A stretch of 32,236 nt of DNA, taken from assembly GCA_023700925.1 (NCBI GenBank), contig JAMPXZ010000011.1, positions 1 to 32,236 of the forward strand, in the 5' to 3' direction. The stretch comes from Oligoflexia bacterium (GTDB lineage Bacteria > Bdellovibrionota > UBA1018). The notes beneath the pieces were generated by a model. It ran no database searches. It saw nothing but the letters and a program-made list of their open reading frames with translations, and was not told the DNA's origin. The translations under genes and the position numbers were made by a program. Below, one piece after another: positions 1-32,236 of this stretch (position 1 is the stretch's first letter; each line of letters begins with the position of its first letter).

Positions 1-511
1 ACGGCTCGGGCGGGCAGGGCTTTTCTTGGAATCCGCTGTATGCGTCATAACAAAGGCCATGTTCATTGGCGATCGCTACAAAACTGAGGCTTCGTCCACC
101 ACTTTGAAAGGCCCCTTTACCTGGAAAGACGTATTCACCACGAATATTCTCGTGTATCGTGGCCAAGTTTCCTCGCCCTGCGATATAAATACTTGATCCT
201 TCATTCAAGATTTTCCCAATACCCTTCAGTCTCCGTTCGCAATCCTCCCTACCTAGAGTACTTCCCTGTGCGATTGTAGTGACCGAATTCTTGTCATCGA
301 GTACGTGCATCATAAATCCATAGCGGTCTTTGATGTCGGCATCGTAAAGATCCTCGCATTCAAGCAGAACGCGGTCGGGCGATACGCTCAGCTCGGCGGC
401 ACCATCGTCCTGAAATAGCACACGATAAGAAGACGTTGCGCATCCGGAAAAAAGTAAACACAGTAAACAAAAACAAATTCCAAGACGCTTATTTCTTTTT
501 GAGTGCTGCAT
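1..511 (-). CDS. Putative lipoprotein, 3' end outside the window
   Basis: Reading leftward from an ATG at 511-509, an open frame of at least 170 codons runs off the window without a stop. The N-terminus has basic residues (QHSKRNKR), a hydrophobic stretch rich in Leu and Cys, and a lipobox LFSGC, so a type II signal peptide with lipidated Cys near residue 22 is likely. The mature part has several Cys and a GRGNLATIHENIRGEYVF-like segment that I do not recognise. The start overlaps the end of the upstream transglycosylase-like gene by 23 bp, which implies translational coupling. Function is unknown. A lipoprotein made together with a wall-cleaving enzyme would be expected to act at the cell envelope, but that is inference. 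Confidence 0.7.
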   Translation of the reverse strand, partial: MQHSKRNKRLGICFCLLCLLFSGCATSSYRVLFQDDGAAELSVSPDRVLLECEDLYDADIKDRYGFMMHVLDDKNSVTTIAQGSTLGREDCERRLKGIGKILNEGSSIYIAGRGNLATIHENIRGEYVFPGKGAFQSGGRSLSFVAIANEHGLCYDAYSGFQEKPCPPEP

Positions 512-1163
512 AGTCCCCCCTGAAATTCTCAAGTGCCGTGTTCTTGAATGGAGTTTTACTTTTCAGAAGTCCTTTGTACTCCAAGATTAACTCCTCCGGG
601 GTTGGAGCATGACCGAGCTTGCTTCTCGCCGTTTCATTTTTACGACAGAGCCATCGCACGGCCAGCGGGATGGCAACTTTTGGATCCTTCAGATCTTTCT
701 GACGGATCTTATTGAAGATAAAATTTTTAGCCTCGCCATTAGGATCTTGTAGGATTTCTAAAGTCGCCTTGGTGATCTGTGCAATTCCAAATGCAGTCAT
801 ATTCTCAGGGGGGTCAAGACGAAAACCAGATTCACTCCCGAGCAGGGCCTTAATTACGTCCGGATCAAGCGGTGGATCTATTGCGAACTTCTTATTAAAA
901 TAGTCCGTCCAAACTGCAATCAGTTCATCGAACTTGTCGGCATTCTTATATTTGCCCAACATTCCTGCGGCCGGCCAAATCAGGTTTTTGCGCTCATAGT
1001 TTTTGAAGACAGAATCGATCTCGTTAGGATCTAAATAAGTGCCCTTGAGACGACGTATATGTTGATCAACGATCGTAATCCCATCAGGATTTTTATTACT
1101 GGTGGGAACATGCCTCGGATGCTCACGTACGGTCGTGACTCTATTTCGGGATTTTTTTGCCAT
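489..1163 (-). CDS. Lytic-transglycosylase-like (SLT fold) protein
   Basis: The 224-residue product carries ESGF (111-114) followed by FGIAQIT (125-131). This is the E-S-x-F ... G-(L/I)-x-Q-(I/L) signature of Slt/MltC-type lytic transglycosylases, with Glu111 in the place of the catalytic acid. These enzymes cleave the MurNAc-GlcNAc bond of peptidoglycan. The first 60 residues are basic and there is no signal peptide, so export would need another route, or the enzyme acts in the cytoplasm or on lysis. The chosen ATG lies 4 nt after the stop of the nucleotidyltransferase gene. A GTG at 1178 would add five residues but would sit directly on the GGAAAG ribosome-binding sequence. The 3' end overlaps the lipoprotein gene. 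The family call is moderate because the domain is short and divergent. Confidence 0.65.
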   Translation of the reverse strand: MAKKSRNRVTTVREHPRHVPTSNKNPDGITIVDQHIRRLKGTYLDPNEIDSVFKNYERKNLIWPAAGMLGKYKNADKFDELIAVWTDYFNKKFAIDPPLDPDVIKALLGSESGFRLDPPENMTAFGIAQITKATLEILQDPNGEAKNFIFNKIRQKDLKDPKVAIPLAVRWLCRKNETARSKLGHAPTPEELILEYKGLLKSKTPFKNTALENFRGDYAALKKK

Positions 1164-1167
1164 TTTG

Positions 1168-1710
1168 TTAAATCGCACCTTTCCAAGAGTCCAGAAAATC
1201 CTGAAACTTATTGCCCATCCCTTCTCTTTTTGACCATGCCTTGATATCAGCTACATCTATAGGGTGCGACTTCGCAACCGCGACGGCTTGATTAAGACCT
1301 TGCCTGTCATTCCAATGAAAATAGGCCGCCAAACGGTCTTTTACGCAATCGGTGGGAGTTAGAAGCTTCAAAGTCCCCTGTGGCAGCTCCATCTTTGCAA
1401 AATTTCGGATTGGTTGATCTCCTATGAGAAAGGCCGCTCCCGGAAACTCGACAGCATATTTCGACTTGGGGTGGGTGTATAGCCGTGATTCAGTCCGCGA
1501 AAAACCGAGCCGAACCATGATCTCATGTATCTTCCGTCGATCAGATAGAGTGACAAAATCCAAATCGAAGCTCTCGTACCTGTTCTCCGTATATATCGAT
1601 ACGACTGCGCCGCCGGACAAGAATGCGTCGATTCCCGCGTGTCGAAGAGTCTCACAAACGATTGCACCCAATTCCGCTAATGACGTTTTTTTGCTTATCT
1701 GCGGTCTCAC
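1168..1710 (-). CDS. Nucleotidyltransferase of the MNT/AbiEii-like type
   Basis: The 180-residue product has SGGAVVSIY (32-40) followed by SFDLDFV (47-53). This is the GG...DxD motif of polymerase-beta-fold nucleotidyltransferases, with Asp49 and Asp51 as likely metal ligands. Length and layout suit small stand-alone enzymes of the AbiEii/DUF6036 kind, which transfer NMP to tRNA or protein and often act as toxins or modify a partner toxin. The start overlaps the stop of the winged-helix gene by 4 bp (ATGA), so the two are translationally coupled. That pairing is usual for MNT-type toxin-antitoxin and abortive-infection modules. The substrate cannot be told from sequence. Toxin activity is inferred from family and arrangement, not shown. 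Confidence 0.75.
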   Translation of the reverse strand: MRPQISKKTSLAELGAIVCETLRHAGIDAFLSGGAVVSIYTENRYESFDLDFVTLSDRRKIHEIMVRLGFSRTESRLYTHPKSKYAVEFPGAAFLIGDQPIRNFAKMELPQGTLKLLTPTDCVKDRLAAYFHWNDRQGLNQAVAVAKSHPIDVADIKAWSKREGMGNKFQDFLDSWKGAI

Positions 1711-2039
1711 AAAGGCTTCCCTCTGCGACGCGGTCGTGTGCGACGGGTAAAATATTTTTCAAGAACTTCAGGCGGCAAACTTTTCAGAGCCTTCTTCAGC
1801 AAGGCGTTCAACTCGTCTCGAAATAAATACCTTGGATTGAATTCATAAACGCGAGTTCGTCCCACAAGTCGGCTCGACAATACTCCCTCGCGTTCGAATC
1901 TCTCCAGTTGCCGTTGAACTTGGCTGATAGCTATGCCGAAGGCGGTAGCAATACCTCTCGGATATGCCGATCCGGAGTTCTCGATCGCAAGAAGAACCTT
2001 TTCCGCTGTTTCGTTTCCAAATAAACCAGTCAGTAACAT
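1707..2039 (-). CDS. Winged helix-turn-helix regulator, partner of the nucleotidyltransferase
   Basis: This 110-residue protein is a single winged-helix domain: TAEKVLLAIENSGSAYPRGIA, then a recognition helix around ISQVQRQLERFEREGVL and a wing with GRTRVYEFNPRY. The C-terminal 30 residues are rich in Lys and Arg. It resembles the DNA-binding antitoxin half (AbiEi-like or MarR/ArsR-like) of nucleotidyltransferase modules. It is the first gene of the four-gene operon and overlaps the next by 4 bp. Directly upstream lie two 12-bp direct repeats and an inverted repeat, so it probably represses its own operon. No clear Shine-Dalgarno precedes the ATG. The operator is only 3 bp from the start codon, which makes a very short or absent leader possible. 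Confidence 0.75.
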   Translation of the reverse strand: MLLTGLFGNETAEKVLLAIENSGSAYPRGIATAFGIAISQVQRQLERFEREGVLSSRLVGRTRVYEFNPRYLFRDELNALLKKALKSLPPEVLEKYFTRRTRPRRRGKPL

Positions 2040-2041
2040 AA

Positions 2042-2075
2042 CTTATATTAAGGGTAATATAACCTTATATTGAGG
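2042..2075 (-). promoter_or_regulatory. Operator-like repeats before the winged-helix gene
   Basis: Two direct repeats, CTTATATTAAGG (2042-2053) and CTTATATTGAGG (2064-2075), differ at one base and are 22 bp apart, about two helical turns. Nested in them is an inverted repeat, TATATT-N6-AATATA (2044-2061). The block ends 3 bp before the ATG, on the promoter side. This is the layout expected for autoregulation by a dimeric winged-helix protein. Confidence 0.55.
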
Positions 2076-2169
2076 TCAAATTTTAAAGCACGCCCCCACT
2101 CAAATTGACTGCTTTAGTTCGCTCGTCAGTTCGAAAGTAAGCTCATATTAGTAGATTATTTTTGAATAA

Positions 2170-2259
2170 TGGCGGAGAGAAAGGGATTCGAACCCTTGTT
2201 ACGGTTTCCCGTAAACACGCTTTCCAAGCGTGCGCCTTCAACCACTCGGCCATCTCTCC
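2170..2259 (-). tRNA. tRNA-Ser, anticodon GGA
   Basis: On the minus strand the gene begins GGAGAGATGGCCGAGTGG and folds as a class II tRNA. The acceptor stem is GGAGAGA/TCTCTCC, the anticodon arm is CACGC-TTGGAAA-GCGTG with anticodon GGA (reading UCC and UCU), and there is a long variable arm (ACGGGAAACCGT) and a T arm with GGTTCGAATCC. The discriminator is G and CCA is encoded. Its 3' end marks the change from GC-rich chromosome to the A/T-rich island. Confidence 0.97.
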
Positions 2260-2438
2260 GCATTTTGAAAGATCAACAACTTGGAATTCGTAAGGATTCT
2301 AAATCGTTAGCATCGACAGGGGTCGTTGTCTAGAGCGAACCGCGTTCGAAGCTTGAAGGGTTTGTGTCGCAAAACCTCCAGCTGGCGTCAACAGAAAGAT
2401 TTCTGATGGCGTTCCCGAGCTCCTCGCAAAGGTGAAGA

Positions 2439-2456
2439 ACTCGCCCCGGGGCGAGT
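2439..2456. repeat. Perfect 18-bp palindrome in the intergenic region
   Basis: ACTCGCCCCGGGGCGAGT reads the same on both strands with no spacer. It sits about 90 bp before the membrane-protein gene at 2545, in the roughly 285-bp gap after tRNA-Ser. The rest of that gap shows no convincing gene. The palindrome could be an operator for a dimeric regulator or a recombinase site. Nothing else identifies it. Confidence 0.4.
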
Positions 2457-2544
2457 AATCGCGACCTACGAATCGCGGGCCCAGCCACGCACGCCACGAC
2501 TCTCGCCTGCCTCCAACGGTCGCGCGATTGCACGCCCAGAAGTC

Positions 2545-3177
2545 ATGCGGTTCCCCGCAAGCTGGCGGCAGATCGAGACGTGGCGGAACTGGGCCGGCTG
2601 GATCGCGCTGAACTTCGCCGCGCCGATCGGGTTCTTCTGGACGTTCCGGACCTTTGGCGCGCGGCCGGCGATCCTGCTCGCCGTGGTGCTCACCCTGGGT
2701 CAGGTTATCTTTCACCGGATTTACGACATCCGCTTCTCGCCGTTCTTCCTGGTTGCTTCGGGTTTCACGCTTGTCTTCGGGTCGATCGATCTTCTGTCGC
2801 TCGCTGAGCCGCGTTTCTTCCGGCTGGCGCCGTTCGCGCAGAACTTCCTGCTCGGAACGGCCTTTCTCGGCACGCTCCTGACGCGGGCGCCGGCGATCGC
2901 CTGGTTCGCGGCCGCGTTGCCGCGCGAGCTGCGGCCGGATCCAGCGCTCATCGAGCAGGGCTACCTGCGGCGGGTGACCCTGGTCTGGGGGCTCTACTTC
3001 CTGGCGAAGGCTGCGCTTTTTCTCTATCTGGGCCTGAACGTCGACCTCGGGGTTCTCATCCTTCTGAGGTCGATAATCGGGGGCGGGAGTCTGACCCTGA
3101 TGTTCCTCGCCGAGCTTGCCTATCGCAAATGGCTCCGGCCGCGCCGCGCGCGGCGCCGGGCTCCACGGGCAGTGTAG
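2545..3177 (+). CDS. Multi-pass inner-membrane protein, function unknown
   Basis: The 210-residue product is dominated by hydrophobic segments at roughly 15-35, 40-56, 65-85, 93-124, 142-162 and 165-190, and ends in an Arg-rich cytoplasmic tail. The conserved-looking stretch FHRIYDIRFSPFFLVASGFTLVFG and the overall layout recall the VC0807/intracellular-septation-protein-A type of small membrane proteins, but I cannot assign it firmly. There is no strong Shine-Dalgarno before the ATG (cagaagtc). It ends 65 bp before the metal-sensor gene, with the Feo promoter region between, so it is probably a separate transcription unit. Confidence 0.65.
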   Translation: MRFPASWRQIETWRNWAGWIALNFAAPIGFFWTFRTFGARPAILLAVVLTLGQVIFHRIYDIRFSPFFLVASGFTLVFGSIDLLSLAEPRFFRLAPFAQNFLLGTAFLGTLLTRAPAIAWFAAALPRELRPDPALIEQGYLRRVTLVWGLYFLAKAALFLYLGLNVDLGVLILLRSIIGGGSLTLMFLAELAYRKWLRPRRARRRAPRAV

Positions 3178-3205
3178 AAAAATCTTGCTTTCCTCCCCAT
3201 AAATA

Positions 3206-3223
3206 CATAAGCATTCGTTTATG
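3206..3223. promoter_or_regulatory. Candidate ArsR/SmtB operator upstream of the feo operon
   Basis: CATAA-N8-TTATG (3206-3210 and 3219-3223) is a perfect 5-bp dyad in an A/T-rich island between two GC-rich genes, 20 bp before the sensor's ATG at 3243. A further CATAA at 3199-3203 makes a direct repeat. Imperfect 12-2-12-type dyads over the promoter are normal for SmtB/ArsR repressors, which usually control their own operon. Confidence 0.5.
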
Positions 3224-3242
3224 AGTGAGAGAGAGGGCCGTC

Positions 3243-3632
3243 ATGAGTGTCGCTGAGGTCGTTACCCCGTCGCGCGCCACAGGCGCCAAGCCGCGCGTGC
3301 GGCTAGCGAGCAGGGCCCGCAAGCGGGCGGCCACGCCCGAAAGCCGTGGCCGGCTCTTTGCGATGCTCGCGGAGACGTTCCAGGCGCTGGGCGACCCCAC
3401 GCGGGTCGAGATCGTCTGGACGCTTTCGCAGGGCGAGCTTTGCGTCGGGGATCTCGCGCGCAAGGTCGACATGAGCCAGCCGGCCGTGAGCCACCATCTT
3501 CGCACTCTTCGCAACCTCAAGCTCGTGCGCGTGCGGCGCGACGGGCGAACGTCTTATTACGCAATCGATGATGACCACATCGGGCGACTCCTGGTTGAAG
3601 GCATCGAGCATGTGGAGGATTTGATCGGATGA
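3243..3632 (+). CDS. ArsR/SmtB-family metal-responsive repressor
   Basis: This 129-residue winged-helix protein has a basic 35-residue N-terminal tail, then ETFQALGDPTRVEIVWTLSQGELCVGDLA and the recognition helix region SQPAVSHHLRTLRNLKLV. ELCVGDL (65-71) matches the SmtB/ZiaR helix containing the alpha-3 Cys. In the last helix Asp110, His112, His123 and Asp126 line up with the SmtB alpha-5 zinc ligands (Asp104, His106, His117, Glu120), so metal sensing is very likely. The ATG at 3243 has AGAGGG in front. A GTG at 3225 would give six more residues without a good ribosome site. Its stop overlaps the feoA start by 4 bp, so it is the first gene of the iron-uptake operon and presumably its repressor. 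The inducing metal is uncertain: the ligands suggest Zn, the context Fe. Confidence 0.87.
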   Translation: MSVAEVVTPSRATGAKPRVRLASRARKRAATPESRGRLFAMLAETFQALGDPTRVEIVWTLSQGELCVGDLARKVDMSQPAVSHHLRTLRNLKLVRVRRDGRTSYYAIDDDHIGRLLVEGIEHVEDLIG

Positions 3633-3919
3633 TGACCCCAATCGTGAAACTCGGGGAGTTGGGCCGCGGTCACGGCGGGAGGATTATTTCGATCGGCGGG
3701 CAGGTGGCCGGCGCGATCGACGCCGCGGGCGAGGGGCAGGACGACCTCGCGCAGCGGCTCATGGAAATGGGTCTGCTCGAAGGCTGTGACGTGCAGGTCG
3801 TCCATGAGGCGCCGTTCGGCGGCGACCCCATCGCGATCCGTGTGCGAGGCGCCCTGGTGGCGCTCCGTCGCAGCGAGGCCAATCAGATCGTCGTCGACAC
3901 CGGGAAGAAAGGGGCCTGA
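3629..3919 (+). CDS. feoA: Ferrous iron transport protein A
   Basis: This 96-residue cytoplasmic protein has the SH3-like FeoA pattern: LGELGRGHGGRIISIGG at the start, LAQRLMEMGLLEGCDVQVVHEAPFGGDPIAIRVRGALVALRRSEANQIVV after it. FeoA-type domains bind the cytoplasmic part of FeoB and are needed for Fe(II) uptake. A segment of about 15 residues (QVAGAIDAAGEGQDD) between the two halves is longer than usual. It overlaps the sensor gene by 4 bp and is separated from feoB by 2 bp, so all three are co-translated. A second ATG follows the first immediately, so the start could be three bases later. Confidence 0.92.
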   Translation: MMTPIVKLGELGRGHGGRIISIGGQVAGAIDAAGEGQDDLAQRLMEMGLLEGCDVQVVHEAPFGGDPIAIRVRGALVALRRSEANQIVVDTGKKGA

Positions 3920-3921
3920 TC

Positions 3922-5814
3922 ATGGCGATCGAGACGCCCCGGGTCGCCTTGGCGGGCAATCCGAACTGCGGAAAAACGGCGCTTTTCAACGCCCTCACGG
4001 GCGGTCGTCAGAAGGTCGGCAACTATCCCGGCGTCACGGTCGAACGCAAGGAAGGCACGCTGGTCATGCCTTCGGGCCGGGTCCTGAGCATTCTGGATCT
4101 GCCGGGAACCTACAGCCTCGACGCCAGCAGCCCCGATGAGCTCATCACGCGCGACGTGATCCTGGGCCTCCAGCCCACCGAGCGGCAGCCCGAGATCCTG
4201 GTCGCGGTCGCGGACGCGACGAACCTCGAGCGGAACCTCGGCCTCGTGCTCGAGCTCAAGGCGCTGGGCAAGCGCGTGGTGCTCGCGCTCAACATGATGG
4301 ATCTCGCCGAAAAGCGCGGGATCGAGCTCGACCTTCAGGCGCTCGCGCGGGAGCTCGGCGTGCCGATCGTCCCGACGGTCGCGGTTCGCGGGCAGGGAAT
4401 CGCGGAGCTAATCCGGAGCGTCGAGGAAAGCGCGAAGGCCGCCGAAAGCGCCGAAGCTGCCGCGGCCCCCGGTGCCTGGAAAAAACCCTCGGTCGCTGAG
4501 ATCCGTGCGCGCTTTGCCGAGGTGGACCGGATCCTCAAGCTCGTGATCCGAAAACCCCCGAAACCCGCGCTCTGGACCGAGCGCATCGACTCGGTCGTGC
4601 TCCACCCGCTTTGGGGCTCGCTCTTGCTTGTTGGGATTCTTATCGTGATGTTCCAGGCGATCTTCACCTGGGCGGCGGCGCCGGCGGAGCTGATCGAGGC
4701 GGGGGTGGCGTGGCTCGGCGACAGCGTCGGTCGTGGAATGGCCGATGGTCCGCTCCGCAGCCTCATCGTCGATGGCGCGATCGCGGGTGTGGGCTCGGTG
4801 CTGGTGTTTTTGCCGCAGATCCTGCTGCTTTTTCTTTTTATCCTGCTTCTTGAGGATTCCGGCTACATGGCGCGCGCGGCGTTTCTCATGGACCGGCTCA
4901 TGAGCCGCGTGGGGCTGCATGGGCGTGCCTTCATTCCGCTGCTGTCGTCGTATGCGTGCGCGGTCCCGGGCATCATGGCGACGCGGACGATCTCGAACCG
5001 CCGCGATCGGCTCACCACCATCCTCATCGCGCCGCTCACGACCTGCTCGGCGCGCTTGCCGGTGTACTCGCTCCTCATCGCGGCGTTCATCCCGAACACG
5101 GCGCTTTTCGGCCCGATCCGGCTCCAGGGCGTCGTGATGTTCGGGTTGTACCTGTTCGGCATCGTGGCGACCCTCGTGATGGCGCTCGTGCTGAGGCAAA
5201 GCGTGTTCCGCGGTCCCAAGTCGCCGCTGCTCATGGAGCTGCCCTCGTACAAGTGGCCGAGCGTTCGCAACATCGTCCTGGGTCTGCTCGAGCGGGCGAA
5301 GCTCTTCTTGCGCCGCGCGGGCACGGTGATCCTGCTCCTCTCGGTCGTGCTCTGGTTCCTCGCGGCTTATCCCAAGCCGCGGGCCGGCGATCCGGTCGAC
5401 GCCGCTCATCCGGCGATCACCTACAGCTACGCCGGCAGGATCGGGCGGGCGATCGAGCCGGCGCTGCGTCCGTTGGGCTTTGACTGGCGCATCTCCGTGG
5501 CGCTCATTCCGGGCTTTGCCGCGCGCGAAGTGATGGTGAGTGCGCTGGCGACCGTCTACTCGATCGAAGGCGATGAGGAAGCCGCGACAGGGGCGCTCAC
5601 CGACCGCCTTGCCAAAGACTGGAGCCTGCCCGTGGCATTGAGTCTTCTCACCTGGTACGTGCTTGCGTGCCAGTGTCTCTCGACCCTTGCCGTCACCCGG
5701 CGCGAGACCAACTCCTGGCGCTGGCCAGCGGTCATGCTGCTCTACATGACGGCCTTGGCGTACGTGGGCTCGTTCGCGACCTACCGCCTGGCGCTTTGGC
5801 TGGGGCTGCACTGA
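3922..5814 (+). CDS. feoB: Ferrous iron transporter FeoB
   Basis: The 630-residue product has an N-terminal G-protein domain: G1 GNPNCGKT (12-19), switch region GNYPGVTVERKEG, G3 DLPG (59-62), G4 NMMD (124-127). A helical spacer follows, then a membrane domain from about residue 230. The gate motifs typical of FeoB are present (SSYACAVPGIMATRTISNRR, TTCSARLPVYSLL), and near the end CQCLSTLAVTRRET. FeoB imports Fe(II) across the inner membrane, driven or gated by GTP hydrolysis. It is shorter than the 773-residue E. coli protein mainly because loops are compact. No essential motif seems missing. The stop shares one base with the start of the next gene (TGATG). Confidence 0.97.
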   Translation: MAIETPRVALAGNPNCGKTALFNALTGGRQKVGNYPGVTVERKEGTLVMPSGRVLSILDLPGTYSLDASSPDELITRDVILGLQPTERQPEILVAVADATNLERNLGLVLELKALGKRVVLALNMMDLAEKRGIELDLQALARELGVPIVPTVAVRGQGIAELIRSVEESAKAAESAEAAAAPGAWKKPSVAEIRARFAEVDRILKLVIRKPPKPALWTERIDSVVLHPLWGSLLLVGILIVMFQAIFTWAAAPAELIEAGVAWLGDSVGRGMADGPLRSLIVDGAIAGVGSVLVFLPQILLLFLFILLLEDSGYMARAAFLMDRLMSRVGLHGRAFIPLLSSYACAVPGIMATRTISNRRDRLTTILIAPLTTCSARLPVYSLLIAAFIPNTALFGPIRLQGVVMFGLYLFGIVATLVMALVLRQSVFRGPKSPLLMELPSYKWPSVRNIVLGLLERAKLFLRRAGTVILLLSVVLWFLAAYPKPRAGDPVDAAHPAITYSYAGRIGRAIEPALRPLGFDWRISVALIPGFAAREVMVSALATVYSIEGDEEAATGALTDRLAKDWSLPVALSLLTWYVLACQCLSTLAVTRRETNSWRWPAVMLLYMTALAYVGSFATYRLALWLGLH

Positions 5815-6017
5815 TGTCCGCGGGCCTGCAGGAGACACTTGCCTTCGCGATCGTGGCGCTGGCGGTCGGGGTGCTCCTTCTGGGTTTTCTGCGCAAGACC
5901 GTGGCCGAACCCTTTTCGCGCTGGCTCCTGAAGCGGGGGCAGGTGAAATGGGCCATGCGGATTTATCCGAAATTTCACAAGAAAAAGCCCCCTTCGGGCT
6001 CGAGCTGCTGTGACTGA
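5814..6017 (+). CDS. Small Cys-tailed membrane protein of the feo operon
   Basis: The 67-residue product has one transmembrane helix (about 8-26, LAFAIVALAVGVLLLGFLR), then a basic amphipathic stretch and a tail ending SGSSCCD. Small FeoB-associated proteins with C-terminal Cys are common next to feoB and occupy the place of FeoC, but this one is only loosely similar. Its ATG overlaps the feoB stop (TGATG), so it is the fourth co-translated gene. The CC pair could bind Fe(II) or a cluster at the cytoplasmic face. That role is inferred from position and residues. Confidence 0.8.
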   Translation: MSAGLQETLAFAIVALAVGVLLLGFLRKTVAEPFSRWLLKRGQVKWAMRIYPKFHKKKPPSGSSCCD

Positions 6018-6054
6018 CAAGGTGCTTGACGCGACGCTTCAGGCTTGATAACGA

Positions 6055-6079
6055 CTCCCTGCTTTTCACTAACAGGGAG
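6055..6079 (+). promoter_or_regulatory. Leader hairpin covering the ribosome site of the 6087 gene
   Basis: CTCCCTG (6055-6061) pairs perfectly with CAGGGAG (6073-6079) around an 11-nt loop. The 3' arm contains the AGGGAG ribosome-binding sequence for the ATG at 6087, so folding would hide it. Confidence 0.4.
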
Positions 6080-6086
6080 ATTTCTT

Positions 6087-6398
6087 ATGTCTTTGGTCCT
6101 GGGTTTCTTGCTCTTGGCTTCGTCGTTGGTTTCGCAGGAGGCTTCGGCTTTCACCCTGCCCACGTACATCCGGCTGACGCCCTACCAGGCCACGGCTGAG
6201 GTCACCAATCCCTACAGCCATCCCATCGCCTGCGTGGTGCACATCGAGGCTCAGCGCAACGATGGCTTGTGGCAGTACGCGAACGTGAACCTGGGCTACA
6301 TTCCCTACGGCTACACGGAGTACGCGTATATCTACACGGGGGCGCCGTTCCACTACGTTTACGCGAACGGCTGGTCCGACTGCGGGTACCTGTACTGA
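6087..6398 (+). CDS. Small Tyr-rich secreted protein, function unknown
   Basis: The 103-residue product starts with a Sec signal peptide (MSLVLGFLLLASSLVSQEASA, cleavage after ASA). The mature part of about 80 residues is unusually rich in Tyr and aromatic residues (LGYIPYGYTEYAYIYTG, FHYVYANGW) and has two Cys that could form a disulfide. The pattern suggests a small beta-sandwich or beta-strand protein exported to the periplasm or outside. The ATG at 6087 is chosen because AGGGAGA lies 7 nt before it and the signal peptide begins there; an in-frame codon at 6045 lacks both. It lies between the feo operon and a strong terminator. I do not recognise the family. Confidence 0.72.
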   Translation: MSLVLGFLLLASSLVSQEASAFTLPTYIRLTPYQATAEVTNPYSHPIACVVHIEAQRNDGLWQYANVNLGYIPYGYTEYAYIYTGAPFHYVYANGWSDCGYLY

Positions 6399-6412
6399 AT
6401 CCAGGGGGCAGT

Positions 6413-6457
6413 AAAAAAAAAGGGCGGGCTCACTTCCTGTGAGCCCGCCCTTTTTTT
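6413..6457. terminator. Strong bidirectional rho-independent terminator
   Basis: GGGCGGGCTCAC (6422-6433) pairs over 12 bp with GTGAGCCCGCCC (6439-6450) around a 5-nt loop. It is followed by seven T on the plus strand and preceded by nine A, which serve as the T tract for the minus strand. It separates the convergent 6087 (+) and 6508 (-) genes. Confidence 0.95.
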
Positions 6458-6461
6458 ATGT

Positions 6462-6484
6462 CGCTCTCCGCTCGGCCCGCGGCC
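6462..6484. repeat. Copy 1 of a 23-bp intergenic repeat
   Basis: CGCTCTCCGCTCGGCC followed by CGCGGCC matches 11121-11143 at 22 of 23 bases. Both copies lie a few bases after a terminator stem-loop and before the 3' end of a minus-strand gene. GC-rich inner parts can fold back. Confidence 0.5.
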
Positions 6485-6507
6485 TTGCTGGCTGGAGGAG
6501 CCCCGTC

Positions 6508-7239
6508 TTAGCGCGCCACCTGCGCGCGGAACGAGGGGTGAATGTTGCAGCCGGTGCCCTTGAAGACGACGGGCAGGCTGGTATTCACGCGAAGCTCGAG
6601 GTGCACATTGCTGTCGGCGGTGTAGCCCGGCGCCGGTAGGTGGATCTTGAGCCCGCTTTCGATGCCGCCCGGAACTTTCACGGCCGGGCCGCACAGATCG
6701 TTGCCGTCGCGATCGAGAACCTGGTGGCCGGAGACCTGCGTGATCAGCCGGATCTCGCGGATCGCCTTGTCACTCACCGGGTCCAGGGCGAGGGTCTTGA
6801 ACACGTCGCGCTTGACCGCCATCAGATCGATGATCTCGCCGGGGCGCTGCAGGACCTCAACTTTCTCGCCGCCGCGGAAGAGAAGCTCGATCGCGTCGAT
6901 CTTGATCAGGATCTGGCCGACGACCGCAACGACGGGCCTGGGGCTTTCGGTGACCGAAGGCGTCGGCTCGGGCTGCTCAGGCGTCTCAGGCACGCTCGGC
7001 AACTCCGGTAGGCTTGGCGCCTCGGGCGTCGAGGTCGGCGAGGCCTTCGGCGTGGAGGTCGGTTCCGGCGCCGTCGGTGTTGATGGGGCCTGCGGCTCGG
7101 CGATGGTGGTATCGTCATCGAAGAAGGTCTGCTGCACCTCCCCCGATTCTCTTACGATACGACTGCTGTAAGGAGCCTCGCATCCCTGGAGAATTCCCAA
7201 TACGATTCCGAATGAAGCCCAGAACGCGTATTTCAGCAT
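6508..7239 (-). CDS. Lipoprotein with Pro/Thr/Ser linker and DUF4382-like domain
   Basis: The 243-residue product has a lipobox GILQGC (Cys20) and a Pro/Thr/Ser/Glu-rich spacer at about 48-100 (TSTPKASPTSTPE-type repeats). A C-terminal domain follows with IKIDAIELLFRGGEKVEVLQRPGEIIDLMAVKRD and IREIRLITQVSGHQV. The IDLM...IREIRL pattern is typical of DUF4382, a beta-sandwich domain found in secreted and surface lipoproteins of unknown function. Cys182 and Cys231 could form a disulfide. AAGGGG precedes the ATG by 7 nt. The gene is divergent from the TPR/beta-barrel gene across about 90 bp, which must hold both promoters. The linker suggests the domain is held away from the membrane. Confidence 0.8.
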   Translation of the reverse strand: MLKYAFWASFGIVLGILQGCEAPYSSRIVRESGEVQQTFFDDDTTIAEPQAPSTPTAPEPTSTPKASPTSTPEAPSLPELPSVPETPEQPEPTPSVTESPRPVVAVVGQILIKIDAIELLFRGGEKVEVLQRPGEIIDLMAVKRDVFKTLALDPVSDKAIREIRLITQVSGHQVLDRDGNDLCGPAVKVPGGIESGLKIHLPAPGYTADSNVHLELRVNTSLPVVFKGTGCNIHPSFRAQVAR

Positions 7240-7331
7240 AAATCACCCCTTTGGTTGCTAGACGCGCCAGGACAGTGTTTCGTTTCAATTCTGGACTAAC
7301 TTGCGATACTATTAGGGACAGGGGTACGGGG

Positions 7332-8768
7332 TTGAGGAAAATCCTTTTTCTAATCATACTGATGGCTGCTTCAGCGGAGGCAAGGCCCCGGGTGCCTGTG
7401 GCCTCGGAGGAGGGATATTTTCGGGCAGCCCTGCGGGCAGCTGGGTCAGGTGATTTGGTTTATAGCCGGAAAGTCCTGCAATATCTTGTCGCCCTTCAGC
7501 CCGGCAGGGGGCTCTACTGGTTCAACTACGGCAACATTCTTCTTCTCTCCCATGAGCACCGGGAGGCGGTCGCGGCTTACCGAAAGGTCGTCGAGCTGGG
7601 CAGCCCGCTCGCGCCCGCGGCCTGGCTGTATGCCGCCAAATGCTACCGCCTCATGGGAGTGCTGCAGTACTCGGCCAGCGCGCACCTGGCTCTTCAGCGC
7701 CTGACGTTGCCGCCGAATCTCGCGGTCGAGGCACAGGTCGAAAAGGCGCTTCTCGTCCAGGCGCTGGAGGCCCGTGCCGCCGAGGCGTACCGCGTCCGCG
7801 ACTTCAACGGCTCCGGGCGGCTCATCGATGCGCTCGAAGCGATCGGCGCGATGTCGCAGGAGGCCCGGGCGGTTCGGGGAATTCTCGCTGAGCGCGGCGA
7901 GGAACCCGCGGTCCAGGAGCGTCACGGGGGAGCGCTGCAGCTCAGCGTGAACTCGGGCTTTGACAGCAATCCTTTGGCGGATGCGAACGCGGAGAATCCC
8001 GCGCGCGCGCCGGTGATCGAAGTGGCGGCGGCTTTTGAGCGTGATCTCGGCGCGCACTCGGCCGTGCTCGGCGGCATCCAGGTCACTGAGCGCGTGGGGT
8101 TGCCGCAGGATCGGCTGCTGCGCCTGGAGCTTCTGGGCTCGGGCCTCGTGCGCGCCGGCAACGTGCGCCTGCTCTTTTATCCACTCGCGCACGGGGATTT
8201 CCTGGGCTCCTCTCCTTACCTCCCGTCCTTCGGCGGCGGCGTCGGCGCCGAGGGGGGTGAGCGCAACACGGTCGGGGTTTTTCTGCGCGTCTTGCGCAAC
8301 ATTCCGCTTCATGACGAGGCCGCGCACCTGCTCGGCTACGATCAGCTTCGCAAGCTGTACCTTGCGATGAATCGCGAGTCGTTTTCGGCAATGCTCTCGC
8401 TGATGGATCGCGTGGACGGAGGGCTGGACCTTTCGCTGCCGGGGGGCGTGCTGCCGCTCGCGGGGCGGGCCACCGGGCCCGGGGTCTCCTGGACCTGGCG
8501 CGCGGGGGCGGGCTGGGAGCTCAACGGTTTTGCCTCGTATTTCTTCCGATCTTTTGACCGCCTCGTGCAGCCGACCCGCGAGCAAAGGCTTGACCGGCAG
8601 CTCGAAGCGGGGGCGCGTATCGCACGCCAGCTCGCTGCGGGAACCGCGGCGCAAATTTCCGTGAATTATCTTCGGAATCGCTCTACGCTCGGAGGTGCGA
8701 GCCTCGATGACAACAACTACTCGCAGTGGATATTAAAGGGAGGCGTTTCATGGCAGACGTCCTGGTAG
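7332..8768 (+). CDS. TPR and beta-barrel outer-membrane-type protein
   Basis: I start this 478-residue protein at TTG 7332 because AGGGG lies just upstream and a good signal peptide follows (RKILFLIILMAASAEA). The in-frame ATG at 7251 would put 27 hydrophilic residues before it. Residues about 30-190 are helical TPR-like repeats (AALRAAGSGDLVYSRKVLQYLVALQPG, YWFNYGNILLLSHEHREAVAAYRKVVELG). The C-terminal part (about 200-478) has alternating polar and apolar strands such as GGALQLSVNSGFDSNPL, and ends in VSWQTSW with an aromatic last residue, as in outer-membrane barrels. A role in an envelope assembly or export system is plausible. The last 19 bp overlap the sigma-factor gene. A possible promoter is TTTCAA-18 bp-TACTAT near 7283-7312. 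Confidence 0.75.
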   Translation: MRKILFLIILMAASAEARPRVPVASEEGYFRAALRAAGSGDLVYSRKVLQYLVALQPGRGLYWFNYGNILLLSHEHREAVAAYRKVVELGSPLAPAAWLYAAKCYRLMGVLQYSASAHLALQRLTLPPNLAVEAQVEKALLVQALEARAAEAYRVRDFNGSGRLIDALEAIGAMSQEARAVRGILAERGEEPAVQERHGGALQLSVNSGFDSNPLADANAENPARAPVIEVAAAFERDLGAHSAVLGGIQVTERVGLPQDRLLRLELLGSGLVRAGNVRLLFYPLAHGDFLGSSPYLPSFGGGVGAEGGERNTVGVFLRVLRNIPLHDEAAHLLGYDQLRKLYLAMNRESFSAMLSLMDRVDGGLDLSLPGGVLPLAGRATGPGVSWTWRAGAGWELNGFASYFFRSFDRLVQPTREQRLDRQLEAGARIARQLAAGTAAQISVNYLRNRSTLGGASLDDNNYSQWILKGGVSWQTSW

Positions 8769-9337
8769 GCAGCCTGGCACCGGCAGCCGCATCGGACGAG
8801 GACGCCGAGCTTACGGCGTTGGTCGTGCGCGCCCAGAAGGGCGACGAAGGGGCATTGGCGGGCCTCGTCGAGCGCATCCAACGGCGGGTATTCCGTTTCT
8901 GCTTTCACCTTTGCCGCGACCCGGGGCGCGCCGAGGATCTTTGCCAGGAGGCGCTCGTCAAGGCGCTCAAGCAGCTTCCCAAGCTCGAGGAGCCCGCTAA
9001 GTTCCAGAGCTGGGTCATGCGGATCGCGAAGAACCAGTTTCTCGATGAAATGCGTCGCCCCGGACATACCCAGGAGCTTTTGGAGGACGATCCCGTGGAG
9101 GCGAGCACGGTTCGCGATGTGGGAGATCCCACTGCGGTTGCGCAGGATGTCTCCTTGGAAGTGCGTGAAGCGCTTCAGAAATTGAAGCCGGACGACCGTA
9201 TCGTGCTTCTTCTCGTCGAGGTGGAGGAGTGGTCTTACGCCGAAGCCGCTGAAATCATTGGGATCAAGGAAAATGCCCTGCGTTCGCGGCTCCATCGGGC
9301 CCGCGCCGCTTTATTAAAGATCTTTAACAACGAGTGA
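8750..9337 (+). CDS. ECF-type RNA polymerase sigma factor
   Basis: The 195-residue product has region 2 (LVERIQRRVFRFCFHLCRDPGRAEDLCQEALVKALKQLP ... FQSWVMRIAKNQFLDEMRR) and region 4 (LEVREALQKLKPDDRIVLLLVEVEEWSYAEAAEIIGIKENALRSRLHRARAAL). That is the two-domain architecture of ECF sigma factors, which direct polymerase to stress or envelope promoters. ATG 8750 has AAAGGGAGG 7 nt upstream; an in-frame ATG at 8726 has none. It overlaps the preceding barrel gene and is followed by a probable anti-sigma gene, so its activity is likely controlled from the membrane. Confidence 0.92.
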   Translation: MADVLVGSLAPAAASDEDAELTALVVRAQKGDEGALAGLVERIQRRVFRFCFHLCRDPGRAEDLCQEALVKALKQLPKLEEPAKFQSWVMRIAKNQFLDEMRRPGHTQELLEDDPVEASTVRDVGDPTAVAQDVSLEVREALQKLKPDDRIVLLLVEVEEWSYAEAAEIIGIKENALRSRLHRARAALLKIFNNE

Positions 9338-9359
9338 AACGAAACGTCCCGGTGAACCG

Positions 9360-9375
9360 TCCTATGCGTAGGAGA
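9360..9375 (+). promoter_or_regulatory. Short hairpin over the anti-sigma ribosome site
   Basis: TCCTA (9360-9364) pairs with TAGGA (9369-9373) across a TGCG loop. The 3' arm overlaps the AGGAGA Shine-Dalgarno for the ATG at 9383, so translation of the anti-sigma gene could be damped relative to the sigma gene. Confidence 0.35.
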
Positions 9376-9382
9376 GTCCATT

Positions 9383-9931
9383 ATGCCGAGCAGGTCAGCT
9401 GAAGACGAAGTCCGGAAACTCCTGAGTCCTTTGCGCGACGGCGTGCCCGAGCCGAGCCCGTTCCTCAAGACGCGGGTGCTCGCCGAGCTGCGCGAGCAGC
9501 GTCGGCAGCGGTCTGTTCGCAGCGTGTGGGCCCTGTGGAAGCCGGCTCTCGGCTTCTCGGCCGCCGCGGCGCTGATGCTTGTTCTTTGGACGGGGCGCGA
9601 AGCGCGCGGACCCGTTTTCCCGGCGACGGCGGGCCAGCCCGTGGCCGTCAAGGTCGACATGAAGGAATGGGGCGGACAGAAAGTCGCCTCGGCGAAGGTG
9701 GAGCTGCCTCGCGGCGTTCGCTTCTATTCGCGCAGCTTCCCGGCGATCGAGCAGAAGTCCACGCTTGATCTGGCCTGGAAGGAAGACGGCGCACCCGGCG
9801 CGCTGCCGATCGTCGTCAAGGCCGATGAGAACGGCCTCAAGACGGTGCGGGTGAAGTTCTTCGACGAAGGCAAGAAGCTCGTCGGGGAGCGGCTGCTGAA
9901 GATCCGCTTCGAACAGGTGGACCAGGGATAG
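9383..9931 (+). CDS. Probable membrane anti-sigma factor
   Basis: The 182-residue protein has a charged N-terminal helical segment (1-48), one transmembrane helix (about 52-68, ALGFSAAAALMLVLWTG) and a periplasmic part rich in beta-strand patterns (KVASAKVELPRGVRFYSRSF, TVRVKFFDEGKKLVGERLLKIRF). Position directly after an ECF sigma gene and the single-span N-in topology are typical of anti-sigma factors that hold the sigma factor at the membrane. The N-terminal domain lacks the HxxxCxxC zinc motif of ZAS anti-sigma factors, so this is a zinc-free or unrelated type. The ribosome site TAGGAGAG is 8 nt from the ATG. Confidence 0.7.
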   Translation: MPSRSAEDEVRKLLSPLRDGVPEPSPFLKTRVLAELREQRRQRSVRSVWALWKPALGFSAAAALMLVLWTGREARGPVFPATAGQPVAVKVDMKEWGGQKVASAKVELPRGVRFYSRSFPAIEQKSTLDLAWKEDGAPGALPIVVKADENGLKTVRVKFFDEGKKLVGERLLKIRFEQVDQG

Positions 9932-9947
9932 GATAAAGGGAGTGATT

Positions 9948-10307
9948 ATGAAACGGCGTAACTGGATGATTTTCGCGGCAGGGGCCCTGATGATGGCAAG
10001 CGGCGCGTTCGCGGCCGATCAGGTGAAGATGGCGACCTCCGAGGATCTCAGCGCCTTTGACGCCCAGCTCGGCGCGGGCGCGCCCGCGCAGGTGCGTCCG
10101 GCACCCGCCAAAAACGGCCTCGGCTCGATCGTTTCCGAGGAAGCCAAGAAGATGAAGGAAGCCGCACCCTCCGCGCCTTTCGGCCAGCAGGTCAAGGCGC
10201 GCGCGAATCAGAACGGACTCGGCCTCGGTCGCGCCTCCAGTGTTTCGGGCGGTGGACAGGGCGTGGGTCTTGAGAACAAGGCCGTCGGTAAGAAGAATAA
10301 AAAATAA
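9948..10307 (+). CDS. Small exported protein of the ECF locus
   Basis: This 119-residue protein has a Sec signal peptide (MKRRNWMIFAAGALMMASGAFA) and a low-complexity mature part rich in Ala, Gly, Lys and Gln. NGLG occurs twice and the tail GKKNKK is basic. ATG 9948 is chosen because AAAGGGAG is 6 nt upstream; an in-frame GTG at 9942 would touch that sequence. It lies 16 nt after the anti-sigma gene, so it is probably in the same operon. No family recognised. The mature protein is likely disordered. Confidence 0.7.
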   Translation: MKRRNWMIFAAGALMMASGAFAADQVKMATSEDLSAFDAQLGAGAPAQVRPAPAKNGLGSIVSEEAKKMKEAAPSAPFGQQVKARANQNGLGLGRASSVSGGGQGVGLENKAVGKKNKK

Positions 10308-10357
10308 TCACGCACCGCGAAACGAACTCGCGGTCCCCCTCGTCTTCCTGATGTGAG

Positions 10358-10380
10358 GCGATCCGGAATAAGCGGATCGC
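10358..10380 (+). promoter_or_regulatory. Leader stem-loop before the 10402 gene
   Basis: GCGATCCG (10358-10365) pairs perfectly with CGGATCGC (10373-10380) around GAATAAG. It lies just upstream of the ribosome site AGGGGGACAGGGG. It has no T tract, so it may be an mRNA-stabilising stem or an operator rather than a terminator. Confidence 0.4.
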
Positions 10381-10401
10381 AAAACAAGGGGGACAGGGGA
10401 A

Positions 10402-11049
10402 ATGAAAACAGCAGACAAAGCTTTAGTTCGTTTGAATCTCGGCATGGTGGCTTTCTTCGCGTGCGCGGGGATGATTCTCGCGCAGGCGGGACACGCGGCC
10501 GGTAACGGCGCTCCATCAGGCGCGCACTTCAATCTCAACATCATTGGCGTGGCCAAGGGCAAGACGGCTTCGATGGACGGCAGCTCCGGCCATCGCATCT
10601 TCGTTTCCCTCGAAGGCTCCACGCAGATCAAGCTTGGCGAAGGCGAGTTCGCGGTGATCGACGGCAACGGGACGGACGGCTTGGCGAAATTCCAGCTTCC
10701 CAATCCGGATCCGATGAATTCGGGCATCACCACGTACTCGGTCTACGCGCGCGCCCTGGGCAAGCCCGGCGGGAGCTCGACGATGACCACCTGTGCAACG
10801 GATCCGCTGACGGGTGAGCTGTACTGCAGCCTGAACCAGCTCGTCTCGTTCAGAAGCGGTGGCAAGGAAAGCTTCACGAACGTGAGCCGCTCTCTCCTTT
10901 ACGTCTATGCCGATATCAACGCGGACGGCGTGGTGGATCGAGTTCCTCTTTTCAGCGACCTGCTTCAGGATTACTATTGGCAGTATGACAATCAGGGCCT
11001 GAAGCTCCTGCAGCTTCGGTTCTATCCGATCGGCACGGACGTTCGGTAA
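10402..11049 (+). CDS. Exported protein with a Ca-binding-like loop
   Basis: The 215-residue product has a signal peptide (about 1-33, with the hydrophobic run LGMVAFFACAGMILAQAGHAA). The mature part begins with SGAHFNLNIIGV and contains HRIFVSLEGSTQIKLGEGEFAVIDGNGTDG. Near the end YVYADINADGVVDRVPLF holds DxNxDGxxD (171-179), an EF-hand or dockerin-like calcium loop. Cys131 and Cys142 may pair. The all-beta appearance and exported status fit a surface or periplasmic protein. A good ribosome site precedes the ATG. It is the last gene of the ECF block and is followed by a stem-loop. Function is unknown. Confidence 0.72.
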   Translation: MKTADKALVRLNLGMVAFFACAGMILAQAGHAAGNGAPSGAHFNLNIIGVAKGKTASMDGSSGHRIFVSLEGSTQIKLGEGEFAVIDGNGTDGLAKFQLPNPDPMNSGITTYSVYARALGKPGGSSTMTTCATDPLTGELYCSLNQLVSFRSGGKESFTNVSRSLLYVYADINADGVVDRVPLFSDLLQDYYWQYDNQGLKLLQLRFYPIGTDVR

Positions 11050-11074
11050 GTCCGGTCGGTGTTGATTAACAGGG

Positions 11075-11113
11075 GGCCTCGCGCCAGCTCGGCGCGGGGC
11101 CTTTGTGTCTTTG
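11075..11113 (+). terminator. Rho-independent terminator after the ECF block
   Basis: GGCCTCGCGCC (11075-11085) pairs with GGCGCGGGGCC (11091-11101) over 11 bp including one G-T pair, with a 5-nt loop. It is followed by a T-rich but interrupted tail (TTTGTGTCTTTG). Confidence 0.8.
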
Positions 11114-11120
11114 TAATGCT

Positions 11121-11143
11121 CGCTCTCCGCTCGGCCTGCGGCC
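11121..11143. repeat. Copy 2 of the 23-bp intergenic repeat
   Basis: CGCTCTCCGCTCGGCC followed by TGCGGCC differs at one base from the copy at 6462-6484. As there, it lies just downstream of a terminator hairpin and before the 3' end of a minus-strand gene. Confidence 0.5.
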
Positions 11144-11183
11144 GCGCTTGACTCACTCGCACCCCAGAGGGGCCCCGGGGAAG

Positions 11184-11591
11184 CTATTTAGGTTCGACGT
11201 TCATGGCGAAGCGGGTGAGGCCCGCCTGCCGGAGCGAATCCATGAGCCGGATGACGGCGCCGTGGGGAGTCGCCTCGTCCGCGCTGATGACGGCGGTCTG
11301 ATCCGCGGCCGCGGGGCCAAGGGCCGCGAGGCGCCGCCCGAGCGTCGGCCAGTCGATCTTCTCTTTGTCCCAGAGGACTTCGCTCTCCTTGGTGAGGGTG
11401 AAGGTGAGGGGGGATTTGCTGGCCTCCTCGCCGGTCGCGGCCTTGGGCAGCCGCACCTTGATCGCCGACTGGTAGATCGCCGGGGCGGTGATCATGAAGA
11501 TGATCAGCAGCACGAGGACGATGTCCACGAGCGGCGTCACGTTGATCCCCGAGATCATTTCGTCGTCATCCTGACTGATCGAACCGGCCAT
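11184..11591 (-). CDS. exbD: ExbD/TolR-family energy-transducing protein
   Basis: The 135-residue product has the ExbD layout: short cytoplasmic N-terminus, MISGINVTPLVDIVLVLLIIFMITAP at 12-37 with the conserved Asp in the membrane helix (NVTPLVDIVLVLLIIFM), then a periplasmic domain ending in RLMDSLRQAGLTRFAMNVEP. With ExbB it forms a proton-driven motor that energises TonB- or TolA-dependent outer-membrane processes. It starts 3 nt after the exbB stop and both are minus strand. No tonB or tolA is in the window, so the physiological partner is unknown. Confidence 0.93.
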   Translation of the reverse strand: MAGSISQDDDEMISGINVTPLVDIVLVLLIIFMITAPAIYQSAIKVRLPKAATGEEASKSPLTFTLTKESEVLWDKEKIDWPTLGRRLAALGPAAADQTAVISADEATPHGAVIRLMDSLRQAGLTRFAMNVEPK

Positions 11592-11594
11592 GGG

Positions 11595-12254
11595 TCACTC
11601 TCTTCCGGAAAGCTGGGCGATGAGGAAACTCTTGAGCGCTTCGGCCTCCGTAAGGGCCGCTTTGACTTTTCTTTGGAGAAGGTTGAAGGCCACGACCGCC
11701 GGGATGGCGACGAGGATGCCCACCGCGGTGGCGACGAGGGCTTCAGAGATGCCGGAGCTCACGGTCTGCGCGGCGGCTCCCGCCTGTTGGGACAGGTCGT
11801 GGAACGCCTTGATGATCCCAAGCACGGTCCCGAACAGCCCGACGAAAGGCGCGTTGCTGCCGATGGTGGCGAGGATCGGAAGGTTGCGGTCCCAGCCCAG
11901 GCGGGCCCGCAGCAGCGGGTCGCGGGCCAGCTCGTCGAGCACCTCGGGCGAGGCGCGCAGGTGTTTTTCATGCGCCTGGGTCACGAGCGCGAGCACCAGA
12001 TGCGACTCCAGATCGGTGGCGCCCTGCTGGGTCTTCGCGCGTTCGCGGGCGGCGCGAAGCGCCTCTTCCCAGTTGCCGGCGAGCGCGGCCTGGCGGATCC
12101 GGCTCCGGAACTCCGCGAGCTGCCGGGACGCCGTGCGGTAGTAGGAGAGGCGCTCGAAAATCAGGGCTACCGAAATCACCGAGAGAACCAGGAGCAGGTA
12201 CAGTACCCATTCCGCGCCAACCAGGGAGAGACCGAGAAAGAGATGAGAGAGCAT
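11595..12254 (-). CDS. exbB: ExbB/TolQ/MotA-family proton channel protein
   Basis: From ATG 12254 the product is 219 residues with an N-terminal membrane helix (about 8-33), a cytoplasmic loop, and two C-terminal helices. The family core is NLPILATIGSNAPFVGLFGTVLGIIKAFHDL, followed by SSGISEALVATAVGILVAIPAVVAFNLLQRK. These segments build the pentameric channel around the ExbD dimer. No good Shine-Dalgarno precedes the ATG (ttttat), and the frame stays open for 59 codons upstream, so the start is uncertain. Homology begins only at this Met. It is divergent from the kamA gene across about 180 bp. Confidence 0.93.
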   Translation of the reverse strand: MLSHLFLGLSLVGAEWVLYLLLVLSVISVALIFERLSYYRTASRQLAEFRSRIRQAALAGNWEEALRAARERAKTQQGATDLESHLVLALVTQAHEKHLRASPEVLDELARDPLLRARLGWDRNLPILATIGSNAPFVGLFGTVLGIIKAFHDLSQQAGAAAQTVSSGISEALVATAVGILVAIPAVVAFNLLQRKVKAALTEAEALKSFLIAQLSGRE

Positions 12255-12367
12255 ATAAAAAGCGTACAATAGCAATGGTTTTGACGCGCAATGTCTATTT
12301 ACAAGGCTTCCGGAATCTGGCAGGTTGAAGGGACACTCAGCCCATGTGATTGATCGGTTTTTGCTGC

Positions 12368-12398
12368 TCGCTGCGCGAGCCTGCTGTGAGCGCAGCGA
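12368..12398 (+). promoter_or_regulatory. Inverted repeat in the kamA leader
   Basis: TCGCTGCGC (12368-12376) and GCGCAGCGA (12390-12398) are perfect 9-bp complements around 13 nt, about 40 nt before the kamA ATG. Without a T tract it is a leader hairpin or an operator. No lysine riboswitch core was recognised around it. Confidence 0.4.
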
Positions 12399-12436
12399 AC
12401 TGCCGACGTGAGGCGTTTCAAGGGGGCACACACACC

Positions 12437-13588
12437 ATGGCTTTCACTATTGTCACGAAAAACACCGTCCGCGAGCGTTTTCCGAGCGCGGTTCGTCCGG
12501 ACCTCTGGAAAGATACCGAGGACAAGGACTGGAACAACTGGATCTGGCAGCAGCAAAAGCGCATCAAGTCGATGGACGTGCTCGAGAAGGTGATCAACGT
12601 CGACGCCGACGAGCATGCGGCTTTCGCGGGTTCCCACGAGCAGTTCAACATGGGCATCACGCCGTACTACGCTTCGCTCATGGACAAGAACGACCCGAAC
12701 TGTCCGGTCCGGCTGCAAGCCGTCGCCAAGACGGGTGAGCTCAAGATCGTCGATACGGACATGGAAGATCCGCTCGCCGAAGAGCGCGACATGCCGGTCC
12801 CGGGCATCACGCATCGCTATCCGGATCGCGTGCTGTTCTACACGACCCACAATTGCCCGGTCTACTGCCGCCACTGCACCCGCAAACGCAAGGTCGCGGA
12901 TCCATCCTCCTCGGCGGCCAACAAGCAGCTTGAAGAGGGCCTGGCTTACATCGAGGCGCACAAGGAGATCCGTGACGTCGTGATCTCGGGCGGGGATCCG
13001 CTGTCGAATTCCGATGAGCGGCTGGAGTACATCCTTTCGCGGCTGCGCGCGATCGAGCACGTCCAGGTCTTCCGTATCGGGACACGCAACCTCGTCACGC
13101 TTCCCCAGCGCATCACCGACAATCTCGCCAGGATGCTCTCGAAGTACCACCCGGTCTTCATTCACACCCATTTCAACCATCCCAAGGAGTGCACGCGCGA
13201 GGCTTTCGACGCCTGCGCGAAGCTCGCGGACGCCGGCTGCGTGATCAACAACCAGATGGTGCTGCTCAAGGGCGTGAACGACGATCCCAAGATCGTCATG
13301 GAGCTCAATCACAAGCTCCTGATGATGCGCGTGCGGCCGTACTACATTTTCCAGTGCGATCTCTCGCAGGGGATCAGCCACTTCCGCACGCCGGTGGAGA
13401 CAGGCCTCAAGATCGTCCAGGCGCTGCGCGGCTGGACGAGCGGCATGGCCGTTCCGCACTACGTGATCGACGCTCCGGGCGGCGGCGGCAAGATTCCGAT
13501 CCTGCCTAACTACGTGATCAAGCACGAGGGCAAGAAGTGGCTGCTGCGCAACTACAAGGGCCTGGAGTTTGAATACATCGAGCCTTGA
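12437..13588 (+). CDS. kamA: L-lysine 2,3-aminomutase
   Basis: This radical-SAM, PLP-dependent enzyme interconverts L-lysine and L-beta-lysine. The 383-residue product has CPVYCRHC (Cys140, 144, 147) for the 4Fe-4S cluster. DAPGGGGKIP contains Lys352 for PLP. Asp308 (FQCDLSQG) and Asp345 (YVIDAPGGGG) are the two acidic residues that recognise the substrate amino group in clostridial enzyme. Length fits KamA rather than the shorter EpmB. ATG 12437 begins the region of homology; AAGGGGG is rather far upstream (about 12 nt). No other lysine-fermentation gene or beta-lysine acetyltransferase is adjacent, so its role (osmolyte, EF-P modification or catabolism) is open. Its 3' end overlaps the next gene by 20 bp. 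Confidence 0.95.
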   Translation: MAFTIVTKNTVRERFPSAVRPDLWKDTEDKDWNNWIWQQQKRIKSMDVLEKVINVDADEHAAFAGSHEQFNMGITPYYASLMDKNDPNCPVRLQAVAKTGELKIVDTDMEDPLAEERDMPVPGITHRYPDRVLFYTTHNCPVYCRHCTRKRKVADPSSSAANKQLEEGLAYIEAHKEIRDVVISGGDPLSNSDERLEYILSRLRAIEHVQVFRIGTRNLVTLPQRITDNLARMLSKYHPVFIHTHFNHPKECTREAFDACAKLADAGCVINNQMVLLKGVNDDPKIVMELNHKLLMMRVRPYYIFQCDLSQGISHFRTPVETGLKIVQALRGWTSGMAVPHYVIDAPGGGGKIPILPNYVIKHEGKKWLLRNYKGLEFEYIEP

Positions 13589-14111
13589 GCGCGCGGCGCT
13601 GAGTCTGACTCTGGCTTGGCTGAGCTGGGCGGGTGTGGCCTGCACCACGCTGCCGACGCCCAAGGTGAGCAGCTACGCCTTCCCCAAGGGAGAGGCGTTC
13701 GTCGGCAATGCGGACCGGCCCTATGAGACTTTGGGCCTGGTGCGGACCAAGGTGGAGTATTTCACCCTGGACCCCATGCACGAGGAAGAGGATCTCTGCC
13801 GCAACTACTACAACAAGGCGGTTCGGGATCTCGTCAAACGCGCGAAGGAAAAGGGCGCCGACGCGGTGATCGACGTGAAGACGGTGGTTTTCACGGCCGA
13901 CGGGCGCCAGGAGTTTCATCCCACCGCCGAGTGCACGGACGAGGGGGACGAGGGCCAGGTGCTCGCGCAGGGGATCGCGATCCGCTGGAAACCCGAGCCC
14001 GGCGCCCCGAAGGCCGAGTCGCCCAAAGCCGAAAGCCCGAAGGCTGAGGCCCCGAAAACCGAGACCCCGCCGCGCGTGAACTCCCCGTTTCGCCCGCCGG
14101 GACGTCAGTAA
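13569..14111 (+). CDS. Lipoprotein with a repetitive Pro/Lys/Glu tail
   Basis: The frame opens at TTG 13569, inside the end of kamA, and gives 180 residues: a hydrophobic signal (ALSLTLAWLSWAGVAC) with lipobox GVAC (Cys25), then a domain with YETLGLVRTKVEY and VRDLVKRAKEKGADAVIDVKTVVF. The last of these recalls YbjQ-like and similar small periplasmic folds, where GADAVI is common, but the match is weak. The tail from about 147 carries repeats PKAESPKAESPKAEAPKTE, probably a disordered spacer. No ATG lies before the signal, so a TTG start is the best choice despite GGAG being only 1 nt away. Function is unknown. Confidence 0.7.
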   Translation: MNTSSLERAALSLTLAWLSWAGVACTTLPTPKVSSYAFPKGEAFVGNADRPYETLGLVRTKVEYFTLDPMHEEEDLCRNYYNKAVRDLVKRAKEKGADAVIDVKTVVFTADGRQEFHPTAECTDEGDEGQVLAQGIAIRWKPEPGAPKAESPKAESPKAEAPKTETPPRVNSPFRPPGRQ

Positions 14112-14131
14112 CCTGTCGTAAACGCACGTGA

Positions 14132-14186
14132 AATTAATTTGTTAATTGCGCTCAATGAGTTGACCCATGTGTCCGAAAGGACCATG
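14132..14186 (+). promoter_or_regulatory. Inverted repeat and GAAA-capped stem upstream of the HDOD gene
   Basis: AATTAA-TTTG-TTAATT (14132-14147) is a perfect inverted repeat in an A/T-rich patch and a likely promoter or operator. Downstream, CATGTGTCC-GAAA-GGACCATG (14166-14186) folds into an 8-bp stem with one bulged T and a GNRA tetraloop, ending just before the GAGGGT ribosome site. Confidence 0.45.
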
Positions 14187-14200
14187 AGGGTATTCACTCG

Positions 14201-15088
14201 ATGTCTTTGGCGCGCAAAAAGACCAACTCCGAGTATTCCGAGCTTCTGGCGAAGCTTAATGACATTCGCACGCTTCCGCTCGTCGCGATGAAGGTGAACG
14301 AGCTCATCAATGACCCGAACTCTTCGAGTTCGGATATCGCGGATGTACTGAAAAAAGATCAGGTCCTGACCGCCAAGATCCTCCGCCTGGTGAACTCGTC
14401 CTACTACGCGATCCCGGGCGGGGTGGCCGATGTCCAGCGCGCGCTCGCGTTCCTCGGGTTCAACACCCTCGCGCAACTCGTCCTGAGCCTCTCGGTCTTC
14501 TCGATGTTCACCAGCAACGACTCCGACGAGTTCTCGATGCTCGAGTTCTGGCGCCACGCGCTCGGCACGGGCGTATGCGCCGAGCTGCTCGCCAAGCGCC
14601 TCAAGCTTCCGCGGCCCGAGGAGGCCTTCACCTGCGGCCTGCTCCATGACATCGGCAAGCTCGTTCTCAACGAGATCGACTCCGAACGCCTCAACGACAT
14701 CGTTCGCGAGGCGCGGCGCCGCGAGTGCGCCTTCATCGACGTCGAGCGGGACCTCGATCTTCCCGGGCATTCGTACCTCGGCGAGGTGATTGCCACGCGC
14801 TGGGGCCTGCCTCAGGTGATCCGGCTCGCGATTCGTTATCACCATTTCGACGTCACCCGGATGGACAGCGTGCTCGCCTCGGCCAAGCCCGTGATTCATC
14901 TCGTGCGCCTGGCCAACGCCATCTGCGTGAAGAACCAGGTCGGGCGCTCCGGCAACTTCTCGCAGGGCCAGATCACGCAGGACATGCTGACCCCGCTGAA
15001 CCTTCTGATCACGGAGATCCCGCTGATCGAGGAGCAGCTCAAGACCGCCATGGACCAGACAGGAGCTTTCTTGAATGCGTACCGGTAG
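14201..15088 (+). CDS. HDOD-domain signalling protein
   Basis: The 295-residue product is almost entirely one HDOD domain: LNDIRTLPLVAMKVNELINDPNSSSSDIADVLKKDQVLTAKILRLVNSSYYAIPG, then VQRALAFLGFNTLAQLVLSLSVF and FTCGLLHDIGKLVLNEI. HDOD proteins are non-enzymatic relatives of HD phosphohydrolases that act as scaffolds in two-component and c-di-GMP signalling. It overlaps the histidine kinase gene by 14 bp, so the HDOD protein, kinase and sigma-54 regulator are one operon and likely one pathway. The ATG at 14201 has GAGGGT about 10 nt upstream. Confidence 0.92.
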   Translation: MSLARKKTNSEYSELLAKLNDIRTLPLVAMKVNELINDPNSSSSDIADVLKKDQVLTAKILRLVNSSYYAIPGGVADVQRALAFLGFNTLAQLVLSLSVFSMFTSNDSDEFSMLEFWRHALGTGVCAELLAKRLKLPRPEEAFTCGLLHDIGKLVLNEIDSERLNDIVREARRRECAFIDVERDLDLPGHSYLGEVIATRWGLPQVIRLAIRYHHFDVTRMDSVLASAKPVIHLVRLANAICVKNQVGRSGNFSQGQITQDMLTPLNLLITEIPLIEEQLKTAMDQTGAFLNAYR

Positions 15089-16262
15089 CGCGCTGGCGCT
15101 CGCCGAAGCGCCCGAGAGCAAGTACGAGGCGATCTTCAACCAGGCCTCGGACGCCATTCTCGCGATCCTGCCCGACGGGCGGATCGACGCCGCCAATCAT
15201 GCGGCCGAGGAGATGACCGGCTATCTGCGGCAGGAGCTCGCGGGCGCCGCGATCGACGTGCTGGTGCCGGAGCCGTCCAAGCGCCTTCATCGCGCGCGGC
15301 CACTGACGCGGGAGCTGCTTTCGTCGCCGGGGACCTTCGAGGACATCGCGATCCTGCGCAAGGACGGCTATGTCCGCTTCGTCGACCTGAACGTGCGCCC
15401 CGTGAGCAGCGAGCGGCATGGCCTCACGATCGCGCTCTTCCGCGACGTGACCGAGAAAAAAAGCATGGAGCGCGAGCTCATCACCAAGCACTCGGAGCTG
15501 CGCAACGCCTATTACCAGCTCGAAAAGAAAAACGCCGAGCTCCAGGGCATGCAGGAGATCCTCGTGCAGTCGGGCAAGCTCGCGGCGCTCGGGGAACTCG
15601 CCGCCGGGATCGCCCATGAGCTCAACCAGCCGCTGCAGGGGATCCGTGGCTACGCGCAGGAGATCCAGAGCGTCGTCGAGAGCGGCCCCGAGGCCGCGGC
15701 GGCGCTGCGCGAGATCATCTCGAACGTCGACAAGATGGCTGGGATCATCGGCTATCTGCGCGCCTTCGTGCGCAAGTCGGTCGAGCAGTACGAGTGGACC
15801 GATGTACACGCGGCGATCGAGGAGTCGCTCAAGATGCTCTCACGCCAGTTCGCCGCGCGCGGGATCACGGTGAAGCGTGACTTCGCCGGGGAGCTCCCGA
15901 AAATTTACGCCAACCCGCTCCAGCTCGAGCAGGTCTTCATCAACCTCGCGACGAACGCGCGCGACGCGATCGAAGCGGCCGGGCGGGGCAAGGGCACGAT
16001 TTCCATCATTACGCGTTTCAAGGGTGATTTTGTCGAGATCGATTTCGGCGATGACGGTTGCGGGATGAACGAGCGGATCAAGGCCAAGGCGTTCAACCCG
16101 TTCTTTACGACCAAAGAGGTGGGCAAGGGCATGGGCTTGGGGCTGAGCCTCAGCTACGGCATCCTTTCGAAGCTCAACGGGTCGATCGTGGTCGAGAGCG
16201 AATTGGGTAAAGGGGCGGCGTTCCGGATCCGCATCCCCAGGGATTTCAGGGAAATGGGTTAA
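15075..16262 (+). CDS. PAS-domain sensor histidine kinase
   Basis: The 395-residue soluble kinase has a PAS domain (about 15-128, YEAIFNQASDAILAILPDGRIDAANHAAEEMTGY), a coiled linker (128-165) and a HisKA domain with GIAHELNQPLQGI and His181 as phosphoacceptor. The ATPase domain has N box NLATNARDAIEA (Asn294), G1 DFGDDGCGM, F box FNPFFTTK and G2 GMGLGLSLSYG. There is no transmembrane segment, so it senses a cytoplasmic signal through PAS. This is the NtrB-like arrangement that goes with a sigma-54 regulator, and the regulator follows 15 bp later. ATG 15075 overlaps the HDOD gene by 14 bp. Confidence 0.95.
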   Translation: MRTGSALALAEAPESKYEAIFNQASDAILAILPDGRIDAANHAAEEMTGYLRQELAGAAIDVLVPEPSKRLHRARPLTRELLSSPGTFEDIAILRKDGYVRFVDLNVRPVSSERHGLTIALFRDVTEKKSMERELITKHSELRNAYYQLEKKNAELQGMQEILVQSGKLAALGELAAGIAHELNQPLQGIRGYAQEIQSVVESGPEAAAALREIISNVDKMAGIIGYLRAFVRKSVEQYEWTDVHAAIEESLKMLSRQFAARGITVKRDFAGELPKIYANPLQLEQVFINLATNARDAIEAAGRGKGTISIITRFKGDFVEIDFGDDGCGMNERIKAKAFNPFFTTKEVGKGMGLGLSLSYGILSKLNGSIVVESELGKGAAFRIRIPRDFREMG

Positions 16263-16277
16263 ACAGAGGAGAGAAAG

Positions 16278-17795
16278 ATGACGAAGGCACGCATTCTGGT
16301 AGTCGATGACGAGGATACCATCCGCAAGCTGCTCAAGGCGCGGCTCGAACGCGAGGGCTACGATGTGGCCGTCGCGAGCCAGGCCGAGGAGGCGCAGGCC
16401 GCCTTCGCCTCGGGCGGGGACGTGGGCGTCCTGGTGACGGATCTCCGGATGCCGGGCAAGGACGGCTTCGCCCTGATGGACTGGGCGAAGAAGAGCTATC
16501 CCCATCTTCGCGTGATCGTGATCACCGGGCACGGTGAAAAAGAGGTGGCCGTCAAGGCGCTGCGCCAGGGCGCGGCCGACTACCTTGAGAAACCTTTTGA
16601 CCTCGACGAGCTCAGCCATTCGGTCAAGCGGTGCCTGAACGAGTACCGGCTCGAGCACGAGAACACGGACCTGGTGGCCCGCCTCGAGGCGCGCGCCGAG
16701 CGCGTCGAGGGCAAGAGCGAGGACAAGCTCTGGTACGTCTCCAAATCGCCCGCGATGGGCAAGGTCAACGAGTGGGTCACTATCCTGAGGCGCGAGGCCA
16801 TGCGTGGCGGCGGCGAGGAGCTGCCGGTCCTGATCCTCGGCCAGAGCGGCACGGGCAAGGAAGGCATCGCCCGGATGGTTCACGCGGGTTCCCGGCGCGG
16901 CAAGGGCCCCTGGGTCGCGGTGAACTGCGCGAACTTCAACGAGCAGCTTCTCGAAAGCGAGCTCTTCGGCCATGAGCGCGGCGCCTTCACCGGCGCGAAT
17001 GCGCTGAAGCGCGGCCTCTTCGAGCTTGCCAAGGGCGGCACGCTCTTCCTCGACGAGATCGGCGAGATGGACGTCAAGCTCCAGGCCAAGCTCCTGCGCG
17101 TGCTGCAGGAGAAGGTCTTCCGCCGCGTGGGCGGGACCGCGGATCTCGAGACCGATGTCCGGGTGATCGCGGCCACGAACCAGAACCTGCAGGCGCGGGT
17201 GAAGGCGGGCAGTTTCCGCGAGGATCTCTACCATCGCATCAACGGCGTGGTGATCGACGTGCCGGCGCTCGCCGAACGCACGGATGACATCGTGCCGATG
17301 GCGACCCAGTTCGCCGAGCGGGCGTTCCGCGCGCGCGGCAAGGCTTTTGGCGGCTTTTCGCCCGAGGCCGAGGCGGTTCTTCGCGACTACGCCTGGCCGG
17401 GTAATGTCCGTGAACTTCTGAACGTGATGGAGCGGACGGCGCTCATCTGGGAAGGCGCGGGCGCGCTGACGGCTAAGGCGCTTTCGATCCCGGGTGCCGA
17501 GAGCGGCGCCGCCACGGGCGGTCCGCGGCTCGAGCTGGTCAGGACCCCGATCCAGGCGGAAGAGGGCGACAGCTACACCGAGCTCAAGAAGAAGTGGGCC
17601 GATGCCTTCGAGCGCGAGTATCTGGTTTCGATCCTCGTGAAGTTCGCCGGCAACGTCTCGGCCGCCGCGCGCGAAGCCAAGATCGATCGCAGTAACTTCC
17701 TGCGGCTGCTCCGCCGTCACGGCCTGACCGCCGAGGCGTACCGGACGGCGGCGACCAAGGCGCAGGAGGCCGCTCCGGCGAAGCTCGTGGCTTGA
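16278..17795 (+). CDS. NtrC-type sigma-54-dependent response regulator
   Basis: The 505-residue product has a receiver domain (Asp10/11, phosphoacceptor Asp55 in VTDLRMPG, Lys105) and an AAA+ domain with Walker A GQSGTGKE (188-195), GAFTGA (235-240) and Walker [12 protein letters not shown] (253-263). A C-terminal Fis-type helix-turn-helix follows (about 462-485, [21 protein letters not shown]). The intact GAFTGA loop means it can contact sigma-54 and activate -24/-12 promoters. It is presumably phosphorylated by the kinase encoded just upstream. A very good sigma-54 promoter lies 580 bp downstream, ahead of the diguanylate cyclase. GAGGAGAG gives a strong ribosome site. Confidence 0.96.
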
Positions 17796-17862
17796 GCTGA
17801 TTCGGCTGGATACGCAGAGTGGTGGTCGGAAAAGTAAATTGAGATTGACGCATTGAGTCATC

Positions 17863-17895
17863 ATGGGATACGCGTGTCCACACACGGAGTCCCAT
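17863..17895 (+). promoter_or_regulatory. Inverted repeat at the start of the 17897 gene
   Basis: ATGGGA (17863-17868) pairs with TCCCAT (17890-17895), with an inner CGTGT/ACACG stem (17873-17877 and 17882-17886). The GGAG ribosome site (17886-17889) lies inside. A possible promoter, TTGACG (17845-17850)-16 bp-GATACG (17867-17872), overlaps the left arm, so the repeat could be an operator or an RNA hairpin. The arms recur before deoC. Confidence 0.45.
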
Positions 17896-17896
17896 T

Positions 17897-18280
17897 ATGA
17901 TGAAATCCGCTCTTGCCGCTTTCCTGCTCTTGATGACTTATTCCTCCGCCTACGCGACGACCGCTGTTCTTTGCGGTGACCCTGCACGGGTGGATGAGGA
18001 CAACGATACGGCGGCGGTCTGGCTGATATTTGGAAATCCCGACTCGCGTTCGTCAGATGAAATCACCGTAACCTTCAAAGGGAAAGAAGCCAGCGTCACT
18101 GCGGTAAAGGTGGATGCAGGCAAGGTCACCATTGACGTCGTTCGACCCAAGGCGACTGTGATTCTCGAAGAGCGCTTCATTGACTACGTCGCCTGCGACG
18201 GCGAAAGCCTTTTTTCGCTTCAGCTCGTATCCGGGACTCGCACGAAGACCGTGGACGAGTGCCGCTGTTTTTCAGACTAG
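17897..18280 (+). CDS. Small secreted protein between regulator and diguanylate cyclase
   Basis: The 127-residue product has a Sec signal peptide (MMKSALAAFLLLMTYSSAYA) and a mature part of about 105 residues with alternating strand patterns (DEITVTFKGKEASVTAVKVDAGKVTIDVV). Four Cys (25, about 99, 121 and 123 by position in the translation) suggest one or two disulfides and a periplasmic location. The base composition is somewhat less GC-rich than its neighbours. It could be a sensory or output protein of the surrounding signalling block, but nothing in the sequence proves this. No family recognised. Confidence 0.72.
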   Translation: MMKSALAAFLLLMTYSSAYATTAVLCGDPARVDEDNDTAAVWLIFGNPDSRSSDEITVTFKGKEASVTAVKVDAGKVTIDVVRPKATVILEERFIDYVACDGESLFSLQLVSGTRTKTVDECRCFSD

Positions 18281-18301
18281 ATCCAGGTCCGCCTCACCTC
18301 G

Positions 18302-18336
18302 TGTGTCCTCCATTACCCGGACTTGGCCGGGACACA
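18302..18336. promoter_or_regulatory. Inverted repeat, candidate enhancer site for the sigma-54 regulator
   Basis: TGTGTCC (18302-18308) and GGACACA (18330-18336) are perfect 7-bp complements 21 bp apart. They lie about 65-100 bp upstream of the predicted start point of the sigma-54 promoter at 18374, the usual distance for an activator site. TGTGTCC with a nearby GGAC also occurs at 14168-14182 before the HDOD gene. Confidence 0.4.
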
Positions 18337-18373
18337 GCGACGCGCAAGTCCTCGATTTCCCGAAGCCCCGCTC

Positions 18374-18389
18374 TGGCACCGCAGGTGCT
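18374..18389 (+). promoter_or_regulatory. Sigma-54 (-24/-12) promoter for the diguanylate cyclase gene
   Basis: TGGCACCGCAGGTGCT matches TGGCACG-N4-TTGCW with GG and GC at the correct 10-bp separation; only the G after TGGCAC and the first T of TTGC differ. It lies 60 bp before the cyclase ATG and downstream of an NtrC-type activator gene. A start point near 18400 is expected. Confidence 0.75.
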
Positions 18390-18448
18390 TTATCTAGCTG
18401 GCATGAACGCCGGGCATGGTGCCTGGCTCAACGCCGGAGGATACAAGC

Positions 18449-19090
18449 ATGGACCGGGAGCCGCTGGAAACTAGCCTCAGGGAAATTCGTCACCTCCTCT
18501 CACACCTCCACGGTGAAGTCACCGCCCTGGAGCAAAGCTACAGCGAAGTGCTCTCGGTCCTCCGGCGAGTCGAGGGAGCTGCTGATACGGACGATCTGAC
18601 CGGTCTGCTGCGCCGACGGGCCTTCTTCCGCAAGTGGGAGCTGCTGCTCAAGAAGTGTGAAGCGCTGGGTGAGAACTGCGGTGTGCTGATGATCGATATC
18701 GACCACTTCAAGAAGGTCAACGACACCCACGGCCACGCGACCGGTGATGACGTCCTCAAGCGGGTCTCCGGGCTTCTCAAACAGTTCGAGTCTCCCCGCT
18801 GTATCGCGGGGAGGCTCGGGGGTGAGGAGTTCGCGGTGGTGGTGCAGGGGACGGACGCCGAAGTCCTTGGCGTCGCCGAGCTGATCCGGCGGGGGGCCGA
18901 AAGACTTCACGGCCCCGTGCTCGATGGCGACGGCAAACCTTTGGATAAAATTGAATGGAAATGTACTCTTAGCGCCGGAATGGCCTCTTCCCGAAAGCTC
19001 GGTCTTGATCCCACCCGGCTCCTCAAAGCCGCTGATGAGGCGCTCTACGAGGCCAAGGCCAAGGGACGCAACCAGGTCCGGGCAGCCTAA
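18449..19090 (+). CDS. GGDEF diguanylate cyclase
   Basis: The 213-residue protein has an N-terminal helical or coiled segment (1-45, LREIRHLLSHLHGEVTALEQSYSEVLSVLRR) and a GGDEF domain beginning DTDDLTGLLRRRAFF, with MIDIDHFKKVNDTHGHATGD and the active-site GGEEF (124-128). All catalytic signature residues are present, so it should make c-di-GMP from two GTP. The product-inhibition motif RxxD expected just before the active site is not there (SPRC instead), so feedback inhibition may be absent. GGAGG lies 8 nt before ATG 18449; an in-frame start at 18416 has no ribosome site. Expression is probably driven by the sigma-54 promoter upstream. Confidence 0.94.
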   Translation: MDREPLETSLREIRHLLSHLHGEVTALEQSYSEVLSVLRRVEGAADTDDLTGLLRRRAFFRKWELLLKKCEALGENCGVLMIDIDHFKKVNDTHGHATGDDVLKRVSGLLKQFESPRCIAGRLGGEEFAVVVQGTDAEVLGVAELIRRGAERLHGPVLDGDGKPLDKIEWKCTLSAGMASSRKLGLDPTRLLKAADEALYEAKAKGRNQVRAA

Positions 19091-19125
19091 CTGCTGGTAA
19101 AACGGGTGGAAATCGGCATTTCCCT

Positions 19126-19146
19126 ATGGGATACAAGAAGTCCCAT
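19126..19146 (+). promoter_or_regulatory. Inverted repeat overlapping the deoC start codon
   Basis: ATGGGA (19126-19131) pairs with TCCCAT (19141-19146); the ATG of deoC begins inside the right arm. TCCC at 19121-19124 can pair with the same GGGA, so two folds exclude each other. The flanks ATGGGATAC and AGTCCCAT are identical to those at 17863-17895. Confidence 0.4.
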
Positions 19147-20041
19147 GACCACCTCACCGCCCGTTGACCAGCTAGGGATCGAAGAGCGGATCGCGCGCCT
19201 CGGCTCCCGCACCATCAAGAAGGAATCCAAGCTCGAGGCCCTCAAGCTCGCACTGAGCATGATCGACCTCACCACGCTGGATTCCAAAGACACCCCCGGC
19301 AAGGTCCGCCAGCTCTGCGCCAAAGCCATCCGGCCTTATGAGGCGATGCCCGATCTTCCTTCGGTGGCCGCCGTCTGCGTCTACCCGAACCTGGTCAGGG
19401 TCGCCAAGAAGGCCCTTCAGACCATGGCTCCGGGCTGCCGGATCAACGTCGCGGCCGTGGCCACGGCTTTTCCGAGCGGAATGAGCTCGCTCAAGTTCCG
19501 CCTCGAAGAAACGCGCTGGGCGGTTCAGGAAGGCGCTGATGAGATCGACATGGTGATCTCGCGGGGCAAGTTCCTGGCGGGCGAGCACGAGGCGGTGGCC
19601 GACGAGATTCGGGCCGTGAAGGAAGCCTGCGGCGAAGCGCATCTGAAAGTCATTCTCGAGACCGGCGAGCTCGGCACCCTCGATAACGTCCGCCTGGCCA
19701 GCGATCTTGCGATCGACGCGGGCGCGGATTTCATCAAGACCTCGACCGGCAAGATCCAACCCGCCGCCACGCTCCCGGTGACGCTCGTGATGCTCCAGGC
19801 GATCCGCGATCACTATTACCGCACCGGCAAGCGCGTCGGGATGAAGCCCGCCGGCGGGATCGCCACGGCAAAGCTCGCGCTGCAGTACCTCGTGGTCGTC
19901 AAGGAAACGCTCGGGCAGGCCTGGCTGCAGCCGGACCTGTTCCGCTTCGGCGCGAGCGCGCTTGCGAACGACATCCTCCGCCAGCTCGTCAAGGAACGCA
20001 CGGGCGTGTACCAGTCCCTGGATTACTTCACGAAAGACTGA
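19145..20041 (+). CDS. deoC: Deoxyribose-phosphate aldolase
   Basis: DeoC splits 2-deoxyribose 5-phosphate into glyceraldehyde 3-phosphate and acetaldehyde, the last step of deoxynucleoside catabolism. The 298-residue product has EIDMVISRGKFL (Asp135), FIKTSTGK with Schiff-base Lys198, and GMKPAGGI with Lys234, all as in the family. It is longer than E. coli DeoC (about 260) by an N-terminal extension. A GTG at 19106 would extend it by 13 residues without a ribosome site. The ATG at 19145 is also weakly served, lying in a hairpin. Two aldehyde dehydrogenase homologues follow within 12 bp each, presumably to deal with the acetaldehyde. Confidence 0.94.
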   Translation: MTTSPPVDQLGIEERIARLGSRTIKKESKLEALKLALSMIDLTTLDSKDTPGKVRQLCAKAIRPYEAMPDLPSVAAVCVYPNLVRVAKKALQTMAPGCRINVAAVATAFPSGMSSLKFRLEETRWAVQEGADEIDMVISRGKFLAGEHEAVADEIRAVKEACGEAHLKVILETGELGTLDNVRLASDLAIDAGADFIKTSTGKIQPAATLPVTLVMLQAIRDHYYRTGKRVGMKPAGGIATAKLALQYLVVVKETLGQAWLQPDLFRFGASALANDILRQLVKERTGVYQSLDYFTKD

Positions 20042-20052
20042 GAGAGAGCTTC

Positions 20053-21591
20053 ATGAAAGCCACTACCAAAATTACTGCCAAAGCCGCTGTTAAGCCCGCT
20101 TCCAAACTTACGAATAAAAAACCCGCTCGCCCCGAGCGGTGTCTCGATTTCAAAACCGTCTGGAACTACAAGGCCTCGCCCGAGAGTGCCGAGAGCGCCA
20201 AACTCGAGAAGCGTTACGAGCTTTTCATCGACGGCAAGTTCGTCCCGCCTTCGGATGGCGCGTACTTCGCGAATTTTAACCCCGCGACCGAAGCCAAGCT
20301 CTGCGAGGTGGCTGAAGGCTCGCCGGCTGACGTCGATCGCGCGGTAAAGTCCGCGCGCGCGGCTTTCGAAGGCGTCTGGGCGAAGCTGCCCGCGCACGAG
20401 CGCGGCAAGTGCCTGTTCCGCCTCGCGCGGCTCATTCAGGAGCGCACGAGCGAGCTCGCGGTGACGGAGACGCTCGATACGGGCAAGCCCATCCGCGAGT
20501 CGCGCGCCTTTGAGCTCCCGCTCGCGGCAAACCAGTTTTTCTATTACGCGGGCTGGGCTGACAAGCTGGGTTTTGCCTTCCCGGGCCGCAGGCCGCGGCC
20601 CATCGGAGTCGTGGCAGGGGTGATCTCGTGGAACTTCCCGCTGCTCATGGCGGCGCGCAAGCTCGCGCCCGCGCTCGCCGCGGGCAACACCGTGGTATTG
20701 AAGCCTTCGAAGACCGCGCCGCTCGCGGCGCTGAAGCTCGCGCGGCTCGCGGAGGAGGCGGGCTTCCCGCCCGGCGTGGTGAACGTCGTCACGGGTGGCA
20801 AGGCGACGGGTGAGGCGCTCGTCGCGCACGAAGGCGTGGCTCTCGTTTCTTTCGCGGGGGCGACCGAGACGGGCAAAGCCATCGGCAAGGCGCTTGCGGG
20901 CACCGCTCGCAGGTGCGCGCTCGAACTCGGCGGCAAGAACGCCTATCTGATCTTCGAGGATTCGGCGATCGACCAGGCGGTGGATGGAATCGTCGACGGC
21001 GTGTTCCTCAATCAGGGACCCGTGCTTTCCGCGAGCTCGCGACTCTATGTGCAGGAGTCCATCGCCAAGGTCGTCGTTCGCAAGCTTCGTGATCGGCTCG
21101 AGACGCTGAACGTCGGCGATCCGCTCGACAAGAACACGGACGTGGGCGCGCTCCCGACGCGGGAGCTGCTCCAGCGCGTGCAGGCGCACGTGAAAGCGGG
21201 CCTCGCCGAAGGCGTTACGAGCTACCAGGCCGACCAACAGGTTCCGAAGAAAGGGTTCTTCCACGCGCCCGTGCTCTTCACGGACGTCGCGCAGTCACAT
21301 CGCCTGACGCAAGAAGAGGTTTTCGGCCCCGTGCTCGCGATCCAGACCTTCCGCACGGCTGAAGAGGCCATCGAAAAGGCGAACAACACGCCGTCCGGCA
21401 TGGCGAGCGGGGTGTGGACCGACAAGGGCTCGCGGATCTTCAGCATCGCCCGCCAGCTCAAGACCGGTGTCGTCTGGGCCAATGCCTACAACAAGTACGA
21501 TCCGACCTCGCCCGCGGGCGGGTGCAAGGAGAGCGGCCTCGGCCGCGATGGTGGCCTGCACGGCCTTGCCTCTTACGTCGAGCTCAACTGA
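20053..21591 (+). CDS. Aldehyde dehydrogenase homologue lacking the catalytic Cys
   Basis: The 512-residue protein has the full ALDH fold. NAD-binding residues are in place (ISWNFP with Asn194, VLKPSK with Lys217), as are LELGGKN with Glu291, EEVFGPVL and a normal C-terminus. However, the loop that should read NQGxxC is NQGPVLSASSR: Leu325 (codon CTT at 21025-21027) replaces the nucleophilic Cys. Ser326 is next to it. As read, classical oxidation through a thiohemiacetal is not possible, so it may be a regulatory or structural subunit, or use other chemistry. The first 30 residues are rich in Lys, Thr and Ala (KATTKITAKAAVKPASK), an unusual extension. It is co-transcribed with deoC (11 bp gap) and the half-length homologue (12 bp). 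Confidence 0.9.
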   Translation: MKATTKITAKAAVKPASKLTNKKPARPERCLDFKTVWNYKASPESAESAKLEKRYELFIDGKFVPPSDGAYFANFNPATEAKLCEVAEGSPADVDRAVKSARAAFEGVWAKLPAHERGKCLFRLARLIQERTSELAVTETLDTGKPIRESRAFELPLAANQFFYYAGWADKLGFAFPGRRPRPIGVVAGVISWNFPLLMAARKLAPALAAGNTVVLKPSKTAPLAALKLARLAEEAGFPPGVVNVVTGGKATGEALVAHEGVALVSFAGATETGKAIGKALAGTARRCALELGGKNAYLIFEDSAIDQAVDGIVDGVFLNQGPVLSASSRLYVQESIAKVVVRKLRDRLETLNVGDPLDKNTDVGALPTRELLQRVQAHVKAGLAEGVTSYQADQQVPKKGFFHAPVLFTDVAQSHRLTQEEVFGPVLAIQTFRTAEEAIEKANNTPSGMASGVWTDKGSRIFSIARQLKTGVVWANAYNKYDPTSPAGGCKESGLGRDGGLHGLASYVELN

Positions 21592-21603
21592 GGAATCCCG
21601 CAT

Positions 21604-22446
21604 ATGCGAAACTACGGAATCTACGTCGACGGCAAGTTCAACCGCACCGAATCGGGACGGTACTTTCAGTTCCGTGCCGCGCAGGGCGACTGGGCGGCCA
21701 ATCTGTGCAACAGCTCGCGCAAGGATTTCCGCGACGCGGTGACCGCCGCGCGCGGCGCCTTCGCGAAGTGGTCGAGCGCGGCGCCCGCCGCCCGAGGCCA
21801 GCTTCTTTACCAGGTGGCCGAAGCGCTCGAGGGTCGCAAAGCGCAGCTCAGCGAGGAGCTGCAGCACCAGGGCCTGACCGCGGCGGCGGCCGAGGCCGAG
21901 GTCCAGGCCTCCGTGAATCGGCTGATCTACTACGCGGGCTGGGCGGACAAGTTCCAGCAGGTCTTCAGCAGCGTGAATCCCGTGGCCTCCTCGCACTACA
22001 ATTTTTCGGTTCTCGAGCCCGTGGGCGTGGTTTCGATCCTTGCGCCCGAAGAGAGCCCGCTCGTGGGGCTCGTCTCGGCGATCGCACCCGTCATCGTCGG
22101 CGGCAACTCCTGCGTCGTGCTCGCCTCCTCGTCGCGGCCGCTTTGCGCGGTGACGTTGGGCGAGGTGCTCCAGTCGGCGGGGCTTCCCGCGGGCGTGGTG
22201 AACATTCTGACCGGCTTCCGCTCGGAGCTGCTTGGGCAGTTCACGAGCCACATGGACGTCAACGGCGTGCTCTACTGCGGTGAGGCGGCCGAGGAGCTGA
22301 AGACGGTGCGCGAGAACGCCGCTCTGAACGTCAAACGGGTGAGCCATTCGCCGCGCGCGGACAGTTCCGCCGAGGAAGCGCAGGGGCCGTACGCGATCCT
22401 TTCCTTCCAGGAAGTGAAAACCACGTGGCATCCGATCGCAACGTGA
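21604..22446 (+). CDS. Half-length aldehyde dehydrogenase homologue (NAD-domain only)
   Basis: The 280-residue protein matches the N-terminal ALDH region: IYVDGKFNRTESGRYF, YYAGWADKFQQVF, EPVGVVSILAPEESPLVGLVSAIAPVIVGGNSCVVLASSSRPL and GLPAGVVNILTG. It then ends in KTTWHPIAT without the catalytic domain. The Asn of WNFP and the Lys of VLKP are replaced (PEESP, VLASS), so NAD binding may be altered or lost. Short homologues next to deoC and a full-length ALDH, with a similar KTxWHPI ending, occur to my knowledge in Actinobacteria, so this is likely the family's normal length and not a broken gene. A partner or regulatory role for the first homologue is inferred. Confidence 0.85.
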   Translation: MRNYGIYVDGKFNRTESGRYFQFRAAQGDWAANLCNSSRKDFRDAVTAARGAFAKWSSAAPAARGQLLYQVAEALEGRKAQLSEELQHQGLTAAAAEAEVQASVNRLIYYAGWADKFQQVFSSVNPVASSHYNFSVLEPVGVVSILAPEESPLVGLVSAIAPVIVGGNSCVVLASSSRPLCAVTLGEVLQSAGLPAGVVNILTGFRSELLGQFTSHMDVNGVLYCGEAAEELKTVRENAALNVKRVSHSPRADSSAEEAQGPYAILSFQEVKTTWHPIAT

Positions 22447-22463
22447 GGGGGCGGCGGTTCACG

Positions 22464-23039
22464 ATGGCCTTACGCCTGCTCATCGCGGCGCTGTTTTGGC
22501 TCCTTCCCGCGCTGGCCGCGGCCGAGGCGCAGGTCTATCCGCTCGATCGCATGCCGGCACCCCCGACCGCCGATCAGCTTGCCGAGCAGCAGGGGCAGCT
22601 GCGCGGGCAGCTCCAGCAGCAGCTTGAGGCGCTGGGGCCCGGTGGTCTGCAGGGAGCGCAGGGCGTGATGGGCGAGCAAGGCGCGGAGCTCGCCGTGATG
22701 ATCGAGCGCACGCAGAAGATTCTCTCCGACCCGCGCGTGCAGCGCGCGCTCAAGGTCCTGTCCGATCCGCGCGCGCTCGAGGTTTCACAGACGCTCGTCA
22801 CGCATCCCAAGCGGATGAACCTTCTTTACGTCGAGGGGGTCTGGCTCCTTTTCATCATGATCTTTCGCGCCTGGCTTTTCGCGAAGCCATCGCATTGGCT
22901 TCGCCGCTTCGGGCAGGGGATCGCCGTGAACTGCGTCTTTCTCGTCGGCTCGAGCCTCGTGCTGCCTTGGCTGATCCTGGGCGACGTTTATCTGGAGCTG
23001 CTGGGATTCATGCTGAAAGCGATCGGGCTCAAGAACTGA
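22464..23039 (+). CDS. Exported/membrane protein with Gln-rich segment
   Basis: From ATG 22464 the product is 191 residues: a signal peptide or first helix (MALRLLIAALFWLLPALAAAEA), then a Gln/Leu-rich helical segment (about 36-62, AEQQGQLRGQLQQQLEAL) and an amphipathic region around VMIERTQKILSDPRVQRALKVLSDP. Two to three C-terminal membrane segments follow (about 116-138 and 150-188). An in-frame ATG at 22425 would add 13 polar residues and overlap the previous gene. It is the last gene before a strong terminator, so it probably belongs to the deoC operon. I do not recognise the family. Confidence 0.72.
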   Translation: MALRLLIAALFWLLPALAAAEAQVYPLDRMPAPPTADQLAEQQGQLRGQLQQQLEALGPGGLQGAQGVMGEQGAELAVMIERTQKILSDPRVQRALKVLSDPRALEVSQTLVTHPKRMNLLYVEGVWLLFIMIFRAWLFAKPSHWLRRFGQGIAVNCVFLVGSSLVLPWLILGDVYLELLGFMLKAIGLKN

Positions 23040-23055
23040 GACCCCTAAAATCAAT

Positions 23056-23088
23056 AAAGGACCCGGAGGAATTTCCTCCGGGTCCTTT
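23056..23088. terminator. Bidirectional rho-independent terminator
   Basis: AAAGGACCCGGAGGA (23056-23070) pairs perfectly with TCCTCCGGGTCCTTT (23074-23088) around a 3-nt loop, a 15-bp stem. It ends the deoC-ALDH operon. The interval to 23210 contains a run of nine G near 23110 and no gene. Confidence 0.9.
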
Positions 23089-23210
23089 ACCGCCACGGGC
23101 ACCGCTTCTGTGTGTGGGGGGGGGAAGTGGGGCACCCATGAAACCTAAAATCTGTGCCCTGTTTATCCAACCTCCGGGACGTTGGCAACAAAAAAATCGA
23201 AACAAAATTT

Positions 23211-24161
23211 TTAGATGAAGCTCAGCTCGGTCGCGTGCCGGTGACAGAGCTCGATTTCCGCTTCGGTCATCCCCATCTTTTCCCGGCAAATACGGGCTTC
23301 ATCGGCCATTCCGACGGCAAAAACCCCAGGATCATCGGTATTTATGCACACCGGGACCCCGGCGCGCAGGACCTGGGGCAGGGGGTGGGACTCAAAGGAG
23401 GGTACCGCCCGGGTCAGCCAGTTGCTGGTGGGGCACATTTCCAGGCAGATCCGGTTCTTTGCCAGATACTCCATCAGCTTCGGGTCGCGGACGGCCGCGA
23501 TGCCGTGGCCGATGCGGCGGGCGCCGAGGAGCTCGATGGCTTCCCACATGTTCTCCGGGCCCGTGGCTTCGCCGGCGTGGATCGTGATGCGCGCGCCGGC
23601 TTTCACCGCTTTTTTGAAAGCGGGTTCAAAAATGCGGCAGGGAAAATTCTCCTCGTTGCCGGCGAGATCGAGGCCGACGAAACGGCTCTGGTGCTTGAGG
23701 AAGAAGTCGACGGTCTTCTCGGCGAACTCCGGGCCGTAGTCGCGCGAGGCGATGCAGAGGAGGCCCACCTGGATTTCGGGATATTTCGCCTGCGCGCGCT
23801 TCACGCCGCGCTCGAAGCCCGCGAGGACCTCTTCCCAGGAAAGCTTGCTGAACTCACTTACGAACGAGGGCGAAAAGCGGAGCTCGACTTTCCGCGTGCC
23901 TTCGTTCCAGCAGTCCTCGACCGCTTCGAAGCCGGCGCGCTCGAGCACTTCGGGGCGATCGAGCACCCGTTGAAAAAGCGTGAACGTGCTGAGCACCTCG
24001 CGCAGGTCCGAGAGCGGTTTGCGGAGAATGACTTTTTTGTCGAAGGCCTCGAGACTCGTGCTCTGCGGCTCCAGGCCGCGCGCCTGCGCGAGTTCGAGGA
24101 GAGTCGAAAGTCGGAGCGAGACGTCGAGGTGTCGATGGAGTTCGGTTTGCACGCGGTTCAT
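23211..24161 (-). CDS. add: Adenosine deaminase
   Basis: Adenosine deaminase converts adenosine and deoxyadenosine to inosine forms in purine salvage. The 316-residue product has all metal and catalytic motifs: HRH (His9, His11) in ELHRHLDVS, HAGE (195-198), GHG (218-220) and NTDDP (274-278). The usual HLDG is HLDV here. The frame is open far upstream, but the 185 codons before this Met lie antiparallel to no gene and out of frame within fabI, so they are not part of the protein. ATG 24161 begins exactly at the conserved N-terminus. It lies 26 bp after the fabI stop, so the two are probably co-transcribed. Confidence 0.93.
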   Translation of the reverse strand: MNRVQTELHRHLDVSLRLSTLLELAQARGLEPQSTSLEAFDKKVILRKPLSDLREVLSTFTLFQRVLDRPEVLERAGFEAVEDCWNEGTRKVELRFSPSFVSEFSKLSWEEVLAGFERGVKRAQAKYPEIQVGLLCIASRDYGPEFAEKTVDFFLKHQSRFVGLDLAGNEENFPCRIFEPAFKKAVKAGARITIHAGEATGPENMWEAIELLGARRIGHGIAAVRDPKLMEYLAKNRICLEMCPTSNWLTRAVPSFESHPLPQVLRAGVPVCINTDDPGVFAVGMADEARICREKMGMTEAEIELCHRHATELSFI

Positions 24162-24187
24162 AGGAATCCGGCGGATTCCCCCTTGTC

Positions 24188-24967
24188 TTAGGCTCCCATA
24201 ATATGCGCACCGCTGTCGACGTACAAGGTCGCTCCGGTGATATGTCGGCCGCCCGGCCCGCAGAGGAAAGCGCCCATCGCGCCCACGTCCTCGGCGTGGA
24301 TGTTTTCGCGCAGCGGCGTTCTTTCGGCCGACTTGCTCAGCATCTCGCGGAAGTCCCGGACCCCGGAGGCAGCCAGGGTCTTCACGGCGCCGGCGGAGAT
24401 CGCGTTCACCCGGATCTTCTTGGGCCCGAGATCCCAGGCCAGGTAGCGGGTGCAGGCCTCGAGCGCGGCCTTGGCCACGCCCATGACGTTGTAGTTCGGG
24501 ACGACCTTTTCGGCGCCGTAGTACGAGAGCGTGATGATGGCGCCGTCCCGGCCTTCCATCAGCGGCTCCGCCCGGCGGGCGAGCGCGACCAGGCTGTAGG
24601 CGCTGATATCCAGCGCCACGCGGAAGCCTTCGCGGGAAGTGTCGACGAAGCGCCCTTCGAGGTCCTCGCGTTTCGCAAAGGCGACCGAATGAATGAGGTA
24701 ATCCACATGTCCCCATTTTGCCGCGACCTTGGCGAAGAACTGGTCGATCTCCTGATCCGAGGCGACGTTGCAGGGCTCGACGAGCTCGGCGCCCAAGCTT
24801 TGGGCCAGGGGGCGCACCCGGCGTTCGAGCGCATCGCCGAGGAAGTTGAAGGCGAGGCTCGCTCCGCCTTCGTGAAGCTGGCGGGCGATCGCCCAGGCGA
24901 GGCTCCGCTCGTTGGCGACGCCGAAGACAACCGCCTTTTTACCTTCAAAGGGTTTGGAGATAGACAT
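24188..24967 (-). CDS. fabI: Enoyl-[acyl-carrier-protein] reductase (NADH), FabI
   Basis: FabI reduces trans-2-enoyl-ACP in the last step of each fatty-acid elongation round and is the triclosan target. The 259-residue product has the Rossmann start GKKAVVFGVANERSLAWAIA, the active-site Tyr159 and Lys166 in PNYNVMGVAKAALE, SYYGAE (148-153), and the C-terminal GRHITGATLYVDSG. These distinguish it from other short-chain reductases. ATG 24967 is chosen because homology begins there; upstream in-frame codons to 25063 encode a non-conserved stretch and TTGCTC-16 bp-TGTAAA may be the promoter. It is divergent from the 25107 gene. Confidence 0.95.
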   Translation of the reverse strand: MSISKPFEGKKAVVFGVANERSLAWAIARQLHEGGASLAFNFLGDALERRVRPLAQSLGAELVEPCNVASDQEIDQFFAKVAAKWGHVDYLIHSVAFAKREDLEGRFVDTSREGFRVALDISAYSLVALARRAEPLMEGRDGAIITLSYYGAEKVVPNYNVMGVAKAALEACTRYLAWDLGPKKIRVNAISAGAVKTLAASGVRDFREMLSKSAERTPLRENIHAEDVGAMGAFLCGPGGRHITGATLYVDSGAHIMGA

Positions 24968-25106
24968 GCCTGAGGGTTTACACTGATCCCGCTTTTTCGA
25001 GCAAGGGGAATGCTGTGCCACGTCTTTCTGCGTCATCGTTGTCAAATTGCCTGGAAAAAACACAAGCGGGATTTAATAATGGAGTTAAGGGGACGGGTTT
25101 CAATCG

Positions 25107-25379
25107 ATGAACATTGTGCTCAAGCATAAAGCTTCCGTGGGCGACCTTCACATTCCGCCTGGCGAGTACCTCGTCGCCCTTCAGTCTGAAAGAAACCAGA
25201 TCCTGCTCACCGGGCATGGCATGGATATCGCCCTTCCGGCGACCAAGCGGCCTTCCCGCAAGAAGGTCAGGATCACCGAAGTTCTGTTCTACAGCATGGG
25301 CGGACCGATCTGGACTCTTTCGATCGCCGAGCCCAAGCGCGGGGAGTGGGCGGTCTTTCTCAAGCTCGAACGGAACTGA
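25107..25379 (+). CDS. Small conserved-looking protein, function unknown
   Basis: The 90-residue product has no signal peptide or membrane helix. It reads as a small beta-rich domain (VLKHKASVGDLHIPPGEYLVALQSERNQILLTGHG, then a basic segment TKRPSRKKVRITEVLFYSMGGPIWTLSIAEP). The pattern of strands with a basic patch could fit an RNA- or protein-binding barrel, but there is no recognisable motif. AGGGGACGGG precedes the ATG. It is divergent from fabI and ends only 6 bp before the 3' end of the efflux operon, with no terminator between. Confidence 0.7.
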   Translation: MNIVLKHKASVGDLHIPPGEYLVALQSERNQILLTGHGMDIALPATKRPSRKKVRITEVLFYSMGGPIWTLSIAEPKRGEWAVFLKLERN

Positions 25380-25385
25380 CTTTTC

Positions 25386-26573
25386 CTATCCCAGCGTCGT
25401 TTTGAATCGCTTGAGGCTTGCCGTGATCGTCACGACCGACATCAGCGCGAGGATGCCGATATCGCGCCAGATGAGCTCGGGATTGCCGCCTTTGAGCAGG
25501 ATGTTGCGCAGGATCTCGACGATGTAGGTGAGCGGGTTGAGATAAGCGAGCAGCCTCAGGAGCCAAGGGATGTTCTCGATCGGGAACATGAGCCCCGAAA
25601 GCATCGTGGCCGGGAACAGGAAGATGAACCCGCCCATCATCGACTGCTGCTGGTTGCGCGCGATGGTCGAGATGAAGATGCCGATCCCCACCGTGCACAA
25701 GACGAAGACGAAAGCGCCCAGGCTGAGCCGGAGCAGCGAGCCGCGCATGGGCAGGTCAAAGAGCAGAATGCCCGCGGCGAGGATGAGTGGGATATTGCTG
25801 ACGCCGAGGATGACGAAGGGCACGGTCTTGCCGAGGATCACCTCCATCGGCGAGACGGGCGCGGAGATCAGGGTTTCAAAGGTGCCGGATTCCTTTTCCT
25901 TCGTGAGCGACATGCTGGTGAGCAGGATCGTCAGGAGGCACACGAGCATGCTCATCACGCCGGGGACCATGTAAACGGCGGTTCTCATGGTGGGGTTGAA
26001 AAGGACGCGGATATCGAACTGCAGGGGCGGGGGGCTGCTGGTTGCGCTGGCGCTGCCGTTTGCGGTAGCGCTGCCGTTAGCGTTAGCCGTAGCGCTGCCG
26101 TTAGCCGTAGCGCTGCCGATGGTTGCGGAGGCGGAGTTCGCGACCGAGGCGGTGATGGCCTGGAGGTAGCGCTCCACGCCTTGGGCGCGAACGACGTTCG
26201 TGGCGTTGAGCAGAAGCTGCACGCGTCCTTCGCCGCGGGCGACCGCGCGGGTGAGGCCTCCGGGCGGCGGCACGAGCACGGCATCGGCGATGCCGTCCTG
26301 GATCGCCGCGAACGGATCGGTGACGGTCGCGCGGACCGGCAGGAACCAGCCTGAGGCGAGGCTTTTTTCCTGGATCTGGCGCAGGAGCGGATCGGATTCG
26401 ACGATGCCGGGGGGCGCGACGGCGAGCCGCACGTTGCGCGTTTCGGTCGAGAGGGCGGTTCCGAAGATCGTCATCTGGATCACGGGCGCGACAAAGAGCA
26501 GGAGCCGCATCCTCGGATCGCGAAGCGTCTGTCGGAACTCCTTGCGGATGAAGCCGAGGATGGTGCGGTTCAT
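25386..26573 (-). CDS. ABC-2 type efflux permease (YhhJ/YbhR-like)
   Basis: The 395-residue product has the ABC-2 exporter layout: helix 1 at about 23-42, a large periplasmic domain (45-200) and five helices after about 205 (VYMVPGVMSMLVCLLTILLTSMSL, then KESGTFETLISAPVSPMEVILGK, the coupling-helix region). It would form the membrane channel with the permease encoded upstream. The periplasmic domain contains a repetitive insert GSATANGSATANANGSATANGSA (about 153-178). It is the last gene of the seven-gene operon, 10 bp after the other permease. Confidence 0.92.
   Translation of the reverse strand: MNRTILGFIRKEFRQTLRDPRMRLLLFVAPVIQMTIFGTALSTETRNVRLAVAPPGIVESDPLLRQIQEKSLASGWFLPVRATVTDPFAAIQDGIADAVLVPPPGGLTRAVARGEGRVQLLLNATNVVRAQGVERYLQAITASVANSASATIGSATANGSATANANGSATANGSASATSSPPPLQFDIRVLFNPTMRTAVYMVPGVMSMLVCLLTILLTSMSLTKEKESGTFETLISAPVSPMEVILGKTVPFVILGVSNIPLILAAGILLFDLPMRGSLLRLSLGAFVFVLCTVGIGIFISTIARNQQQSMMGGFIFLFPATMLSGLMFPIENIPWLLRLLAYLNPLTYIVEILRNILLKGGNPELIWRDIGILALMSVVTITASLKRFKTTLG
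26040..26117 (-). repeat. 18-bp tandem repeat inside the permease gene
   Basis: On the minus strand the unit GGCAGCGCTACGGCTAAC (Gly-Ser-Ala-Thr-Ala-Asn) is repeated about four times with small changes and one 6-bp half insert. All units are multiples of 3, so unit number can change without frameshift. It encodes a flexible loop in the periplasmic domain. Confidence 0.8.
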
Positions 26574-26583
26574 GGCGCGTCCC

Positions 26584-27696
26584 TCATGGTTCGACGTCCC
26601 TTTTGAACTTGCGCGTGGCCACGGTGATGAGCGCGCCCGCGATCAGCGTGAGCGCGAGCAGGGGGACGAGGACTCCGCCGATTCCTGCCCCTTCGAGGAA
26701 AATCGAGCGGCTCGCGAGGATGAACCACCGCGGAGGGAGCACGGCGGTCAGGACGCGGAAGAATAGCGGCATGTGCTCGACCGGGAAGATGAACCCCGAG
26801 AGCAGGATCGAGGGCAGAAGGCCAGAAATCATCGCGAACTGCATGGAGAGCTGCTGGCGGCGGACGAGCACCGAGATCAGGAGCCCCTGGGCGAGACACG
26901 CGGCGAGGAAGAGGCCCGAGCAAAGCAGATAAGCGAGATGGCTGCCGAGGAACGGGACCTCGAAGACGGTTCGAGCGGCGAGATAGATCAGGCCGATCGC
27001 GCCGAAGCCCAGGGCGGTGTAGGGCAGGAGCTTGCCGACGATGATCTCGGAGGGCTCGACCGGCGTCGACAGGAGCAGCTCCATGGAGCCGTTTTCCCAC
27101 TCGCGGGCGACCGTAAGCGAGGTCAGAAGGATCGAGAGGATGGCTACGACGACGACCGTGAGACCGGGGACGATGAACCAGCGGCTGTTGAGCTCGGCGT
27201 TGAAGAGATAACGCGTGCGCAGCTCGATGGCGGGCGGTGGCGGAGCGGGATCGAGGAGGTTTCGAGCCGCGATCGTCTGCAGGCCCGCGAGGTAGCCCAG
27301 GACGGAGCCCGTCGCCGAGTTGTCGGCGCCATCCAAGATGAGCTGCGCCTGAGCGCCGCGCCCGGACCGAAGGTTGGCCTCGAAGCCCGGCTCGATGATC
27401 AGCGCGGCGCGGTTGCGGTCGGCGGTGAGGGTGCGGAGCGCGTCGGCAGCGCTTGGGACGCGATCAAAGAGGAAGTAGCTCGAGCTGCCGAAGGCCTCGA
27501 TCAGGCGGCGCGAGGACTGCGTGCGGTCACCGTCGTGCACGGCGGTCGGGATGTCCTTCATGTTGAACTCGATGGCAAAGCCGAAGATGACAGTGATGAG
27601 CACCGGGAGGCCGAGAGCAAGAATCAGGGTGAACGGATCGCGCAGGACATGGCGCGACTCCTTGCGGGCGATCGAGAGGGCGCGAGAGAACTTCAT
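26584..27696 (-). CDS. ABC-2 type efflux permease (YbhS-like)
   Basis: The 370-residue product has helix 1 at about 24-44 (FTLILALGLPVLITVIFGFAI), a periplasmic domain (46-170), and a C-terminal five-helix bundle beginning WFIVPGLTVVVVAILSILLTSL. It contains the ABC-2 hallmark REWENGSMELLLSTPVEPSEIIVGK and the SGFIFPVEHMPLFFRVLTAVLPPRWFI region. It ends KRDVEP in the cytoplasm. It overlaps the second ATPase gene by 4 bp. With the 25386 permease and the two ATPases it should form a heterodimeric exporter. Confidence 0.93.
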   Translation of the reverse strand: MKFSRALSIARKESRHVLRDPFTLILALGLPVLITVIFGFAIEFNMKDIPTAVHDGDRTQSSRRLIEAFGSSSYFLFDRVPSAADALRTLTADRNRAALIIEPGFEANLRSGRGAQAQLILDGADNSATGSVLGYLAGLQTIAARNLLDPAPPPPAIELRTRYLFNAELNSRWFIVPGLTVVVVAILSILLTSLTVAREWENGSMELLLSTPVEPSEIIVGKLLPYTALGFGAIGLIYLAARTVFEVPFLGSHLAYLLCSGLFLAACLAQGLLISVLVRRQQLSMQFAMISGLLPSILLSGFIFPVEHMPLFFRVLTAVLPPRWFILASRSIFLEGAGIGGVLVPLLALTLIAGALITVATRKFKRDVEP

Positions 27697-28640
27697 CGAT
27701 TGCCTCCCTCAACGACCTGGATGAACACGTCTTCGAGCGAGGGCGTGATCTCGCGGATCGCGAAGTGGTTTTCGAGACGGGGGAGGAGGCTCTGCCAGTC
27801 CGCCGCGGAGCGCGCGACGACGTGGTAGCGGATCCCGTAGGGCTGAAGCGAGAGGAGGACCGGGTCGTGCCGGAGCGAGGCGATGGCCTGCGCCGAGGTT
27901 TCGTCAAGAGGGGAGAGCTCGTAGAGCGGCGCGGGAAAGGCCTTCTGCTTGAGGGCCGCCGGACTATCGAGCGCGATGAGCTCGCCGGCGCGCATCAGTG
28001 CGATGCGGCCGCAGTTTTCGGCTTCGTCCATGTAGTGAGTGGTGACAAAGACGGTCTTGCCGCGCGAGGCGAGCTCGCGGATCAGCGCCCAGAAGCGAGC
28101 GCGCGCCGCCGGAGTCACGCCCGCGGTCGGCTCATCGAGAAAGATGATCTCCGGGTCGTGCAAAAGTGCCGCCGCAAGCGAAACCTGCTGGCGGATGCCT
28201 CCCGGCAGATCGCGCACGAAGGTATCGAGCGGACGCGAAAAAGAGATGAAGTCCAGAAGGGCCTGTCGCCTTTCGCGATAGAACTCGGGCGCGAGCTTGC
28301 GAAGGCTCGCCGTGAAGTCCAGGTTCTCCTCGACGGTGAGATCCTCGTAGAGGGTGAACTTCTGGGACATGTACCCGACCTTGCGCTTGATCGCCTCGCC
28401 GCCATTTTCAAAGCCGATCCCGCCCACGCGCACCTGGCCCGTGCTCGGCTCGAGCAGCCCGCAGAGCACGCGAATGGTGGTCGTTTTTCCGGCACCGTTC
28501 GCGCCGAGGAAGCCGAAGATTTCGCCCACCGGCACCGAGAAGGATACGTTCTTAACGGCGTAGAAATCGCCGAACCGGACGCTGAGGTCTCTGACTTCGA
28601 CGGCTGGGCCTTGCGTCACGAGGTCTTTGGCGTCGCTCAT
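27693..28640 (-). CDS. ABC transporter ATPase, catalytic half
   Basis: The 315-residue product has Walker A GANGAGKTTT, a Q loop YMSQKFTLYEDL, signature LPGGIRQQ (instead of LSGGQ), Walker B IIFLDEP and the H loop TTHYMDEAE, so it should hydrolyse ATP. A C-terminal domain of about 80 residues follows, as in drug and lipid exporters. It corresponds to the second nucleotide-binding domain of RbbA/YhiH- and YbhF-type proteins. Overlaps of 4 bp exist on both sides. It pairs with the ATPase encoded upstream. Confidence 0.95.
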   Translation of the reverse strand: MSDAKDLVTQGPAVEVRDLSVRFGDFYAVKNVSFSVPVGEIFGFLGANGAGKTTTIRVLCGLLEPSTGQVRVGGIGFENGGEAIKRKVGYMSQKFTLYEDLTVEENLDFTASLRKLAPEFYRERRQALLDFISFSRPLDTFVRDLPGGIRQQVSLAAALLHDPEIIFLDEPTAGVTPAARARFWALIRELASRGKTVFVTTHYMDEAENCGRIALMRAGELIALDSPAALKQKAFPAPLYELSPLDETSAQAIASLRHDPVLLSLQPYGIRYHVVARSAADWQSLLPRLENHFAIREITPSLEDVFIQVVEGGNR

Positions 28641-29407
28641 GGCGATCCCTCATGGGCCTCGGCCCTTTTAAGGAAAAGCTCGTCGAACGCTTGAACGCCA
28701 GCCTCTCGAAGCAGCGCGAGCGGTTCGCCCTCGGCGACGCGGCGGCCGCTTTCGATGAGGTGCACCTCGGCGCAGCGCTCGGCCTCGTCCATGTAGGCCG
28801 TGGCAACGATGATGAGAATCCGCTGATCCGCGAGCCCGTGGAGGAGTTCCCAGAACTCGCGGCGGCTGATCGGGTCGACGCCGTTCGTGGGCTCGTCGAG
28901 AAGCATTACGCGCGGGGAGCGAAGGAGCGCGCACATGAGTCCAAGCTTTTTGTACATGCCGCCTGAGAGCTTTCCGGCCGGGCGATCCTGGAACTTCTCA
29001 AGGCGCGTGATGGAAAGCAGCTCGCTTCGGCGTCGCGCGAAGAGCTCGGCCGGAATTCCATAGAGATCCCTGAAGAACTCCAGGTGCTCGGCGATCGAGA
29101 GGTCAGGGTACAGGCTCTGCTGCTGCGGCAGGTAGGCGATGCCGGGCCGGAGCTGCGCGAGAGTGGCTTGGGCGCCGCTATCGGTGTAGCGGAGCTCGCC
29201 GCTGTCGGCACGGAGCAGGCCGAGGAGCGTCCGCAGAAGCGTCGTTTTTCCCGCGCCTTCGGGGCCGATGAGGCCATGCATGATGCCCGCGTTGAACTCG
29301 AGCGAAAGCCCGTCGAGCGCCTGATTGACGCCGAGCCTCTTGCGCAGCTCGCGGACGGTAATTCCGACGCCGCCTGCAGGCGCGGCGTGCAAGTTCTCCG
29401 TCGTCAT
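28637..29407 (-). CDS. ABC transporter ATPase, H-loop-degenerate half
   Basis: The 256-residue product has Walker A GPEGAGKTTL, Q loop YLPQQQSLYPDL, signature LSGGMYKKL and Walker B VMLLDEPTNG. However, the switch (H-loop) His is Ala: IIVATAYMDEAER where THYMDEAE is expected. The same ATAYM motif is known from the first nucleotide-binding half of RbbA/YhiH-type proteins, so this is the non-equivalent half, split off as its own gene. Its Walker B Glu is kept. The pair would have one full and one weakened ATP site. 4-bp overlaps with both neighbours. Confidence 0.94.
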   Translation of the reverse strand: MTTENLHAAPAGGVGITVRELRKRLGVNQALDGLSLEFNAGIMHGLIGPEGAGKTTLLRTLLGLLRADSGELRYTDSGAQATLAQLRPGIAYLPQQQSLYPDLSIAEHLEFFRDLYGIPAELFARRRSELLSITRLEKFQDRPAGKLSGGMYKKLGLMCALLRSPRVMLLDEPTNGVDPISRREFWELLHGLADQRILIIVATAYMDEAERCAEVHLIESGRRVAEGEPLALLREAGVQAFDELFLKRAEAHEGSP

Positions 29408-30153
29408 TCGGGAAGCTTTACCTCCACGGACATTCCTGGCTTCAGAAGCTCATCTCGGTTTTCGAAGCCCACCTTGATGCCAAAGACGAGGCGCGTGCGC
29501 TCCTCCCGGGTTTGCACGTTCTTGGGCGTAAATTCCGCCTCCTCGTTGATCTTGAGAATGCGTCCCTCGAGCGATTTCCTCGCCCCGAGCTCAGGAAGGT
29601 ACGCGGCGACCGACATTCCGAGCTTGAGCTTGGCAATCAAGGGCTGGGGAACGTAAAGATAAGCCCAGACGTCTTCGAGATCGGCGAGGGTCAGAAGGCG
29701 CGTGCCTTGCGTGACCCATTCGCCGGGCTCGCGGTAGCGGGTGAGGACGCGCCCCGAGATGGGCGCCTTGATGTCGCACCACTCGAGCTTGAGATCGGTT
29801 TCGCGCTTGCGGTTGCGCGTCTGATCATAGGCTTCCTGGGGCATGGAGCCCGTTTTGAAAAGCTTGAGCGCGCGCTGAAAGTTCGAGGTGGCGAGGTCCG
29901 AGGCGATCTTGAGGTCCTCGCAGTCAAGTCGCACGAGGCTTTCGTCACGGGCGACTTTCTGCCCTTCCTCGGCGGTGATCTTGGCGATGACCGAAGGCAG
30001 GCGCGAAGGGACGTCCACTTTGGTCGCCTCAATGGTCCCGGTGTAACGGAACTCGGGCTTCAGGATGAACACCTTGGTGAGGAGGCCGCCGAGTAGCAGC
30101 AGAACGACGACGGCGATCGCGATCTTTTTCGGGTTCCTTTTCGTTTTTTCCAT
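29404..30153 (-). CDS. HlyD-type periplasmic adaptor
   Basis: The 249-residue product has an N-terminal membrane anchor (about 10-30, KIAIAVVVLLLLGGLLTKVFIL). The lipoyl halves flank a short hairpin (YTGTIEATKVDVPSRLPSVIAKITAEEGQKVARDE and CDIKAPISGRVLTRYREPGEWV), and a beta-barrel part ends in LLKPGMSVEVKLPE. These are the marks of YhiI/HlyD-type membrane-fusion proteins, which bridge the inner-membrane ABC exporter and the TolC channel. The coiled hairpin is short. It begins 13 bp after the channel gene and overlaps the ATPase gene by 4 bp. Confidence 0.93.
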   Translation of the reverse strand: MEKTKRNPKKIAIAVVVLLLLGGLLTKVFILKPEFRYTGTIEATKVDVPSRLPSVIAKITAEEGQKVARDESLVRLDCEDLKIASDLATSNFQRALKLFKTGSMPQEAYDQTRNRKRETDLKLEWCDIKAPISGRVLTRYREPGEWVTQGTRLLTLADLEDVWAYLYVPQPLIAKLKLGMSVAAYLPELGARKSLEGRILKINEEAEFTPKNVQTREERTRLVFGIKVGFENRDELLKPGMSVEVKLPE

Positions 30154-30166
30154 CTGTCGGGCTCCT

Positions 30167-31468
30167 TCAGGTTTCTTCGGTCAGCGCGCGGAGCGCGGCC
30201 GCTTGCAGCAGGATCTGGGCCTGGATCCGGGCGAGCAGTACCCGGGCTTCCAAGGTTCGGTTATTGGCGCTTTGAACGTCGAGGAGGTTGGTGCGCCCCG
30301 CCTTATAGCTGGCGTAGATGAGGTCAGCGATCTCGGCGGCGTGCCGGGCCGCTTCCTGCGCGAGCTCACGCTGCTCCTTATAGCTTTCGAGCTGAAGCTT
30401 CGCCTTTTGCCAATCGCGCTCGAGATCCGTGCGGAGCTGCTCGCCGCGCTTTTCTGAGGCGAGCGCTTCGCTCGCTTTCTGCGCCGAGAGGCTGCGCGCG
30501 CGGTGAGCTTCGTACAAGGGCATGCTCAGCGAGACTCCCACGGTGTTTTGCCAGACGCTCTCGGGACGCGGGCCGTTCGGGTAGTCGAAGGTGGACTTGG
30601 CGTAAGCCGCGACGCGCGGCCAAAGCTCTCCGCGGGCGGCAGCGGCCGCGAGGCGCTGGACTTCGGCGAGCTTGGCGGGGGCCTCGAGCTGCGGGTGCGC
30701 GGGGTTGAGCGTTCGTTGGCCCGCGTTCGCGAGCTCGGTGAGGGATTTTTCCTGCGGTTCAAGTGAGAGCCCATCAGCCGCGGCGAGGTCAGTTTCGCCG
30801 ATCAGGGCGGCGAGGTCTCTGATATTGGCTGCAAGGTCGGCCTGCGCTTGCCTGGCCTTCATCTTGAGCGAAAGCACCTCCCGGCGCGCTGACAGAGTAT
30901 CGGCCTTGCTCGCCGCCCCCGCCTGAAAGCGGTTTCGGATGTCCCGCTCCTGCGACTCCGAGAGCTTGAGTGACTCGGCGACGAGGCGAACCTCCTGCTG
31001 CCCGAGCTGCACGCGGAAGTAGGCGGCGCGAACCGCCTGCCGCGTTTGCAGCGCGGCCTGCTTGTGGTCTTCGCTGCGGGCCTCGGCGAGCTTCTGCACG
31101 CTTCTCCAGTTCGCCCGCACGGCGCCACCGTCCCAGAGCGTGTAGCTGAGCATCGGGCCAACGCTGTAGTTGTCGTGCTGCCCGAATGAAACACTCGTCA
31201 TCGGGCCGACCTGGAGCTGCGGCACGTCGCTCACGTAGCGGTAGGTTCCCTCGAGTGTGAGACGGGGGAAGAGCGCGGCTTTTGCCGCCTCGGCCTGGTG
31301 TTTCGCTGCTTCGGCGTCGGCCTGCGAACTCGCGATGCGAGCGGAGTGGGCGGCGGCTTTTCCCTCGGCTTGCTTCAGTGTCAGGGTGGGTTCGGCGTTG
31401 GCCCAGGCCGGCGGGGCGGCAGCGACTAAGGCGATACTGGCGACGGCGAAAATGCTGGTCTTTTTCAT
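30167..31468 (-). CDS. TolC-like outer-membrane efflux channel
   Basis: The 433-residue product has a signal peptide (MKKTSIFAVASIALVAAAPPAWANA) and two long repeated alpha-helical/beta units, typical of outer-membrane factors (LTLKQAEGKAAAHSARIASSQADAEAAKHQAEAAKAALFPRLTLEGTYRYV, and AAARGELWPRVAAYAKSTFDY in the second half). It forms a trimeric exit duct for the exporter encoded downstream. It overlaps tetR by 4 bp and is therefore co-translated with its regulator. Confidence 0.94.
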   Translation of the reverse strand: MKKTSIFAVASIALVAAAPPAWANAEPTLTLKQAEGKAAAHSARIASSQADAEAAKHQAEAAKAALFPRLTLEGTYRYVSDVPQLQVGPMTSVSFGQHDNYSVGPMLSYTLWDGGAVRANWRSVQKLAEARSEDHKQAALQTRQAVRAAYFRVQLGQQEVRLVAESLKLSESQERDIRNRFQAGAASKADTLSARREVLSLKMKARQAQADLAANIRDLAALIGETDLAAADGLSLEPQEKSLTELANAGQRTLNPAHPQLEAPAKLAEVQRLAAAAARGELWPRVAAYAKSTFDYPNGPRPESVWQNTVGVSLSMPLYEAHRARSLSAQKASEALASEKRGEQLRTDLERDWQKAKLQLESYKEQRELAQEAARHAAEIADLIYASYKAGRTNLLDVQSANNRTLEARVLLARIQAQILLQAAALRALTEET

Positions 31469-32103
31469 GGCGAAGCACCTTTGAGGGCCATGTCCACGCG
31501 CATGGCGATCATTTCATCGGGAAGGAGAAGGGGAGGCAGGGTCTCGGCGACTGTTCGCAGGCCCTTTTTTCCACGCTTCGGAAGGCGCTCGGCGGCCGCG
31601 CCAAAGAGCAGCGGCGCTGCGGAGGCGCCGGCGAGAAAGGTCATGATGACGTAAGGGTGCGCTTTCCTGATGCGCCCTTCTTTCTGGCAAGCAGTGACGA
31701 GCTTGGCGATAAGCTTGAAGTGTCGCGGGAAGTTGGCCTCCACAAAACGCAGAATCGCGGGCTCGCCGTTGATGAGGTCCTTGCCGAGGAGCGGGAACAC
31801 CAGGTCGCGGTGGTCGCGAAAGAACGTGAGGATGGCGATCATCGTTTCGCGCAGGTTCCGGATAGGAGAGAGCTTGGGATCGATCGTGAGCTGAAGCTTC
31901 TCGAAAAGCTCCTCGTAGAACTCCTGCAGGACGACGCGGAGGAACTCGTCCTTGGTCCCGAAGTGGTAGTGGAACATGCCGAGGTTCACCCCCGCGCGGC
32001 GCGCGACTTCGCGGAGGTTCAATCCCGAGCAGCCGGTCTCGGGCAGGAGCTCACGCGCGGCCCGGATCAGGAGGCGATCGGTGTTTCGAGAGGGGCGCGA
32101 CAT
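31465..32103 (-). CDS. TetR-family repressor of the efflux operon
   Basis: The 212-residue product has an N-terminal TetR helix-turn-helix (about 8-53, LLIRAARELLPETGCSGLNLREVARRAGVNLGMFHYHFGTKDEFLRVVL) and an all-helical ligand-binding C-terminus (ANFPRHFKLIAKLVTACQKEGRIRKAHPYVIMTFLAG). It is the first gene of the operon, and a perfect palindrome overlaps the promoter 7 bp before its ATG, so it very likely represses itself and the exporter until a substrate binds. No Shine-Dalgarno lies before the ATG. Confidence 0.94.
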   Translation of the reverse strand: MSRPSRNTDRLLIRAARELLPETGCSGLNLREVARRAGVNLGMFHYHFGTKDEFLRVVLQEFYEELFEKLQLTIDPKLSPIRNLRETMIAILTFFRDHRDLVFPLLGKDLINGEPAILRFVEANFPRHFKLIAKLVTACQKEGRIRKAHPYVIMTFLAGASAAPLLFGAAAERLPKRGKKGLRTVAETLPPLLLPDEMIAMRVDMALKGASP

Positions 32104-32110
32104 GGGTTCT

Positions 32111-32139
32111 ATTATACGGCCGTATAATTATACGGGCAA
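32111..32139 (-). promoter_or_regulatory. Promoter and palindromic operator of the efflux operon
   Basis: On the minus strand TTGCCC (32139-32134), a 17-bp spacer and a perfect TATAAT (32116-32111) form a sigma-70 promoter. The 18-bp palindrome ATTATACGGCCGTATAAT (32111-32128) covers the -10 box and spacer, and a further half site ATTATACGG lies at 32127-32135. A start 7 nt after the -10 box would fall on or near the ATG at 32103, giving a leaderless mRNA. Confidence 0.8.
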
Positions 32140-32236
32140 CTAATAACTGCGGTGTCACCGGGCTCGCTTGTTCCAGTTGTCGGAAGGTGTCGGGTGCGGG
32201 GCGCGGGGTGGGGGTCTGCTCCCTTTCCGGTTGTCG
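32140..32236. other. G-rich non-coding end of the window
   Basis: No gene seen. The stretch has related short words (AGTTGTCGG and GGTTGTCG, GGTGTCGGGTGCGGGG) and long G runs. They may be the edge of a larger repeat or of a further gene beyond the window. Confidence 0.3.

Follow-up and report, generated by a model that had tools for sequence, protein, structure and literature searches.

A putative tRNA-Ser(GGA)-end element carrying two toxin-antidote-type gene pairs in an Oligoflexia bacterium

Analysis of the window, a stretch of 32,236 nucleotides that makes up one entire contig (G000:C214:1-32236) of a 3.35-Mb genome assembled in 262 contigs, revealed four open, co-directional minus-strand frames near the contig start. 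They encode a winged-helix/HTH regulator (HTH), a nucleotidyltransferase (NTase), an SLT-fold muramidase and a lipoprotein, and the operon is composed of two modules with separate histories, HTH/NTase and SLT/lipoprotein. With somewhat better than even confidence, we regard it as part of an integrative element at the tRNA-Ser(GGA) end, on which a single promoter would serve two pairs of the toxin-antidote type. This reading is supported by the gene layout, the position of family members at tRNA ends, insertions between flanking repeats in relatives, the conservation of catalytic residues, an export signal carried by the partner only, and the fast evolution of that partner.

Organization of the operon and its two gene pairs

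The features of the locus are listed in Table 1. Given the position and strand of the tRNA-Ser(GGA) gene, the operon reads away from its 3' end on the same strand, and 130 bp separate that end from the first operon gene. The HTH and NTase genes overlap by 4 bp, and the SLT and lipoprotein genes by 23 bp; many relatives have retained the latter spacing. The gap between the NTase and SLT genes is 4 nt, provided that translation of the latter starts at the ATG at position 1163. This start is favoured since the position-6 Met of the long SLT ORF is invariant in relatives, in which the ORF calls of neighbouring and upstream regions are mechanical. The GC content was 46–48% over bases 1–2500, compared with 60–68% elsewhere in the window. 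The overlaps, the GC drop and the tRNA were all as described in the original prediction of four A/T-rich genes ending at a tRNA-Ser 3' end. Because the window is the whole contig, the lipoprotein lacks its C-terminus and the distal boundary of the element lies out of view.

Table 1. Features of the operon and of its putative integration site in the window
Feature	Position	Strand	Evidence and remarks
tRNA-Ser(GGA)	2170..2259	-	ARAGORN, Rfam; integration-site gene, 3' end toward operon
Operator/promoter region	2041..2079	-	Two imperfect palindromes centred at ~2048 and ~2069, 21 bp apart; TTGACC box 2079-2074
Winged-helix/HTH regulator, 110 aa	1707..2039	-	phrog_18520, E 2.8e-20; weak HTH families
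Minimal nucleotidyltransferase (NTase), 180 aa	1168..1710	-	phrog_13263, E 3.3e-29; motif GGAVVSIYTENRYESFDLD
SLT-fold muramidase (lytic transglycosylase-like), ~224 aa	489..1163	-	Pfam SLT, AlphaFold, Foldseek; alternative GTG start 1178
Lipoprotein partner	2..511, running past contig end	-	FSG-C lipobox-like site, four conserved Cys; C-terminus missing

The NTase is carried by the genomes of 25 of the 97 relatives, and the HTH gene was found directly upstream of it in 21 of the 21 loci examined, including Bdellovibrio and Leptospira plasmids; on the Bdellovibrio plasmid, an integrase-like gene follows the pair. The linkage supports the earlier view of a toxin-antitoxin-like (TA-like) pair. 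Residues G33, G34, D49, and D51 of the NTase motif GGx14DLD were invariant in 18 sequences, and the regulator has a conserved RPRRxGKPL at its C-terminus. No TA family in Pfam, NCBIfam or PADLOC matched either protein above the cut-off, and no Pfam family matched the NTase even at E up to 1, AbiEii PF08843 included; a PDB search with the NTase profile returned one chain only (E 0.076). Upstream of the HTH gene, two palindromes 21 bp apart recur with varying sequence (GACTC..GAGTC, ACCTA..TAGGT). The paired-palindrome score at this spacing, which was picked after a scan of 14 spacings, had a mean of 9.95 over 22 loci versus 8.18 ± 0.18 in shuffled sequences (shuffle maximum 8.77), and the spacing of 22 was near background. 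The layout thus resembles that of an autoregulated TA operon, in which the HTH protein is likely the autorepressor or antitoxin and the NTase is likely the toxin.

The closest comparison is provided by AbiE (AbiEi/AbiEii, DUF1814), a type IV TA system in which the product of the first gene binds two promoter repeats (PMC3985639). The two-gene operon, a first gene with a predicted DNA-binding product, two repeats at the promoter (here the palindromes, a candidate binding site), and a pol-beta hG[G/S]...DhD motif with long spacing are common to both. However, motifs III (KLxAaxxR) and IV (+DxxD) are absent from the NTase as they are defined, the region reading KDRLAAYFHWNDRQGLNQA; in addition, the regulator is too short for a two-domain AbiEi, and the NTase lacks a match to AbiEii in Pfam. 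Thus, in spite of the shared layout, the pair was not assigned to AbiE. Assignment to the MNT/HEPN (MntA-HepT) type was also rejected: the partner is a winged-helix protein, and the Pfam search gave no HEPN match.

In the second module, the score of the window copy was just below the curated cut-off for Pfam SLT (19.5 vs 21.3 bits), and its relatives passed it (45.7 bits). The AlphaFold model (pLDDT 86) matched phiKZ gp144, MltE, and Slt70 in Foldseek, where lytic transglycosylases and g-type lysozymes accounted for every one of the best matches (probability reaching 1.0, lowest E 1.5e-3). The catalytic residues E116, G131, and Q134 were invariant in 70 of the 70 sequences. A hydrophobic export-like N-terminus, called by a hydrophobicity rule and not by SignalP, was found in 2 of the 86 SLT proteins versus 81 of the 82 partners. 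The enzyme is therefore predicted to be a lytic transglycosylase-like muramidase without a signal peptide, and its identification, together with that of the lipoprotein, stands: the relatives and the fold agree in spite of the sub-cut-off score. It shares with the family 1 lytic transglycosylases (Slt70, MltE, phiKZ gp144) the catalytic fold, the Glu in SESxF, and GxxQ, and differs from them in the missing signal peptide, in a distinct N-terminal double-hairpin domain of the form VxxHxR...TxVxxHxR, and in its constant exported partner.

The partner was present at every SLT locus where it would be visible, the exceptions being contig ends or broken genes; partners with no SLT gene nearby were found at G041:C1:76104, G039:C16:4706, and G089:C1:230228. 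Four cysteines are common to most partners. The SLT and partner distances correlated (Mantel r 0.68, 0 of 1000 permutations), and the partner diverged faster, with a median identity of 33% where the SLT proteins are 60–70% identical. At six loci, the same slot is occupied by an unrelated exported partner of 266–291 aa. For this second, minority partner family, the matches to FG-GAP (E 0.012) and PliI (E 0.15) were both below the threshold. Every match in the fold search with the lipoprotein had an E of 0.14 or worse and was taken as noise; likewise, the PDB search with the partner profiles yielded nothing significant, and no recognisable inhibitor fold was seen there. An outer spanin was rejected as a candidate, given the length of 170 aa compared with short outer spanins and a spanin match of E 0.19. 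The adjacent partner bears an export-type N-terminus for the compartment in which the toxin would act, as a general criterion for effector-immunity pairs expects. Taken as a pattern, the pair resembles a toxin with its antidote, and the lipoprotein is a probable periplasmic antidote; the fast divergence would also fit a surface-exposed lipoprotein with no antidote role.

Distribution and coupling to toxin-antitoxin modules

Together, the SLT gene and its partner occupy about 85 loci, which belong to Bdellovibrionota and to some Legionellales-type genomes; the cultured Bdellovibrio sp. qaytius (L074) is among the carriers. When 84,980 species were scanned, 80 loci were recovered, almost all of them in Bdellovibrionota and the others in Legionellales-type gammaproteobacterial MAGs. 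Close relatives of the pair (SLT 48–69% identical, overlapping lipoprotein 27–65%) occur without HTH/NTase in other families, orders, and classes, and a second SLT-lipoprotein copy is present in the same genome (G000:C91, L022 9690-10884). The searched phages, plasmids, and IMG/VR contained no relative of the pair, and searches of open-licence papers returned no description of it. These results define a so far undescribed mobile family of a wall-cutting enzyme and an exported partner.

The combination of all four genes recurs once, in G023, as a divergent and decayed copy at the same tRNA. This locus (L105) comprises tRNA-Ser(GGA), a frameshifted HTH gene, an internally deleted NTase fused in frame to a divergent intact SLT, and the partner. 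The original prediction had coupled the four genes in one operon and had named unlinked homologous loci as the observation that would speak against it. Since the SLT pair lacks HTH/NTase nearly everywhere, including the second copy in its own genome, such loci were largely what was observed, and one fixed four-gene system is not supported; the four-gene order was recovered in G023 and in none of the other homologous SLT loci.

The coupling itself was not unique to the window. A TA-type module was located directly upstream of the SLT pair in at least 18 loci, a lower bound obtained without a formal test from tallies of the top 25 Pfam families. The front modules belonged to HVO_A0114/TumE, HigBA, BrnT, MntA/HepT, AbiEii, DUF6036, Fic, and DUF4258 and to the HTH/NTase type of the window. 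As SLT pairs are found repeatedly behind TA modules of many families at tRNA ends, the coupling represents an arrangement that recurs while the module in front is exchanged. In-frame fusions were also observed, namely HepT-SLT (L028), Polbeta NTase-SLT (L126), and the NTase remnant-SLT of L105. The SLT protein of L115 has a STAS-like extension, a label given from the sequence only. In some loci, TA genes were located on the downstream side of the SLT pair as well.

The recurrence bears on the explanation that decay of an island has brought the two modules together by chance and that they share no regulation. The decay in L105, with its intact SLT fused to a damaged NTase, and the downstream TA genes are in line with it. 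In the window, however, none of the four frames is interrupted, they overlap and run in one direction from a single promoter with an operator, and the upstream position of the TA-type module is repeated in the loci counted above; we therefore consider mere chance association rather unlikely.

Association with tRNA ends

Twenty tRNA genes were located within 1.5 kb of an SLT pair, whereas the remainder of these contigs, which served as the reference instead of a whole-genome map, predicts 1.5. All 24 of the 24 tRNAs found in SLT loci turn their 3' end toward the pair. In L104, the called ORF start overruns the tRNA, but homology to the family sets in only past the tRNA. The pair was flanked by repeated tRNA-end sequence in L123 (30 bp, element of ~2 kb), L100 (18 bp), L093 (33 and 25 bp), and L066 (17 bp). 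The latter two loci hold tandem arrays, in which a single tRNA is followed by several such units and every unit includes TA-type genes. One unit of L093 contains katG and BrnTA, and the next contains DUF4258/DUF2283-type genes and the SLT pair (the katG, BrnA, and DUF2283 labels come from the sequence and not from a model). In L061 and L075, the SLT pair follows a tRNA-Ser end, and the TA pair is absent.

The orthologous tRNA-Ser(GGA) genes of two relatives, G010 and G024, hold complete islands of 7.9 and 6.9 kb, respectively. In both, a tyrosine integrase gene adjoins the tRNA, and 58 nt of the tRNA 3' end are repeated at the far boundary; the G010 island also encodes an HTH_17 protein. This agrees with the proposed island at tRNA-Ser. 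The integrase and repeated tRNA end anticipated for the locus were thus recovered at the orthologous sites, and the contig of the window stops inside the element. An integrase was absent near the SLT pair in most loci, with the exception of L118/L154, L068, and a fragment in L085. An integron cassette was not supported, as the adjoining host gene may lie only 12–13 bp away (L032) and the repeats identified derive from tRNA ends. The best reading of the window operon is that it forms the tRNA-proximal part of a remnant or non-autonomous tRNA-integrating element, the cargo of which would be the muramidase and its putative antidote, transcribed from the promoter of the TA-like pair.

Cis-mobilizable elements (CIMEs) and accretion arrays at tRNA genes are likewise integrase-less elements bounded by att-like repeats (PMC5704250). 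The SLT elements resemble CIMEs in the missing integrase, the tRNA-end repeats, and the tandem arrangement at one tRNA (L066, L093); unlike them, they are only 2–4 kb long, occur in Bdellovibrionota, often consist of a TA module and one cargo, and show no conjugative parent. Tycheposons and PICMIs, which are small integrative satellites targeted to tRNA genes, generally encode their own integrases, unlike most SLT elements, which show none nearby. What the latter share with both groups is the compact integrated form with accessory cargo (PMC10803314). Arrays in which katG and BrnTA stand beside a muramidase pair suggest that accessory genes are gathered at tRNA ends in small TA-stabilised units.

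Proposed mechanism and alternative explanations

Under the favoured reading, the HTH protein would repress the operon through the paired palindromes and restrain the NTase, as in type II/IV TA systems, so that one autorepressed promoter would drive all four genes. The muramidase may leak to the wall, be set free there when cells lyse or arrive by another route, and the exported lipoprotein would inhibit it in the periplasm. On loss of the element, the stable NTase and muramidase would persist while the regulator and the lipoprotein were no longer renewed, and the cell would be harmed. Carriers would be protected, and wall cleavage would strike cells after loss of the pair as well as neighbouring cells without it. 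A more specific version, which we put forward tentatively as possible but not probable, is a two-compartment addiction cassette: a mobile addiction module of a distinct and so far undescribed class, acting across the inner membrane, with a cytosolic muramidase and an exported lipoprotein antidote, spread at tRNA ends without secretion machinery and joined to interchangeable TA modules under one promoter. If the partner is indeed the antidote, mobile elements would carry as cargo a toxin-antidote logic that works across the inner membrane and needs no secretion system.

A direct precedent for the export puzzle of the SLT enzyme is the X-TfeXAC2609/X-TfiXAC2610 pair. X-TfeXAC2609 of Xanthomonas citri, a lysozyme-like protein without a signal peptide, reaches the periplasm and kills its own cell independently of the T4SS, an effect that is averted when the cell also has X-TfiXAC2610, which bears a lipobox (PMC10933484). 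In both cases, a signal-less cytosolic wall hydrolase stands beside an exported, lipobox-bearing partner; in contrast to the SLT-fold enzyme, X-TfeXAC2609 is of the GH19 type and is tied to a T4SS.

The same Xanthomonas T4SS effectors are a precedent for another explanation, in which HTH/NTase is no more than a stabiliser and the SLT enzyme and lipoprotein act offensively, as an effector-immunity pair that a dedicated secretion system directs against competitors or prey. The effector-then-immunity gene order, the partner-only export signal, the fast divergence of the partner, and the partner swap are all consistent with it. However, the T6SS marker VipA/TssB (PF05591) was absent from 97 of the 97 genomes, including that of the window, with a positive E. 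coli control. VirB4 (PF03135) of the T4SS was found in 10 of the 97 and not in the genome of the window (88.6% complete), without association with SLT (~5 of 42 SLT carriers vs 5 of 55 others), and secretion genes were not recurrent beside the pair. A C-terminal XVIPCD secretion domain, as in X-T4SS effectors, did not appear among the Pfam matches of the window proteins. Since the T6SS is absent and the T4SS is rare in carriers, a T6SS effector was rejected, a T4SS effector is considered less likely, and we assign a low probability to this explanation as a whole.

Alternatively, the SLT enzyme and the lipoprotein could serve the transfer of the element, the enzyme opening the wall for DNA and the lipoprotein excluding a second copy. 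SLT enzymes generally accompany conjugation systems and virions, and the VxxHxR repeats at the N-terminus presumably recall phage proteins; the strong linkage of the pair to mobile elements points in the same direction. Against this stand the elements of ~2 kb, which encode nothing else for transfer, and the lack of relatives in the phage, plasmid, and IMG/VR sets, which make a role in transfer quite improbable.

Abortive defence against phages or predators, with the NTase as sensor or actor and cell lysis by the SLT enzyme, is similarly hard to credit. NTase TA pairs such as AbiE do give phage resistance (PMC3985639), and the HTH protein has a weak match to PADLOC PDC-M05A (E 1.5e-7). However, no holin-like gene was found, and the presence of the SLT pair without any NTase in most loci, together with its interchangeable front module, argues against a fixed sensor-effector coupling. 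The defence or lysis function suggested in the original prediction thus gained no specific support, and toxin-antidote cargo fits better. A phage lysis cassette was dismissed on the same lack of a holin and of SLT relatives in phages or IMG/VR. Many of the bacteria with the tRNA-end arrays are predators, and the muramidase might also be released on lysis or predation.

Units stacked at tRNA ends and the host flank

Tandem units were observed at tRNA-Pro(TGG) in L093, one of the homologous SLT loci, with 25–33 bp copies of the tRNA end between them. One unit carries a katG-like catalase-peroxidase gene and BrnTA (katG and BrnA named from sequence), and the next contains the SLT pair, that is, the SLT-fold muramidase and its exported partner, the probable antidote. 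This arrangement resembles a repository of cassettes beside the end of a tRNA gene. In L066, tRNA-Leu(TAG) bears three stacked units, each with toxin-antitoxin-type genes, and the SLT pair lies within the middle one. The window genes lying across tRNA-Ser(GGA) from the operon are, judged by sequence, ordinary host genes.

Coordinates of the features in the window and in the homologous SLT loci
Locus	Position	Strand or orientation	Feature
Window	3225-5814	+	ArsR-type regulator, FeoA-like and FeoB-like proteins
L093	1258-7438	reverse	tandem units
L066	1448-10196	reverse	stacked units
L121	5296-5871	+	additional partner-like gene immediately 5' of SLT
L028	9402-10454	-	HepT–SLT
L126	2322-3428	+	Polbeta nucleotidyltransferase–SLT
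L115	5662-6630	+	STAS-like domain–SLT (label from sequence)

Integrase islands at tRNA-Ser(GGA)

Integrase islands of 7–8 kb occupy tRNA-Ser(GGA) in two relatives, L136 (G010:C75) and L137 (G024:C1). Their integrases are related (51% identity), and the islands are helper candidates for other elements at this tRNA gene. The integrase is adjoined by 496-aa and 540-aa proteins, the former with no Pfam match.

Partners and fusions of the SLT enzyme

An alternative exported partner family (266–291 aa; motifs NWTGGAHCC and DLDxDGxPEI) was found in L085, L097, L102, L113, L129, and L130; comparison with FG-GAP and PliI gave sub-threshold matches only. The additional gene in L121 looks like a putative spare antidote. 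Three loci encode in-frame fusions in which the SLT enzyme carries another domain at its N-terminus (see table).

The nucleotidyltransferase on Leptospira plasmids

The nucleotidyltransferase of the window's toxin-antitoxin-like pair is common on plasmids of Leptospira noguchii and L. interrogans (matches H4–H15), where it is annotated as hypothetical. On the one plasmid examined (L153), the HTH regulator, absent from the gene table shown, was located upstream of the nucleotidyltransferase by tblastn.
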